A stretch of 64,000 bases of DNA, from NCBI RefSeq assembly GCF_028473745.1, contig NZ_CP101137.1, positions 1 through 64,000 of the forward strand. The letters are read 5' to 3'. Source of the stretch: Streptomyces sp. M92. Its GTDB lineage: Bacteria > Actinomycetota > Actinomycetes > Streptomycetales > Streptomycetaceae. The position numbers and the translations under genes are program-made. The notes under the pieces are model-generated. The model worked only from the letters and a program-made list of their open reading frames with translations. It searched no databases and was not told the origin of the DNA. Of this stretch, positions 1-64,000 are shown piece after piece (the stretch's first letter is position 1; each line of letters opens with the position of its first letter).

Positions 1-215
1 GGTCGGCGGGATTTGTCGTCGGCTTCCGGCTTTCGCCTGTCGGCCTTTCGACTTTCACTACGTTAGCGGATTTCCCCGGAGACTCATAATCGAGTCCCGC
101 GAGATTGAATTCAGACATGCAGGCACGCAGAATTCGCCCCCGCTGAGGGGAAGCCGTAGGTAGTGGGTTGGCCGCTTCCGGCTGCAGGCGATTGCCGTAC
201 CCGGGTCAAGCGGCT
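1..215 (-). other. Putative rRNA operon leader (5' part)
   Basis: No protein gene is visible here. Read leftward on the minus strand, the sequence is rich in short GAAAG/GCCGGAAGCC-like words and small stems, which is the style of Streptomyces rRNA leaders upstream of 16S. It lies just downstream of a leftward sigma70-type promoter at 222-250. From memory, S. coelicolor has an rRNA operon (rrnE) immediately beside the orthologous DNA glycosylase gene, which fits. The 16S gene itself would be outside the window, so this is inference from style and synteny. Confidence 0.5.
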
Positions 216-221
216 CGGGCT

Positions 222-250
222 ACATTACGCGTCCCCCTAGGGAGAGTCAA
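222..250 (-). promoter_or_regulatory. Leftward sigma70-like promoter with CCCTAGGG dyad in the spacer
   Basis: On the minus strand a -35 TTGACT (250-245) and a -10 TAATGT (227-222) are separated by 17 bp. The spacer carries the palindrome CCCTAGGG. The promoter points out of the left edge and its -35 overlaps the stop region of the glycosylase gene. It could drive the putative rRNA leader; a second TTGACC hexamer lies about 40 bp further downstream and may be another start. Confidence 0.55.
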
Positions 251-888
251 CTTCGGCGGCGCCTGGGCACGTGGGCCCGGTAGGGGCTCACCGTCGGGTC
301 GTCGGCGACCCAGTAACGCCACGGATGGACGCCGCCCTCGCCGGCCACGCCCGTGCGCGGACCGTTGCGCACCTGGTCAGCGGAGACGGGACTGCCGGTC
401 AGGATGCGCAACGGAGTGTCCTCCGTCGTGCAGGCGTCCGTGCCGTTCAGTGCGCGGTCGACGTCCAGGGCGGTGGCGAGGCGGGCCGGGCCTTTGGCCA
501 GTTCCTTGTCGTTGCGGGCGGAATGCCGTCGGGTACGTGCCAGCTCGGCGCCCTCGATGATCTCGCCGGCGCGGAGCAGGACCGCGCTCGCCCGGCCCTC
601 GGGTCCGCACACCAGGTTCATGCAGAACCACATGCCGTAGGTGAAGTAGACGTACACGTGTCCGGGGGGACCGAACATCACGTCGTTGCGGGGTGTGCGG
701 CCGCGGTAGGCATGGGAGCCGGGGTCGTTCTGGCCGTCGTAGGCCTCCACCTCCGTCAGGCGGAGGGCGATCGGACCGTCCGGGGTGTTGCGCACGAGGA
801 TGCGGCCCAGGAGGTCGGGGGCCACCTCGAGGATGGGGCGGTCGAAGAAATCCCTGGGCAGAGGCGTACGGTCGGGGCTCGCGATCAT
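247..888 (-). CDS. mpg: 3-methyladenine DNA glycosylase (AAG/Mpg family)
   Basis: Encodes a 213-residue monofunctional base-excision glycosylase that removes alkylated purines such as 3-methyladenine from DNA in the cytoplasm. The family pattern is clear: DLLGR near residue 26, the catalytic-region motif TEVEAYDG near residue 46, [11 protein letters not shown], and the [14 protein letters not shown] block that shapes the base pocket, followed by LLRAGE. Length is normal for bacterial AAG proteins. It is a single gene whose 3' end abuts the leftward promoter at the window edge. It is divergent from the Spo0M gene. Confidence 0.93.
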
Positions 889-1035
889 GCCTTCCGAGCG
901 TAACGCAGATGCGTCCGTGGGAGGGGTGGCCAGGGCTCGTCGCCTTTGCCGGGGTGTGAGGCGTGGAACCGGTCATGGCCGGATCGCGTTTGTAGGGATC
1001 AAGAGTTCACACGCAAAGCCTGGAGAGGGAGAGAC

Positions 1036-1818
1036 ATGGCGTTCAAGAAGCTGCTCGCGAGCCTGGGGGCCGGTGGGGCTTCGGTGGAGACCGTGCTGAG
1101 CGAGGTCAACGTCGTTCCGGGCGGTGTCGTCCAGGGCGAGGTGCGGATTCAGGGTGGCTCCGTCGACCAGCAGATCGAGGGCCTGTCGGTGGGGCTCCAG
1201 GCCAAGGTCGAGGTGGAGAGCGGCGACCAGGAGTACAAGCAGGACATCGAGTTCACCAAGAGCCGGCTCGGCGGTGCCTTCGAGCTGGAGGCGAACGCGG
1301 TGCACGCCGTGCAGTTCGGGCTCGAGATCCCGTGGGAGACGCCGATCACGATGATCGACGGGCAGGCGCTGCGCGGTATGAACATCGGCGTCACCACGGA
1401 GCTGGAGATCGCCCGCGCGGTGGACTCCGGTGACCTGGACCCGATCAACGTGCACCCGCTTCCCGCGCAGAAGGCGATCCTGGACGCGTTCATCGGGCTG
1501 GGCTTCCGCTTCAAGAGCGCGGACATGGAGCGCGGCCACATCCGGGGCACGCGGCAGAAGCTGCCCTTCTACCAGGAGATCGAGTTCTTCCCTCCGCAGC
1601 AGTACCGGGGGCTGAACCAGGTCGAGCTGAGCTTCGTGGCCGACGCGCAGGCGATGGACGTCGTGCTGGAGATGGACAAGAAGCCGGGTCTGTTCAGCGA
1701 GGGCAGCGACACCTTCCGTTCCTTCAAGGTGGGGCTGAACGACTACCAGGGCACCGACTGGACGGCGTACCTCAACCAGTGGCTGTCGGAGGTCGGCAGC
1801 AAGCGGAACTGGTTCTGA
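1036..1818 (+). CDS. spo0M: Sporulation protein Spo0M family (arrestin-like fold)
   Basis: Encodes a 260-residue Spo0M-type protein, a soluble beta-sandwich resembling arrestins that affects sporulation control in Bacillus; its role in Streptomyces is not established. The protein starts [21 protein letters not shown], the usual N-terminus of the family, and contains the [11 protein letters not shown] block near residue 30 and the [12 protein letters not shown] segment near residue 183. The ATG at 1036 was chosen over an upstream in-frame start because GGAGAGGGAGAG precedes it closely and it matches the family N-terminus. It appears monocistronic. Confidence 0.9.
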
Positions 1819-1867
1819 GGGTCCTAGGCTCGGAGATCACTGCACCGAACCATCAGGAGGTACCGAG

Positions 1868-2407
1868 GTGACCGAGCTCAAGCGGCGTCCGCTCCCCCAT
1901 GACTTCCACCCGCCCGTGGCGTCGTTCACGGTCACGAGTACGGATGTCCAGGAGGGGGCGACGCTCAAGGACGCTCAGGTCTACGCGGCCGGCAACACCT
2001 CGCCGCAGCTGCGGTGGGAAGGCTTCCCGGCCGAGACCAAGAGCTTCGCCGTGACCTGTTACGACCCGGACGCACCGACGGGAAGCGGTTTCTGGCACTG
2101 GGTGGTGTTCGACATCCCTGTCTCGGTGACCGAGCTGCCGGTGGGGGCCGGCAGCGGCAAGTTCGAGGGTCTGCCGGAGGGGGCCGTGCAGGCGCGCAAC
2201 GACTTCGGGGCCAAGGAGTTCGGTGGTGCCGCGCCGCCGGCCGGCGACGGGCCGCACCGGTACGTGTTCACGGTGTACGCCGTGGACGAGGAGAAGCTGG
2301 GTCCGGACGCGGAGGCGACTCCCGCCTTCGTCGGCTTCAACCTGCGGTTCCACACGATCGGCCGGGCGCAGTTGATCGGTGAGTACGAGGTGCCCGCCGA
2401 GGGCTGA
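1868..2407 (+). CDS. YbhB/YbcL-family PEBP (Raf kinase inhibitor-like) protein
   Basis: Encodes a 179-residue phosphatidylethanolamine-binding-protein homologue. Motifs typical of the bacterial YbhB/YbcL group are present: [10 protein letters not shown] near residue 41, the [21 protein letters not shown] ligand-site block near residue 60, ARNDFG, and [13 protein letters not shown] near residue 136. The GTG start at 1868 is preceded by an AGGAGG ribosome site at 1855-1860. Bacterial PEBPs have no firmly known substrate. It sits 50 bp after spo0M in the same direction and may be co-transcribed. Confidence 0.9.
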
Positions 2408-2605
2408 GTGTGCCGAGCGTTCATGGAACGTTTGCCCGTCCCTGGTCTTGGAATGGATCAGGGGCGGGCATTTTTGTCGCGGGGGGTGGCGGGGCGCGTC
2501 CCCCGTAGGAGCAGCGGATATTGCGTTGTCCATCCCGGCGTGCCCGGCCAGAGTTGATCCCAGCCCGCCAGGGGGTGGGCCGGTGCACACGGGAGGTGGG
2601 CTGGT

Positions 2606-3112
2606 ATGCGGGACACGCTGGTACTGAACGCGAGCTTCGAGCCGTTGTCGACGGTGACGTTGAATCGAGCCGTCGTTCTGGTGCTCCAGGACAAGGCCGT
2701 CGTCGAACAGGCCCACCCCTCACTGCGGATGCGCGGAGCCGCGCTCGACATGCCGGCGCCCCGGGTGATCAGGCTGTGCCAATACGTACGGGTGCCCTTC
2801 CGAAGACGTGCTCCGTGGTCGCGGCGGGGTGTGCTGGTGCGGGACCGGCACCGGTGCGCGTACTGCGGGCGGCGGGCGACGACCGTGGACCACGTGGTGC
2901 CGCGGTCGCACGGTGGCCAGGACACGTGGCTGAACACGGTGGCCTCCTGTGCGGAGGACAATCACCGGAAGGCGAACCGGACGCCGGAGCAGGCGGGGAT
3001 GCCGTTGCTGCGGGAGCCGTTCGAGCCGACGCCTGCGGATGCGATGTTGCTGGCGCTGGCCAGGGACGACTTTGAGGCGCTGCCGGGTTGGTTGGTGCTG
3101 GACGCCGCGTGA
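2606..3112 (+). CDS. HNH endonuclease domain protein
   Basis: Encodes a 168-residue protein with a C-terminal HNH nuclease module of the HNH_5 type: CAYCGRRATTVDHVVPRSHGG near residues 90-110, then the TWLNTVASC..N..K block. The two CxxC-like pairs would bind structural zinc and the DHV histidine is the expected catalytic residue. The N-terminal half begins MRDTLVLNASFEPL, shared by a widespread actinobacterial group of stand-alone HNH proteins with no known partner. No methylase is nearby, so there is no evidence of a restriction role. Confidence 0.88.
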   Translation: MRDTLVLNASFEPLSTVTLNRAVVLVLQDKAVVEQAHPSLRMRGAALDMPAPRVIRLCQYVRVPFRRRAPWSRRGVLVRDRHRCAYCGRRATTVDHVVPRSHGGQDTWLNTVASCAEDNHRKANRTPEQAGMPLLREPFEPTPADAMLLALARDDFEALPGWLVLDAA

Positions 3113-3143
3113 GGGGTTCGCCGTAGAGGTTCGGGCGCGTGCC

Positions 3144-3236
3144 CGGGTGCGGGCGGTCTGTGGCTGGTCGCGCCCACGCGGCGGAGCCGCAAATCGATAC
3201 AGCCCCGCGCCCCTGAGGGCGTTGGGCCCGCACCCG
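3144..3236. repeat. Streptomyces dispersed intergenic repeat with 11-bp terminal inverted repeats
   Basis: A 93-bp element bounded by perfect 11-bp inverted repeats CGGGTGCGGGC (3144-3154) and GCCCGCACCCG (3226-3236). The interior contains the words GTGGCTGGTCGCGCCC and AATCGATACAGCCCCGCGCC, which I recall as a very common intergenic repeat in Streptomyces genomes. It lies between two convergent genes (HNH and SPFH) and could also act as a bidirectional terminator. Confidence 0.6.
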
Positions 3237-3252
3237 GCGATTATGAGGTCCG

Positions 3253-4209
3253 TCAGTCGATCGACGGCTTCTCGCGGCGTTCCTGGGCCGGGACCGACGC
3301 ACCGCCGCCGTTGCCGTTGCCCGAAGCGCCGCCCAGGCCGCCGATGTTGCCCATGGCGCCGGAGAGGCCCTTGAGGGCGTCGCCGATTTCGCTGGGGACG
3401 ATCCAGAGCTTGTTGGCGTCGCCCTCGGCGATCTTCGGGAGCATTTGGAGGTACTGGTAGGAGAGCAGCTTCTGGTCCGGGTCGCCGGCGTGGATGGCCT
3501 CGAAGACGGTGCGGACGGCCTGGGCCTCGCCCTCGGCGCGCAGAGCGGCGGCCTTGGCCTCACCCTCGGCGCGCAGGATCTGGGACTGCTTCTCGCCCTC
3601 GGCGCGCAGGATCTCGGACTGGCGGACGCCCTCGGCCTGGAGGATCGCGGCGCGCTTGTCCCGGTCGGCGCGCATCTGCTTCTCCATCGAGTCCTGGATG
3701 GAGGTGGGTGGTTCGATGGCCTTGAGCTCGACGCGGTTGACGCGGATGCCCCACTTGCCGGTGGCCTCGTCGAGGACGCCGCGCAGGGCCGCGTTGATCT
3801 CCTCGCGGGAGGTGAGGGTGCGCTCCAGGTCCATGCCGCCGATGATGTTGCGGAGGGTGGTGACGGTGAGCTGCTCGATGGCCTGGATGTAGCTGGCGAC
3901 CTCGTAGGTCGCGGCGCGTGCGTCGGTCACCTGGTAGTAGATGACGGTGTCGATGTTGACGACCAGGTTGTCCTGGGTGATGACCGGCTGCGGCGGGAAG
4001 GGGACGACCTGTTCGCGCAGGTCGATGCGGTTGCGGATGGTGTCGATGAACGGGACGACGATGTTGAGGCCCGCGTTGAGGGTCCGCGTGTAGCGGCCGA
4101 AGCGCTCGACGATGGCGGCGCTGGCCTGTGGGATGACCTGGATGGTTTTGATCAGGGCGATGAAGACCAACACCACCAGGATGATCAGAACGATGATGAC
4201 CGGCTCCAT
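3253..4209 (-). CDS. SPFH/band 7 membrane protein (stomatin/QmcA-like)
   Basis: Encodes a 318-residue flotillin/stomatin-type protein. An N-terminal membrane segment (residues 4-22, VIIVLIILVVLVFIALI) is followed by the SPFH domain (IVERFGRYTRTLNAGLNIVVPF), a long heptad-like region with repeated LRAEGE words (residues about 187-230), and a glycine-rich tail. Such proteins oligomerise on the inner membrane and organise lipid microdomains or control membrane proteases. An NfeD protein is encoded just upstream in the same direction, the classical partner pairing. Confidence 0.92.
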   Translation of the reverse strand: MEPVIIVLIILVVLVFIALIKTIQVIPQASAAIVERFGRYTRTLNAGLNIVVPFIDTIRNRIDLREQVVPFPPQPVITQDNLVVNIDTVIYYQVTDARAATYEVASYIQAIEQLTVTTLRNIIGGMDLERTLTSREEINAALRGVLDEATGKWGIRVNRVELKAIEPPTSIQDSMEKQMRADRDKRAAILQAEGVRQSEILRAEGEKQSQILRAEGEAKAAALRAEGEAQAVRTVFEAIHAGDPDQKLLSYQYLQMLPKIAEGDANKLWIVPSEIGDALKGLSGAMGNIGGLGGASGNGNGGGASVPAQERREKPSID

Positions 4210-4384
4210 AGTGGCTGTCCGTCCCCTTCTCCGCCTCGGTGCTCCGGCAGATCCTACTGACCCTGACTGCTGTGCATCTTACGGCTGTTGAGGCTGTTGA
4301 GGATCTTGTCCGTCGAGTCTGACAGACCGTCGTGTGTCCCGGTGGGGGTTCGGTCCACTTGTGTCCGGCATACGTCCGGCGAGG

Positions 4385-4816
4385 TCACATGATGATCGCC
4401 GTTGCCCCTTCGATGTCCACGACGTCCACTTCCTCACCTGCCTCGTAGGCGCGTGCGGTGTCGAGGGCGCGCGCCGACCAGATCTCGCCGGCGAGCTTGA
4501 TGCGGCCGCCGGCCCCGTCGACCCGTTCCAGTACGACGGCTTGTCTGCCCTTCAGGGCGTCGACGCCGGAGGCCAGTTGAGGCCGTTGGGCGCGGTGCCG
4601 GGCGGCGACGGGCCGTACGACGGCGATGAGGGCGACCGAGACGATGACGAAGACGAGTATCTGGACGACGAGGTCCGCGCCGAAGCCGGAGGCCACTGCG
4701 GCGGCGACCGCGCCGACGGCGAACATCCCGAACTCCGGCATCGCGGTCACGACGAGCGGAATTCCGAGCGCTGCCGCGGCGACGAGCCACCACACCCATG
4801 CGTCGATGTCGTTCAC
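4385..4816 (-). CDS. NfeD-family membrane protein
   Basis: Encodes a 143-residue protein with N-terminal transmembrane helices (residues about 8-75) and a C-terminal OB-fold of the NfeD type (GRQAVVLERVDGAGGRIKLAGEIWSARAL, then a conserved acidic end VVDIEGATAIIM). It lies 175 bp upstream of the SPFH gene on the same strand. NfeD and SPFH proteins are commonly encoded together and interact at the membrane, so joint function is a reasonable inference. Confidence 0.9.
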   Translation of the reverse strand: MNDIDAWVWWLVAAAALGIPLVVTAMPEFGMFAVGAVAAAVASGFGADLVVQILVFVIVSVALIAVVRPVAARHRAQRPQLASGVDALKGRQAVVLERVDGAGGRIKLAGEIWSARALDTARAYEAGEEVDVVDIEGATAIIM

Positions 4817-4868
4817 ATGGTCATGGTAGGTCCGGTGGTGTGCCGGGGACAGGGCGCACGGGGGGCGG

Positions 4869-5666
<798 letters not shown>

Positions 5667-5818
5667 GAGCGCGTTGTCTCCCCTTGCATTGTGGCCGGTC
5701 TCGGCTGTCGCGTACGCCTGTGGCTCGGGCCGCCGCGCCGGTGGGCGCAGGCCCTCCAGGAAATCTACGCCACCGGTCGGCTTCACCGTTCCATCGGTCC
5801 GGTCCTTAGGGTGGGGGC

Positions 5819-6607
5819 ATGCTCTCGGAACCACGCGCAGGGCGCCTTGCCGCCTGGGGAAATGCCCTTATTGCCGGAATGGTCTCGCCGGATGACGCCG
5901 CGATCGCGATCGTGGGCGAGGACGCGGTCCACCGGGTGGAGGGGCTGCCGGGCGAGCCGGCGCCGGTCGGTCTCACGCTGGCGCTGGGGCGGCTGCGGGC
6001 GCTCGGGGCGAGGGGGCTGCGGGTCGCACTGCCCGCGCCGGGGCATCCGCTGGGGCTGAGCGGGCCGCCGGAGTTCAACGCGCGGGCGCTGGAGGCGCAG
6101 GAGGCGGTGGTCTGCCACGGGGCGGCGCTGGGGCTGGTGCCGGAGGTGTACGAGGTGGGGCCCGAGGGTGACGTGCACGTCGAGGTCGTCTGGCACTGTC
6201 TGCCGGTGCGGGAGGCGCCGCCGGCGGACGTGCCGTCGCTCGGGGAGGCCGAGCGGGAGCTGGCGGAGGCGCTGCGGGACGCGACGGAGGTGCTGACGCG
6301 GCTGGACGTCGCCGGGTCGGGGCCGGTGGCGGAGGCGGCGGTCGCGGCGTACCGGGCGCGGGCGGAGCGCGGGCGGGAAGTGCTGGCTCCGGGATATCCG
6401 TCGCGGGCGGTGCGGGTGCTGGAGATGGCTCAGCGGGTGGGGATGTTGATCTCGCTGGCGTACGAGAACGGGCACGGGGGTGCGGTGAGTGCCGGTGAGA
6501 TGGCGGCTCGGGGGGAGGCGTTGCGTCCGGTGGAGCGGACGGCTCGGCGGGCGCAGGTCGCGGCGTACAACTCCGTTGTGGAGGAGCGGGAGAAGGGGGT
6601 GCGGTGA
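5819..6607 (+). CDS. Hypothetical protein, conserved in Streptomyces
   Basis: Encodes a 262-residue soluble protein, rich in Ala, Glu and Arg, with no motif I recognise and no signal peptide or membrane helix. It is divergent from the ABC ATPase gene and convergent with chpE. The coding frame follows normal Streptomyces third-position GC, and its place in a conserved gene order argues that it is a real gene. Function unknown. Confidence 0.75.
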   Translation: MLSEPRAGRLAAWGNALIAGMVSPDDAAIAIVGEDAVHRVEGLPGEPAPVGLTLALGRLRALGARGLRVALPAPGHPLGLSGPPEFNARALEAQEAVVCHGAALGLVPEVYEVGPEGDVHVEVVWHCLPVREAPPADVPSLGEAERELAEALRDATEVLTRLDVAGSGPVAEAAVAAYRARAERGREVLAPGYPSRAVRVLEMAQRVGMLISLAYENGHGGAVSAGEMAARGEALRPVERTARRAQVAAYNSVVEEREKGVR

Positions 6608-6629
6608 CTGGCCGACCGACTCCGTACCC

Positions 6630-6696
6630 GGGCTGCGCCCCAGACCCCCGTGTTCGGCCTGAACGGTCTCGTCGTCAAACGCCGGACGGGCTGGAA
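6630..6696. repeat. Dispersed Streptomyces intergenic repeat, second family
   Basis: The region contains the words GGGCTGCGCCCCAGACCCC and AAACGCCGGACGGGCTG, which I recall as recurring many times between genes in Streptomyces genomes. It is located in the convergent space between the hypothetical gene and chpE, immediately before a strong hairpin. Confidence 0.5.
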
Positions 6697-6717
6697 GCAC
6701 CGACCGCATGACGGCGA

Positions 6718-6747
6718 CCGGCCTCCCGGGTGGGGCCGGGAGGCCGG
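6718..6747. terminator. Bidirectional hairpin terminator
   Basis: Perfect 12-bp stem CCGGCCTCCCGG / CCGGGAGGCCGG with a 6-nt loop, between the convergent genes ending at 6607 and 6766. No U-tract follows, as is usual in Streptomyces. Confidence 0.8.
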
Positions 6748-6765
6748 GGGTCCGTGGGTCCTGGG

Positions 6766-7011
6766 TCAGTGGTTGACGCCGAGGTTGCCGAAGGCCGGGT
6801 TCAGGACACCGATGACGTTGACGCTGTTGCCCACGGCGTTGACCGGGATGTGAACCGGCGCCTGGACGACGTTGCCGGAGGCGACGCCCGGGGAGCCGAT
6901 GGCCTCGCCGTGGGCGGCGGAGCCGTCGGTGGCGGAGGCCATGCCCGCGCCGGCGGCGATCAGCCCGCCGGCCACCATCGTCACGGCCGCTGCCTTCTTC
7001 AGGTTCTTCAC
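6766..7011 (-). CDS. chpE: Short chaplin ChpE
   Basis: Encodes an 81-residue secreted chaplin, the surface-active amyloid-forming protein that lowers water tension so aerial hyphae can rise. A signal peptide (residues 1-28, ending MASA) precedes one chaplin domain with the pattern GEAIGSPGVASGN and NVIGVLNPAFGNLGV. It has no cysteine, which is the hallmark that separates ChpE from the other short chaplins. The start is GTG at 7011, preceded by AGGAGGG. It sits at the conserved place next to a two-component system; from memory this is SCO1800 in S. coelicolor. Confidence 0.95.
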   Translation of the reverse strand: MKNLKKAAAVTMVAGGLIAAGAGMASATDGSAAHGEAIGSPGVASGNVVQAPVHIPVNAVGNSVNVIGVLNPAFGNLGVNH

Positions 7012-7166
7012 TTACAAGCCCTCCTTGCGATTGCCGCGGCAGTCGCCGCGGCACGCACTGGAGAACGGCCGGGCGCCGGAGAGGATGCGCCATATGGGGG
7101 ACATTCCCACGACGGTATGAATCTCGCACCGGAGGGGAACCCTCCGGGTTGCCGCCGCGTAGGGGG

Positions 7167-7808
7167 TCAGCCGGTGACACCGTGGCGTACGGCCCACAGC
7201 GCGGCCTGGGTGCGGTCCGCGAGGTCGAGCTTCATCAGGATGTTCGAGACGTGGGTCTTCACCGTCTTCTCGGAGAGGACCAGGGCGCGCGCGATCTCCC
7301 GGTTGGAGCGGCCGTCCGCTATCAGACCCAGCACCTCGCGCTCCCGCTCCGTGAGGGAGCCCGCTCTGCCCGAACCGGGACCGCTCTCCTCCTGGGCCAG
7401 CAGGGCGCCCGCCACCTCGGGCTGGAGCAGGATGTGGCCGGCGTGCACGGAGCGGATGGCGCCGGCCAGCGCGTCGGGGTCGACGTCCTTGTAGACGTAC
7501 CCGGCGGCCCCCGCCCGCAGGGCCGGGACCACGGTGCGCTGCTCGGTGAAGCTGGTGACGATCAGCACGCGCGCGTGGTTGTCCAGCTCACGGAGCCTGC
7601 GCAGCGCGTCCACGCCGTCCATGCCCGGCATCTTGACGTCCATGAGGATCACGTCGGGCTTGAGCTCCTCGGCGCGGTCGACTCCTTGCGCGCCGTCCGC
7701 GGCCTCGCCCACCACCTCGATGTCGTCCTGCACCTCCAGGAAGGTGCGCAGGCCCCGGCGGACCACCTGGTGGTCGTCGACGAGCAGCACCTTGATTCCG
7801 TCAGCCAC
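7167..7808 (-). CDS. NarL/FixJ-family response regulator
   Basis: Encodes a 213-residue response regulator. The receiver domain (residues 5-120) shows the acidic pair in LLVDDHQVV, the phospho-acceptor Asp in ILMDVKMPGMDG and the conserved Thr/Lys (VTS, YVYKDV). A LuxR-type helix-turn-helix follows (residues about 148-205, LTEREREVLGLIADGRSNREIA, VKTHVSNILMKL). Its start overlaps the end of the upstream sensor kinase gene by 8 bp, so the two form a translationally coupled cognate pair. Target genes are unknown; chpE lies directly downstream. Confidence 0.93.
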   Translation of the reverse strand: MADGIKVLLVDDHQVVRRGLRTFLEVQDDIEVVGEAADGAQGVDRAEELKPDVILMDVKMPGMDGVDALRRLRELDNHARVLIVTSFTEQRTVVPALRAGAAGYVYKDVDPDALAGAIRSVHAGHILLQPEVAGALLAQEESGPGSGRAGSLTEREREVLGLIADGRSNREIARALVLSEKTVKTHVSNILMKLDLADRTQAALWAVRHGVTG

Positions 7809-8946
7809 CGGGGACCTCCATCTCGATCGTGGTGCCCTTGCCGGGCGCCGATTCCACGGTGAGCCTGCCGCCGACGCCGTTGGCGCGGTCCCGCATCGAG
7901 ACCAGGCCCAGGTGGCGTCCCGCGCGGCGTACCGTGTGCGGGTCGAAGCCGGTGCCGTCGTCGGTGACCCGGAGCACCGCCCCGGTGCCGCGCCGGTGCA
8001 GTGTCACGGCGACGTGGTCCGCCGCGGCGTGCCGCAGGGCGTTGTGCAGGGCCTCCTGGGCGACGCGCAGCATCGCCTCCTCCTGTGCGGCGGGCAGGGC
8101 CTTGACGCCGTGCCCCGCGAAGGTCACACGCGCGGTGTGGGCACGGTCGAGGACCTGGATCTGGGTGCGGAGGGTGGCGACGAGGCCGTCCTCGTCCAGG
8201 GCGGCGGGACGCAGCTCGACGACGGCGGCGCGCAGCTCGTCGGCGGCCTCGGCGGCGAGCGCGGCGACCTGCTGCAGCTCGCCCTTGGCGCGGGCGGGGT
8301 CGCGGTCGACCAGGGCGGCGGCGGCCTGGGCGGTCAGGCGCAGGGAGAAGAGTTTCTGGCTGACCGCGTCGTGCAGTTCGTGGGCGAGGCGGGAGCGCTC
8401 CTCGGCGATGGTCAGCTCGCGGCTGCGTTCGTAGAGGCGGGCGTTGGTGAGGGCGATGGCGGCGTGCTGGGCGAGGATGCCCAGCAGTTCCTCGTCGTCC
8501 GCGGTGAAGCCGCAGCCGCCGGTCGGCTTCGGACAGTTCTTGTTGGCCAGGAACAGCGCGCCCATGACCTCGTCGCCGTCCCTGATCGGCAGGCCCAGGA
8601 AGTCGACCAGGTCGGGGTGGGCGGACGGCCAGCCCTCGAAGCGGGGGTCCTTGCGGACGTCGGCGAGGCGCTGGGGCGTGGCCTCGTGCAGCATCGCGGC
8701 GAGGATGCCGTGCTGGCGGGGCAGGGGGCCGATGGCCTTCCACTGCTCGTCGCTGACGCCGTCGACCACGAACTGCGCGAAGCCTCCGTGGTCGTCGGGG
8801 ACGCCGAGGGCGGCGTACTGCGCGTCGAGCAGCTCGCGGGCCGAGGCGACGATCGTCTTGAGGACGTCGCGCACCTCGAGGTGCCTGCTCATGGCCAGCA
8901 GCGCGGAACTCACCGCGGCGAGGCCGGACCGGGGGCCGTGACTCAT
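7801..8946 (-). CDS. GAF-domain sensor histidine kinase (HisKA_3 type)
   Basis: Encodes a 381-residue cytoplasmic kinase with no transmembrane segment. A GAF domain (residues about 18-165) is followed by the HisKA_3 dimerisation box EERSRLAHELHDAVSQKLF near residue 190, whose first His after RLA is the phosphorylation site, and a HATPase_c domain with DDGTGFD and a glycine-rich SAPGKGT end. The layout resembles single-GAF relatives of the DevS/NarL kinases. The stimulus is unknown; a CPKPTGGC loop in the GAF domain carries two cysteines that could be redox sensitive. Confidence 0.92.
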   Translation of the reverse strand: MSHGPRSGLAAVSSALLAMSRHLEVRDVLKTIVASARELLDAQYAALGVPDDHGGFAQFVVDGVSDEQWKAIGPLPRQHGILAAMLHEATPQRLADVRKDPRFEGWPSAHPDLVDFLGLPIRDGDEVMGALFLANKNCPKPTGGCGFTADDEELLGILAQHAAIALTNARLYERSRELTIAEERSRLAHELHDAVSQKLFSLRLTAQAAAALVDRDPARAKGELQQVAALAAEAADELRAAVVELRPAALDEDGLVATLRTQIQVLDRAHTARVTFAGHGVKALPAAQEEAMLRVAQEALHNALRHAAADHVAVTLHRRGTGAVLRVTDDGTGFDPHTVRRAGRHLGLVSMRDRANGVGGRLTVESAPGKGTTIEMEVPGG

Positions 8947-9000
8947 GTCCTCACGGTACCGGCGGGGTGTGACGGCGGGATCGGCCTGTGGACGCCGCCG

Positions 9001-9057
9001 CCTAGGGCGGTGGGCCTAGGTCAGAGGTCCCGTCGGCCGGTCCTAGGGCGAAGGGCC
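9001..9057. promoter_or_regulatory. Direct repeats upstream of the two-component operon (candidate operator)
   Basis: Two 16-bp direct repeats, CCTAGGGCGGTGGGCC at 9001-9016 and CCTAGGGCGAAGGGCC at 9042-9057, match at 14 of 16 positions and are 41 bp apart, close to four helical turns. Another CCTAGG core overlaps at 9015-9020. They lie 55-111 bp upstream of the kinase start and also upstream of the divergent SDR gene, so they may bind the response regulator. Confidence 0.45.
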
Positions 9058-9163
9058 CCGCGCGGTTGCGGCCGGTGCCCGAGGCGGCCCGCACGGTCCG
9101 GTTCCTACGTTGAGGACCACGCCGGCCCGATCAGGGGGCGTGGACGACGAGGGGACGTGTGTC

Positions 9164-9862
9164 ATGGCGGTTGCGATCATCACGGGTGCTTCGAAGGGGC
9201 TGGGACGGGCGCTGGCCGAGGCCCTGGCGGCGCGGGGCTGGGACCTGGTGCTGGACGCCAGGACGCCGGGCGTGCTCGCGGAGACGGCGGCGGCGCTGGG
9301 GACGTACGGCACGCGCGTGCGGGCGCTGCCCGGTGATGTCACGGACGCCGGGCACCGGGCCGCGCTGGTCGCTCAGGCCCGGCGGCTGGGCGGGGTGGAC
9401 CTGCTGGTCGGCAACGCCAGCGCGCTGGGGGCCGAGCCGCTGGTGCGGCTGGAGGAGCTGCCGCTGGACGGACTGCGGCGCGCGCTGGAGGTGAACGTGG
9501 TGGCGGTGCTGGGCCTCGTCCAGGAGGCACTGCCGCTGCTGCGGGCGGCCCCGGCGGGCGCGGTGCTGGCCGTCAGCTCGGACGCCGCGGCGGAGGCGTA
9601 CGAGACGTGGGGCGGCTACGGGGCGTCCAAGGCGGCCCTGGACCAGTTGGTGGCGGTGCTGGGCGTGGAGGAGCCCGGGCTGCGGGTCTGGGCGGTCGAT
9701 CCGGGGGACATGGCCACCGACCTGTACGCGGCGGCCGTACCGGACGACGACGATCCGCGGCCCGATCCGGCGAGTGTCGTACCGGCGCTGCTGCGGCTGC
9801 TGGACGAGCGGCCGGCCGGGGGCCGCTACGGGGCGCCGACGCTGCTGGGGGGCCGGCGATGA
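9164..9862 (+). CDS. Short-chain dehydrogenase/reductase (SDR)
   Basis: Encodes a 232-residue classical SDR oxidoreductase. The nucleotide-binding TGASKGLG motif is at residues 7-14, the NAS motif (VGNAS) is near residue 83 and the catalytic Y-x3-K is YGASK near residue 150. The substrate is unknown. The ATG at 9164 is preceded by GAGGGGA. Its stop overlaps the start of the QueA-like gene (ATGA), so the two products are probably made together and may act in one pathway. Confidence 0.88.
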   Translation: MAVAIITGASKGLGRALAEALAARGWDLVLDARTPGVLAETAAALGTYGTRVRALPGDVTDAGHRAALVAQARRLGGVDLLVGNASALGAEPLVRLEELPLDGLRRALEVNVVAVLGLVQEALPLLRAAPAGAVLAVSSDAAAEAYETWGGYGASKAALDQLVAVLGVEEPGLRVWAVDPGDMATDLYAAAVPDDDDPRPDPASVVPALLRLLDERPAGGRYGAPTLLGGRR

Positions 9863-10902
9863 CCTTGGCGGTGCGGGTGCCGGAGGAGCTGTCGGCCCGG
9901 GTGCCGGCCGAGCAGCGGGGGCCCGGGCTGGAGCGGGACGACGTACGGCTGCTGGTGTCGCGCGGCACCGAGGTGTCGCACCACGGGTTCCGGGAGCTGC
10001 CGGGGCTGCTGCGGGCCGGGGACCTGCTCGTCGTCAACACGTCGGCGACGCTGGCCGCCGCCGTGGACGGATGGGCGGGGCACGCGCGCGTGGTGGTGCA
10101 CTTCTCCACGCGCGGGGACGACGGCCGGTGGGCGGTGGAGCTGCGGGAGCCGGACGGGCGGGGCACCACGCGCGCGCGTGCGGAGAAGGAGGAAGGGCTG
10201 GAGGTGCGGCTGCCGGGTGGCGGCCGGCTGGTGCTGGAGGAGCCGTTGCGTCCGGGGTCGGGACGGTTGTGGTGGGCGCGCGTGCACGGGGCCGGCGTGC
10301 CGGTGCTGCTGCGGGAGCACGGGCGGCCCATTCGCTACTCGTACACGGAGCGCGACCAGCCGCTGTCGGTGTACCAGACGGTGTTCGCGCTGCCGTCCGG
10401 CGACGGGACGGGCAGCGCCGAGATGCCGAGCGCCGCCCGTCCCTTCACGGCGCGGCTGGTGGCGGAGCTGGTGAGCCGCGGGGTGCGGTTCGCGCCGGTG
10501 CGGCTGGACACGGGTGTGGCGTCGGCGGAGTCGCACGAGCCGCCGTTTCCGGAGCGCTTCCGGGTGCCCGAGGCGTCGGCGCGGCTGATCAACGCGGCCC
10601 GGGCGGGTGACGGGCGGGTGCTGGCCGTGGGGACGACCGCCGTGCGGGCGGTGGAGTCGGCGGCCGACGGCGACGGAGTGGTGCGGGCGCGGGCCGGGTG
10701 GACCGGTCTGGTGGTCACCCCGGAGCGGGGGGTGCGGGTGGTGGACGGGCTGCTGACGGGGCTGCACGAGCCGGAGGCCTCGCATCTGCTGATGCTGGAG
10801 GCGGTGGCGGGACGGGCGGCGATCGACCGCGGGTACGAGGCGGCGGTGCGCGGGCGCTACCTGTGGCACGAGTTCGGCGATGTCCATCTCCTCCTGCCGT
10901 AG
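9859..10902 (+). CDS. Diverged QueA-like protein (SAM:tRNA ribosyltransferase-isomerase family)
   Basis: Encodes a 347-residue protein with overall QueA architecture: DDVRLLV near residue 28, the LRAGDLLVVNTSATL block near residue 55, SVYQTVFA near residue 172 and GTTAVRAVES near residue 255. True QueA makes epoxyqueuosine on tRNA. Here family-invariant motifs are altered: the usual NxTRVxPARL is NTSATLAAAV and the usual APTAGLHFT is MPSAARPFT. No other queuosine gene is nearby. The protein may have a different SAM-dependent or transfer reaction; the coupling to an SDR supports a separate pathway. Family assignment is fairly sure, the reaction is not. Confidence 0.75.
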   Translation: MTLAVRVPEELSARVPAEQRGPGLERDDVRLLVSRGTEVSHHGFRELPGLLRAGDLLVVNTSATLAAAVDGWAGHARVVVHFSTRGDDGRWAVELREPDGRGTTRARAEKEEGLEVRLPGGGRLVLEEPLRPGSGRLWWARVHGAGVPVLLREHGRPIRYSYTERDQPLSVYQTVFALPSGDGTGSAEMPSAARPFTARLVAELVSRGVRFAPVRLDTGVASAESHEPPFPERFRVPEASARLINAARAGDGRVLAVGTTAVRAVESAADGDGVVRARAGWTGLVVTPERGVRVVDGLLTGLHEPEASHLLMLEAVAGRAAIDRGYEAAVRGRYLWHEFGDVHLLLP

Positions 10903-11256
10903 GAGGGCGACGACCAGTCCCTCACCCACTGCATTGCTCCAGCAACCAACAGTGAGAAGAGCGGGGGGCGCGTGTGAGCCCGCGCATAGGGCCCACGTCA
11001 CGTACGAAGGGGAGTAGGAGAACGACTCGTCCGTTTTGAGCGGGGCAGATGGTCTAATCTGTCCCGTTTCTCCCCTCCCTGATCCACTATCTCGGATCGT
11101 ACGTCACACCTTTGCCTCCGAATTTTGCGGCCGCTAAGAATTGCTCTCGTCGCTCAGCGCCGTGGGTCGTTTCCCCGCGGCGTTCGTGCCGGAAGCATCA
11201 ACTGTCCCCACCGGACGAGAGCGACCTCCGCGCTATTCGAAGAGGTCTATCCCGCC
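10903..11256 (+). promoter_or_regulatory. 354-bp leader/promoter region of the transglycosylase gene
   Basis: No gene is seen. At 11042-11065 there is a dyad, GGGGCAGAT / ATCTGTCCC, with a 6-nt spacer and one mismatch. At 11143-11151 and 11214-11222 a perfect 9-bp inverted repeat (GCTCTCGTC / GACGAGAGC) encloses 62 nt and could close a structured 5' UTR just before the start codon at 11257. I looked for the conserved words of the c-di-AMP (ydaO) riboswitch, common before Streptomyces cell-wall hydrolases, and did not find them. Confidence 0.4.
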
Positions 11257-11964
11257 ATGCCCAAGAACATCTTCACCCGTGGTCGCAGTCTTCCCCTGAA
11301 CCGCAAGCACAAGTTCGCGGTCGCCGGTGTCGGCGCGCTCGGCGCCGCCGCCGTCGCGCTCACCGCGGTCCCGGCCAGCGGTCAGACGACGACCACGAGC
11401 GAGGCCGCTCCGACGGCCAAGGTGGCGTACAGCACCAAGCAGATCCAGGACGTGCACGCCGGCGTCACCGGCCAGCTCGCCGGCGCCAGCCAGAAGGTCG
11501 CCGCGATCGAGGCGAAGCAGGAGGCGGCCGCCAAGAAGGAGACCGCCGCGAAGAAGGCAGCCGCCGAGAAGGCCGCCGCCAAGCGTGAGGCGAAGCAGTC
11601 CGCCAGCCGCTCCGCCGAGCGCACCGAGGTCAAGAAGTCCTACCCGGACAACCTCGACGGCTGGATCCGCGAGGCCCGGGCCATCATGAAGAAGCACGAC
11701 ATCCCCGGCTCCTACGAGGGCATCCACCGCAACATCATGCGGGAGTCCTCCGGCAACCCGAAGGCGATCAACCTCTGGGACATCAACGCCCAGAACGGCA
11801 TCCCGTCCAAGGGCCTGCTCCAGGTCATCCCGCCGACGTTCAAGGCCTACCACGTGCCCGGCACGTCGAAGAACATCTACGACCCGGTCGCCAACATCGT
11901 CGCCGCGTGCAACTACGCGGCGGACAAGTACGGCACCATGGACAACGTCGACAGCGCGTACTGA
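11257..11964 (+). CDS. Secreted lytic transglycosylase (SLT domain)
   Basis: Encodes a 235-residue exported peptidoglycan-cleaving enzyme. An N-terminal basic stretch and hydrophobic core (residues about 20-42) form a signal peptide, followed by an Ala/Lys/Glu-rich coiled-coil linker (residues about 75-128) and a goose-lysozyme-like SLT domain: IHRNIMRESSGNPKAINLWD with the catalytic Glu in MRESSG, GLLQVIPPTFKAYHV, and a C-terminal NIVAACNYAADKYG. It would act in the wall during growth or sporulation. The ATG at 11257 starts the signal peptide. A strong terminator follows. Confidence 0.92.
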   Translation: MPKNIFTRGRSLPLNRKHKFAVAGVGALGAAAVALTAVPASGQTTTTSEAAPTAKVAYSTKQIQDVHAGVTGQLAGASQKVAAIEAKQEAAAKKETAAKKAAAEKAAAKREAKQSASRSAERTEVKKSYPDNLDGWIREARAIMKKHDIPGSYEGIHRNIMRESSGNPKAINLWDINAQNGIPSKGLLQVIPPTFKAYHVPGTSKNIYDPVANIVAACNYAADKYGTMDNVDSAY

Positions 11965-12011
11965 GGTCGGCGCGGACCTCTTCACGACGTCGCCGACGCC
12001 GCACCGTACGC

Positions 12012-12049
12012 CGAAGGGCGGCACCCTCCTGACGGGGTGCCGCCCTTCG
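12012..12049. terminator. Bidirectional hairpin terminator
   Basis: Perfect 15-bp stem CGAAGGGCGGCACCC / GGGTGCCGCCCTTCG with an 8-nt loop, between the convergent transglycosylase and FHA-ABC genes. Confidence 0.88.
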
Positions 12050-12081
12050 GGGCGTTCACGGGGCCGAGGGGCCCCTGGCGG

Positions 12082-14682
12082 TCACTTCCGCATGACCTCG
12101 GGCTCGTGGCGGCGCAGGAAACGCGCCACGAAGAACCCGCAGATCACACCGAGGGCGATCAGCGCGGCCATGTCCATGGCCCAGGCGCCGACGGTGTGCT
12201 CCCACAGCGGGTCGGCCTCGGCGCCCTGCTCGGGCGGGCTGATCTTGTTGAAGTCCAGCGTGGCACCGGCCGCGGCCACCGCCCAGCGCGAGGGCATCAG
12301 GTACGAGAACTGGTTGACGCCGACCGCGCCGTTCAGCGCGAAGAGGCAGCCGGTGAAGACGACCTGGATGATCGCGAACATGACCAGCAGCGGCATGGTC
12401 TTCTCGGCGGTCTTCACCAGCGAGGAGATGATCAGGCCGAACATCATCGAGGTGAAGCCCAGCGCCATGATCGGCAGCGACAGCTCGACGAGTGTGAGCC
12501 CGCCGAGGACGAGGCCCTCCTCGGGGATCTCCCGGGAGGCGAAACCGATGACGCCGACCAGCAGTCCCTGGAGCACGGTGATCACGCCGAGCACGAACAC
12601 CTTGGACATCAGGTACGCCGACCGGGACAGGCCGGTCGCCCGCTCCCGCTCGTAGATCACCCGTTCCTTGATCAGCTCGCGGACCGAGTTCGCGGCACCG
12701 GCGAAGCAGGCTCCGACCGCGAGGATCAGCAGCACCGTGGTCGCCGTGCCGTTCGGGATGATCCGGCCGGCCGCGTTGGGCGGGTTGGGCAGCAGGCCCT
12801 TGTCGGCGTCGATGAGCAGGCTCACCGCGCCGAGCACCGCCGGGAGGATCACCATCAGGGCGAGGAAGCCCTTGTCGGAGACGATCACCGAGACGTAGCG
12901 CCGCACCAGCGTGACGAACTGCGACATCCAGCCCTGCGGCTTCGGCGGCTTCATCGCCTGCATCGCCGGGACCTGTACGGACTGCGGGGCGACGGCGTCG
13001 ATGTCCGCGGCGTACATCTGGTAGTGCTGCGAGCCCTTCCAGCGGCCCGCCCAGTCGTAGTCGCGGTAGTTCTCGAAGGCGGAGAAGACGTCGGCCCAGG
13101 TGTCGTAGCCGAAGAAGTTCAGCGCCTCCTCGGGCGGGCCGAAGTAGGCCACGGAGCCGCCCGGCGCCATCACCAGCAGCTTGTCGCAGATCGCCAGCTC
13201 GGCCACCGAGTGGGTGACGACCAGGACGGTGCGGCCGTCGTCGGCGAGGCCGCGCAGCAGCTGCATGACGTCGCGGTCCATGCCCGGGTCGAGGCCGGAG
13301 GTCGGCTCGTCCAGGAAGATCAGCGACGGCTTGGTCAGCAGCTCCAGGGCGACGGAGACGCGCTTGCGCTGGCCGCCGGACAGGGACGTGACCTTCTTGT
13401 CCTTGTGGATGTCCAGCTTCAGCTCGCGCAGCACCTCGTCGATACGGGCGTCGCGCTCGGCGGCCGTGGTGTCGGCCGGGAAGCGGAGCTTGGCCGCGTA
13501 CTTCAGGGCCCGCTTGACGGTCAGCTCCTTGTGCAGGATGTCGTCCTGCGGGACCAGACCGATGCGCTGGCGCAGCTCGGCGAACTGCTTGTACAGGTTC
13601 CGGTTGTCGTAGAGGACTTCGCCCTGGTCGGCGGGCCGGTAGCCGGTGAGCGCCTTGAGGAGGGTCGACTTTCCGGAACCGGACGGGCCGATGACCGCGA
13701 TCAGCGACTTCTCCGGTACGCCGAAGGAGACGTCCTTGAGGATCTGCTTGCCGCCGTCGACCGTGACGGTCAGGTGACGGGCGGAGAAGGAAACCTCACC
13801 GGTGTCGACGAACTCCTCGAGCCGGTCGCCGACGATCCGGAACGTCGAGTGTCCGACGCCCACGATGTCGGTGGGGCCGAGCAGCTGGGAGCCGCCCTTG
13901 GCGATCGGCAGACCGTTGACGTACGTGCCGTTGTGCGAGCCGAGGTCGCGGATCTCCATGCGCCCGTCGGGCGTCGAGTGGAACTCCGCGTGGTGGCGGC
14001 TGACCTGGAGATCGGAGACGACCAGCTCGTTCTCCAGGGCACGTCCGATGCGCATCACGCGACCGAGCGAGAACTGGTGGAACGTGGTCGGGCTGCGGTC
14101 GCCGTGGACCGGTGACGCCCCCGCCGCGCCGCCGGAGCCCTGCTGCTGGGGGAAGTGCGGTGCGCCCTGCTGCGGCGCGGCCTGCGGTGACCCGGCCTGC
14201 TGCTGCGGCTGCTGGTGCTGCCAGCCGGCCTGCTGCTGTCCGTGCTGCGGCACCTGCTGCGGCGGAGCCTGCTGTTGCTGCGGCTCCTGGACCGGCGGCG
14301 ACTGCTGGGCCCAGCCGGCGTTCGCGCCCTGCGCGGCGTACGGCTGCTGCTGTCCCTGCGGCGTGCCGACCGGGGCCTGCGCGCCGGTCAGGCTGACGCG
14401 CGGTCCGTCGGTGGCGTTGCCCAGGTTGAGCACCGTGCCGGCGCCGAGCTCCACGTGCTGGACGCGCTGCCCGTGCACGAACGTGCCGTTGGTGCTGCCG
14501 TGGTCCTCGACGACCCAACTGCGGCCGTTGAAGCTGATCGTGGCGTGACGCCAGGACACCCTGGCGTCGTCGAAGACAAGTTCCCCCTGCGGATCGCGTC
14601 CGAGCGCGTATGACCGGGACGGATCGAGCGTCCAGGTCTGTCCATTGGATTCCAGTACGAGTTCCGGCACTCCAAGCCCCAC
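12082..14682 (-). CDS. FHA-FHA-ABC fusion transporter (ABC-2/ABCG type)
   Basis: Encodes an 866-residue half-transporter. Two phosphothreonine-binding FHA domains (residues about 7-100 with SWRHATIS and DHGSTNGTF; residues about 205-285 with VSRHHAEFH and LGSHNGTYVNG) flank a Gln/Pro/Ala-rich linker. An ABC ATPase follows (Walker A GPSGSGKST, signature LSGGQRKRVSV, Walker B LIFLDEPTSGLDP), then six or seven transmembrane helices from about residue 610. The architecture matches mycobacterial Rv1747, an exporter controlled by Ser/Thr protein kinase phosphorylation. By analogy it exports a lipid or wall component under kinase control. Confidence 0.92.
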   Translation of the reverse strand: MGLGVPELVLESNGQTWTLDPSRSYALGRDPQGELVFDDARVSWRHATISFNGRSWVVEDHGSTNGTFVHGQRVQHVELGAGTVLNLGNATDGPRVSLTGAQAPVGTPQGQQQPYAAQGANAGWAQQSPPVQEPQQQQAPPQQVPQHGQQQAGWQHQQPQQQAGSPQAAPQQGAPHFPQQQGSGGAAGASPVHGDRSPTTFHQFSLGRVMRIGRALENELVVSDLQVSRHHAEFHSTPDGRMEIRDLGSHNGTYVNGLPIAKGGSQLLGPTDIVGVGHSTFRIVGDRLEEFVDTGEVSFSARHLTVTVDGGKQILKDVSFGVPEKSLIAVIGPSGSGKSTLLKALTGYRPADQGEVLYDNRNLYKQFAELRQRIGLVPQDDILHKELTVKRALKYAAKLRFPADTTAAERDARIDEVLRELKLDIHKDKKVTSLSGGQRKRVSVALELLTKPSLIFLDEPTSGLDPGMDRDVMQLLRGLADDGRTVLVVTHSVAELAICDKLLVMAPGGSVAYFGPPEEALNFFGYDTWADVFSAFENYRDYDWAGRWKGSQHYQMYAADIDAVAPQSVQVPAMQAMKPPKPQGWMSQFVTLVRRYVSVIVSDKGFLALMVILPAVLGAVSLLIDADKGLLPNPPNAAGRIIPNGTATTVLLILAVGACFAGAANSVRELIKERVIYERERATGLSRSAYLMSKVFVLGVITVLQGLLVGVIGFASREIPEEGLVLGGLTLVELSLPIMALGFTSMMFGLIISSLVKTAEKTMPLLVMFAIIQVVFTGCLFALNGAVGVNQFSYLMPSRWAVAAAGATLDFNKISPPEQGAEADPLWEHTVGAWAMDMAALIALGVICGFFVARFLRRHEPEVMRK

Positions 14683-14910
14683 TGAGTTGTCCCCCGATGT
14701 ACCCCCGTCGCGGGGAGTCTAGGGATGTCGAACATCGGGGGGAACTATTTCAGGCTCGGCCCCCTGACCGAAAGTCGGGCCTTGTGAAACTTGCGTAGGC
14801 GGCCATCGGCCGATCCCGTTGACGGGGTTGAAACCTGCCCGGAGAGTGGTATTCCACGCGAGGGGGACATGCGCGGCAGCTGAGCCGCGCCGCGGATCGG
14901 GGGGTCTGCC

Positions 14911-17442
14911 ATGAGCGCGTCCACGAGCGTCGGCGCCGAGGGTTACGGCACGAGGGTGCCGTGGGGCGATGTCCTGATGTCCGCGATCGCCTCCGTGAGC
15001 TGGGCGTTGATCGGGATGGCGGGCACGGCGGCGCTCGGCCTGCGGCTGCTGGGCGCGGACGCGGCGGGCGCGCTGGGTCCGATGACCGCGGCGGTGGTGG
15101 CGCTCGGTGCGGGTGGTTCGGTGTCACCGGCCGGCGATGTGTCCGTCTTCGGACTGGAAGGGGCACAGGCGCACACGGCCGTCGAGATCACGCCACTGGG
15201 CGTGGGGCTGGTCGGTGCGCTCTTCCTGTCCTTCTTCTTCCTACGGTCCCTGCGGGCGGCCGGAGTTGTGGTCTCCCCGGCGGAACTACTGGCGCGCGCC
15301 GGTGCGGTGGTCGCCCTGTTCCTGGCGATGCTGGGCGGACTGGCCTGGGTGGGTCACGATGTCGTCACGATCGACGGCGGCTCGCTGGGACTGGACGATC
15401 TGCCGGAGGGCGGTACCGGGGGCATCGAGATTCCCGGGCTCGGCGACGTGGGGGACATCGGGGACATCGGCGGGCTGCTCCCCGACCGGATCGGCGACCT
15501 GGTCGACGCCGAGGCCGCGGTCGGCTTCTCCGTCGACACGGGACCGACGCTGCTGGGCGGGCTGGTCTGGTCCGTCGGGGTCCTGCTGGTCGCGCTGCTG
15601 GCCTCGCGCCGCACTCCCCTGCCGCGCGGGTGCGAGGCGGTGCACCGGGTGGTGCGTCCGGCAGTGTCCGCCCTGGTCACGGTGGCGCTGACGGCGGTCG
15701 CGGCCGGTTGGGCGGCCGCGGCGTACGCGGCGATCGGCGACGACCATCCGCGGCGGGTCTTCGGCGCCGCGTTGCTGGGCGCGCCGAACGGGGTCTGGCT
15801 CGGTGTTCCGCTCGGCCTGTTCGTGCCGTGGGAGGGGCGGGCCACGGGCGCACTGGTCCGAGTGCTTCCGGATCCGCTGGACGAGTTGCTGGGCGCCGGC
15901 GGGCGGGAGCCGGTGACGCTCGGGCGGCTCGCGGAGCTGGACGGGCGGGTGTGGCTGCTCGGGGTGGCCGCGGCGCTGGTGATGCTGCTGGCCGGCGCGC
16001 TGACGGCGGTGCGGACACCCGTGGCGCCCGATGAGGCGCGTTCCGCGGCCTTCGCCGGGCGGTGTGCCGTGCGGCTGGGCATCGCGACCGCGGTGGCGCT
16101 GGGGCTGCTGGCCCGGCTGACGGAGGTGTCCGTGGACGCCTCGCTGTCCGTCCTCGGCATCGACGCGTTCGGCGCGGGCATCGACCTGCGCGGGCAGTTC
16201 GGAACGGCACTGCTGCTGGGCGCGGTGTGGGGCGCGGGCGCGGGGGCCGCCGGGGCGCTGCTGGCGGGGGTGAGCGGGGCGGCCGGGGTTCGGGCGTCGG
16301 CGGTGGCACGGAGTGCCGGGGTGGTGGGGGCGGGGGCTTCGGGTGGGGGTGGCGGGCACGGGGGCGGCGGGGGTGGCACGGGCGGGGGTGACGGGTTCGC
16401 TGGTGCCGGGTTCGCTGGGGCCGGGGGTGGTGTCCCGGGCGGGGGCGACTCCAGTGGTAGGCACGGCGGTACCCCGCGCGGGAGCAGCGGCATCGGTGGG
16501 GCCGGAGGCGGGAGCCCGGGCGGGAGCGACGACGCCACTGGTGGGCGAGGAGGCACCCCGCGCGGGAGCAGCGGTGCCGCCGAGGCGGGAGGCGGTGTCC
16601 CGGGCGGGAGTGGCCACGCCAATAGTGGACGCGGGGGTGGCAGTGGCAGGGCTCCCGGCGGTGCGGCTTACGCGGGGCAGCCCTCGGGGCCGTACTGGCC
16701 GGAGCCTCCGCACCGGCCGCCGAACCCGGACACCAATCCGTACCTGCGGTCGGAGAGGGCGGGGGAACCAGAGGACGCACGGCCGGAGTGGGCGCCCACC
16801 CGGCCGCCGTCCGATTCGGGCCGCGCTGCGGGGAGCGGGCCGCCCGCACCCGGCGTTCGGCCGCACGGCGCCCCTGGGTGGCCGCCAGACGGCGGAGACG
16901 AGCAGCCCGGCAGCGAAGACCGGCGGACCGGCGACGGAAACAGGTCGCCCGGCGAAGAGCGGTGGACCGGCGGTGGGGACGGGCCATACGGCAGCGAAGA
17001 CCGGCCGCCCGACGACCGAAGCAGGCCGCCCGCACCCGGCGCGCAACCCCACGGCAACCCTGAGCGGCCGCCACACGGCGGAGACGAGCAGCCCGGCACC
17101 GAAAACCAGCGGCCCAGCGGCGGAGGCAAGCCGCCCGGCGGTGGAGACGGGCCATACGGCAGCGAAGACCGGCCGCCCGGCGACCGAAGCAGGCCGCCCG
17201 GCGAAGAGCGGTGGACCGGTGGTGGAGACGGGCCGTCCGGAAGCGGCGAGGACGATCCGGGTGACGATGACGTGTCCGGCGCTCCCACGGTCATCGGGCC
17301 GCTGGGACCACCGCCGGGAACGCCGCGGCGGCCCCTGCGTCCCGGGGAGCGGCCGGGCAGGCCGGCGCCACGCTGGGGCGAGGGCCCGCCACCGCCTCCT
17401 CCCCCGCCTCCGGCGCCCCCTCGGCGGCCGAAGGGCGGATGA
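14911..17442 (+). CDS. Streptophobe-type multi-pass membrane protein with long disordered tail
   Basis: Encodes an 843-residue protein of unknown function. The N-terminal half (residues about 20-465) has some ten or more hydrophobic helices and starts with WGDVLMSAIASVSWALIGMAG, which I recognise as the streptophobe family restricted to Streptomyces and relatives. The C-terminal 370 residues are Gly/Pro/Arg-rich, with repeated units (GTPRGSSG, GGGDGPYGSEDRPP, GEERWTGGGDG) and a final run of eight prolines. The repetitive tail probably varies among strains. It is divergent from the FHA-ABC gene. Confidence 0.8.
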   Translation: MSASTSVGAEGYGTRVPWGDVLMSAIASVSWALIGMAGTAALGLRLLGADAAGALGPMTAAVVALGAGGSVSPAGDVSVFGLEGAQAHTAVEITPLGVGLVGALFLSFFFLRSLRAAGVVVSPAELLARAGAVVALFLAMLGGLAWVGHDVVTIDGGSLGLDDLPEGGTGGIEIPGLGDVGDIGDIGGLLPDRIGDLVDAEAAVGFSVDTGPTLLGGLVWSVGVLLVALLASRRTPLPRGCEAVHRVVRPAVSALVTVALTAVAAGWAAAAYAAIGDDHPRRVFGAALLGAPNGVWLGVPLGLFVPWEGRATGALVRVLPDPLDELLGAGGREPVTLGRLAELDGRVWLLGVAAALVMLLAGALTAVRTPVAPDEARSAAFAGRCAVRLGIATAVALGLLARLTEVSVDASLSVLGIDAFGAGIDLRGQFGTALLLGAVWGAGAGAAGALLAGVSGAAGVRASAVARSAGVVGAGASGGGGGHGGGGGGTGGGDGFAGAGFAGAGGGVPGGGDSSGRHGGTPRGSSGIGGAGGGSPGGSDDATGGRGGTPRGSSGAAEAGGGVPGGSGHANSGRGGGSGRAPGGAAYAGQPSGPYWPEPPHRPPNPDTNPYLRSERAGEPEDARPEWAPTRPPSDSGRAAGSGPPAPGVRPHGAPGWPPDGGDEQPGSEDRRTGDGNRSPGEERWTGGGDGPYGSEDRPPDDRSRPPAPGAQPHGNPERPPHGGDEQPGTENQRPSGGGKPPGGGDGPYGSEDRPPGDRSRPPGEERWTGGGDGPSGSGEDDPGDDDVSGAPTVIGPLGPPPGTPRRPLRPGERPGRPAPRWGEGPPPPPPPPPAPPRRPKGG

Positions 17443-17606
17443 CCGGGCGGCGGCGGACCGCGGGCTCGCCCGCAAGAGCCGCCGCGGCGGCAGGGCGGCC
17501 GCTGTCGTACGGCTGGTGCTGGTGTACGGGCCCGCCACGACCGCGCTGTCCGTCAGGCGGACCTCACGGGCGGAAGGCACCGGGTGCCGGATACGGTTGG
17601 AGCACC

Positions 17607-18851
17607 ATGAGCGCTTCGCAGACCTCTGACGTTCCCACGCTTCTCGTCAAGATCTTCGGCAAGGACCGACCGGGCATCACGGCCGGCCTGTTCGACACCC
17701 TCGCCGCCTACTCCGTCGACGTCGTCGACATCGAGCAGGTCGTCACCCGTGGCCGGATCGTCCTGTGCGCGCTCGTGACCGAGCCGCCCCGGGGACTGGA
17801 GGGCGATCTGCGGGCGACCGTCCACAGCTGGGCGGAGTCGCTGAAGCTGCAGGCGGAGATCATCTCCGGCATCGGTGACAACCGGCCGCGGGGGCTGGGC
17901 CGCTCCCTGGTCACCGTGCTGGGCCACCCGCTCACCGCCGAGGCGACGGCCGCCATAGCGGCCCGGATCACCGAGTCCGGCAGCAACATCGACCGTATCT
18001 TCCGGCTCGCCAAGTACCCCGTGACCGCCGTCGAGTTCGCGGTGTCCGGTGTGGAGACCGAGCCGCTGCGCACCGCGCTGGCGACCGAGGCCGCCGCGCT
18101 GGGTGTGGACGTCGCGGTCGTGTCGGCGGGCCTGCACCGGCGGGCGCAGCGCCTGGTCGTGATGGACGTGGACTCCACGCTGATCCAGGACGAGGTCATC
18201 GAGCTGTTCGCCGCGCACGCCGGCTGTGAGGACAAGGTCGCCGAGGTCACGGCGGCCGCGATGCGCGGGGAGCTGGATTTCGAGCAGTCGCTGCACGCGC
18301 GCGTGGCGCTGCTGGCGGGGCTGGACGCCTCCGTGGTGGACAAGGTGCGCAGCGAGGTTCGGCTGACGCCGGGTGCCCGCACGCTGATCCGCACGCTGAA
18401 GCGGCTCGGTTACCAGGTGGGCGTCGTCTCCGGCGGGTTCACCCAGATCACCGACGATCTGCGGGAGAAGCTGGGGCTGGACTTCGCCCAGGCCAACACG
18501 CTGGAGATCGTCGACGGGAAGCTGACCGGCCGGGTCACCGGGGAGATCGTGGACCGGGCGGGCAAGGCGCGACTGCTGCGGCGGTTCGCCGCCGAGGCGG
18601 GCGTGCCGCTGTCGCAGACGGTGGCGATCGGTGACGGGGCCAACGACCTGGACATGCTGAACGCGGCCGGGCTCGGCGTCGCCTTCAACGCCAAGCCGGT
18701 GGTCCGCGAGGCGGCACACACCGCGGTGAACGTGCCCTTCCTGGACACCGTCCTGTACCTGCTGGGCATCACCCGCGAGGAGGTCGAGGCGGCGGACACG
18801 CTGGAAGAGGGCCTCGGCGACAGCCTGAGCAAGCCCCTCGACCGGTCCTGA
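17607..18851 (+). CDS. serB: Phosphoserine phosphatase SerB with N-terminal ACT domains
   Basis: Encodes a 414-residue enzyme for the last step of serine synthesis, phosphoserine to serine. Two regulatory ACT-type domains occupy residues about 10-165 (KIFGKDRPGITAGLFDTLA and VLGHPLTAEATAAI). The HAD catalytic core begins with VMDVDSTLIQDEVIELFA near residue 187, where the first Asp is the nucleophile, followed by VVSGGFTQITDD and the metal-binding GDGANDLDML. The ATG at 17607 fits the ACT N-terminus. A strong hairpin follows the gene. Confidence 0.95.
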   Translation: MSASQTSDVPTLLVKIFGKDRPGITAGLFDTLAAYSVDVVDIEQVVTRGRIVLCALVTEPPRGLEGDLRATVHSWAESLKLQAEIISGIGDNRPRGLGRSLVTVLGHPLTAEATAAIAARITESGSNIDRIFRLAKYPVTAVEFAVSGVETEPLRTALATEAAALGVDVAVVSAGLHRRAQRLVVMDVDSTLIQDEVIELFAAHAGCEDKVAEVTAAAMRGELDFEQSLHARVALLAGLDASVVDKVRSEVRLTPGARTLIRTLKRLGYQVGVVSGGFTQITDDLREKLGLDFAQANTLEIVDGKLTGRVTGEIVDRAGKARLLRRFAAEAGVPLSQTVAIGDGANDLDMLNAAGLGVAFNAKPVVREAAHTAVNVPFLDTVLYLLGITREEVEAADTLEEGLGDSLSKPLDRS

Positions 18852-18908
18852 CCGGCCTTTCCCGGCACCTGGCCGCAACCGGCCGGGGCGGGCGGCCCAC
18901 TGCGGGCG

Positions 18909-18939
18909 AGGGCCCGGAACACCCTGGGTGCCGGGCCCT
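18909..18939. terminator. Bidirectional hairpin terminator
   Basis: Arms AGGGCCCGG..CACCC and GGGTG..CCGGGCCCT form an interrupted long stem between serB and the convergent phosphatase gene. Confidence 0.72.
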
Positions 18940-18954
18940 GTCACGGGGGTCGGG

Positions 18955-19473
18955 TCAGTCGGTCGGCGCCCAGTAGTCGACGAGGGAGGCCACGCCCGGC
19001 TCCACGTCCTTCCAGGAGCCGGTGAAGGTCAGCACGGCGAAGGCGGCGGTCGGGAATCCGCGGCGGCCCATCCGCTCGCGGGCGTCGTCCTCTGCCGAGC
19101 CCGCCAGGATCTCGGCGAGTCCTTCCATGCCCGGGTTGTGGCCGATCACCAGTACGTTCCGCAGGTCGTCGGGGGTCTCGTTGAGCACGGCGATCAGCTC
19201 GCCGGGCGAGGCCTCGTAGATCCGCTCCTCGTAAACGGTTTTCGGCCGCTGCGGGAACTCCGCGACGGCGAGCTTCCAGGTCTCGCGGGTCCGGGTGGAG
19301 GTGGAGCACAGGGCCTGGTCGAAGGGGACTCCGGTGTCCGCGAGCCGGCGTCCGGCCTCTGCGGCGTCCTTGCGGCCCCGCTCGGCGAGCGGCCGCTCGT
19401 GGTCGGTCACCTGTGGCCAGTCGGCTTTCGCATGCCGGAAGAGGACGATCCTGCGGGATTCTGCGACGCTCAT
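18955..19473 (-). CDS. SixA-like histidine phosphatase
   Basis: Encodes a 172-residue branch-2-like histidine phosphatase with the catalytic LFRHAKADWP motif at residues 11-20, QALCSTSTRTRET near residue 55, an acidic YEA segment and the second catalytic His in VIGHNPGME near residue 110. SixA in E. coli dephosphorylates phosphohistidine on a signalling or PTS protein; the target here is unknown. It is convergent with serB. Confidence 0.88.
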   Translation of the reverse strand: MSVAESRRIVLFRHAKADWPQVTDHERPLAERGRKDAAEAGRRLADTGVPFDQALCSTSTRTRETWKLAVAEFPQRPKTVYEERIYEASPGELIAVLNETPDDLRNVLVIGHNPGMEGLAEILAGSAEDDARERMGRRGFPTAAFAVLTFTGSWKDVEPGVASLVDYWAPTD

Positions 19474-19567
19474 GGCATCCAGCTTCGCATGAAACAGGCC
19501 ACGGGGCGCAGGGAGTTGACATGCGGATTCACCCCCGCCGGCGCGCGTTCAGCGACGTGGTCCGTCC

Positions 19568-19774
19568 TCAGCGCGCGATCAGCTGCCGCAGCCACGCCAC
19601 GAGGTGGGCGATCCCGGGTTCCCCCGCGGCGGCGTGGGCGTCGGCGGGGTTGAGTATCAGCAGGAGCAGGGTCACGAAGGCGAGCACGGGCAGGGCGAGG
19701 GCCCACCAGGGCAGCCGGATGTCGACGCCGCCCCTGGTCGCCTGGGGAGGCCGGGTGTGGGTAGGGGCCGACAT
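19568..19774 (-). CDS. Small membrane protein, function unknown
   Basis: Encodes 68 residues with one transmembrane helix (LPWWALALPVLAFVTLLLLIL, residues about 20-40) and a short helical C-terminus. The ATG at 19774 has a GGAGG ribosome site five bases upstream, so I prefer it to the longer open frame. No homology recognised. Confidence 0.7.
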   Translation of the reverse strand: MSAPTHTRPPQATRGGVDIRLPWWALALPVLAFVTLLLLILNPADAHAAAGEPGIAHLVAWLRQLIAR

Positions 19775-19947
19775 GAGTGCCTCCGCGGGTCTTCGGGCGT
19801 CCCTGGTCCGTGCTGCGCGGCCCGCCTGAAGCGGGCACATCTCGAAGCTACGGAATCCGCGGGGCCCGTCCCATCCGGAGGTCCACCCACTTGACCCTGA
19901 CCCTCACCCCCTAGGGGATGGGGGGTTAACCCCACCCCCGGGCGGCG

Positions 19948-20064
19948 TCACGGTGAGGCGATCGTCGCCACGATGCCGATGATCACGAAGATCGCGAGGA
20001 AGGAGCCGAAGACGATCAGCATCTTCTTCTGGCCGTGCTGGGGGTTCGGGTCGAGGACTGGCAT
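19948..20064 (-). CDS. 38-residue membrane protein of the SGM_5486 transporter-associated type
   Basis: Very short gene encoding MPVLDPNPQHGQKKMLIVFG followed by one hydrophobic helix (about residues 15-35) and ending TIASP. This matches the tiny SGM_5486 family annotated as transporter-associated in Streptomyces. It lies 47 bp downstream of, and on the same strand as, the MFS transporter gene, which supports a joint transcript and a possible accessory role in that transporter. Confidence 0.75.
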   Translation of the reverse strand: MPVLDPNPQHGQKKMLIVFGSFLAIFVIIGIVATIASP

Positions 20065-20110
20065 ACGGCAAGTCTCGCATCCGCCGCCCACGCCCGGGAC
20101 GCGGGCCCGG

Positions 20111-21469
<1,359 letters not shown>

Positions 21470-21483
21470 GAGACCCATCATAG

Positions 21484-21498
21484 AATCATGGGATGATT
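21484..21498. promoter_or_regulatory. Candidate GntR/FadR operator
   Basis: Perfect dyad AATCAT-GGG-ATGATT in the 70-bp space between the divergent MFS and GntR-family genes, A/T-rich against the GC-rich background. Its place and symmetry fit the operator of the adjacent regulator, which may repress both directions. Confidence 0.6.
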
Positions 21499-21539
21499 GA
21501 TTGTCCACTCGCTTGTCGACTCGCGCGTGAAGGTGAGCC

Positions 21540-22217
21540 ATGCCCCTGAGCCATCCCCGTCGCTCGGCACTGTCCGAGCAGGTCATCGCGGCACTGCGGC
21601 AGCAGATCGCCTCGGGCGAGTGGCCGGTCGGCTCCCGCATCCCGACGGAGCCCGAGCTGGTCGACCAGCTCGGGGTCGCCCGGAACACGGTGAGGGAGGC
21701 GGTCCGCGCGCTGGCCCACAACGGCCTGCTGGACATCCGCCAGGGCTCCGGCACGTACGTCGTGGCAACCAGCGAGCTGGCCGGCGTGATGCAGCGCCGC
21801 TTCGCCGAGGCCGACCCGCGGCACATCGCCGAGCTGCGCTCCACCCTGGAGTCCGCCGCCGCCCGGCTGGCCGCCGAGCGGCGCACGGAGAAGGACCTCA
21901 GGCAGCTCGACGCGCTCCTCGCACGCCGCGAGGAAGCGTGGCAGACGGGCGACGCGGAGGCGTACGTGACGGCGGACTCGACCTTCCACCTGGCCGTCGT
22001 GGCGGCCTCGCACAACGACGTGATGACCGCGATGTACGCGGACCTCGGCGAGGTGATGCGGGACTGGCTGCGCGTGGACGTGGGCGGCGAGCTGACACCG
22101 GAGACGCGCATGGACCACACCAGGCTGGTCGACGCGATCCGCGCGGGCGACGCCGAGACGGCGCACACGGAGGCCGCGGGCTACCCGTTCCAGTGCCGCG
22201 CGGGCCGGATCGGCTGA
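21540..22217 (+). CDS. GntR-family regulator, FadR/FCD subfamily
   Basis: Encodes a 225-residue transcription factor. The winged-helix domain (residues about 10-75) shows ALRQQIASGEWPVGSRIPTEPELVDQLGVARNTVREAVRAL, the standard GntR fold, and is followed by an all-helical FCD effector domain (residues about 90-215) with the metal/ligand pattern FHLAVVAASHN and MDHTRLVDAI. It likely responds to a small acid or the transporter's substrate and controls the divergent MFS gene. Confidence 0.92.
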   Translation: MPLSHPRRSALSEQVIAALRQQIASGEWPVGSRIPTEPELVDQLGVARNTVREAVRALAHNGLLDIRQGSGTYVVATSELAGVMQRRFAEADPRHIAELRSTLESAAARLAAERRTEKDLRQLDALLARREEAWQTGDAEAYVTADSTFHLAVVAASHNDVMTAMYADLGEVMRDWLRVDVGGELTPETRMDHTRLVDAIRAGDAETAHTEAAGYPFQCRAGRIG

Positions 22218-22261
22218 CCCGGCTCCCCCGCGCGTGGTCCACCCGCGCGGTCACACACCGA

Positions 22262-22289
22262 GGGCCCGCACCCGGGTGGATGCGGGCCC
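22262..22289. terminator. Bidirectional hairpin terminator
   Basis: Stem GGGCCCGCA / TGCGGGCCC with a 10-nt loop between the convergent regulator and fabI genes. Confidence 0.8.
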
Positions 22290-22304
22290 CGCGGGGACGT
22301 CGGC

Positions 22305-23072
22305 TCAGGCGCCGATGGCGTGCAGACCGCCGTCCACGTGGACGATCTCGCCCGTGGTCTTCGGGAACCAGTCGCTGAGCAGCGCGACGACGCCGCGGCC
22401 GGCCGGCTCGGGGTCCTTGAGGTCCCACTCCAGCGGGGCCCGGCTGTCCCACACCGAGGCCAGTTCCCCGAAGCCGGGAATGGACTTGGCGGCCATGGAG
22501 CCGAGCGGGCCGGCCGAGACCAGGTTGCAGCGGATGTTCTGCTTGCCCAGGTCACGGGCCATGTAGCGGCTGGTGGCCTCCAGCGCCGCCTTGGCCGGGC
22601 CCATCCAGTCGTACTGCGGCCAGGCGTACTGGGCGTCGAACGTGAGGCCGACGACGGAACCACCGTTCTGCATCAGCGGCAGGCAGGCCATGGTCAGCGA
22701 CTTCAGGGAGTACGCCGAGACGTGCATGGCCGTGGCGACCGACTCGAACGGCGTGTTCAGGAAGTTGCCGCCGAGCGCGTCCTGCGGGGCGAAACCGATG
22801 GAGTGGACGACTCCGTCGAGGCCGCCCAGCTCCTCGCCGACGACGTCGGCCAGGCGCCCGAGGTGCTCGTCGTTGGTGACGTCCAGCTCGATGACCTTGG
22901 TGGGCTTGGGCAGCTTCTTGGCGACACGCTCGGTCAGCGTGGGCCGCGGGAACGCGGTCAGGATGACCTCGGCGCCCTGCTCCTGGGCCAGCTTGGCGGC
23001 GTGGAAGGCGATCGAGGCCTCCGTCAGCACACCGGTGATCAGGATGCGCTTGCCCTCGAGAATTCCGCTCAT
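22305..23072 (-). CDS. fabI: Enoyl-ACP reductase FabI (InhA-like)
   Basis: Encodes a 255-residue NADH-dependent enoyl-ACP reductase, the last reduction in each fatty-acid elongation cycle. Features include the cofactor loop ITGVLTEASIAFHAA near residue 12, HSIGFAP near residue 90 and the catalytic Y-x6-K in YDWMGPAKAA near residue 153. The sequence is closer to mycobacterial InhA than to E. coli FabI. It lies 5 bp after fabG on the same strand, the same mabA-inhA arrangement as in mycobacteria, so the two form an operon. Confidence 0.95.
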   Translation of the reverse strand: MSGILEGKRILITGVLTEASIAFHAAKLAQEQGAEVILTAFPRPTLTERVAKKLPKPTKVIELDVTNDEHLGRLADVVGEELGGLDGVVHSIGFAPQDALGGNFLNTPFESVATAMHVSAYSLKSLTMACLPLMQNGGSVVGLTFDAQYAWPQYDWMGPAKAALEATSRYMARDLGKQNIRCNLVSAGPLGSMAAKSIPGFGELASVWDSRAPLEWDLKDPEPAGRGVVALLSDWFPKTTGEIVHVDGGLHAIGA

Positions 23073-23077
23073 GGTGA

Positions 23078-23782
23078 TCAGTGACCCATTCCCAGTCCGC
23101 CGTCAACGGGGATGACGGCTCCAGTGATGTACGAGGCGTCGTCCGAGGTGAGGAACCGCACCGTCGCGGCGATCTCCTCCGGCCGCGCGTACCGCGCCAG
23201 CGGCACCTGCGCGATGATCTTCGTCTGCTGCTCCTCGGTGAGCTCCCGGGTCATGTCGGTGTCGACGAAACCGGGCGCCACGACGTTAAAGGTGATGTTG
23301 CGCGAGCCCAGCTCACGGGCGAGGGAGCGGGCGAAGCCGACCAGGGCGGCCTTGGAGGCGGCGTAGTTCGCCTGCCCCGCGGAGCCGAGGAGCCCGACCA
23401 CCGACGAGATGAGCACGACGCGGCCCTTCTTGGCCCGCAGCATGCCGCGGTTGGCGCGCTTGACGACGCGGAAGGTGCCGGTGAGGTTGGTGTCGACGAC
23501 GGAGGTGAAGTCCTCCTCCGACATCCGCATCAGGAGCTGGTCCTTGGTAACGCCGGCGTTGGCGATCAGGACCTCGACGGGACCGTGCGTCTCCTCGATC
23601 TCCTTGTAGGCCTGCTCCACCTGCTCGCTGTCGGTGATGTCGCACTTGACGGCCAGGAAGCCGGCAGGCGGCTCGCCCGAGCGGTACGTGATCGCGACCT
23701 TGTCGCCGGCGTCGGCGAATGCGCGGGCGATGGCGAGGCCGATGCCCCGGTTTCCTCCGGTGACGAGAACCGAGCGGCTCAA
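23078..23782 (-). CDS. fabG: 3-oxoacyl-ACP reductase FabG (MabA-like)
   Basis: Encodes a 234-residue SDR that reduces beta-ketoacyl-ACP with NADPH. It contains the TGGNRGIG cofactor motif at residues 8-15, the NAGV motif near residue 86 and the catalytic YAASK near residue 146, plus the C-terminal GAVIPVDGGLGMGH characteristic of the family. It is the first gene of the fabG-fabI operon. About 270 bp without a gene separate it from the divergent tldD, holding the promoters of both. Confidence 0.95.
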   Translation of the reverse strand: MSRSVLVTGGNRGIGLAIARAFADAGDKVAITYRSGEPPAGFLAVKCDITDSEQVEQAYKEIEETHGPVEVLIANAGVTKDQLLMRMSEEDFTSVVDTNLTGTFRVVKRANRGMLRAKKGRVVLISSVVGLLGSAGQANYAASKAALVGFARSLARELGSRNITFNVVAPGFVDTDMTRELTEEQQTKIIAQVPLARYARPEEIAATVRFLTSDDASYITGAVIPVDGGLGMGH

Positions 23783-24053
23783 CGGATCACCCTTTCAATA
23801 GCGGTCTGGTGCACCCGCCCGGCCCCGTGGAGAGCAGGCGGCTTCCTCGAAAACCTATCGGTCGGGGACCGGCCGGGGACATTCGGGCACCCACAGTGGC
23901 TTACGGGAGTGACTGTCGGATCCCTACAGAACCGTGCGCGGACCGGTCGGAAACCTCTGGTCCGGCAGCGAGATGGGCGACATGATCGGAGCGACCGCGG
24001 ACACACCGGCCCGGTGCGCCCCGGCCTCGTCCAGTCGACAGAAAGAGACGCAG

Positions 24054-25577
24054 GTGCCCCATAGCATCGACGAAGCCTTCACAGCACTCCCCCTGCGCGC
24101 CCTCGCCGACGCCGCCCTGGCCCGGGCGCGCGCCCTCGGCGCCGAGCACGCGGACTTCCGGCTGGAGCGGGTGCGGGACGCCTCCTGGCGCCTGAGGGAC
24201 GCCAGGCCCGCCGGGTCCTCGGACACCACCGACCTCGGGTACGCGGTGCGCGTGGTGCACGGCGGTACCTGGGGCTTCGCGTCGGGGGTGGACCTGACCA
24301 TGGACGCCGCCGCCAGGGTGGCGTCCCAGGCGGTGGCCATGGCGAAGCTCTCCGCGCAGGTGATCAAGGCGGCGGGGTCGGACGAGAGGGTGGAGCTCGC
24401 CGACGAGCCCGTGCACGCCGACAAGACCTGGATCTCGGCGTACGACATCGACCCGTTCACCGTGCCCGACGCCGAGAAGTCGGCCCTGCTGGCCGACTGG
24501 AGCGCGCGCCTGCTGGCGGCCGACGGGGTCGACCATGTGGACGCCTCGCTGCTCACCGTGCACGAGAACAAGTTCTACGCCGACACCGCCGGAACCGTGA
24601 CGACGCAGCAGCGGGTGCGGCTGCATCCGGTGCTGACCGCCGTGTCGGTGGACGACTCCAGCGGCGAGTTCGACTCCATGCGCACCCTGGCCCCGCCCGC
24701 CGGGCGCGGCTGGGAGTACCTGACCGGCACCGGCTGGGACTGGGACGCCGAGCTGGCCGGCATCCCGGAGCTGCTGGCCGAGAAGATGCGGGCGCCGAGC
24801 GTCGAGGCGGGCCTGTACGACCTGGTCGTCGACCCGTCGAACCTGTGGCTGACCATCCACGAGTCCATCGGGCACGCCACCGAGCTGGACCGCGCCCTCG
24901 GCTACGAGGCCGCCTACGCCGGCACCTCCTTCGCCACCTTCGACCGGCTCGGCAAGCTGCGCTACGGCTCGGAGCTGATGAACGTCACCGGCGACCGCAC
25001 CGCCGAGCACGGGCTCGCGACCATCGGGTACGACGACGAGGGCGTGGCGGGCCAGTCCTGGGATCTGGTGAAGGACGGGACGCTGGTGGGTTACCAGCTG
25101 GACCGGCGGATCGCGCGGCTCACCGGCTTCGAGCGGTCCAACGGGTGCGCGTACGCCGACTCCCCCGCCCACGTGCCCGTGCAGCGCATGGCCAACGTGT
25201 CGCTGCGGCCGGATCCCGGCGGGCTGTCCACGGAGGACCTGATCGGGGGCGTGGAACGCGGGATCTACGTCGTCGGGGACCGGTCCTGGTCGATCGACAT
25301 GCAGCGGTACAACTTCCAGTTCACCGGTCAGCGGTTCTTCCGGATCGAGAACGGTCGGCTCGCCGGTCAGCTGCGGGACGTGGCCTACCAGGCGACGACC
25401 ACCGACTTCTGGGGCTCCATGGCGGCCGTCGGCGGCCCGCAGACGTACGTCCTGGGCGGCGCCTTCAACTGCGGCAAGGCGCAGCCGGGGCAGGTGGCGG
25501 CCGTCTCGCACGGCTGCCCGTCCGCCCTCTTCAAGGGAGTCAACATCCTCAACACCACCCAGGAGGCGGGTCGATGA
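24054..25577 (+). CDS. tldD: TldD metalloprotease subunit
   Basis: Encodes a 507-residue TldD (PmbA/TldD, peptidase U62), the catalytic half of a heterodimeric zinc protease that degrades unfolded peptides or trims RiPP precursors. The metal-binding HExxxH motif is seen as HESIGHATE near residue 268, and the C-terminal GGAFNCGKAQPGQ region is conserved. The GTG at 24054 gives the usual N-terminus; longer upstream frames do not match. Its stop overlaps the start of tldE by four bases, so the subunits are co-translated. Confidence 0.93.
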   Translation: MPHSIDEAFTALPLRALADAALARARALGAEHADFRLERVRDASWRLRDARPAGSSDTTDLGYAVRVVHGGTWGFASGVDLTMDAAARVASQAVAMAKLSAQVIKAAGSDERVELADEPVHADKTWISAYDIDPFTVPDAEKSALLADWSARLLAADGVDHVDASLLTVHENKFYADTAGTVTTQQRVRLHPVLTAVSVDDSSGEFDSMRTLAPPAGRGWEYLTGTGWDWDAELAGIPELLAEKMRAPSVEAGLYDLVVDPSNLWLTIHESIGHATELDRALGYEAAYAGTSFATFDRLGKLRYGSELMNVTGDRTAEHGLATIGYDDEGVAGQSWDLVKDGTLVGYQLDRRIARLTGFERSNGCAYADSPAHVPVQRMANVSLRPDPGGLSTEDLIGGVERGIYVVGDRSWSIDMQRYNFQFTGQRFFRIENGRLAGQLRDVAYQATTTDFWGSMAAVGGPQTYVLGGAFNCGKAQPGQVAAVSHGCPSALFKGVNILNTTQEAGR

Positions 25578-26971
25578 GCGCGCGCACGAGCAGGCCGCAC
25601 GAGATCGTCGAGCGGGCGCTGGAGCTGTCCCGGGCCGACGGTTGCGTCGTGATCGCCGACGAGGAGTCCACCGCCAACCTGCGCTGGGCGGGCAACGCCC
25701 TCACCACGAACGGTGTCACGCGCGGGCGCACGCTCACGGTCGTCGCCACCGTCGACGGGCGGGAGGGCACGGCGTCCGGCGTCGTGTCGCGCTCCGCGGT
25801 GACCGTGGACGAGCTGGAGCCCCTGGTGCGCGCCGCCGAGGCCGCCGCGCGCGGTGCCGGACCGGCCGAGGACGCGCGGCCGCTGGTCACGGACGTGCCC
25901 GCGTCGCCCGACTTCACCGACGCGCCCGCCGAGACCTCGTCGGCCGTGTTCGCCGGCTTCGCGCCGGCCCTCGGGGAGGCGTTCGCACGCGCGCGTGCGG
26001 GCGGACGGGAGCTGTACGGCTTCGCCAACCACGAGATGACGTCCACCTACGTGGGCACGTCCACGGGGCTGCGGCTGCGGCACGACCAGCCGAACGGGAC
26101 GCTGGAGCTGAACGCCAAGTCGCCGGACCGCACCCGGTCGGCGTGGGCGGGCCGGGCCACGCGGGACTTCAAGGACGTCGACCCGGCCGCGCTCGACGCG
26201 GAGCTCGCGGTTCGGCTCGGCTGGGCCGAGCGGCGGGTGGAGCTGCCCGCGGGACGGTACGAGACTCTGCTGCCGCCCACCGCGGTCGCCGACCTGCTCA
26301 TCTACCAGTTCTGGTCGGCGTCGGGGCGGGACGCGGCCGAGGGGCGCACGGTGTTCTCCAAGCCGGGCGGCGGCACGCGCGTGGGCGAGCGGCTGGGCGA
26401 GCTGCCGCTGACCCTGCGCAGCGATCCGCACGAGCCGGGTCTGGAGTGCGCGCCGTTCGTGGTGGCGCACTCCTCGGGCGGCGACCAGTCGGTGTTCGAC
26501 AACGGGCTGCCGGTCGCGGCGACCGACTGGATCCGCGCGGGCGAGGTGCATCGGCTGACCACCACCCGGCACAGCGCCGGGCTGACCGGGCTCCCGGTGG
26601 CGCCGGCCGTCGGCAACCTGGTCCTGGACGGCGGGGCCCCGGGCCGGTCCCTGGACGAGATGGTCGCCGGCACCTCGCGCGGGCTGCTGCTGACCTGCCT
26701 CTGGTACATCCGCGAGGTCGACCCGGCGACGCTGCTGCTGACCGGGCTGACCCGGGACGGTGTCTACCTCGTCGAGGACGGCGAGGTGGTCGGCGAGGTG
26801 AACAACTTCCGGTTCAACGAGTCGCCGGTGAGCCTGCTGGGCCGGGCCACCGAGGCCGGGCGGACGGAAAAGACGCTGCCCAGGGAGTGGGGCGACTGGT
26901 TCACTAGGGCTGCGATGCCCGCCCTGAGGGTGCCGGACTTCAATATGAGCTCTGTCAGTCAGGGCGTATAA
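25574..26971 (+). CDS. tldE: TldE (PmbA-type) protease subunit
   Basis: Encodes a 465-residue TldE homologue, the non-catalytic partner that completes the TldD/E active cleft. It lacks HExxxH, as expected. Recognisable parts are the [16 protein letters not shown] segment near residue 35, STSTGLRLR-like strand regions, and the C-terminal [26 protein letters not shown]. The ATGA overlap with tldD and tight spacing show a two-gene operon. No obvious small precursor peptide gene or other RiPP enzyme is nearby, suggesting a housekeeping peptide-clearing role. Confidence 0.9.
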
Positions 26972-27032
26972 CCTCGTAGTCGGCCGCCACCTGGCTGCCG
27001 AAGATCATGAGCATGTAGGAGACACGAGAACC

Positions 27033-28301
27033 GTGACGGACATCGTCGACGAGCTGAAGTGGCGTGGGCTGTTCGCCCAGTCCACCGATGAGGATGCTTT
27101 GCGCAAGGCGCTCGCGGACGGTCCCGTCACGTTCTATTGCGGTTTCGACCCGACCGCGCCGTCCCTGCACGTGGGGCACCTGGTGCAGGTGCTCACCGTG
27201 CGCCGGCTCCAGCAGGCCGGGCACCGGCCGCTGGCGCTGGTCGGCGGCGCGACGGGCCAGATCGGCGACCCGCGGCCGACCGCCGAGCGCACTCTGAACT
27301 CGCCGGAGACCGTCGCGGGCTGGGTCGAGCGGCTGCGCGGCCAGATCGAGCCGTTCCTGTCCTTCGAGGGCGAGAACGCGGCCCTGATGGTCAACAACCT
27401 CGACTGGACCGAGGGCCTGTCCGCCATCGAGTTCCTGCGGGACATCGGCAAGCACTTCCGGGTCAACAAGATGCTGACCAAGGACTCGGTCGCCCGGCGC
27501 CTGGAGTCCTCCGAGGGCATCAGCTACACGGAGTTCAGCTACCAGCTCCTCCAGGCGATGGACTTCCTCCAGCTCTACCGGCGCTACGGCTGCACGATGC
27601 AGCAGGGCGGCAGCGACCAGTGGGGCAACCTGACGGCCGGCCTCGACCTGCTGCACCGGCTGGAGCCGGACGCGTCCGTGCACGCCTACGCGACGCCACT
27701 GATGACCAAGGCGGACGGCACCAAGTTCGGCAAGACCGAGGGCGGCGCCGTCTGGCTGGACCCGGAGATGACCACGCCGTACGCGTTCTACCAGTTCTGG
27801 CTGAACGTGGACGACCGGGACATCTCGCGCTACATGCGCATCCTGTCCTTCCGTTCCCGGACGGAGCTGGAGGAGCTGGAGCAGCAGACCGAGGAGCGTC
27901 CGCAGGCGCGGGCCGCGCAGCGCGCGCTGGCCGAGGAGCTGACGACGCTGGTGCACGGCGCCGACCAGACGGCCGCCGTGATCGCCGCGTCCAAGGCCCT
28001 CTTCGGCCAGGGCGACCTGGCGGAGCTGGACGAGCGGACGCTGGCCGCGGCCCTGTCCGAGCTGCCGCACGTGCGGGTCGCCGAGCCGGCCCCGGTCGTG
28101 GACCTGTTCGCCGAGGTCGGCCTGGTCGCCAGCAAGTCCGCCGCCCGGCGCACGGTGAAGGAGGGCGGCGCCTACGTGAACAACGCCAAGGTCGCCGCCG
28201 AGGACGCCGTCCCCGCCCGCGAGGAGCTGTTGCACGGACGGTGGCTGGTGCTGCGCCGCGGCAAGAAGAACCTGGCCGCGGTCGAGGTCACCGGCGGCTG
28301 A
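27033..28301 (+). CDS. tyrS: Tyrosyl-tRNA synthetase
   Basis: Encodes a 422-residue class I synthetase that charges tRNA-Tyr. The HIGH signature appears as PSLHVGHLV near residue 42, the tyrosine-binding [10 protein letters not shown] near residue 190, and the KMSKS loop as KFGKTEGG near residue 230. A C-terminal S4 RNA-binding domain (residues about 350-420, [19 protein letters not shown]) completes the bacterial TyrRS layout. The start at 27033 is GTG. No T-box leader was seen in the 61 bp between tldE and tyrS, and a perfect 48-bp palindrome follows the gene. Confidence 0.96.
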
Positions 28302-28311
28302 GCGCACGCGT

Positions 28312-28359
28312 CAAGGGGCGGTCTCCGGCAGCCGTACGGCTGCCGGAGACCGCCCCTTG
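28312..28359. terminator. Perfect 48-bp palindromic terminator after tyrS
   Basis: From CAAGGGGCGG at 28312 to CCGCCCCTTG at 28359 the sequence is a perfect palindrome: 22-bp arms around GTAC. It lies 10 bp after the tyrS stop and between tyrS and a convergent gene. This is unusually long and perfect, so it may terminate both genes very efficiently. Confidence 0.9.
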
Positions 28360-28421
28360 GCCGTACGGGAGCGTGCGGACCATCAGGAGGCCCTTCTGAC
28401 GCTCGGGTCCGTTCGGGACAC

Positions 28422-28703
28422 TCAGGCCCGTTCGCGCCGCTTGTTGCCGCGCACCGCCATGTAGAGCGCGTCGCCGACGCCCACGATGATGACCGCGGCC
28501 ACCAGCTGGAACAGGTGCCGCCACCAGTCGATGCCGCGGGTAGCCTCCACGCCGACGGCGCGGGCGATCGCGTTACCGGCGATGGCTCCGAGGATGCCGA
28601 AGATGGTGGTCAGCCACAGAGGGCTGTGCTGCTTCCCGGGAATGATCGCCTTGGCGATCAGACCCAGCACGAATCCGACGATGATCGCCCACAACCAGCC
28701 CAT
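28422..28703 (-). CDS. GlsB/YeaQ/YmgE-family membrane protein
   Basis: Encodes a 93-residue protein with three predicted transmembrane helices: MGWLWAIIVGFVLGLIAKAII, LWLTTIFGILGAIAGNAIA and FQLVAAVIIVGVGDALYMAV. The glycine-patterned first two helices define the transglycosylase-associated (YeaQ/YmgE) family linked to stress responses; despite the name it has no transglycosylase domain. The ATG at 28703 was chosen because MGWLWAIIVG is the family N-terminus; the open frame extends further but without homology. Confidence 0.85.
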   Translation of the reverse strand: MGWLWAIIVGFVLGLIAKAIIPGKQHSPLWLTTIFGILGAIAGNAIARAVGVEATRGIDWWRHLFQLVAAVIIVGVGDALYMAVRGNKRRERA

Positions 28704-28965
28704 GGCTGCCTCCTCAATCGGCTCCAAACGAGCAATACGGCCAGTGTTCGGCCGTACCGCGTACGGCGCATGGCGGGTGGGGCCGAATGGGGTACCGGGC
28801 TGCGCGGTGCGGCGCAGGTCCTGCGGGCGGGCCGGAGGGTGCCCCGGTCTCGTGGACGGCGCAGGTGCGGCGTAACGTGGAGAGTTGTCCGGGACCGGAG
28901 TCCCCGTGCGGCCGCGGACGGGAGCGGGGCGGGGAGAGTCCGATGCGGGCGGATGGTGGAACCAG

Positions 28966-29364
28966 ATGCGGAAGCAGAGTGCCGGCGGCAAGGCCGAGGT
29001 GTTCCGGATCACCGGGGCCCGGACGGGCCTTCAGGAAGACGTGCGCGGCCGGCAGCGCCGGTACGTCATCTCGATGTCGATCCGTACCCTGTCGGTGGTC
29101 CTCGCGGCCTGCCTGTGGAACGTGGAACGGCACGTGGCGATCGTGGCGCTGGTCCTGGGCGCGGTACTGCCGTACATCGCCGTGGTGATCGCGAACGCCG
29201 GGCGCGAGAACGCGCCATCGTTGCCGTCGACGTTCGTGACGATGCCGACCGCCCCGATGATCACGCCGCCGCGCGACGACGACGGTCCGGCGGAATCCGA
29301 CCCGGAGGACGCCTCGCCCGCAGCCACTCCGGGCGCCGCCGGTGAGCCCCGCGCACGAGCCTGA
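28966..29364 (+). CDS. DUF3099-family membrane protein
   Basis: Encodes a 132-residue protein with a short cytoplasmic N-terminus (VFRITGARTGLQEDVRGRQRRYVISM), two close hydrophobic helices (residues about 36-80) and an acidic, Pro-rich tail. The pattern ITGA..GL.ED...R..RYV.SM matches actinobacterial DUF3099 proteins. Function unknown. ATG at 28966 was preferred to upstream in-frame starts on homology grounds. It is divergent from the GlsB-like gene. Confidence 0.8.
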   Translation: MRKQSAGGKAEVFRITGARTGLQEDVRGRQRRYVISMSIRTLSVVLAACLWNVERHVAIVALVLGAVLPYIAVVIANAGRENAPSLPSTFVTMPTAPMITPPRDDDGPAESDPEDASPAATPGAAGEPRARA

Positions 29365-29563
29365 CCGCGGGACGCACGTCGATTCCTCGCCAGGCCGAAG
29401 AAATGCTCAGATGAATCATGTGGTTCCGGTGCCGGGCGATGGGTGACCCGTGACATACTTCGTACGCGCTCCGCATCCCCCGTCGGAGCGACGGACCGAC
29501 GCCGGGCAGCTCCCCCCGTGGCTGCTCGGCGTCGCCTTGTGTGTGGACCTGTGAGACGAACCT

Positions 29564-29797
29564 GTGAGTGACGAGACCGCCCCGGAAACCGCCCCTATCT
29601 GCTCCGCGAAGGGCTGCCGCACCGCCGCCGTGTGGGTGCTGGCCTGGAACAACCCGAAGATCCACACGCCGGAGCGGCGCAAGACGTGGATCGCCTGCGA
29701 CGAGCACCGGGAGCACCTGTCGCAGTTCCTCGGAGTGCGCGGCTTCCTGAAGGACGTGGTCCCGCTGGACGAGTGGGAAGCCCCCGCGGGCTCCTAG
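29564..29797 (+). CDS. Small conserved protein with possible metal-binding Cys/His residues
   Basis: Encodes 77 residues from a GTG start. It contains ICSAKGCRTAAVWVLAWNNPKIH and then ACDEHREHLSQFL, so three cysteines and two histidines are placed like a small zinc site (C-x4-C ... C-D-E-H). Streptomyces annotators often leave it hypothetical. It ends close to the convergent moaA stop. No function can be assigned. Confidence 0.72.
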   Translation: MSDETAPETAPICSAKGCRTAAVWVLAWNNPKIHTPERRKTWIACDEHREHLSQFLGVRGFLKDVVPLDEWEAPAGS

Positions 29798-29829
29798 GGG
29801 CCGCCCTGTCGGGCTCCTATCGGGCTGTC

Positions 29830-30819
29830 CTATCCCCCGATCGCCGACATCGGCCGGTCGGGCTGGACGAAGGCCGGGTCGTCGAGGCCGGCGCCGGCCT
29901 TCTTGCCCCACATGGCCAGCCGCCAGATGCGGGCGATCTCCTCGTCCGGTGCGTCGGAGCGCAGGGCGGCCCGCAGATCGGTCTCCTCGGTGGCGAACAG
30001 GCAGGTGCGCACCTGGCCGTCGGCGGTCAGGCGGGTACGGTCGCAGGCCGAGCAGAAGGGGCGGGTGACGGAGGCGATGACGCCGACCCGGTGCGGGCCG
30101 CCGTCCACGAGCCAGCGCTCGGCGGGGGCCGACCCGCGCTCCTCGGAGCCCTCGGCGGTCAGCTCGAAGCGGGTGCGCAGGGAGCTGAGGATGTCACCGG
30201 CGGTGATCATGCCTTCGCGCTTCCAGCCGTGCTGGGCGTCCAGGGGCATCTGCTCGATGAAACGCAGCTCGTAGTCGTGCTCCACGGCCCAGGCGAGCAG
30301 GTCGGGGGCCTCGTCCTCGTTGAGCCCCGGCATGAGGACGGAGTTGACCTTGACGGGGGTCAGGCCGGCCTCGCGGGCCGCTTCCAGGCCCTCCAGGACG
30401 TCCTTGTGGCGGTCGCGGCGGGTGAGGGTCTTGAAGACGTCCGGGCGCAGCGTGTCCAGCGAGACGTTGACCCGGTCCAGGCCGGCGTCCTTCAGGGCCG
30501 CCGCCGTGCGCCTGAGGCCGATGCCGTTGGTGGTGAGGGACATCTGGGGGCGCGGCTCCAGGGCCGCGACGCGCTCCACGATCCCCACGAGGCCGGGACG
30601 CAGCAGGGGCTCGCCGCCGGTGAAGCGGACCTCCTCGATACCGAGGGAGGTGACGGCGATGTCGATGAGGCGGACGATCTCGTCGTCCGTGAGCAGGTCG
30701 GGCTTGGCCAGCCACTGGAGGCCCTCTTCGGGCATGCAGTAGGTGCAGCGCAGATTGCAGCGGTCGGTCAGCGAGACCCTCAGGTCGGTGGCCACTCGGC
30801 CGTAGGTGTCGATGAGCAC
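29830..30819 (-). CDS. moaA: GTP 3',8-cyclase MoaA
   Basis: Encodes a 329-residue radical SAM enzyme that starts molybdenum cofactor synthesis from GTP. The SAM-cluster motif CNLRCTYC is near residue 21, the second cluster's CSAC and later Cys lie in FCSACDRTRLTADGQVRTCLF near residue 255, and the protein ends in the family's essential Gly-Gly (MSAIGG). The GTG at 30819 is preceded by GGGAGGGGG seven bases upstream, so the longer upstream frame is unlikely. Other moa genes are not in the window. Confidence 0.95.
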   Translation of the reverse strand: MLIDTYGRVATDLRVSLTDRCNLRCTYCMPEEGLQWLAKPDLLTDDEIVRLIDIAVTSLGIEEVRFTGGEPLLRPGLVGIVERVAALEPRPQMSLTTNGIGLRRTAAALKDAGLDRVNVSLDTLRPDVFKTLTRRDRHKDVLEGLEAAREAGLTPVKVNSVLMPGLNEDEAPDLLAWAVEHDYELRFIEQMPLDAQHGWKREGMITAGDILSSLRTRFELTAEGSEERGSAPAERWLVDGGPHRVGVIASVTRPFCSACDRTRLTADGQVRTCLFATEETDLRAALRSDAPDEEIARIWRLAMWGKKAGAGLDDPAFVQPDRPMSAIGG

Positions 30820-30976
30820 GTGGGCCCCCTCCCTCGACGCGGATCGGCGGAGCACTTCTCTCCTCCGACACCTGCGAGCCTACGTGACGCGTCCGACAAC
30901 GACAGCGGGCCGATCCCTACGACGTACGGCGGAGCCCCGTCGTAGATCCCTACGAGGGGGCCCCGCGCGGGGTGGA

Positions 30977-32611
30977 TCAGTGGGCTCCGGTGCCGGTCAG
31001 GGACCGGACCTCGAGCTCCGCGTACTTCGTCGTGTCGGGCCTCTCCTTCGACAGGACCGTGCCGAGCCAGCCCATGAGGAAACCGAACGGGATGGAGATG
31101 AGCCCCGGGTTCTGCAGCGGGAACCAGGCGAAGTCGACGTCGGGGAACATCGCCTTCGGGTCGCCGGAGACCACGGGCGAGAACAGCACCAGGCCGACGG
31201 CGACGATCAGGCCGCCGTAGATCGACCACAGGGCGCCCTGGGTGGTGAACCGCTTCCAGAAGAGGCTGTACAGGATCGTCGGCAGGTTGGCGGAGGCGGC
31301 GACCGCGAAGGCCAGGGCGACCAGGCCCGCCACATTCAGGTCGCGGGCGAGGGCGCCCAGCGCGATGGAGACGATGCCGATGAACACGGTCGCCCAGCGG
31401 GCCGCCCGCATCTCCTCCTTCTCGGTGGCCTTGCCCTTGCGGATGACGTTGGCGTAGATGTCGTGCGCGAAGGACGACGACGAGGCGAGGGTGAGGCCGG
31501 CGACCACGGCGAGGATGGTCGCGAAGGCCACCGCCGAGATGGTGGCGAGCAGGATCGCGCCCCAGGCCGAGTCGACGCCGCCGATGTGCAGGGCGAGCAG
31601 CGGCGCGGCCGTGTTGCCGGAGGCGTTGGAGGCGATGATCTCCTCCTTGCCGACGAGGGCGGCGGCGCCGAAGCCGAGGGCGATGGTCATCAGGTAGAAG
31701 GCGCCGATGATGCCGATGGCCCAGTTCACGGACTTACGGGCGGCCTTGGCGTTGGGCACGGTGTAGAAGCGGATCAGGATGTGCGGCAGGCCGGCGGTGC
31801 CGAGCACCAGGGCGAGGCCCAGGGAGATGAAGTCCAGTTTGGTGGTGCCGGTGGCGCCGTACTTCAGCCCGGGCTCCAGGAAGGCGGCGCCCTCGCCGCT
31901 GCGCTCCGCGGCGGTGCCCAGCAGGTCGGAGATGTTGAAGTCGAACTTCAGCAGCACCAGGAAGGTGATCAGGATGGTGCCGCCGATCAGCAGGACGGCC
32001 TTGACCATCTGGACCCAGGTGGTGCCCTTCATGCCGCCGATGGAGACGTACACGATCATCAGGATGCCGACGAGGGCGACGATGAGGATCTTGCCCGCGT
32101 CGGAGGTGATGCCCAGCAGCAGCGAGACGAGGATGCCCGCGCCCGCCATCTGGGCCAGCAGGTAGAAGATCGAGACGACGATGGTGGAGGTGCCGGCGGC
32201 GGTGCGCACGGGGCGCTGGCGCATGCGGTAGGCGAGGACGTCGCCCATGGTGTAGCGGCCGGAGTTCCGCAGCGGCTCGGCGACCAGGAGCAGGGCGACC
32301 AGCCAGGCGACCAGGAAGCCGATGGAGTAGAGGAAGCCGTCGTAGCCGAAGAGGGCGATGGCGCCGGCGATGCCGAGGAAGGACGCGGCCGACATGTAGT
32401 CGCCGGAGACGGCGAGGCCGTTCTGGAAGGCGCTGAAGGACCGGCCGCCCGCGTAGAAGTCGGCGGCGTCCTTGGTCTGGCGGCCGGCCCAGACGGTGAT
32501 GCCCAGCGTCGCGAGGACGAAGAGGGCGAAGAGGGTGATGATCAGCGGCCGGTGCTCGCTGGCCTCGTTGGCGGCGAGTTCGGCGGCGAGAACGGTCTGT
32601 GCGGGGCTCAT
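30977..32611 (-). CDS. actP: Cation/acetate symporter ActP (SSS family)
   Basis: Encodes a 544-residue sodium:solute symporter with about 13 transmembrane helices. The opening helices are followed by AGRQTKDAADFYAGGRSFSAFQNGLAVSGDYMSAASFLGI, the ActP-type Na+ site region, and FSPVVSG near the C-terminus. It takes up acetate and related short monocarboxylates. Its ATG overlaps the stop of the DUF485 gene (ATGA), the conserved yjcH-actP arrangement. Confidence 0.93.
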   Translation of the reverse strand: MSPAQTVLAAELAANEASEHRPLIITLFALFVLATLGITVWAGRQTKDAADFYAGGRSFSAFQNGLAVSGDYMSAASFLGIAGAIALFGYDGFLYSIGFLVAWLVALLLVAEPLRNSGRYTMGDVLAYRMRQRPVRTAAGTSTIVVSIFYLLAQMAGAGILVSLLLGITSDAGKILIVALVGILMIVYVSIGGMKGTTWVQMVKAVLLIGGTILITFLVLLKFDFNISDLLGTAAERSGEGAAFLEPGLKYGATGTTKLDFISLGLALVLGTAGLPHILIRFYTVPNAKAARKSVNWAIGIIGAFYLMTIALGFGAAALVGKEEIIASNASGNTAAPLLALHIGGVDSAWGAILLATISAVAFATILAVVAGLTLASSSSFAHDIYANVIRKGKATEKEEMRAARWATVFIGIVSIALGALARDLNVAGLVALAFAVAASANLPTILYSLFWKRFTTQGALWSIYGGLIVAVGLVLFSPVVSGDPKAMFPDVDFAWFPLQNPGLISIPFGFLMGWLGTVLSKERPDTTKYAELEVRSLTGTGAH

Positions 32612-32964
32612 GCGCCGCCCTCCATCCGGGACTTGATGGCCTCGGCCTTGGGGTCGAGCTTCGCGGCGGCGTGCCGCGAGTACCACCAGGCGATGAGGAA
32701 CGTGGTGACGAACTGGGCGATGCCGAAGACGAAGGCGACGTTGATGTTGCCGAAGAGCTTGGTGCCCATGAAGCCGCCGGCGTAGTTCGACAGCAGCACG
32801 TACAGCAGGTACCAGGCGACGAACGCGATCGTCAGCGGGAAGGCGAAGGAGCGGAAGGAGCGGCGCAGTTCGGCGAACTCAGCGCTCTGCTGCACTTCGG
32901 AGAACTCCTCGGGTGACGGAAGATGGCGTTCCTCTTTCGAGGGGGGCGGTGCGTCGGTGGCCAC
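32608..32964 (-). CDS. DUF485 (YjcH-like) membrane protein
   Basis: Encodes 118 residues with two transmembrane helices (SFAFPLTIAFVAWYLLYVLLS, residues about 40-60; INVAFVFGIAQFVTTFLIAWWY, about 74-95) and the FAELRRSFRSF lead-in of DUF485. These proteins are co-encoded with ActP and are thought to aid or tune the symporter. The GTG at 32964 has GAGGAG five bases upstream; an in-frame ATG at 32988 is a weaker alternative. Confidence 0.88.
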   Translation of the reverse strand: MATDAPPPSKEERHLPSPEEFSEVQQSAEFAELRRSFRSFAFPLTIAFVAWYLLYVLLSNYAGGFMGTKLFGNINVAFVFGIAQFVTTFLIAWWYSRHAAAKLDPKAEAIKSRMEGGA

Positions 32965-33229
32965 GGAGTCTCCTCGTACGACGGACATGACGGCTTGTAC
33001 CTCGGTGTTCTCGCGGGGGCCTGATCGTGCTCGGACTCCCTGACCAACGACACGGCGCCCCACCGGCACCGGTTCAACCCGTGCGGCACTTTCCGAAGTC
33101 TCCCGTTGCGGGTCATTGCTGGCCGGCGGCCACGAGGGATAGCTTCGCCCTGCACCACTCCGTCATGTACCTGCCCGGTCACCACCCGTGTCTCGGGCCG
33201 GTCCCTCTTCCGGATGATGTGGAGACCCC

Positions 33230-34804
33230 ATGGATCATCTGCGTTCGACGTGTTCGTCGCGGCCGCCGCGCTCCAGACGGCGGCTCGCTCTCGCCGTGCC
33301 GGTCGTGCTGTCGCTCACCGCGTCCCTCGGCTTCCTGCCGGCCGCCGCCTCGGCCGCACCGGGTGCGGACACCGCCCAGGAGGCCGCCCGGACCGCCGGC
33401 AGCACGGACGCACCCGACCTCGCGTACGTGGTCAACACGCGGACGGACCACCGCACGATCGCGTCGGTGAAGCGGGCGATAGCCGAGGCCGACGGCAGCG
33501 TCGTCGCCACCTACCGGAAGATCGGCGTGATCGTCGTCCACTCGGCCAACCCGGACTTCGGCGAGGAGATACGCGAGGCCCGCGGGGTGCAGTCCGCGGG
33601 CGCGACCCGCACCGCGCCGCTGACCGCCGCCGGGACGACCGACCAGGGTGCCGCCGAGCCGCTCACCGACGAGCAGGCCGCGCGGACCGCGAAGGCGTCC
33701 GAGGCCGCCGGGGCGGGCGAGCCGCTGGAAGCGGACCAGTGGGACCTGCGCGCGATAGGCGCCGACAAGGCCGCGAAGATCAACCCGGGCAGTTCCCGGG
33801 TCACCGTCGCCGTCATAGACACCGGCGTCGACGACACCCACCCCGACCTCGCCCCGAACTTCTCCGCCTCGCAGTCCGCCAACTGCGTCGGCGGCAAGGC
33901 GGACACCAGCGAGGGCGCCTGGCGGCCGTACACCGCCGACGACTACCACGGCACCCACGTCGCCGGTGAGATAGCCGCCGCCCGCAACGGCATCGGCGTC
34001 GCCGGTGTGGCCCCGGGCGTGAAGGTCTCCAGCATCAAGGTGAGCGACCCGGACAACGGGCTCTTCTACCCCGAGAACGTCGTCTGCGCCTTCATGTTCG
34101 CCGCCGACCACGGCGTGGAGATCACCAACAACAGCTACTACGTGGACCCCTGGCTGTACAACTGCATGGACGACCCGGACCAGCGCGCCATCGTCGACGC
34201 GGTCAACCGGGCCCAGCTGTACGCCCAGCGCAAGGGCACCCTCCACCTGGCCTCCGCCGGCAACTCCAACCACGACCTGGACTCCGACGCCATCGTCGAC
34301 GACTCCAGCCCCGACGACTCGACGCCGGTGACGCGGACCATCGACCCGCACGAGTGCTTCGACGTGCCGACCCAGCTGCCGGGCATCGTCACCGTCAGCG
34401 CCACGGGCGTCGACAAGGAGAAGTCCTACTACTCCTCGTACGGCAAGGGCGTCGTGGACGTCGCGGCGCCGGGCGGCGACGGGCGCTACCAGACCCCGGA
34501 CACGCCGTCGAAGAACGGCCGCATCCTGTCGACCATGCCGAACAACGAGTACGGCTGGCTCCAGGGCACCTCGATGGCCTCCCCGCACGCCGCGGGCGTC
34601 GCCGCGCTGCTGAAGTCGGAGCACCCCTGGGCGTCCCCGGCGCAGCTCCAGTGGCTGCTGAAGGCCCAGGCCGACAACCCGGGCTGCCCGGCCTCCTACG
34701 ACCAGGACGGCGACGGCACGCAGGACGCCGGCTGCGACGGCGGCAAGCGGGTCAACGGCTTCTACGGCTACGGCATCGTCGACGCGCTGCGCGCGGTGAG
34801 GTGA
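33230..34804 (+). CDS. Secreted subtilisin-like serine protease (S8), first copy
   Basis: Encodes a 524-residue exported protease. A signal peptide (residues about 1-42) and an I9-like propeptide (YVVNTRTDHRTIASVKRAI to about residue 150) precede the S8 domain with the catalytic triad Asp in VIDTGVDDTHPD (about residue 200), His in YHGTHVAGE (about 243) and Ser in GTSMASPH (about 446). A C-terminal segment QDGDGTQDAGCDGG looks like a Ca-binding loop with paired cysteines. A close paralogue follows directly. Confidence 0.93.
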   Translation: MDHLRSTCSSRPPRSRRRLALAVPVVLSLTASLGFLPAAASAAPGADTAQEAARTAGSTDAPDLAYVVNTRTDHRTIASVKRAIAEADGSVVATYRKIGVIVVHSANPDFGEEIREARGVQSAGATRTAPLTAAGTTDQGAAEPLTDEQAARTAKASEAAGAGEPLEADQWDLRAIGADKAAKINPGSSRVTVAVIDTGVDDTHPDLAPNFSASQSANCVGGKADTSEGAWRPYTADDYHGTHVAGEIAAARNGIGVAGVAPGVKVSSIKVSDPDNGLFYPENVVCAFMFAADHGVEITNNSYYVDPWLYNCMDDPDQRAIVDAVNRAQLYAQRKGTLHLASAGNSNHDLDSDAIVDDSSPDDSTPVTRTIDPHECFDVPTQLPGIVTVSATGVDKEKSYYSSYGKGVVDVAAPGGDGRYQTPDTPSKNGRILSTMPNNEYGWLQGTSMASPHAAGVAALLKSEHPWASPAQLQWLLKAQADNPGCPASYDQDGDGTQDAGCDGGKRVNGFYGYGIVDALRAVR

Positions 34805-34816
34805 CCCGCCCGGCTC

Positions 34817-34844
34817 ACCGCCCACCACTCACCGCCCACCACTC
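34817..34844. repeat. 14-bp exact tandem duplication
   Basis: ACCGCCCACCACTC occurs twice head to tail in the 95-bp gap between the two protease genes. Confidence 0.85.
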
Positions 34845-34899
34845 AGACTTTCCTCTCCCTTCCGGCAACGACTGCACGAACGAACTGGAGACACCGCAC

Positions 34900-36420
34900 A
34901 TGACAGCTCCTCACCCGCGTCACCGCCGTGCCCTCGCGATCCCGGCCGGCATGGCCGTGGCCGCGTCGCTGGCCTTCCTGCCGGGCGTCCCGGCCTCCGC
35001 CGCGGAGGCCGCTCCCACGCTGTCGGCGGACTCGTCGTCCTCGATGAGCTACGTCGTCAACGTCCGTCCCGGGCACGGCCCCTCGGCGCACGTGAAGCGG
35101 GCGATAGCCAAGGCCGGCGGCACGATCGTGACGTCGTACGACCGGATCGGCGTGGTCGTCGTCCACTCCTCGAACGCGGACTTCGCCAAGGCCGTCCGCA
35201 AGGCGCGCGGCGTGCAGTCGGCCGGCGCCACCCGCACCGCTCCGCTGCCGTCGGCCGCCACCACCGACACCGGTGCGCCCAAGGTGCTCAGCGGCGAGGA
35301 GATCGCCGCCGCCGAGGCCGCCGAGGGCCAGGACCCGCTGCAGTCCCTCCAGTGGGACCTGCCCGCCATCAAGGCGGACAAGGCGCACGAGAAGTCGCTG
35401 GGCAGCGCGGACGTCACCGTCGCGGTCATCGACACCGGCGTCGACGACACCCACCCGGACATCGCCCCGAACTTCGACCGTGAGGCCTCCGTCAACTGCG
35501 TCTCCGGCAAGCCGGACACCACCGACGGCGCCTGGCGGCCGAGCGCGGCGGAGAGCCCGCACGGCACCCACGTGGCCGGGGAGATCGCCGCGGCGAAGAA
35601 CGGCATCGGCATGACGGGCGTGGCGCCCGGGGTGAAGGTCTCCGGCATCAAGGTCTCCAACCCCGACGGCTTCTTCTACACCGAGGCCGTGGTCTGCGGC
35701 TTCATGTGGGCGGCGGAGCACGACGTGGACGTGACCAACAACAGCTATTACACCGACCCCTGGTACTTCAACTGCAAGAACGACCCGGATCAGAAGGCCC
35801 TCGTCGAGGCCGTCAGCCGGGCCGCTCGGTACGCGGAGAAGAAGGGCGCGGTCAACGTCGCCGCGGCCGGCAACGAGAACTACGACCTCTCCGCCGACGA
35901 GATCACCGACCCGTCCTCCCCGAACGACACCACGCCCGGCGACCGGGTCGTGGACCCGTCCGAGTGCCTGGACATCCCGACCCAGCTGCCCGGCGTCGTG
36001 ACGGTCGCCTCGACCGGCGCCAAGGGCCTCAAGTCGTCGTTCTCCAACCACGGTCTGGGCGTCATCGACATCGCCGCGCCCGGCGGCGACTCCACGGCCT
36101 ACCAGACCCCCGAGCCGCCCGCCACCAGCGGACTGATCCTGGGCACGCTGCCCGGCGGCAAGTGGGGCTACATGGCCGGTACGTCGATGGCGTCCCCGCA
36201 TGTCGCGGGCGTCGCCGCCCTGATCAAGTCGACGCACCCGTACGCTCCCCCGGCCATGGTCAAGGCCCTGCTGTACGCCCAGGCCGACGCCACCGCGTGC
36301 ACCAAGCCGTACGACATCGACGGCGACGGCAAGGCCGACGCGGTGTGCGAGGGCCCGAAGAACCGCAACGGCTTCTACGGCTGGGGCATGACCGACGCGC
36401 TGGACGCGGTCACCTGGTAG
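34900..36420 (+). CDS. Secreted subtilisin-like serine protease (S8), second copy
   Basis: Encodes a 506-residue paralogue of the preceding protease with the same order of parts: signal peptide (residues about 1-38, ending PASA), propeptide (SYVVNVRPGHGPSAHVKRAIA), and S8 domain with VIDTGVDDTHPD, SPHGTHVAGE and GTSMASPH. The conserved C-terminal DIDGDGKADAVCEG loop resembles an EF-hand-like calcium site. The ATG at 34900 follows ACTGGAGACACC. The two proteases evidently arose by tandem duplication and then diverged in the propeptide and substrate regions. Confidence 0.93.
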   Translation: MTAPHPRHRRALAIPAGMAVAASLAFLPGVPASAAEAAPTLSADSSSSMSYVVNVRPGHGPSAHVKRAIAKAGGTIVTSYDRIGVVVVHSSNADFAKAVRKARGVQSAGATRTAPLPSAATTDTGAPKVLSGEEIAAAEAAEGQDPLQSLQWDLPAIKADKAHEKSLGSADVTVAVIDTGVDDTHPDIAPNFDREASVNCVSGKPDTTDGAWRPSAAESPHGTHVAGEIAAAKNGIGMTGVAPGVKVSGIKVSNPDGFFYTEAVVCGFMWAAEHDVDVTNNSYYTDPWYFNCKNDPDQKALVEAVSRAARYAEKKGAVNVAAAGNENYDLSADEITDPSSPNDTTPGDRVVDPSECLDIPTQLPGVVTVASTGAKGLKSSFSNHGLGVIDIAAPGGDSTAYQTPEPPATSGLILGTLPGGKWGYMAGTSMASPHVAGVAALIKSTHPYAPPAMVKALLYAQADATACTKPYDIDGDGKADAVCEGPKNRNGFYGWGMTDALDAVTW

Positions 36421-36429
36421 TACCCGCAC

Positions 36430-36491
36430 GGTGACCGCGGCGGTCACCACGCGCGCGTGCGGCGGGCCGGGAGCGATCTCCCGGCCCGCCG
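36430..36491. terminator. Double hairpin terminator after the proteases
   Basis: Two stems in tandem: GGTGACCG / CGGTCACC (36430-36448) and a perfect 14-bp stem CGGCGGGCCGGGAG / CTCCCGGCCCGCCG with loop CGAT (36460-36491). Confidence 0.85.
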
Positions 36492-36642
36492 TGTGCGTAC
36501 CGGGGTGTGACGCGTCACTCACTCCCTTCCCGGCTCCCTCGAACCGTACGGCGACCGAAAACGTCCTCATGTGCGGAATGCCGGACCGCCAGTTGTTTTC
36601 CGGAACTTGCCCGGATCTGGGGGAGCTGGTGAAGATCTCGAG

Positions 36643-37650
36643 GTGACCTTGACAAGACCCCCGTCCCGGACCACCGGCACCGGACGGCACGCGCGGCCAT
36701 CCGGCACCGGCCGGGCCGCGGCCGTGCTCGTGCTGGTGGTGCTGGCCGCGCTGATACCCGCCCTCGGCCCGTCCCCCGCCCTGCACGGCACCGGGGAGGC
36801 CGAGGCCCCGGGCACCGGCGGCATAGCCCTGCTGCGCACGGTGCTCTTCGCCGCCCTGAGCGTCCCGGTCGGCGAACTCTTCGTGAACCGGCTCGCCGGG
36901 TCGCTCCCCGGCGCTCCCGCGCAGCGCCCCCGCAGCTGGGCCCCGTACGCGGCCGCCGCCGGCTTCGTGGCCGCGCTGGGCCTGGCGTCGGTCGTGGCCA
37001 CCGGCAACCTGGTGCCGGACAGCGCCGCCGACATCGACGTCGGCGGGCTCTACTCGTCCCGCGACGGGAAACTCGCCCTCCTGGAGGTCAACGGCTTCCT
37101 CGCGGTCGGCCTGTGCGCCACCTCCCGGCGCCCCGGCCTCCAGGTCTGGCCGCTGGCCGCGGTGATCGTCGCCGAGGCGCTGCGCGCGCACCCCACGACC
37201 GAGTACAGCCCGCTGCTCGGATCGGGACTCACCCTCGTCCACCTGACGTGCGCGTCCCTGTGGGTGGGCGGCCTCCTGTACGTGCTGCGGACCCTGCGCA
37301 CCTGGCGGCAGGCCGAGGCGGGCCCGGCGCTGCTGGGCCTCTACGCGCGCGTGGCGGCCGTTCTGCTGGCGGCCATCACGGCGACGGGCGTGTGCAGTTC
37401 GCTGCGCCGCATGCCGCCGGGCACGATCGCGGACCAGCTGACGGACACGGCGTACGGGCGGGTCCTGCTCGCCAAGGTCATCCTCATGGTCGCGGTCGCG
37501 GCTCTCGCCCTGTGGGCCAGGGTCCGGCTGAGCCGCGCGCCCGACCCGCTGGCCGCCTGCTCCCCCGCGCGCGCGGAGGTCGCCGTACTCGGTGTGGTGG
37601 TCGCGGTCTCGGGGCTGCTGACGGCCCTTCCGGTGCCGATCCGGTGGTGA
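36643..37650 (+). CDS. CopD-like copper resistance membrane protein
   Basis: Encodes about 335 residues with roughly eight transmembrane helices. The C-terminal part shows the CopD-domain pattern: LVHLTCASLWVGGLLYVLRTL, then RVAAVLLAAITATGVCSSLRR and AYGRVLLAKVILMVAVAALALWAR. CopD proteins move or bind copper at the membrane, usually with a CopC; no CopC is adjacent. Start is uncertain: GTG at 36643, TTG at 36649, or further upstream in the same open frame. An almost exact 12-bp tandem repeat (GATCCGGTGGTG) spans the stop codon. Confidence 0.78.
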   Translation: MTLTRPPSRTTGTGRHARPSGTGRAAAVLVLVVLAALIPALGPSPALHGTGEAEAPGTGGIALLRTVLFAALSVPVGELFVNRLAGSLPGAPAQRPRSWAPYAAAAGFVAALGLASVVATGNLVPDSAADIDVGGLYSSRDGKLALLEVNGFLAVGLCATSRRPGLQVWPLAAVIVAEALRAHPTTEYSPLLGSGLTLVHLTCASLWVGGLLYVLRTLRTWRQAEAGPALLGLYARVAAVLLAAITATGVCSSLRRMPPGTIADQLTDTAYGRVLLAKVILMVAVAALALWARVRLSRAPDPLAACSPARAEVAVLGVVVAVSGLLTALPVPIRW

Positions 37651-37774
37651 TCCGGTGGTGAGTCCCGCAACGCCCGCTCACGGTCGGCCGCTTGGCGGAG
37701 GAACCGTTTCGCCTCAGCGCCGTGCGGCCCCTGCCGCACCGGAGTGTCGGTCGTGGCCCGTATCCTCATGGACC

Positions 37775-38767
37775 ATGCTCGAAGACCGCACGACCGCAGC
37801 GCCGTCCGCCACGGCGTGGCCGGCCGCGTATCCGCAGGGGTACGCGGTCGTCGACGTGGAGACCACCGGACTGGCCCGCGACGACCGGATAATCTCCGCG
37901 GCCGTCTACCGTCTGGACGCCCGCGGCGAGGTCGAGGACCACTGGTACACCATGGTCAATCCCCAGCGGGACCCGGGGCCGGTGTGGATACACGGTCTGA
38001 CGAGTGAGGTGCTCCGGGACGCGCCGCTCTTCCCGGACGTCGCCGAGGAGTTCGCCGCCCGTCTGGACGGGCGGGTGCTCGTCGCGCACAACGCCGTCTT
38101 CGACTGGCAGATGATCGCCCGCGAGTACGCCCGCGCGAGGCGTGAGGCCCCGGTGCGGCAACGGCTGTGCACCATCGCGCTGTCCAAGGCGCTGGCCCTG
38201 CCGCTGCCCAACCACAAGCTGGAGTCGCTGGCCGCCCACTTCGGCGTCGTACAGCGGCGGGCGCACCACGCGCTGGACGACGCGCGGGTGCTGGCGGAGG
38301 CGTTCCGGCCGAGCCTGCTCGCCGCGGCGGCGGGAGGTCTGCGGCTGCCGTTGCACGAGTGCCGGCCGCTGACCGAGTGGTCGGACGCGCCCGCCCCCCG
38401 GATCGGACAGCAGGCCGGTTACGGCGGCTACCGGCCGACGAGTTGGCGCCCCTCCCGCAAAAGGCCCGCATGCCCCTATCCCAACCCGGGCCGGTACGAA
38501 GCGGGCAAAAGACTCAAGCAAGGCATGAGGGTCGCCTTCTCGGGTGACACCTCCGTCGAGCGGGACCTGCTGGAGGACCGTGCCACCGAGGCCGGGCTGC
38601 ACGTCGCCACGAGTCTGTCCCGGCTGACCAGCCTGCTGGTCACCAACGACCCGGACTCGGGCACGTCGAAGGTGGTCAAGGCGCGCCAGTTCGGGACGCC
38701 GGTGGTGGACGAGGCGGCCTTCGGCCAGCTCCTGAGGGACGTCGAACCGGCGGACGCGGAGCCCTGA
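37775..38767 (+). CDS. DEDDh 3'-5' exonuclease with C-terminal BRCT domain
   Basis: Encodes a 330-residue DnaQ-like protein. The exonuclease domain (residues about 22-190) contains the Asp/Glu of VVDVETTGL, the Asp in LVAHNAVFDW and the His/Asp of AHHALDDARV, making it the DEDDh type. A Pro/Arg linker leads to a BRCT domain (residues about 250-325, GMRVAFSGDTSVERDLLEDRATEAGLHV...TPVVDEAAF). Such fusions are frequent in Streptomyces and probably act in DNA repair or proofreading; the exact role is not known. Confidence 0.92.
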   Translation: MLEDRTTAAPSATAWPAAYPQGYAVVDVETTGLARDDRIISAAVYRLDARGEVEDHWYTMVNPQRDPGPVWIHGLTSEVLRDAPLFPDVAEEFAARLDGRVLVAHNAVFDWQMIAREYARARREAPVRQRLCTIALSKALALPLPNHKLESLAAHFGVVQRRAHHALDDARVLAEAFRPSLLAAAAGGLRLPLHECRPLTEWSDAPAPRIGQQAGYGGYRPTSWRPSRKRPACPYPNPGRYEAGKRLKQGMRVAFSGDTSVERDLLEDRATEAGLHVATSLSRLTSLLVTNDPDSGTSKVVKARQFGTPVVDEAAFGQLLRDVEPADAEP

Positions 38768-38873
38768 GCCGGGCCGGGCAAGCTTCCCGGGCGAGCCGTA
38801 CGGACGGGTGATTCCGGGCGACTCGCCCGGCGCCCGCTCGCCCGCGTCGCGGCGACGGCTCACCCTGTGGCGC

Positions 38874-39107
38874 ATGGCGACATGCGAAGTCTGCGGCAAC
38901 AACTACGGAATGACCTTCGAGGTCCACGCCCAGGGAGCGGTGCACGTCTTCGACTGCTTCTCCTGCGCGATCCACCGGATGGCCCCCATCTGCGAGCACT
39001 GCCGCGTGCAGATCATCGGCCAGGGCGTCGAGGTCGAGGGCCACTGGTACTGCGGCGCCCACTGCGCCCGCGCGGAGGGGAGGGCGGGGATCGTCGACAA
39101 GGTCTGA
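38874..39107 (+). CDS. Small zinc-ribbon protein
   Basis: Encodes 77 residues with three paired-cysteine motifs: CEVCGNNY at residues 4-11, CFSCAIHRMAPICEHC in the middle and YCGAHC near the end, the last like a LIM or treble-clef element. Eight cysteines and several histidines could bind two zinc ions. It is conserved in actinobacteria but of unknown function. The ATG at 38874 gives the expected MATCEVCG start. Confidence 0.85.
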   Translation: MATCEVCGNNYGMTFEVHAQGAVHVFDCFSCAIHRMAPICEHCRVQIIGQGVEVEGHWYCGAHCARAEGRAGIVDKV

Positions 39108-39171
39108 GCGCTTCGCACGACCACCGGGCAAACCGCTCGCTGAGACCCACGCCGCGGCGTGAATGTCGAAC

Positions 39172-39261
39172 GTGCTCCCCGCCGACGCGGGAATGCTCCG
39201 CGGTGGACCCCACGGCGCTACAAGCCGGTCGTGTACTCCCCGCCGACGCGGGGCCACGGCC
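39172..39261 (+). CRISPR. Relic type I-E CRISPR unit: two repeats and one 32-bp spacer
   Basis: Repeat 1 at 39172-39200 and repeat 2 at 39233-39261 share the core CTCCCCGCCGACGCGGG, which forms the CCCCGC/GCGGGG stem of actinobacterial type I-E repeats. The period is exactly 61 bp, that is 29-bp repeat plus 32-bp spacer (39201-39232), the standard I-E geometry. The 3' parts differ (GAATGCTCCG in repeat 1, decayed in repeat 2). No further repeat occurs one period away on either side and there is no cas gene in the window, so it is a fossil or solitary mini-array. Confidence 0.6.
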
Positions 39262-39313
39262 CTCGCAGGGACCTCCCCGCGAGGGCCGAGCGCGGTCAAG
39301 GTACCGTCGACGC

Positions 39314-40105
39314 GTGTACCGCTTCCTCCTGTCCCGCCAGTGGGTGATCCTCACCCTGATCGCCGTGCTGCTCATCCCCACGATGATCTGGCTGGGCTTC
39401 TGGCAGATGCACCGCTACGAGGATCGCACCGCCCGGAACGACCTCGTCGCGCGGGCGCTCGACGCGGCGCCGGTGCCCGCCGAGTCGCTGACCGCTCCCG
39501 GCAAGAAGATCACCACCAGTGAGCGGTACCGGACCGTCACCGCGCAGGGGCGCTTCGACACGGACCGCGAGGTCGTCGTCCGCCGCCGCACCGACTCCGA
39601 CGACAACATCGGCTACCACGTGCTGACCCCGTTCGTGCTGGACGACGGCAGGATCCTGCTGGTCAACCGGGGCTGGATCCCCGCCGACGGCCCGAGCCAG
39701 ACCGCGTTCCCCGAGATCCCCGCACCGCCCGGCGGAGAGATCACCGTCACCGGGCGGCTGATGCCCGACGAGACGACCGAGGCGAGCGGCATCAAGGACC
39801 TGGAGGGCCTGCCGGACCGGCAGATCATGCTCATCAACAGCGAGCAGCAGGCCGAGCGCCTGGACGCCCCGGTGCTCGGCGGGTACGTCGCCCTGATCGA
39901 GCCGGAGCCGGAGAACAACACCCCGGAGCGGATCGGCAAACCCGGCAACGCGGACGCCGCGCTGAACTTCGCGTACGCGATCCAGTGGTGGCTGTTCGCC
40001 GCGGCCGTACCGGTCGGCTGGTGGTTCCTGGTCCGTCGCGAGAAGCGCGAACGTGAGGCCGCCGAGGACGTGGCACCGGCGCAGGCGGAACCCGCGAAGG
40101 TCTAG
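39314..40105 (+). CDS. SURF1-family cytochrome oxidase assembly protein
   Basis: Encodes 263 residues with a helix at each end: FLLSRQWVILTLIAVLLIPTMIWLGFWQMHRYEDR (residues about 4-30, with the family's GxWQxxR element) and NFAYAIQWWLFAAAVPVGWWFLVRR near residue 225. Between them lies the extracytoplasmic SURF1 domain (residues about 70-200, GYHVLTPF, VNRGWIPAD). SURF1 proteins help insert heme a into cytochrome c oxidase. The GTG at 39314 is chosen to give the family start; a relic CRISPR unit lies just upstream. Confidence 0.92.
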   Translation: MYRFLLSRQWVILTLIAVLLIPTMIWLGFWQMHRYEDRTARNDLVARALDAAPVPAESLTAPGKKITTSERYRTVTAQGRFDTDREVVVRRRTDSDDNIGYHVLTPFVLDDGRILLVNRGWIPADGPSQTAFPEIPAPPGGEITVTGRLMPDETTEASGIKDLEGLPDRQIMLINSEQQAERLDAPVLGGYVALIEPEPENNTPERIGKPGNADAALNFAYAIQWWLFAAAVPVGWWFLVRREKREREAAEDVAPAQAEPAKV

Positions 40106-40208
40106 CCGCCCGTCAAGGGCGTCCCGACAGCGGCGCGCAGACGGAGCACACGGACGGAGCACACGGACGGACCCGATTGCTCCGCTCCTCGTCGGGAAGA
40201 CGGACCCC

Positions 40209-41996
40209 GTGCACCCCCACATCGAGGACTACGCGCTCATCGGCGACGAGCAGACCGCGGGTCTGGTCGGCACGGACGGTTCCGTCGACTGGCTCTGTCT
40301 GCCCCGTTTCGACTCCGCCGCCTGCTTCGCCAAGCTGCTCGGCGACGAGGACAACGGTCACTGGCGCATCGCCCCCAAGGGGGCTCAGCGCTGCACTCGG
40401 CGCGCCTACCGGCCGGACACCCTGGTCCTGGACACCGAGTGGGAGACCGCGGACGGCGCGGTTCGGGTCACCGACTTCATGCCCCAGCGCGACCGCGCCC
40501 CCGACCTCGTACGCGTCGTGGAGGGTCTGCGCGGCGAGGTCACCGTGCACAGTGTGCTGCGGCTGCGCTTCGACTACGGCTCGGTCGTGCCCTGGATGCG
40601 CCGGACCGACGGGCACCGGGTCGCGGTCGCCGGGCCGGACTCGGCGTGGCTGCGCAGCGAGCCGGAGGTGCGCAGCTGGGGGCAGGACTTCGGGACCCAT
40701 GCGGAGTTCACGATCGCCGAGGGCGAGAAGGTCGCCTTCGTCCTCACCTGGCACCCCTCGCACGAGCCCCGCCCTCCGCTGGTCGACCCGTTCATCGCCC
40801 TGGAGCACAGCGTCGAGGACTGGCGGGCCTGGGCCGCGCACTGCCGCTACGACGGCCCGCACCGGGACGCCGTCGTCCGTTCGCTGATCACCCTGAAGGC
40901 GCTCACCTACAAGCCCACCGGCGGCATCGTGGCCGCGCCGACCACCTCGCTGCCCGAGGAGCCGGGCGGCGTGCGCAACTGGGACTACCGTTTCTGCTGG
41001 CTGCGCGACTCCACCCTCACCCTGGGCGCCCTGCTGTCGGCCGGGTACCTGGAGGAGGCCGAGGCCTGGCGCGACTGGCTGCTGCGCGCGGTCGCGGGCA
41101 ACCCGGCCGACCTGCAGATCATGTACGGCCTGGCGGGTGAGCGGCGGCTGCCGGAGTTCGAGCTGCCGTGGCTGTCCGGTTTCGCCGGGTCCACGCCCGT
41201 ACGGGTCGGCAACGACGCGGTGAACCAGCTCCAGCTGGACGTGTACGGCGAGGTCATGGACTCCCTGTCGCTGGCCCGGCTGGCCGGCATGCACCCGCAG
41301 CCGCAGATGTGGGAGCTGCAGTGCGCGCTGATGGACTTCCTGGCCACGGCGTGGCGCGAGCCCGACGAAGGGCTGTGGGAGGTGCGCGGCGGGCGCCGCC
41401 AGTTCGTGCACTCGAAGGTGATGACGTGGGTGGCGCTGGACCGGGCGGTGCGCACCCTGGAGAACCATCCCGAGCTGAGCGGCGGTGACCCGGACGGCTG
41501 GCGCGCGCTGCGCGACGAGGTGCACCGGGAGGTGTGCGACAAGGGCTACGACCCAAAGCGCAACACCTTCACCCAGTCCTACGGCTCGCGGGAGCTGGAC
41601 GCCTCGCTGCTGCTCATCCCGCGCGTCGGGTTCCTGCCGCCGGACGACCCCCGGGTCGTCGGGACGGTCGACGCGATCGGCGCGGAGTTGTCCCGGGACG
41701 GGCTCGTGCGCCGGTACAGCACCGAGGGCGAGCCGGTCGACGGGCTGCCGGGCAGCGAGGGCACCTTCCTGGTGTGCTCGTTCTGGTACGCGGACGCGCT
41801 GCACGCGACGGGCCGGACCAAGGAGGCCCGTGCGCTGTTCGAGCGGCTGGTCGGGCTCGCCAACGACGTGGGGCTGCTGGCCGAGGAGTACGACCCGGTC
41901 GCCGGCCATCAGCTGGGCAACTTCCCGCAGGCGTTCAGCCACGTCGGTCTGGTGAACACGGCCCTCGCCCTGTTCGGGGACGAGGGGGCAGGATAG
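40209..41996 (+). CDS. Glycoside hydrolase family 15 protein
   Basis: Encodes a 595-residue glucoamylase/trehalase-like enzyme without signal peptide. It starts IEDYALIGDEQTAGLVGTDGSVDWLCLPRFDS, the N-terminal beta-sandwich motif of bacterial GH15 proteins. The (alpha/alpha)6 barrel includes NWDYRFCWLRDS near residue 258, GFAGSTPVRVGNDAVNQLQLDVYGEVMD near residue 320 and FLVCSFWYADAL near residue 520. Actinobacterial cytoplasmic members act on trehalose or alpha-glucosides. The gene runs into the next SDR with only a four-base gap. Confidence 0.92.
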   Translation: MHPHIEDYALIGDEQTAGLVGTDGSVDWLCLPRFDSAACFAKLLGDEDNGHWRIAPKGAQRCTRRAYRPDTLVLDTEWETADGAVRVTDFMPQRDRAPDLVRVVEGLRGEVTVHSVLRLRFDYGSVVPWMRRTDGHRVAVAGPDSAWLRSEPEVRSWGQDFGTHAEFTIAEGEKVAFVLTWHPSHEPRPPLVDPFIALEHSVEDWRAWAAHCRYDGPHRDAVVRSLITLKALTYKPTGGIVAAPTTSLPEEPGGVRNWDYRFCWLRDSTLTLGALLSAGYLEEAEAWRDWLLRAVAGNPADLQIMYGLAGERRLPEFELPWLSGFAGSTPVRVGNDAVNQLQLDVYGEVMDSLSLARLAGMHPQPQMWELQCALMDFLATAWREPDEGLWEVRGGRRQFVHSKVMTWVALDRAVRTLENHPELSGGDPDGWRALRDEVHREVCDKGYDPKRNTFTQSYGSRELDASLLLIPRVGFLPPDDPRVVGTVDAIGAELSRDGLVRRYSTEGEPVDGLPGSEGTFLVCSFWYADALHATGRTKEARALFERLVGLANDVGLLAEEYDPVAGHQLGNFPQAFSHVGLVNTALALFGDEGAG

Positions 41997-42000
41997 GGCC

Positions 42001-42756
42001 ATGGATCTTGGACTGAAGAACCGGGTGTACGTCGTCACGGGAGCCACCCGGGGCCTGGGCAACGCCGCCGCGCGCGAGCTGGTCGCCGACGGGGCGAAGG
42101 TGGTCGTCACGGGGCGGGACGAGAAGACCGTCGCGGAGGCGGCCTCGGCGCTGGGGCCGGACGCGGTGGGCGTGGCCGCCGACAACGCCCACCCGGAGGC
42201 CGCCGGCCGGCTGATCGCGGCCGCCCGTGAGCGCTTCGGCCGCTTCGACGGCGTACTGATCAGCGTGGGCGGGCCGCCGCCCGGGTTCGTCGCCGACAAC
42301 ACGGACGCTCAGTGGCAGGCCGCGTTCGAGTCGGTGTTCCTCGGCGCGGTGCGGCTGGCCCGGACGGCGGCGGCCGAGCTGGAGGGCGGCGGCGTCATCG
42401 GCTTCGTGCTGTCGGGCTCGGTGCACGAGCCGATCCCGGGCCTGACCATCTCCAACGGCCTGCGGCCCGGCCTGGCGGGCTTCGCCAAGTCCCTCGCCGA
42501 CGAGCTGGGCCCGCGCGGCATCCGCGTCGTCGGCCTGCTGCCGGGCCGCATCGACACCGACCGGGTGCGCGAGCTGGACGGCATGTCCGCCGACCCCGAG
42601 GCGACGAGGGCGGCGGCCGAGTCCCGGGTCCCGCTGCGCCGCTACGGCGCCCCGGAGGAGTTCGGCCGCACGGCGGCCTTCCTGCTGTCCCCCGCGGCGT
42701 CGTACGTCACGGGCGTGATGCTGCCGGTGGACGGCGGGATGCGGCACGGGTTCTAG
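42001..42756 (+). CDS. Short-chain dehydrogenase/reductase
   Basis: Encodes a 251-residue SDR. The cofactor motif is TGATRGLG at residues 13-20 and the later ISNGLRPGLAGFAKSLADE segment carries a Lys at the usual position. The canonical catalytic Tyr of Y-x3-K is replaced, since the equivalent stretch reads SNGLRPG, so activity may be altered. The C-terminus SYVTGVMLPVDGGMRHGF is typical. It follows the GH15 gene in the same direction; substrate unknown. Confidence 0.88.
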   Translation: MDLGLKNRVYVVTGATRGLGNAAARELVADGAKVVVTGRDEKTVAEAASALGPDAVGVAADNAHPEAAGRLIAAARERFGRFDGVLISVGGPPPGFVADNTDAQWQAAFESVFLGAVRLARTAAAELEGGGVIGFVLSGSVHEPIPGLTISNGLRPGLAGFAKSLADELGPRGIRVVGLLPGRIDTDRVRELDGMSADPEATRAAAESRVPLRRYGAPEEFGRTAAFLLSPAASYVTGVMLPVDGGMRHGF

Positions 42757-42785
42757 ACGTCGGGCACGGTCCCCGTTCGCGGTGG

Positions 42786-43373
42786 TCAGCTGACCCGCTC
42801 GGCACCGTGCTTGACGCCTTTGAGCTGGACCTCGGCCGGAAGGGCCGCGAGGTTCGCCGAGGTGCGGGCGTGGGTCAGGGCGCGGGTGGTGAGGTCGTCG
42901 AGGGCGGTGCCGGGGTCGACGTGGGGGGCGAGGAGGAGACGGACCCGGGCGGCCGGGGAGGTGCGGCGGCCGGTGAGCCGGACCCTGGTCCGTTCGACCC
43001 CGTCCACACCGTCGGCCTCCTGGGCGATGACGGCCTCCAGGGCCCGGCCGCGCAGCGCCGCGCCCTCGCCGTCACCGGTGTCGACGAGCACCTCGGTGAG
43101 CCGGCGGCGGCGCACCACGGCCACGAGCCACCACAGGGCGAGCAGCAGCAGAACGGCGAGCGCGGCGATGACGACCGGCCACCACCAGCCGGCCTCCCGC
43201 CACCTGGTCCGCTCGGCGGCGGTGAGCAGCACGTCGTGCGGCCCCTGGTGCAGCCACCAGGAGGGCGCGGGGGCGCCGAAACCGATGGCCAGCACCGAGC
43301 CGCCGAGGGCGAGCAGGACAAGGCCCACCAGCCCCAGAAGCACCCGGTCGACGGTCCTGAGCACCGTCCTCAC
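42786..43373 (-). CDS. amaP: Alkaline shock response membrane anchor protein AmaP
   Basis: Encodes 195 residues with two helices (residues about 7-28 and 63-83) and a cytoplasmic C-terminal AmaP domain (LTEVLVDTGDGEGAALRGRALEAVIAQE...). AmaP tethers Asp23 to the membrane in Staphylococcus, and the genes co-occur here. Its GTG start overlaps the stop of the preceding gene by four bases. It is the last gene of the Asp23 operon. Confidence 0.85.
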   Translation of the reverse strand: MRTVLRTVDRVLLGLVGLVLLALGGSVLAIGFGAPAPSWWLHQGPHDVLLTAAERTRWREAGWWWPVVIAALAVLLLLALWWLVAVVRRRRLTEVLVDTGDGEGAALRGRALEAVIAQEADGVDGVERTRVRLTGRRTSPAARVRLLLAPHVDPGTALDDLTTRALTHARTSANLAALPAEVQLKGVKHGAERVS

Positions 43374-44065
43374 CCCTTCTTCCCGGGGCGCGCCACCCTG
43401 ACGGACACGGCGGGCGGCCGGGCCAGGCCCAGCCCGCGCACCGCGTCGTCGAGCACGCCGTCCAGATCGGTCCCTACGTCGTCCAGTTCGCGGAAGTGGG
43501 ACAGCGCGCGCACGCGTGCCTTGCGGCGGCGCAGGCGCACGCGCGCCGACTGCACTCCGGCGACCTCCATGGCCCGGTCGCGCAGCACCGTGGCGGCGGC
43601 GTCCCGGTGGAGCCCGGCGCGTACGCCGGGCAGGGTGCGCCGCATCGGCAGCACCTTGCGCAGGCCGGGCGTGAGGGCCAGGAGCAGCAGCCAGAGCCCG
43701 AGGGCCGCGGCGACTCCCGCGCCGACCAGGACCCACGTGTCGTCGAGGGTCCGCTCGGCCAGTTGCCGGGCCAGGTCGCGGCGCCAGCCCAGGGCCGAGC
43801 GGCCGGTACGCACGGCGACGACGTCGTAGAGGAAGGCGGCCGCGACGAGCAGGAGCAGCAGCGCGACGATGCCCGCGGGGACGCGGCGTGCCGACCAGAA
43901 GCGGCCGGCCCGTCCGTCGGCGGCGTCGGGTCCGGGCTCCGGCGGCGGTCCGTCGCCGGGTGCCTTCCCCTCCGTGCCGGTCTCCGTGCCGGGCTCCATG
44001 ACGGGCAGCCGGCGGGTGCTGCCCTCGGTGCCCTCCGCACCCTCGGTGCCCCGGGGGTCGTTCAT
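43370..44065 (-). CDS. DUF6286-type membrane protein of the Asp23 operon
   Basis: Encodes 231 residues: an acidic, Gly/Thr/Pro-rich N-terminus (residues 1-60), two transmembrane helices (VPAGIVALLLLLVAAAFLYDVV and WVLVGAGVAAALGLWLLLLAL) and an AmaP-like cytoplasmic C-terminus (DAAATVLRDRAMEVAGVQSARVRLRRRKARVRA). The arrangement parallels AmaP, suggesting a paralogous envelope anchor. The ATG overlaps the upstream Asp23-like stop (ATGA) and its stop overlaps the amaP start. Confidence 0.82.
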   Translation of the reverse strand: MNDPRGTEGAEGTEGSTRRLPVMEPGTETGTEGKAPGDGPPPEPGPDAADGRAGRFWSARRVPAGIVALLLLLVAAAFLYDVVAVRTGRSALGWRRDLARQLAERTLDDTWVLVGAGVAAALGLWLLLLALTPGLRKVLPMRRTLPGVRAGLHRDAAATVLRDRAMEVAGVQSARVRLRRRKARVRALSHFRELDDVGTDLDGVLDDAVRGLGLARPPAVSVRVARPGKKG

Positions 44066-44445
44066 CGCGCCCTCCCCTGCTTCGCGCCGTACTCCGCCGC
44101 CAGATGCAGCCGCTCCACCTGGACGGCGACCTCCGGCACCGCCATGCCCACCAACGCCCGTACCCGCTGGACGACTTGGTGCCGCACCTGCCCGCAGCGG
44201 GCGCCGATGTCGCACGGGTAGTCCAGTTCGAGGTGGACCCGGACGCGGGCGGTGTCGTGGTGGACCGCGACGGTGGCGTACGGGCGTGCCGCGTCCGGGT
44301 GGAGCGGACCGACCGCCTCGCGCGCCGCCCGCGCGGCGACCTTGGCGACGACCCGGTCGGCGATCCGGGTGGCTCCGCGCTCGCCCGGCGGCACGACGGT
44401 CAGGGGTTCGAGGAGCTCACCGGCCCCACCGCTCACGCCGGTCAC
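44062..44445 (-). CDS. Asp23/Gls24-family envelope stress protein, second copy
   Basis: Encodes 127 residues of Asp23/Gls24 type: RIADRVVAKVAARAAREAVG, a beta-strand stretch with VAVHHDTARVRVHLELDYPCDIGARC, and the AVPEVAVQVERLHL end. It has GTG as start, which overlaps the stop of the 61-residue gene upstream. Asp23 proteins cover the cytoplasmic membrane face and respond to envelope stress. Confidence 0.82.
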   Translation of the reverse strand: MTGVSGGAGELLEPLTVVPPGERGATRIADRVVAKVAARAAREAVGPLHPDAARPYATVAVHHDTARVRVHLELDYPCDIGARCGQVRHQVVQRVRALVGMAVPEVAVQVERLHLAAEYGAKQGRAR

Positions 44446-44627
44446 CGCCGCCGGTCGTCGCGGGAGCGGAAGAAGTCGCCGAGGTCCATGTCCCCCTCCA
44501 GCAGGCGGCCCACGACGAAGCCGACGGCTCCCAGGGCCGCCACCAGCACGAAGGCCCCGAAGCCCCCGAAGTACCCGGCGAAACCCAGCGCCATGCCGGC
44601 GATCAGGCCGACCACGGCCATGCTCAT
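44442..44627 (-). CDS. Small membrane protein of the Asp23 operon (DUF2273-like)
   Basis: Encodes 61 residues with two helices (MSMAVVGLIAGMALGFAGYFGG and AFVLVAALGAVGFVVGRLLEG) and a charged tail DFFRSRDDRRR. Small two-helix proteins with this pattern (DUF2273) are typical in Asp23 operons. The ATG at 44627 has GGGGAG upstream. Confidence 0.8.
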   Translation of the reverse strand: MSMAVVGLIAGMALGFAGYFGGFGAFVLVAALGAVGFVVGRLLEGDMDLGDFFRSRDDRRR

Positions 44628-44655
44628 GGTGCGCTCCCCTCAGTCCGCGTCCGCG

Positions 44656-45123
44656 TCACTTGATCCGAGGCTCCGGCTGCTCCTCGTCCTCCTCGTCGGG
44701 CAGCTTCACGTCGCTGACCGCGATGTTGACCTCGACGACCTCGAGGCCGGTCATCCGCTCCACGGCCGCCACCACGTTCTCCCGCACATCGCGGGCCACG
44801 TCCGAGATCGACACGCCGTATTCGACGACGATCTCGAGATCGAGGGCGGTCTGCTTCTCGCCGACCTCGGCCTTGACGCCGCGCGTCACCGACTTGGTGC
44901 CCCCGGGCACCCGGTCGCGCACGGCGCCGAAGGTGCGGGACATGCCGCTGCCCATGGCGTGCACACCGGCGACGTCGCGTGCCGCCATTCCAGTGATCTT
45001 CTCCACGACGCCGTCGGCGATGGTGGTGCGGCCCCGTTCGCCGGGGGCTCCACCGCCGCGCCGGGCGCCTTGTGCTCGCTGGGCTCCGGTCTCGGGCGTG
45101 TCCTTCTCCGTCAGGTCACTCAT
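44656..45123 (-). CDS. Asp23/Gls24-family envelope stress protein, first copy
   Basis: Encodes 155 residues. After an acidic N-terminus comes the Asp23 core: RTTIADGVVEKITGMAARDVAGVHAMGSG, KAEVGEKQTALDLEIVVEYGVSISDVARDVRENV, and EVVEVNIAVSDVKLPDEEDEEQ. It is the first gene of the five-gene leftward operon and the more canonical of the two Asp23 proteins. A divergent gene for an Asp23-like protein starts 88 bp away. Confidence 0.88.
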   Translation of the reverse strand: MSDLTEKDTPETGAQRAQGARRGGGAPGERGRTTIADGVVEKITGMAARDVAGVHAMGSGMSRTFGAVRDRVPGGTKSVTRGVKAEVGEKQTALDLEIVVEYGVSISDVARDVRENVVAAVERMTGLEVVEVNIAVSDVKLPDEEDEEQPEPRIK

Positions 45124-45211
45124 CGCCACAGTCCTTTCCCGGTCCGTCCTTCTCAGACCACCGTAAGCAAGGTTGCGCGATCCCGCGCCGGGGATGCGGC
45201 AGGGTGGAGGA

Positions 45212-45940
45212 ATGACGACGGCGGACCGGTGGGCGCGGGCGGTGCGGGAACAGTTGGGGCTCGGCAGGCTGCTGCCGCTGGGCGGGCCGGGGGACGGCGC
45301 GTGGATCGCCGAGCGGGCGGTGCGCGAAGTGCTGCTGGCCGCTGCCGGAGCCGTGGCGGGTGTGCGCACGGACGTTCTGCGCGTGGCACCCGCCGATCCG
45401 GGTGACGCGCGGGAACCGGCGGTGCCGGCACCGCCGAGTGCCGTGCCGCCCGGGCCGTTGCGGGTGACGGCCGACTTCGCGGCGACGGCGGCTCAGCCGC
45501 TGCCGGTGACGGCCGCCCGGCTGCGTGCCGCGCTGGCGACGGCGGCGCGCGGGCTGGGCCTGACGGTGACGGACGTGGATCTGCGGGCGACGGCCCTGCT
45601 GGAGACGGCCGCGGGGCCCGCCGCGGGACCGGCGCCGGCACCGGGGCGCGAGCCGGGGAAGGGCGGCGCCGTCAGCCGGGGGGAGGGTGACGCGGGTCGC
45701 GTGGCGGACGCGGCGCTGGCCGTGCCGGGCGTGTCCCGGCTGACGGCCACGCTGGGCCGTGCGGTGGACATCGCGGAGCCGCCACGGGAGTCCGCCCTGC
45801 CGCGCCGTCACGTCCGGGTGGAACTGGCCGTGGGCGCCGGGCACCACGCGGTGGAGGTGGCCCGGCAGGTGCGCACGGCGGTGTCCGACGCCCTGCCGGA
45901 CCGTCCCTCGGTGGCGGTACTGGTGACGGCGGTCGACTGA
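45212..45940 (+). CDS. Conserved protein linked to the Asp23 locus ("P10-like" annotation)
   Basis: Encodes 242 residues, Ala-rich, without signal peptide or membrane helix. Two segments resemble the alternation of helix and strand in Asp23 proteins (RHVRVELAVGAGHHAVEVARQVRTAVSDAL and ADFAATAAQPLPVTAARLRAAL), and I suspect a duplicated Asp23-like fold. Streptomyces databases label such genes as nucleopolyhedrovirus P10-like, which is a low-complexity match. It diverges from the Asp23 operon and so may share regulation. Function unknown. Confidence 0.72.
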   Translation: MTTADRWARAVREQLGLGRLLPLGGPGDGAWIAERAVREVLLAAAGAVAGVRTDVLRVAPADPGDAREPAVPAPPSAVPPGPLRVTADFAATAAQPLPVTAARLRAALATAARGLGLTVTDVDLRATALLETAAGPAAGPAPAPGREPGKGGAVSRGEGDAGRVADAALAVPGVSRLTATLGRAVDIAEPPRESALPRRHVRVELAVGAGHHAVEVARQVRTAVSDALPDRPSVAVLVTAVD

Positions 45941-45983
45941 CCGCAGTGGCGCACCGGCTACTCCGACGCGCCGACGGCCCCGG

Positions 45984-46787
45984 TCACTCCCCGAGACCGG
46001 CCAGGTCGCGCAGGCGGCGGCCCTGGGCGGCGCGTTCGGCGGCGCGCTGGGCCTCGTAGTCGCGGCCGACGGCGCCCTGGAGGAGCGCCTTGGTCTCGAT
46101 GACGGCGTCGCGCGGCGCGGCGAGCACGGCGGAGGCCAGGTCGTGGACGGCACCGTCGAGCTGGTCCGCGGGCACGGCGAGGTTGGCCAGCCCGGTGTTC
46201 ACGGCCTCCTCGGCCATGACGAAGCGGCCCGTCGCGCAGATCTCCAGCGCGCGGGCGTAGCCGACCAGGGACACCAGGGGGTGCGTGCCCGTCAGGTCCG
46301 GCACCAGGCCGAGGCTGGTCTCGCGCATGGCGAACTGCACATCGTCCGCGACGACCCGCAGGTCACAGGCGAGGGCCAGCTGGAAGCCCGCCCCGATGGC
46401 GTGCCCCTGCACGGCGGCGATCGACAGGATGTCGCCGCGCCGCCACCAGGTGAACGCCTCCTGGTACTCGGTGATGGTCGCGTCCAGCTCGGCGTCGTCG
46501 CCCCGGGCCAGGTCGATGAACGACGGTTCGCCGTCGAAGCCCTCGGGCGTGAACGCCTGCCGGTCGAGCCCGGCCGAGAAGGACTTGCCCTCGGCGCGCA
46601 GCACCACGACCCGGACGGAGCCCGGCAGCAGCCGGCCGGCCTCGGTGAGCGCCCGCCACAGAGCGGGGCTCTGCGCGTTGCGCTTGGCCGGGTTGGTCAG
46701 TGTCACCGTGGCGATCGCGTCGTCGACGGTGAGCCGCACGCCGTCCTTGTCGAGTGCGGGACCGGGGTCGTGGGCGGGCGAAGCCAT
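45984..46787 (-). CDS. Enoyl-CoA hydratase/isomerase family protein
   Basis: Encodes 267 residues of the crotonase fold. The oxyanion-hole segments are present as VVLRAEGKSFSAGLDRQAF near residue 62 and AVQGHAIGAGFQLALACDLRVV near residue 128, followed by MRETSLGLVPDLTGTHPL near residue 155. The Glu of MRETSLG aligns with one catalytic acid and Asp of VPDLTG lies near the position of the other, so activity is likely. Substrate unknown; it may act in fatty-acid breakdown. It is convergent with the P10-like gene. Confidence 0.88.
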   Translation of the reverse strand: MASPAHDPGPALDKDGVRLTVDDAIATVTLTNPAKRNAQSPALWRALTEAGRLLPGSVRVVVLRAEGKSFSAGLDRQAFTPEGFDGEPSFIDLARGDDAELDATITEYQEAFTWWRRGDILSIAAVQGHAIGAGFQLALACDLRVVADDVQFAMRETSLGLVPDLTGTHPLVSLVGYARALEICATGRFVMAEEAVNTGLANLAVPADQLDGAVHDLASAVLAAPRDAVIETKALLQGAVGRDYEAQRAAERAAQGRRLRDLAGLGE

Positions 46788-46946
46788 GGGGCGCCTCCGA
46801 AAGGTGCGGTCGTCGTCCCCGTCGTACGCCGACGGGCATGCCGTGCGACGACGGAGTTAAGTGACTGCACAGTAACCACCCGGACGGTCCGACGACCGAC
46901 CGGGTGACCACCTTCACTTTCGAAAGCCGAGGGGTCGCCCGGAGCG

Positions 46947-47168
46947 TCAGGCCGATGTGGCCTTCTTGCCCCGGGTAGCCCCGCCACGCCCTCGGAGCGT
47001 GACGCCCGACTCACTGAGCATGCGGTGCACGAAGCCATACGAGCGGCCGGTTTCCTCGGCCAACGCCCGGATGCTTGCACCGGCGTCGTACTTCTTCTTC
47101 AGGTCTGCCGCGAGCTTGTCGCGCGCGGCGCCGGTCACCCGGCTGCCCTTCTTCAGAGTCTCGGCCAC
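46947..47168 (-). CDS. gbn: GATC-binding nucleoid-associated protein Gbn
   Basis: Encodes a 73-residue basic DNA-binding protein with a helix-turn-helix at residues about 18-50 (LKKKYDAGASIRALAEETGRSYGFVHRMLSESG) and a Gly/Arg/Lys tail. It corresponds, from memory of published work, to SCO1839, Gbn, a 73-residue NAP that binds GATC followed by (A/T)T at thousands of sites and generally lowers expression. The GTG at 47168 has GGAGG upstream, so the longer frame reaching 47345 is not the gene. Confidence 0.9.
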   Translation of the reverse strand: MAETLKKGSRVTGAARDKLAADLKKKYDAGASIRALAEETGRSYGFVHRMLSESGVTLRGRGGATRGKKATSA

Positions 47169-47301
47169 CCGTGCCTCCTCATGGGAAGTGCGCTCTGGTC
47201 TCCTCATGATCACCCCTCCCGGCCCCGATGGCCACCCATTCGGCAAGGTCGATGAGACAAGGTTGTGACGACAGGAGCGGGTCCCCACATACGGAATACG
47301 G

Positions 47302-47315
47302 GATTCCAGAGAATC
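47302..47315. promoter_or_regulatory. Small dyad in the gbn promoter region
   Basis: GATTC-CAGA-GAATC at 47302-47315 is a perfect inverted repeat about 135 bp upstream of the gbn start, between the gene and the terminator at 47369. It may be an operator. Confidence 0.35.
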
Positions 47316-47368
47316 GTGTCCGTACACCCGAACGGGTTTCTCCACGAAGTGCCAGGTCAGAAAGGCGT

Positions 47369-47405
47369 CGCGGCCGGACCCCCGGCGATGGGGGGTCCGG
47401 CCGCG
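47369..47405 (-). terminator. Terminator between the ABC-F gene and gbn
   Basis: Perfect 15-bp stem CGCGGCCGGACCCCC / GGGGGTCCGGCCGCG with loop GGCGATG, about 100 bp after the ABC-F stop in its direction of transcription. Confidence 0.85.
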
Positions 47406-47437
47406 AAATCCGTGTAGGACACACCTCGTGATGAGGA

Positions 47438-47503
47438 GATCTCACACAGATGGTGGATCACGGATCGACCGAATGATCCATAACCAGTGGATCATCCATT
47501 CGA

Positions 47504-47505
<2 letters not shown>
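47438..47505. promoter_or_regulatory. Cluster of six GATC sites with an ATGATCCA/TGGATCAT dyad
   Basis: GATC occurs at 47438, 47456, 47463, 47475, 47490 and 47502, six times in 68 bp. The pair at 47473-47480 (ATGATCCA) and 47488-47495 (TGGATCAT) forms a perfect dyad with a 7-bp spacer, and both read GATCAT on one strand, fitting the published Gbn target GATC(A/T)T. The cluster is between the ABC-F gene and gbn, near the end of the ABC-F gene, about 270 bp upstream of the gbn start. Confidence 0.5.
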
Positions 47506-49102
<1,597 letters not shown>

Positions 49103-49397
49103 GGTCAGACTCCTGGGCGGGTGGGTGGCGGGACGGGCGGCTGGAGGACGTTCCCGCCGTCTAATGCGCGAGGAGAATGGCCATGGGGCCAGTCTAACGG
49201 GGCCGTGCAAGCACTTTTCCCGGGTCCGGCCGTCAGCGGCCCCTTGTTCGGGGCTCCCCTGTTCGGAAGCGCTGGTCCGGGCCGTTGTCGGTGGACGGTG
49301 CCAGACTGGCGGCAGGGCTGGATTCCGGGACCTCACAGGCCAGTCGGGGTCCTCGCGGCGTCCGGCTCCGGCACCGGCTCACAAGGGAGTGATCGGC

Positions 49398-49811
49398 ATG
49401 GCAGGCATGGACGGCGGTCGTCCCAGCGTCTACCCGACGCTGCTGTACGCGGACGCCAAGGCGGCGGTGCGCCAGCTCACCCAGGCCTTCGGCTTCACGG
49501 AACTCGCCGTGTACGAGGGCGAGGACGGCTCGGTGGCCCACGCCGAGCTCGCCCAGGGCAACGGCGCGGTCATGCTCGGCTCGAAGGGCACGGGCAGCCG
49601 CTTCGACGAGGCGATGAAGAACGCCGGGACGACGGGGGTGTACGTCGTGGTGGACGACGTCGACGCCCACCACCGCCGGGCGGTGGAGCACGGCGCGGAG
49701 ATCCTGATGCCTCCGACCGACCAGGACTACGGCTCGCGGGACTACATGGCCCGGGACCTGGAGGGCAACATCTGGAGCTTCGGCACCTACGCGCCGGAGA
49801 TCCGCGCCTGA
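49398..49811 (+). CDS. VOC/glyoxalase-fold protein
   Basis: Encodes 137 residues of the vicinal-oxygen-chelate fold: SVYPTLLYADAKAAVRQLTQAFGF near the N-terminus, HAELAQGNGAVMLGS, then a second module VYVVVDDVDAHHRRAVEHGAEILMPPTDQDYGSRDYMARDLEGNIWSFGTY. This type (PhnB/YkcA-like) usually binds metal weakly and may act in antibiotic or toxin tolerance; function is not determined. The ATG at 49398 follows AAGGGAG at a good distance. Confidence 0.88.
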   Translation: MAGMDGGRPSVYPTLLYADAKAAVRQLTQAFGFTELAVYEGEDGSVAHAELAQGNGAVMLGSKGTGSRFDEAMKNAGTTGVYVVVDDVDAHHRRAVEHGAEILMPPTDQDYGSRDYMARDLEGNIWSFGTYAPEIRA

Positions 49812-49815
49812 ACCC

Positions 49816-49834
49816 GGGCCGAGGTCCTCGGCCC
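49816..49834. terminator. Bidirectional short hairpin
   Basis: GGGCCGAGG / CCTCGGCCC stem of 9 bp between the convergent VOC and hypothetical genes. Confidence 0.7.
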
Positions 49835-49839
49835 GCCCC

Positions 49840-51261
49840 TCAGCCGCCTCCGGTGTGCACCTGGAACGCCGCCCGGCGCACGGCCTTGGCCAGGGCGGGG
49901 TCGGGGTGCGCGGCGGCGAGCGCGACCAGGACCTGCACGGTGCGCGGGTGCCCGACCGCCCGTACCTCGTCGAGCAGGGCCGGGACGGTGGGCTGCACCG
50001 CGGACTCCAGGTGCCGCACGAGCAGCGGGGCCTCCCCGTGGTCGGCGACGGCGGCGGCGGTGTCGACCCACAGCCAGGTGGCCTCCCGGCGGGTGAGGAC
50101 GTGGTGGGCGTCCTCGGGGTCGGCGCCGTCGTGCTCGGCCAGCCACAGGAGGGCGTAGGGCCGCAACGCCGGTTCGTCGACGACGGCGCGGACGTCGGGC
50201 TCGGCGGGGGCGCCCACGACCCGCAGCGCGTCGAAGGCGAGGCCGCGCAGCAGGGCGTCCTCGCCGCGGGCGGCACCGATCAGCTCGGCGACGGCGCTGC
50301 CGACGGGGCGGGCGGCGAGCCAGGCGCGGTACTCGGCGCGGGCGGCGTTCGGGCGGAGCCGGCCGCAGCCGCGGAGCATGTCCTCGGCCGGCTGCTCGAT
50401 GTTGCCGGCGGGGCTCTGCGCGGCGACGCAGATCTGCTCCAGTTTGACCCAGACCGCCCAGCTGCCGAGCGGGGTGAGCGTGGCGTGACCGTCGCCACAG
50501 GTGAGGGCGCCGACGGAGGCGAGGGCGTGCAGGGCCCAGTCGAGGAGCGGGGCGAGCGGGGTGCCGGGGGCGGCGTCCGGGACCGGGGCGGCCTCGGCGG
50601 GCTGCGGGGTTCCCGGCTCGAGCCGGGGGCCGTAGGGCACCTCGCAGCGCTCGGTGCGCAGTTCGGTGACGCGCTGCTCCAGCAGGTCCAGGAGCTGCGC
50701 CACCGGAACGGGTCCGGCGGACAGCTGGAGGAAGGACAGCACCTGGGGCATCGCGGAGATGACCTCGGCCACGGCTGCGGGCTCCTGCCCGGCGGGCTCG
50801 GGGTGGGCGAGCGACCAGGCGTCGAAGAGGGCGACCCAGCCGCGCAGCACGGCGCTGTCGTCACGGTTCCAGGCGCGCAGCCGCCAGCCGGGGCGGGCGC
50901 TGTCGCCGTGCACCTCGACCAGTCCGGCGAGGCGGGCGGTGTCCCAGTCGGCGCGGACCTCTGCCGGGGTGAGGCCCAGCTCCCGGGCCGCGCGGTCGGC
51001 GGTCGCGTCGGAGAGGGTGGCCTTGCCGTCGGCGGTCGCGCTGCCGCTGCCGAGTGCGGTGTCGGCCCAGCGGGCGACGCGGGCCGCGTCTGCCAGGCCG
51101 GAGCGTGCCATTCTGGCCAGCTCCGACCGGGCCGGGGTGCCCTCCGGAGGCCGGGGCGCGGCGCGGCGCGGACGCCGCTGGGTCATCGCTTGGGGGGCGG
51201 CGGCCAGGGGTCGCGGGCGGACGAGTCGGAGCCTGGAGTCGCGCGGGATACGGGACGTCAC
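49840..51261 (-). CDS. Large hypothetical protein, conserved in Streptomyces
   Basis: Encodes about 473 residues, soluble and Ala/Leu/Glu-rich. Parts of the C-terminal half look like short helical (HEAT-like) repeats (AVVDEPALRPYALLWLAEHDGADPEDAHHVLTRREATWLWVDTAAAV). The N-terminus is basic and Pro/Arg-rich. The GTG at 51261 has GGAAGA upstream and is preferred; ATG at 51186 is an alternative without a good ribosome site. Function unknown. Confidence 0.72.
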   Translation of the reverse strand: MTSRIPRDSRLRLVRPRPLAAAPQAMTQRRPRRAAPRPPEGTPARSELARMARSGLADAARVARWADTALGSGSATADGKATLSDATADRAARELGLTPAEVRADWDTARLAGLVEVHGDSARPGWRLRAWNRDDSAVLRGWVALFDAWSLAHPEPAGQEPAAVAEVISAMPQVLSFLQLSAGPVPVAQLLDLLEQRVTELRTERCEVPYGPRLEPGTPQPAEAAPVPDAAPGTPLAPLLDWALHALASVGALTCGDGHATLTPLGSWAVWVKLEQICVAAQSPAGNIEQPAEDMLRGCGRLRPNAARAEYRAWLAARPVGSAVAELIGAARGEDALLRGLAFDALRVVGAPAEPDVRAVVDEPALRPYALLWLAEHDGADPEDAHHVLTRREATWLWVDTAAAVADHGEAPLLVRHLESAVQPTVPALLDEVRAVGHPRTVQVLVALAAAHPDPALAKAVRRAAFQVHTGGG

Positions 51262-51297
51262 GGGTGCAGTCTTCCGGTTGACCGTCCGAAAACCCAA

Positions 51298-51968
51298 ACG
51301 GAATGCGACGACCCCCGTCCGGCACGGGGGACGTATCGGTCTGGAACGCCTTCCGGAGCACGATCAAGCCACCAGTACGGCATTAAACGGAACCGGTAGG
51401 GAGCAGGGTGGGCACGGTCCCGCCGGGCCGCCCGTCACCCGTCGCCGGGGGCGCCGGCCGGGCGGCGCCCGGAGCGGACGGCGAGGGCCGCCCGCAGTAC
51501 GCGACAGTCCCGGCGGACACGCACGGCACCGGACCGCCAGAACACAGCACGCGCACCGCAAGGCACCCCTCAGGCACGCGTGCCCGGAAGACACCGGCGG
51601 GAAGGCCAACCCGCGGGACGAATCGCGACGATCACCGGCAGTACACGACAGACCCGGCGGACACGCACGGCACGGACTCGACGGAGGCACGCGGCCGGGG
51701 CGTACCCGGCGGTACGGAGCACGGGGCCGCCCGTACACGGCAGGCACCGGCCTGCCCACCGGAGGCACCGGCGGGCGGGCCGGGGCGGGTGGCAAAGAGC
51801 CGCCGACTGGCCGGCGCGTCCCTGGAGGCGCACCGCACGGGTGCGCCGACGAGGCAGGGAGCAGGGCCGCCGAAGGCACCGGGCAGGGATTCGAGGGAAC
51901 ACCGGCACGGGTGCGCGCCGGAGTGCCCGGGCGGACCGACGGAGGCGGCCGGCGCGGAGACCGCCGGG
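51298..51968. other. Unexplained 670-bp non-coding stretch with imperfect repeats
   Basis: No convincing gene lies between the large hypothetical gene and the convergent-side hydrolase. Short open frames on the minus strand are Arg/Pro/Cys-rich, without homology or clear ribosome sites. The stretch contains an imperfect direct repeat of about 36 bp at 51494-51529 and 51638-51673 (two mismatches, offset 144 bp), with further similar words such as ACCGGCGGG. It may be a decayed or repeat-derived segment or a structured RNA. Confidence 0.55.
51494..51673. repeat. Imperfect direct repeat, 144 bp apart
   Basis: Two copies, at 51494-51529 and 51638-51673, match at 34 of 36 positions; both contain CCCGGCGGACACGCACGGCA. 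Confidence 0.75.
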
Positions 51969-53096
51969 TCACACCAGCGGGGTCATGAAGCGGCGCAGCG
52001 TCTCTTCGTAGTCGTCGGGGTCGGCGTTCCACATGGCACCGTGCGGGGCGCCCTTGACGGGGTGCAGGGCGACCAGGCGGGGATGGGTGTCGGCGAGGCG
52101 GCGGGAGAGGCGCCAGGGGGAGACCGCGTCGTCGGGGCCGTGGAAGATCAGGGTGGGGACCGCCGGGCGGTAGAGGCCGGCGGTTCCCGCGTCGTGGTCG
52201 GCGTGCAGGCCGGCGCGGCCCTGGGCGGCGCGGACGGCGAGCGGCAGGAGCGCGCCCGGGGTGCGGCGGGCGGCGGCCAGGGCGCGCAGGGTGGTCTCCC
52301 AGCTGAGGACCGGGGAGTCGAGTACGAGCCCCGCGATGCGCTCGCGTACGCCGGAGAGCGCGGCGGTGCGCAGGGCCATGGTGGCGCCGGTGGACCAGCC
52401 GAGCAGGACGACCTGGCGGGCGCCGTGTTCGACGGCGTAGCGGACGGCCGCGTCCACGTCGCGCCACTCGGTCTCGCCGAAGTGGTGCAGGCCGTCCGGC
52501 GAGGGCGGGGCGCCGACGTCGCCGCGGTAGGCGAGGGCGAGCACCGGGACGCTGCGGCGGTGCAGGGGCGCGATGAGGTTCAGGGCGTGTTCGCGGGTGG
52601 CGGCCAGGCCGTGCACGGCGATGACCCAGGTCGGCCGGGACCCGGGCAGGAACCAGGCCGGGAGCGGCCCGAGCTCGCCGGGGACCTCGACGTCGGCGAA
52701 GTCGAGGTCGAGGGCGGTGCCCGGGTTGCCGACGTACAGGTTCGGCGTGAACCAGGCGCGGTCGCCGGCCGTGAGGGTGCCGTGCGTGACGCGTTCGAGG
52801 CGGCGTACGACGGTGTCGGCGCCGTGGTCGGCGGTGCCGAGGACCGGGCCGACGACCGCGTGGGAGCCGTCGCCGGCGAGGCCGTAGCGGCCGGGGCGCA
52901 GTGCGGCCAGGTCCCGGGTGAGGATGATCTGGCCGGCGGCGGTGCCGTGCACGGTGAGCCGCGGTTCGGTGGGCAGGGGCCGGCCGGGCGGAGCCTTGAG
53001 CGCGGCGTCGCTGGCGAGCCGTCCGGCGGCGACGCTCGCCGCCCCTGCGGCCAGGGCTGCGGTGACGGCGGCGGCCGTCGCGGGGAGGATGCGCAC
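51969..53096 (-). CDS. Alpha/beta-hydrolase, membrane-anchored or exported
   Basis: Encodes a 375-residue protein with an N-terminal hydrophobic helix (residues about 4-25, TAAAVTAALAAGAASVAAG). The hydrolase core (residues about 125-370) has the oxyanion segment AVHGLAATREHAL, the nucleophile elbow GWSTGA near residue 235 and the acid in FHGPDDAVSP near residue 320; a His is expected at GAPHGAMW. It resembles prolyl-oligopeptidase-type esterases. Substrate unknown. Confidence 0.85.
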   Translation of the reverse strand: MRILPATAAAVTAALAAGAASVAAGRLASDAALKAPPGRPLPTEPRLTVHGTAAGQIILTRDLAALRPGRYGLAGDGSHAVVGPVLGTADHGADTVVRRLERVTHGTLTAGDRAWFTPNLYVGNPGTALDLDFADVEVPGELGPLPAWFLPGSRPTWVIAVHGLAATREHALNLIAPLHRRSVPVLALAYRGDVGAPPSPDGLHHFGETEWRDVDAAVRYAVEHGARQVVLLGWSTGATMALRTAALSGVRERIAGLVLDSPVLSWETTLRALAAARRTPGALLPLAVRAAQGRAGLHADHDAGTAGLYRPAVPTLIFHGPDDAVSPWRLSRRLADTHPRLVALHPVKGAPHGAMWNADPDDYEETLRRFMTPLV

Positions 53097-53190
53097 GCCT
53101 TTCAGTTTCCCGGGGGGCCGCGGAGTAAGCCACCGGACGACGGACGCGCGGGCCCGTTCGGATCAACGGGACCGTGGGCCGTGCCGGGGG

Positions 53191-53892
53191 TCAGGGCCGC
53201 TGCCCGTACCCGCGCAGCCGGTCGGCCGCCTCGGCCAGCTGCTCCCCGGTCAGCAGCGACGGCGACCGGCCCGGCACCGAGGAGGCCGTCAGCCACAGAC
53301 GGCACATCCACTCCAGCTGGGCGGTGCGGTCGTACGCCTGGTCGAGGGAGGTGCCGTAGGTGAGGGTGCCGTGGTTCTGGAGCAGGCAGCCGGTGCGGTC
53401 GGTGAGGGCGTCGAGCATGTGGCGGGCCAGTTCGTCGGTGCCGTAGGCCGCGTAGGGGGCGACGCGGACGGGGCCGCCGAGCGCCGCGGTCATGTAGTGG
53501 ACCGGCGGGAGCTCGGGGACGAGCAGGGAGACGGCCGTGGCGTGCACGGCGTGGGTGTGGACGACGGCGCGGGCGTCGGTGGCTCGGTAGACGGCGAGGT
53601 GCATGGGCAGTTCGCTGGTGGGGACGAGGGTGCCGAGCACCTGCCGGCCGTCGAGGTCGACGCCGGTGATGTCCTCGGGGGCCAGACGGTCGTAGGACAC
53701 ACCCGAAGGGGTGACCAGCACCGTGTCGCCGACGCGCACCGAGACGTTGCCCGAGGTGCCGACCACCAGCCCGTCCGCCACCGTCCGCCGGGCCGCGGCG
53801 ACGAGCGCCGCCCAGGCCGCCCTCCGGTCCCGTTCCTCTTCCGGTTCCGTTCGTCCGGCCGCCCCTGCGGCCCGCGAATACGTCACAGTCAC
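53191..53892 (-). CDS. Class II aldolase/adducin family protein (FucA/AraD-like)
   Basis: Encodes about 233 residues of the L-fuculose-phosphate aldolase fold. Zinc-binding histidines lie in VVHTHAVHATAVSLL near residue 95, the GTSGNVSVR motif is near residue 45, and QNHGTLTYGTSLDQAYD near residue 162 supplies the third ligand. Likely cleaves or epimerises a sugar phosphate; substrate unknown. The start is the GTG at 53892 with GGAGGAG upstream; the next GTG, at 53886, is an equally good alternative. Confidence 0.88.
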   Translation of the reverse strand: MTVTYSRAAGAAGRTEPEEERDRRAAWAALVAAARRTVADGLVVGTSGNVSVRVGDTVLVTPSGVSYDRLAPEDITGVDLDGRQVLGTLVPTSELPMHLAVYRATDARAVVHTHAVHATAVSLLVPELPPVHYMTAALGGPVRVAPYAAYGTDELARHMLDALTDRTGCLLQNHGTLTYGTSLDQAYDRTAQLEWMCRLWLTASSVPGRSPSLLTGEQLAEAADRLRGYGQRP

Positions 53893-54040
53893 CGTCTCCT
53901 CCCCGCCCGCTCCGGGCCCGTTTTGGCCACCGCCGACCGGCGTCGCGGCGATCCTGCCAGGCACGTCTCCGGAGAGCATCGGGGCGGACACGCGGAGGGA
54001 GGCGGTGGCGCCGGTTCCGGTCACCGTGGCGCCCTGCTCA

Positions 54041-54062
54041 GTTCATCTTCCGTTCACCATGG
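54041..54062 (+). promoter_or_regulatory. PHO box: PhoP direct repeats upstream of pitH2
   Basis: Two adjacent 11-bp direct repeats, GTTCATCTTCC (54041-54051) and GTTCACCATGG (54052-54062), 48-69 bp upstream of the pit start codon. They match the Streptomyces PHO box (11-bp direct repeats with GTTCA[CT]C core). From memory, PhoP control of pitH2 through 11-nt direct repeats has been shown for S. coelicolor. Weaker flanking repeats may continue on both sides. Confidence 0.82.
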
Positions 54063-54109
54063 TTACCTACGTTCGTCCAGCCAATGACCTCGAACGATTG
54101 CCTGGGTAA

Positions 54110-55366
54110 ATGGAAAGCTTCTCGCTGATCCTCGCGATTGTGGTGGTGACCGCTCTCGCGTTCGATTTCACGAACGGTTTCCACGACACCGCCAACGCGA
54201 TGGCAACGACCATTTCGACCGGTGCGCTCAAGCCCAAGGTGGCGGTGGCGATGTCCGCCGTCCTCAACCTTGTCGGCGCCTTCCTCTCCGTGGAGGTCGC
54301 CAACACGATCTCCAAGGGTCTCGTGGACGAGACCGGCATCCGTCCCGAGGTCATCTTCGCCGCCCTGGTCGGCGCGATCCTCTGGAACCTGCTGACCTGG
54401 CTGGTCGGGCTCCCGTCCAGCTCCTCCCACGCCCTCATGGGCGGCCTGATCGGTGCCGCGGTCGCTTCGGCGGGCGTCGGCGCGGTCAACGGCGACGCGC
54501 TCGTCACCAAGGTGCTGATCCCCGCGATCGCCGCCCCGCTCGTCGCGGGCGTCGCGGCGATGCTCGGCGCACGGCTGACGTACAAGCTCGGCCGCAAGGC
54601 CGACGGCAAGGCCGCCGCGAAGGGCTACCGGGCCGGACAGATCGCCTCCGCCGGTCTGGTCTCGCTGGCCCACGGCACCAACGACGCCCAGAAGACGATG
54701 GGCATCATCACCCTCGCCCTGGTCGCCGGCGGCTCGCTCGCCCCCGACTCCGACCCGCCCATGTGGGTCATCCTCTCCGCGGGCATCGCCATCGCGCTCG
54801 GCACCTACCTCGGCGGCTGGCGCATCATCCGCACCATGGGCAAGGGCCTGACCGACCTCCAGCCGCAGCAGGGCTTCGCCGCCCAGACCAGCGCCGCGAC
54901 GGTCATCCTGGCCTCCTCGCACCTCGGCTTCTCCCTCTCCACCACGCACTCGGTCTCCGGCGCGGTGATGGGCGCGGGCCTCGGCCGCAAGGGGGGCGTG
55001 GTCCGCTGGTCCACGGCCACCCGGATGTTCGTCGCCTGGGGCCTGACCCTGCCGGCCGCGGCCCTGGTCGCCGCGATCGCCGAGTGGGTCTGCGGACTGG
55101 GTGACTGGGGCACCGCCCTGGTCGCGGTCTTCCTGGTCGCCTCCAGCGCCGCCATCTGGAAGCTCTCCCGGCGCGAGGTCGTCGACCACACCAACGTCAT
55201 CGACGCCGACGAGCCCGAGCAGTCCGGCGTGGTGACCCAGGCGATGGCCGCCGTGACCCCGCCCCCGGCGGGCGTGACCGAGGAGCCGGTGGCCGCCGTC
55301 GCGTCCTCCGTGGCGGAGTCGCCGGAGTCGTCCGAGTCCAAGGCCCCCTCGGCCACCACCGTCTGA
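54110..55366 (+). CDS. pitH2: Low-affinity phosphate transporter PitH2 (PiT family)
   Basis: Encodes a 418-residue permease with about ten helices. The duplicated PiT motif is visible in FDFTNGFHDTANAMATTIS near residue 20 and SLAHGTNDAQKTMGIITLALVAGG near residue 188; the second contains the substrate-site GTNDAQ. A negatively charged, Pro-rich C-terminal tail follows the last helix. It takes up phosphate with a proton or metal-phosphate. It diverges from the aldolase gene and sits behind a PHO box. From memory this is SCO1845. Confidence 0.94.
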   Translation: MESFSLILAIVVVTALAFDFTNGFHDTANAMATTISTGALKPKVAVAMSAVLNLVGAFLSVEVANTISKGLVDETGIRPEVIFAALVGAILWNLLTWLVGLPSSSSHALMGGLIGAAVASAGVGAVNGDALVTKVLIPAIAAPLVAGVAAMLGARLTYKLGRKADGKAAAKGYRAGQIASAGLVSLAHGTNDAQKTMGIITLALVAGGSLAPDSDPPMWVILSAGIAIALGTYLGGWRIIRTMGKGLTDLQPQQGFAAQTSAATVILASSHLGFSLSTTHSVSGAVMGAGLGRKGGVVRWSTATRMFVAWGLTLPAAALVAAIAEWVCGLGDWGTALVAVFLVASSAAIWKLSRREVVDHTNVIDADEPEQSGVVTQAMAAVTPPPAGVTEEPVAAVASSVAESPESSESKAPSATTV

Positions 55367-55400
55367 GCCCGCGCCCCGGGTACGAAGGAAACGAACCTCC

Positions 55401-55622
55401 ATGAGCATCGACTGGGCAGCTCTCGGCTCCGTCTTCGGGGTCAGCCTCGTGGCCACCGTGGCCCTGGTGGGCCTGTTCACCCTCGGCATCGCCGGCCTCT
55501 CCCGCCAGGAGCGGGCCGCCGCCGAGGGAGGCTCCGCGGGCCTCGCGGTCACCGGCGCTTACGCGTGCTTCGCCGCCTGCGCGGCGGCGGTGGCGTACGG
55601 CATCTATCTGATCGTCGCCTGA
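55401..55622 (+). CDS. Small two-helix membrane protein downstream of pitH2
   Basis: Encodes 73 residues with helices at residues about 8-32 (LGSVFGVSLVATVALVGLFTLGIAG) and 50-72 (TGAYACFAACAAAVAYGIYLIVA), separated by a charged loop SRQERAAAEGG. It lies 34 bp after pitH2 in the same direction, so it is probably co-transcribed and may assist the transporter. The family is unnamed. Confidence 0.82.
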   Translation: MSIDWAALGSVFGVSLVATVALVGLFTLGIAGLSRQERAAAEGGSAGLAVTGAYACFAACAAAVAYGIYLIVA

Positions 55623-55643
55623 GCCCCACCCGCACGTACTCGC

Positions 55644-55688
55644 CCGCCCCGTCCGGACCCGGTCTCCACCGGCCTCCGGGCGGGGCGG
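55644..55688. terminator. Terminator of the pitH2 operon
   Basis: Long imperfect hairpin: CCGCCCCG/CGGGGCGG outer stem, CCGGA/TCCGG middle and CCGG/CCGG inner stem. Confidence 0.75.
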
Positions 55689-55975
55689 TTCCCGTTTCAC
55701 GGACAACACCGGCGACGTGCGCACCTTGCGGCTCCGGTGCCCCCCTGGGAGGGAATCCCACCGTCAACCGCGTGTGACGGCTTCCGCTTGTGAATTTTCG
55801 TCGACCTCCAGTAGCCGACGCAGGACCCACTGCTCCGGTCCTGCCACACGAGCAACTTTCCCCTCAGAAGGCACATCCCTTTGGTGTCATTTCGAGCGGC
55901 TTCGTCAGCGTTCGGGCTAGCGAGGTGACCCTGCCGGAAAGACACATGTCATACTGACCACCTCTGGTCGCCAGT

Positions 55976-56015
55976 GTCGAACTAACCTATTCTCAACGAG
56001 AGTTGTTATTTCGAC
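55976..56015. promoter_or_regulatory. Nested dyad, likely operator of the XRE regulator
   Basis: Outer arms GTCGAACTAAC (55976-55986) and GTTATTTCGAC (56005-56015) are complementary at 10 of 11 positions. Inside, with nearly the same centre, TCTC-AAC-GAGA (55991-56001) forms a second dyad. The centre is about 65 bp upstream of the regulator ATG, suggesting autoregulation. Confidence 0.55.
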
Positions 56016-56060
56016 GGTGGCGACCCGACCGGTCAACGACGACATGTGGCAGGGAGCACC

Positions 56061-56918
56061 ATGGCCAGGGACATCGATCCGAGCCTCAACCGACGAAGGC
56101 TGCGAATCGAGCTGCGCAAAGCCCGCGATCAGGCCGGACTGACCCAACGGGATGCCGTGCAGCAGCTGGAATGGTCACTCTCCAAACTGATCCGGATCGA
56201 GAAGGGCACGGTCAGCCTCAGCGTCACCGACCTCAGGGCCCTGCTCCAGCTGTACGGGGTCACGGACCCCGCTCGGGTCGAGGAGCTGGAGGAGGCCGCC
56301 CGCGGCTCGAAGGGAGTGTCGTGGTGGGTGCAGTACAGCGAGGTCGTGACGCCCGCGTACGCCCTCTACCTGGGCTACGAGGGTTCCGCGGACACGATCC
56401 GCATGTACAACCCGGTGGTGCTGCCCGGTCTGGTGCAGACGGAGGACTACGCCACGGCGCTGATGTCCACGCTGACGGAAGAAGCACGGGTGCGCCCGCA
56501 GGTGGAGCTGCGCATCACCCGCCAGGAGCGGTTCTTCGACAGCGACGACGGCCCGGAGATCGACATCGTCCTCGACGAGGCGGCCCTGCGGCGTCAGATC
56601 GGGGGCCCGGCGGTGATGCGGCGGCAGCTGGACCACCTCAAGTCGCTGATGGAACACCCGAGGCTCACCATCCGGGTGCTGCCCTTCTCCGTCGGCGCCC
56701 ACTTCAGTGTCTCCACGTCCTTCATCCTGCTCGAGTTCAAGGACGACGACGACCTGCTGTACCTCGAAGGCCCGGGCGGCGGCCTGTCCAGCCGTGACGA
56801 CCTCGGACTCACCGCCCGCCACCAGGAATCCTTCGAGGACATCAGCGACAAGGCATATGACGGCGCTCGGGTGATCGAGTTGCTCGACGAGGTCAGGGAG
56901 AGCCTGGCCGACAGCTGA
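56061..56918 (+). CDS. XRE-family regulator with DUF5753 domain
   Basis: Encodes 285 residues: an N-terminal lambda-repressor-type helix-turn-helix (residues about 12-68, KARDQAGLTQRDAVQQLEWSLSKLIRIEKG) and the DUF5753 domain (residues about 90-280, IRMYNPVVLPGLVQTEDYATAL, VLPFSVGAHFSVSTSFILLEF). This class is expanded in Streptomyces, paired with DUF397 genes, and includes BldB-linked and whiJ-type regulators of development. A DUF397 gene is encoded 1 kb away. The ATG at 56061 follows GGGAG. Confidence 0.92.
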   Translation: MARDIDPSLNRRRLRIELRKARDQAGLTQRDAVQQLEWSLSKLIRIEKGTVSLSVTDLRALLQLYGVTDPARVEELEEAARGSKGVSWWVQYSEVVTPAYALYLGYEGSADTIRMYNPVVLPGLVQTEDYATALMSTLTEEARVRPQVELRITRQERFFDSDDGPEIDIVLDEAALRRQIGGPAVMRRQLDHLKSLMEHPRLTIRVLPFSVGAHFSVSTSFILLEFKDDDDLLYLEGPGGGLSSRDDLGLTARHQESFEDISDKAYDGARVIELLDEVRESLADS

Positions 56919-56959
56919 ATCCGGGCTGGGACGGCCCGGCACGAGACGGGGGAGGCCCC

Positions 56960-57460
56960 ATGACGGTCTTCGGAGTACGAGCGTGGTGGCAGCGGTGGCG
57001 CGCGCCGGCCGGCACCGGTCCCACCGCCGACCCGCCGGGGGGATCCGGTGACGCGGAACAGGGCCCTCCCCCGCTCGACGACTGCATGCTCAAGGCGTAC
57101 GCCATGCAGCGACCCGAATGGGCCGAGGCGCTCATCGACGTGGAGAACGCCCGGGTGGCCGGGGAGATCCGGCTGGTCTCCACCCGGCTTCTGCTGGGCA
57201 CGGCGTGCGGGAGCATCCTGCTGTTCAGCATGGCTCTCGCCACACGAGTCGCGCCCAGTCTGCCGCACGGCCCCGCGTCCCCCCTCACCACCGCCGCCAT
57301 CGGCGCCTTCGGCGCGGCCCTCCTCACCGCCCTGGGCGCCGGACTCGGCAGGGCGCTGCGCGGCCGAGCCGCGTCGGCGCCCGCCCAGCCCGTCAGTGGT
57401 GGCGCCGCCGAGGCTCCACGGCCGTCAGAGCGCGGTTCAGAACGCGGAGGCGGTCCGTGA
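56960..57460 (+). CDS. Hypothetical membrane protein in the XRE module
   Basis: Encodes 166 residues with a Gly/Pro-rich N-terminus, a charged middle (LKAYAMQRPEWAEALIDVENARVAGEIRLVSTRLLLG) and two helices (LLLGTACGSILLFSMALATRV and AAIGAFGAALLTALGAGLGRAL), then an Arg/Ser-rich tail. It lies 41 bp after the XRE gene in the same direction. Its last 68 bases overlap a convergent gene. No family recognised. Confidence 0.68.
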   Translation: MTVFGVRAWWQRWRAPAGTGPTADPPGGSGDAEQGPPPLDDCMLKAYAMQRPEWAEALIDVENARVAGEIRLVSTRLLLGTACGSILLFSMALATRVAPSLPHGPASPLTTAAIGAFGAALLTALGAGLGRALRGRAASAPAQPVSGGAAEAPRPSERGSERGGGP

Positions 57461-57701
57461 CGGGAGTGAGCCCCCACCACAGCCCCGCGCCCACGGCCAC
57501 CGCGGCGGTCACCACCAGCCACACCGTGCCGCGCGCCGCACCGCTCGGCGCCAGGAACGCCGCCAGCGCGCCGAGCCCGACGGCGAGGACCCCCGCCACC
57601 GAGCAGAAGAGCGCCAGCGGCACCGCCCCGGTCATCCGGTGCCCACGCGTGCCGGGCCAACCCGCACGCGCGGAAGCGGTCCCCTTGATTCGGTCTGCCA
57701 T
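57393..57701 (-). CDS. Hypothetical small membrane protein
   Basis: Encodes 102 residues with two hydrophobic helices (AVPLALFCSVAGVLAVGLGALAAFL and GTVWLVVTAAVAVGAGLWWG) and a basic N- and C-terminus. It overlaps the convergent 166-residue gene tail to tail by 68 bp, so one of the two may be shorter or wrong. Coding bias and the hydrophobic pattern favour it being real. Confidence 0.62.
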   Translation of the reverse strand: MADRIKGTASARAGWPGTRGHRMTGAVPLALFCSVAGVLAVGLGALAAFLAPSGAARGTVWLVVTAAVAVGAGLWWGLTPVTDRLRVLNRALTAVEPRRRHH

Positions 57702-57731
57702 GCGTGTACCTCCCGTCCCCCCGCGCGGCGG

Positions 57732-57944
57732 TCAGGCGCCGCGCGAATCCGGGTCCACAAGCCCCGCCAGAAAACCACACCACGAGGCGTGACGAAAGGC
57801 GAGCACAGCGTGTCGACGTTGCTTCGAGTCACGTATCAGTACACGGCCGCTCCCCATGGCCAGTTCGACACATGCCTCACCCCCGTCCGTGTAACTGCTC
57901 GTGACCCACGCGTGCTCTGACAGTTCGCTTTCGATCGCACCCAC
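57732..57944 (-). CDS. DUF397-family protein
   Basis: Encodes about 70 residues with the DUF397 signature: WVTSSYTDGGEACVELAMGSGRVLIRDSK, then LAFRHASWCGFLAGL. DUF397 proteins are found next to XRE-DUF5753 regulators in Streptomyces and are thought to modulate them. Start uncertain: GTG at 57944 overlaps AAGGAGG, and GTG at 57968 would add eight residues. Confidence 0.85.
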   Translation of the reverse strand: MGAIESELSEHAWVTSSYTDGGEACVELAMGSGRVLIRDSKQRRHAVLAFRHASWCGFLAGLVDPDSRGA

Positions 57945-57968
57945 CTCCTTCGGCCCACCGGCCGTCAC

Positions 57969-58150
57969 GCGGCCCCGGCCCCCTCACCCGCCGCCCTGCC
58001 GCTGCCACCCGCCCGCGTACACGCGCTGCCATCCCCTCCAGTCTTCCCAGCCCGCCCGCCGGGGAAGAGCCCAGAAAGCGCCGATGTCGCGGGCATGGCC
58101 AACTATCGACGGTGTGGGCCTCAGCACACCTGGCCTCGCAGGTCAACGGC
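57969..58150. other. Region between the DUF397 gene and the B12 riboswitch
   Basis: No gene seen. It includes the probable promoter of the cobalamin operon and, on the minus side, the start region of the DUF397 gene. Long open frames crossing it on the minus strand are frame shadows of the cob genes. Confidence 0.5.
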
Positions 58151-58154
58151 AAGT

Positions 58155-58330
58155 TGACGGGTGTTCGCGGGGCGTGGTGGACTGCCGGAGCCAATGCGGC
58201 GGCTGGAGAGGAAGCCCGGTGCGAATCCGGCGCGGTCCCGCCACTGTGACCGGGGAGCGATCCCCGGGAGCCAGGAACTCCCACCGCCGTTCTCTTCTAA
58301 CCAGGGCGCGGACACCCTGAGTGAGGACCT
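58155..58330 (+). ncRNA. Cobalamin (AdoCbl) riboswitch
   Basis: The conserved B12-box core GCCACTGT is at 58240-58247, preceded by GAAGCCCGGTGCGAATCCGG with the family's GAATCC word and followed by GGAGCGATCC and GGAGCCAGGAACTC, which matches the class-I cobalamin riboswitch aptamer. It is in sense with and 75 bp upstream of the cobD start, so it should lower cob expression when cobalamin is abundant. Ends are approximate. Confidence 0.93.
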
Positions 58331-58405
58331 ATCGCCATGCGCGGCTGCCGTTCCAGGCTCACCAGCGAGACTCTCCGCCTTCCCGTCCCCACGGCCGGTT
58401 GAGCC

Positions 58406-59371
58406 GTGCGCGCCGAACGCGTCTTCGCGTACGGCGCCGCCGCCGGCCTCCTCGGTGACCACCTCCTCGGCGACCCGCGCCGCGGACACCCGGTCGCCGC
58501 GTTCGGCCGTGCCGCCGGTGCCGTGGAACGGCTGCTGTGGCGTGACCACCGAGGCTGGGGCGTGCTGCACACCGCCGTGTGCGCCGGTGGCGCCGCCGCC
58601 CTCGGGCTGGCCGCCGGCCGCGCCGTACGCCACTCCCCCGCCGCCTCCGTCGCGCTGACCGCCGCCGCCACCTGGGCGGTCGTCGGCGGCACCTCGCTCG
58701 CCCGCGAGGCGAGCGCGGTGGGCCGCGCCCTGGAGGCCGGTGACGTCGAGGCGGCCCGCGCGCGGCTGCCGCACCTGTGCGGCCGGGACCCGCAGGCCCT
58801 GGACGCCGACGGGATCGCCCGGGCGGTCGTGGAGTCCGTCGCGGAGAACACCTCGGACGCGGTGGTGGGCGCCCTGGTGTGGGGCGCGTTGGGCGGGGTG
58901 CCCGGACTGGTCGGCTTCCGGGCCGTGAACACCCTGGACGCGATGGTCGGCCACAAGTCGCCCAGGTACCGCCGCTACGGCTGGGCCTCGGCCCGGCTCG
59001 ACGACCTCGCGGGCTGGCCGGGCGCCCGCCTCACCGCCGCCCTGGCCACCGCCGCCGGCGGCGATCCCCGGGGTGCCGTACGGGCCTGGCGCGCCGACGC
59101 CGCGCAGCACCCGAGTCCCAACGCCGGCCCCGTGGAGGCCTCGTTCGCGGGCGCCCTGGGCGTGCGGCTCGGCGGGACGCTCTCCTACGGCGGGCGGGTC
59201 GAGCACCGGCCCGTCCTGAACGGGGCGGCGGGACGCCCCGTACGGGCCGGTTCCGGCGACATCGAGCGGGCCGTGCGGCTCTCCCGGCGCGTGGGCTGGC
59301 TGGCGCTCGGCGCGTGCGCGGGCGCGCGGCTGCTCGTCCGCGGGGTCGTCAAGAAGGGACGTACGTCATGA
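58406..59371 (+). CDS. cobD: Adenosylcobinamide-phosphate synthase CobD/CbiB
   Basis: Encodes a 321-residue membrane enzyme that attaches the aminopropanol arm to adenosylcobyric acid. Family motifs are [19 protein letters not shown] near residue 15, [22 protein letters not shown] near residue 145 and [29 protein letters not shown] near residue 170. The start is GTG. It is the first gene after the riboswitch and overlaps cobQ by four bases. Confidence 0.94.
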
Positions 59372-60872
59372 ACGGTGGCCTCCTCGTCGCCGGCACCACC
59401 TCCGACGCGGGCAAGAGCGTCGTCACCGCCGGGATCTGCCGCTGGCTGGTGCGCCAGGGCGTGAAGGTCGCGCCCTTCAAGGCGCAGAACATGTCCCTCA
59501 ACTCGTTCGTGACCCGCGAGGGCGCCGAGATCGGGCGGGCGCAGGCCATGCAGGCCCAGGCCTGCCGGGTGGAGCCGGCCGCGCAGATGAACCCGGTGCT
59601 GCTGAAACCGGGCGGTGAGCGCAGCAGCCAGGTCGTGCTGCTCGGCAAGCCGGTCGGCGAGATGAGCGCCCGCGGCTACCACGGCGGACGGCAGCAGCAG
59701 CTGCTGGGCACCGTGCTGGACTGTCTGGCCGAGCTGCGGGGCACGTATGACGCGGTGATCTGCGAGGGGGCGGGCAGTCCGGCCGAGATCAACCTGCGCC
59801 GGACCGACATCGTGAACATGGGGATCGCCCGGGGTGCCGGGCTGCCCGTGCTGGTGGTGGGCGACATCGACCGGGGCGGGGTCTTCGCCTCGTTCTTCGG
59901 GACGGTGGCGCTGCTGGCGCCCGCGGACCAGGCGCTGGTCGCCGGGTTCCTCGTCAACAAGTTCCGGGGCGACGTCTCGCTGCTGGAGCCGGGGCTGGAG
60001 ATGCTGCACGGGCTCACCGGGCGGCACACGTACGGCGTCCTGCCCTTCCGGCACGGGCTCGGCATCGACGAGGAGGACGGGCTCCGCGTCTCCCTGCGCG
60101 GGACGGTGCGGGAGTCGGTCGTCGCACCGCCGGTCGGCGAGGACGTGCTGCGGGTCGCCGTCTGCGCGGTCCCGCTCATGTCCAACTTCACGGACGTGGA
60201 CGCGCTGGCCGCCGAGCCCGGTGTCGTGGTGCGGTTCGTGGACCGGCCGGAGGAGCTGGCCGACGCGGATCTCGTCATCGTGCCGGGGACGCGCGGGACG
60301 GTCCGGGCCCTGGAGTGGCTGCGGGAGCGGGGGCTCGCGGACGCCGTCGCGCGCAGGGTGGCCGCGCGGCGGCCCGTCCTCGGCATCTGCGGCGGCTTCC
60401 AGCTGCTCGGCGAGCACATCGAGGACGAGGTCGAGTCGCGTGCCGGGAACGTGGCCGGGCTCGGACTGCTGCCCGTACGGGTGCGGTTCGCCCGCGAGAA
60501 GACCCTCACCCGGCCGGTCGGTAAGGCCCTCGGCGAGCACGTCGAGGGGTACGAGATCCATCACGGGGTCGCCGAAGTGACCGGCGGGGAACCCTTCCTG
60601 GACGGCTGCCGGGTCGGCCAGACCTGGGGCACGCACTGGCACGGCTCGCTGGAGTCGGACGGCTTCCGGCGGGCGTTCCTGCGCGAGGTGGCCGCCGCCG
60701 CGGGCCGCCGCTTCGTGCCGGCCCCCGACACCTCGTTCGCCGCGCTGCGTGAGGAGCAGCTCGACCGGCTCGGCGACCTGATCGAACACCACGCGGACAC
60801 GGACGCGCTGTGGCGGCTCATCGAGTCCGGCGCGCCACAAGGACTGCCCTTCATTCCACCGGGAGCGCCCGC

Positions 60873-60876
<4 letters not shown>
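59368..60876 (+). CDS. cobQ: Cobyric acid synthase CobQ/CbiP
   Basis: Encodes a 502-residue ATP- and glutamine-dependent amidase that amidates four side chains of adenosylcobyrinic a,c-diamide. The N-terminal synthetase domain has [19 protein letters not shown] near residue 8 and [12 protein letters not shown] near residue 38; the C-terminal type-1-like glutaminase domain has the nucleophile Cys in [10 protein letters not shown] near residue 340 and EIHHG near residue 395. It is coupled to cobD by ATGA and to cobN by ATGA. Confidence 0.95.

Positions 60877-64000
<3,124 letters not shown>

Follow-up and report, generated by a model that had tools for sequence, protein, structure and literature searches.

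CreR mini-CRISPRs, like CRISPR repeat-like elements, are found at cas operons, whose genes they regulate. New CRISPR loci are reportedly created by off-target Cas1-Cas2 integration, as Nivala is said to have found in 2018. In toxin-antidote and cleave-and-rescue elements, which are engineered or eukaryotic, a killer is physically linked to a resistant version of its target, and we know of no natural CRISPR case of either kind. In CreTA, a crRNA-like RNA, CreA, has been described to arise from degenerate repeats, one or two in number, at ectopic sites away from arrays, and to repress a toxic RNA of the same genome (PMC9458426). In Pelobacter carbinolicus, an I-E spacer against the organism's own hisS gene has been discussed as self-targeting (PMC6990116). 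Spacers against relatives' chromosomes are reported for Haloferax mating (Turgeman-Grott 2019, as cited in PMC11434293) and against relatives' chromosomal DNA for Porphyromonas (PMC5570325); in both, CRISPR aimed at the chromosomes of related species is proposed to limit gene exchange.

Here, we describe a one-spacer CRISPR unit, termed U1, in Streptomyces sp. M92. The window, i.e., the whole stretch of DNA analyzed, covers the first 64 kb of the 7.68-Mb contig C1; a second contig, C2, comprises 110 kb. U1 shares with the I-E arrays on C2 the 29-nt repeat, the stem and handle and the spacer length of 32-33 nt, but differs from them by its single spacer, its fixed chromosomal site, a spacer that fits an allele of the same locus and a repeat 2 tail that overlaps a terminator-like hairpin. 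With CreTA it has the ectopic, degenerate repeats in common. However, CreA targets a promoter in its own genome, that of a neighboring toxin, whereas the neighbor of U1 is the housekeeping gene SURF1, with an own match of 16/32, the cas genes lie on C2, and the genome of U1 yielded no full target. CreR mini-CRISPRs are likewise ectopic mini units with a conserved place, yet differ by their site at cas operons and by regulating cas. The Haloferax and Porphyromonas spacers apparently belong to ordinary arrays, as far as the cited accounts go, whereas the crRNA gene of U1 sits at the very locus whose other allele it matches. A literature search covering mainly open-access papers returned no description of guide units placed at a locus whose other allele they match. 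The features of the locus are as follows:

38874-39107, forward strand: small cysteine-rich gene upstream of U1 (77 aa, from the sequence)
39172-39200, forward strand: repeat 1, 29 nt, with the hairpin and a 3' end forming the putative 8-nt crRNA 5' handle; two mismatches to GTGCTCCCCGCNNNNGCGGGGATGGTCCS
39193-39253, forward strand: predicted mature crRNA with 8-nt handle, 32-nt spacer and 21-nt hairpin tail, based on repeat anatomy and analogy with I-E processing
39201-39232, forward strand: spacer, 32 nt, matching the SURF1-start allele of unit-less relatives (27/32 with an AAG PAM to locus L075)
39233-39261, forward strand: repeat 2, first 21 nt intact bar one base, last 8 nt diverged
39257-39288, forward strand: strong terminator-like hairpin directly 3' of repeat 2, without a T run, 15-nt arms 93% complementary
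39290-39324, reverse strand: SURF1-start site of the window that corresponds to the target, with AAG retained and a 16/32 match
39314-40105, forward strand: SURF1 gene downstream of U1 (Pfam SURF1, 3e-44; NCBIfam NF050123), GTG start assigned from conservation

The 17-mer CTCCCCGCCGACGCGGG occurs exactly at 39175-39191 and 39236-39252, 61 nt from start to start, within a stretch of 20 nt common to both repeats with one mismatch. It is the sole exact 17-mer pair at this spacing in the window. The loose core (up to three mismatches) yielded nine window matches compared to 4.89 expected, so that by itself it does not exceed chance, whereas the exact pair does. A scan of exact 17-mer pairs at spacings of 40-89 gave three places in the window besides U1, and exact direct repeats of at least 17 nt lie at 3526-3609, 16471-16574 and 16908-17005 with spacings of 66, 84 and 81 nt. 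Repeat 1 contains the CCCCGC-loop-GCGGGG hairpin and an ATGGTCC-like handle characteristic of I-E repeats, and its hairpin is present in the fold (z = -1.62). Repeat 2 retains the I-E stem and has lost the handle; its hairpin is also found in the fold at z = -0.60, which is not above shuffles. The terminator-like hairpin, folded as 39253-39296, reached z = -4.59. U1 starts 64 nt past the stop codon of the small cysteine-rich gene, for which no Pfam or NCBIfam family was matched, and lies on the same strand as both neighbors.

I-E repeats and cas genes were located in the whole genome. The query CTCCCCGCNNNNGCGGG gave 69 matches, compared to one for the reversed control. Contig C2 holds four arrays with 25, 20, 3 and 11 repeats (59 in total, counted from the match list), mostly CTGCTCCCCGCACCCGCGGGGATGGTCCC, whose hairpin stem and handle are the same as in U1. 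It also carries the I-E genes for Cas3, Cse1 and Cas7e, and lantibiotic-type dehydratase, LanC-like and methyltransferase genes lie between its CRISPR arrays (C2:45165-51745, L144). A partial Cas1 match above the cut-off was obtained in the genome as well. All Cse1 and Cas1 matches fall on C2 or at C1:5.6 Mb, i.e., U1 at C1:39 kb is not adjacent to cas genes. At C1:5600574-5601817 (L159, L160), two adjoining partial Cse1 matches resemble a broken second I-E cas locus. Outside C2, the full 29-nt repeat with up to three mismatches is found at only four to five chromosomal places, including repeat 1 of U1 (two mismatches), and these correspond to four one-spacer units, U1, U2, U3 and U4. In all four, repeat 2 departs further from the full repeat than repeat 1 does, mainly through divergence at its 3' end. 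The shared stem and handle, together with the I-E cas genes in the genome, support a type I-E origin of U1 as judged from sequence.

The observations in a preliminary description of this locus are confirmed by these data, with some corrections. The two copies 61 nt apart with 29+32 geometry were confirmed at 39172-39200 and 39233-39261, and the core assigned to the I-E repeat hairpin recurs with the same stem and handle in all 59 repeats on C2, repeat 1 lying within two mismatches. The divergence seen in the 3' part of repeat 2 affects its last 8 nt, which overlap the terminator-like hairpin. As to the statement that no other repeats or cas genes lie nearby, no further I-E repeats or arrays occur in the window, but U2 lies just past its end (C1:64529-64618) and I-E cas genes are present on C2. 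The location between housekeeping genes, pointed out as unusual, proved to be the key to the interpretation.

We compared the site across other Streptomyces using 80 orthologous loci retrieved via the upstream gene (the best 80 of at least 548 confirmed relatives) and by searching 392 Streptomyces genomes with the unit DNA, 27 of which matched at E 1e-10. Five other Streptomyces (L080, L082, L091, L136 and L169) carry a complete U1 with a homologous 32-nt spacer at this site, L082 being equal to L163, whose printed sequence is identical. Single-repeat remnants occupy the site in L070/L167, L085, L096, L164, L165 and L174. Repeat 2 of L169 carries a compensated stem change. Judged by this distribution, U1 is old and has been kept.

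The predicted target of the U1 spacer is the antisense of the SURF1 start in the unit-less allele, where AAG is followed by CGGTACACCCCACGAC-type sequence. The window spacer mismatches L075 at positions 5, 6, 15, 18 and 24, and the other five U1 spacers reach 26-28/32, each with AAG. For all six, the best match is a locus without a unit. Among 81 loci, the target (at least 26/32) was present in 55 of 71 short alleles, 54 of them with AAN, compared to none of ten long alleles (Fisher p = 2.8e-6), where short denotes every locus not hand-listed as unit, single-repeat or none and includes L088 and L097, which have no clear anchor, as well as L121 and L130 with weak hairpins. The ten long alleles comprise five with the unit, three with a single repeat and two with none. 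A whole-genome search for the target (up to three mismatches) was positive in 10 of 24 genomes, by coordinates at the SURF1 start; the target was absent from all five unit-bearing genomes searched and from all six read as single-repeat or none. It is also missing from three further genomes; in two of these, G016 and G020, the short allele has diverged. A candidate sensitive allele is hence found in relatives (55/71 short alleles, 10/24 genomes), and carriers show a putatively linked, non-matching one (target in 0/10 long alleles and 0/5 unit genomes). Within these loci, U1 and the allele bearing the predicted target exclude each other. Among the best 80 of at least 548 relatives, the locus whose flanks on both sides are most similar to those of the window (L066, 97%) and the one nearest to L082 (L078, 95-97%) are short and carry no unit, and the nearest loci of L080, L091 and L136 are of mixed states. 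Thus, two of five have nearly the same flanks as their nearest relative but another state of the intergenic segment.

In I-E Cascade, every sixth crRNA base is described as flipped out and unpaired (PMC5904413). Mismatches between spacers and their best matches were counted by position. In 25 spacers treated as independent, which were hand-picked and include four with their own locus as best match, positions 6, 12, 18, 24 and 30 (6n) were mismatched in 56 of 125 cells, compared to 31 of 550 where the position is not a multiple of 3. The odd multiples of 3 (3, 9, 15, 21 and 27) gave 19/125 (6n versus these, Fisher p = 4.6e-7), and the six possible period-6 combs gave 11, 8, 19, 7, 5 and 56 mismatches. 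For U1 alone, the values were 20/30 at 6n, 5/30 at odd multiples of 3 and 4/132 elsewhere, from six related sequences. Codon wobble was considered as the cause and rejected: it may give the 19/125 at multiples of 3 but not the 6n excess of 56/125, because AAN in GC-rich genes yields a period of 3, not 6. The six U1 spacers differ from each other, and each finds a natural haplotype with one or two mismatches outside 6n. Summed over all six, these amount to nine, whereas 2000 simulations of drift averaged 23.2 and never fell below 18. The mismatch counts show that spacer changes avoid the bases expected to pair in Cascade. Such a 6-nt mismatch comb offers a general test of whether an orphan spacer is still selected to guide Cascade.

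We consider U1, with a probability of roughly 0.64, to be a gene for a single crRNA that is under selection, is directed against the alternative allele at its own locus and is linked to an altered allele that the crRNA does not match. The unit would be transcribed and the transcript cut by Cas6e at both hairpins, and the crRNA would load into Cascade built from the cas genes on C2. Cascade-Cas3 would then attack incoming or co-resident DNA bearing the other allele, while the linked allele change would spare the carrier. U1 might in this way act as an allele guard, protecting its locus against replacement through homologous recombination, and could favor its own spread in a recombining, multigenomic mycelium. 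Streptomyces hyphae are multigenomic, and this would make removal of the other allele effective. The logic would be that of toxin and antidote, with the crRNA as toxin and the changed target as tightly linked antidote. Whenever unit and target met in one genome, whichever of the two entered, the combination would be removed, so that linkage between unit and allele would be favored. The linked killer and resistant target liken this reading of U1 to toxin-antidote and cleave-and-rescue elements; drive by U1 is a proposal from sequence. If active, U1 would be a natural CRISPR device defending or spreading one allele against another. Cse1 was detected in three of five U1-bearing genomes searched, and across all sites in 14 of 25 unit-bearing compared to 7 of 24 other genomes (p = 0.085, a trend only), with several carriers having no Cse1.

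The other one-spacer units bear on how far this reading may extend. U2 (C1:64529-64618, L141), at a distance of 529 bases from the window end, is located between cobN and a gene for a cobaltochelatase ATPase; its repeats are 61 nt apart, and its spacer in this genome matches L221 at 29/32 with AAG. U3 (C1:4227376-4227473, L146) has a 40-nt spacer and 69-nt spacing, and no target was found within 12 kb of its locus read. U4 (C1:6985191-6985280) is flanked by thrS and a HIT-domain gene; in 48 further loci anchored on the HIT gene, no unit was seen by eye or scan. The aminoacyl-tRNA synthetase at the thrS unit recalls the hisS spacer of Pelobacter, for which the relevant text mentions nothing on another allele of the spacer's locus (PMC6990116). 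A further unit site lies near the ffh start (L310, L331, L332 and L336), with spacers matching the ffh region; the ffh neighbor was verified in L332 and assigned by homology of matches in the other three. A one-spacer pattern search matched 45 of 392 genomes, most rows being arrays. Within ~600 nt of one locus (L337, G260) lie three distinct repeat pairs, the two members of each being 61 nt apart, while the gaps between the pairs differ in length from this spacing. Spacer length is 32 nt in 26 of 29 units, the others being L200 (33), U4_L206 (31) and U3 (40); the 32-nt tables exclude U3 and U4_L206, and the L200 spacer was trimmed to 32.

Matching to another locus at 25/32 or better with AAN was seen for 33 of 40 unit spacers, and five had no match of 25/32 among the loci compared. 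As a control, 80 array spacers reached at most 23/32 with AAN, and one reached 25 without AAN, in 271 loci with array loci excluded, a set slightly smaller than that used for the unit spacers. Another locus fitted better than the own one for 34 of 40 unit spacers, with three fitting their own better and three ties; the relatives' value is the best of many, which favors relatives over own. Outside U1, 18 of 27 best matches sit in loci carrying a unit with a different spacer, and the description as a unit-less allele is therefore limited to U1; this makes both the reading of U1 and its extension to a class slightly less probable. Own targets of L220 and L223 keep AAN and 27-28/32, which is hard to square with carrier immunity. 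It is possible, and we put it forward tentatively, that single-crRNA genes beside thrS, ffh, cobN and SURF1 form a natural toxin-antidote or gene-drive-like CRISPR class in Streptomyces, each linked to an uncuttable version of its target, clearing mycelia that recombine or are multigenomic of alternative alleles and thereby holding or spreading its own locus. CRISPR units are usually read as records of viruses and rarely as regulators; the set suggests a third use, as guides against the other allele of their own locus. If true, they would be a natural counterpart of linked killer-rescue designs and an allele-by-allele recombination barrier between Streptomyces species, and might explain one-spacer 'orphan' CRISPRs.

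A different history, which we regard as unlikely, is that the spacer was taken by chance from a gene next to the unit, through off-target or primed acquisition, and that the target was mutated or replaced in a relic of self-immunity drifting ever since. The own neighbors of the units do show partial matches with AAN: 16 of 29 spacers beat every spacer substituted from the other sites on their adjacent genes (U2 9/11, U4 6/11, U1 1/6, U3 0/1), and many U2 and U4 spacers match adjoining genes with AAN just 5' of the match. Array spacers compared with their own flanks were above the null in 1/28 cases and in 0/28 with AAN. A permutation on pattern-found units gave 4/16 above the null and 1/16 with AAN; it is uninformative in that its null contained same-site spacers, but counts against a simple own-neighbor match. 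Compared with their flanks, own target windows show higher divergence on average (+0.037, Wilcoxon p = 0.016, 22 units); the difference is clear for 11 of the 22 and has the opposite sign in five. Single-repeat remnants also exist. Yet drift predicts mismatches everywhere, as opposed to 56/125 at 6n versus 5-19 in any other comb, the U1 spacers track natural haplotypes, and the place of the source right beside the unit is left unexplained.

Regulation offers another account, in which U1 would act like CreA or CreR and its crRNA would tune the own SURF1 gene by partial pairing at its start. In E. coli, AAG together with five seed bases often suffices for binding of Cascade (PMC5904413). The own SURF1-start site keeps AAG, CGGT (four seed bases) and bases 7, 8 and 10, so that weak Cascade binding and regulation stay conceivable, and the units do adjoin the gene they match. 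Against this, pairing of the U1 spacers with their own alleles is far poorer than with those of relatives, the own AAN-restricted match of the window spacer (16/32) equals the mean of swapped spacers (16.0), and matches at the other sites fall in coding regions on either strand. We judge this account improbable.

The preliminary description had taken U1 for a fossil, i.e., the decayed end of an ordinary array, and its spacer for a possible record of an old invader, and the comparisons support neither view. A decayed array might be suggested by the diverged last 8 nt of repeat 2, the single spacer and the lack of I-E repeats or arrays elsewhere in the window. However, the unit recurs with a 32-nt spacer in five other, distant Streptomyces, the stem change in L169 is compensated, every U1, U2 and U4 locus read has one spacer and none has more, and the 6n comb with its avoidance of pairing positions is a signature of selection, all of which makes this origin very improbable. 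Ordinary immune memory against a phage or plasmid, suggested by the spacer geometry and the AAN beside the match, is scarcely credible, as no match covering 80% of the spacer was found among 50,697 phage and 72,556 plasmid records (partial matches at E up to 10 in 17 and 7 records, respectively) and the match that was found is the homologous chromosomal allele of relatives. A search of the own genome for targets with up to three mismatches gave 16 matches, one being the spacer itself, compared to 52 for the reversed control, and none was convincing.

Off-target integration, as attributed above to Cas1-Cas2, resembles the present case in leaving an isolated repeat-spacer-repeat at non-array sites, but predicts two equal repeats and sources anywhere, whereas the repeats of U1-type units differ at the 3' end and their matches are local. 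Duplication of the terminator by off-target Cas1-Cas2 was rejected, as it leaves unexplained why the canonical handle is in repeat 1 only. An RNA hairpin inside the spacer was also considered: an imperfect dyad co-varies between species by eye and was attributed to a dyad in the target allele. Elsewhere in the window, positions 37655-38767 encode a protein fusing an RNase T type exonuclease domain to a BRCT domain.
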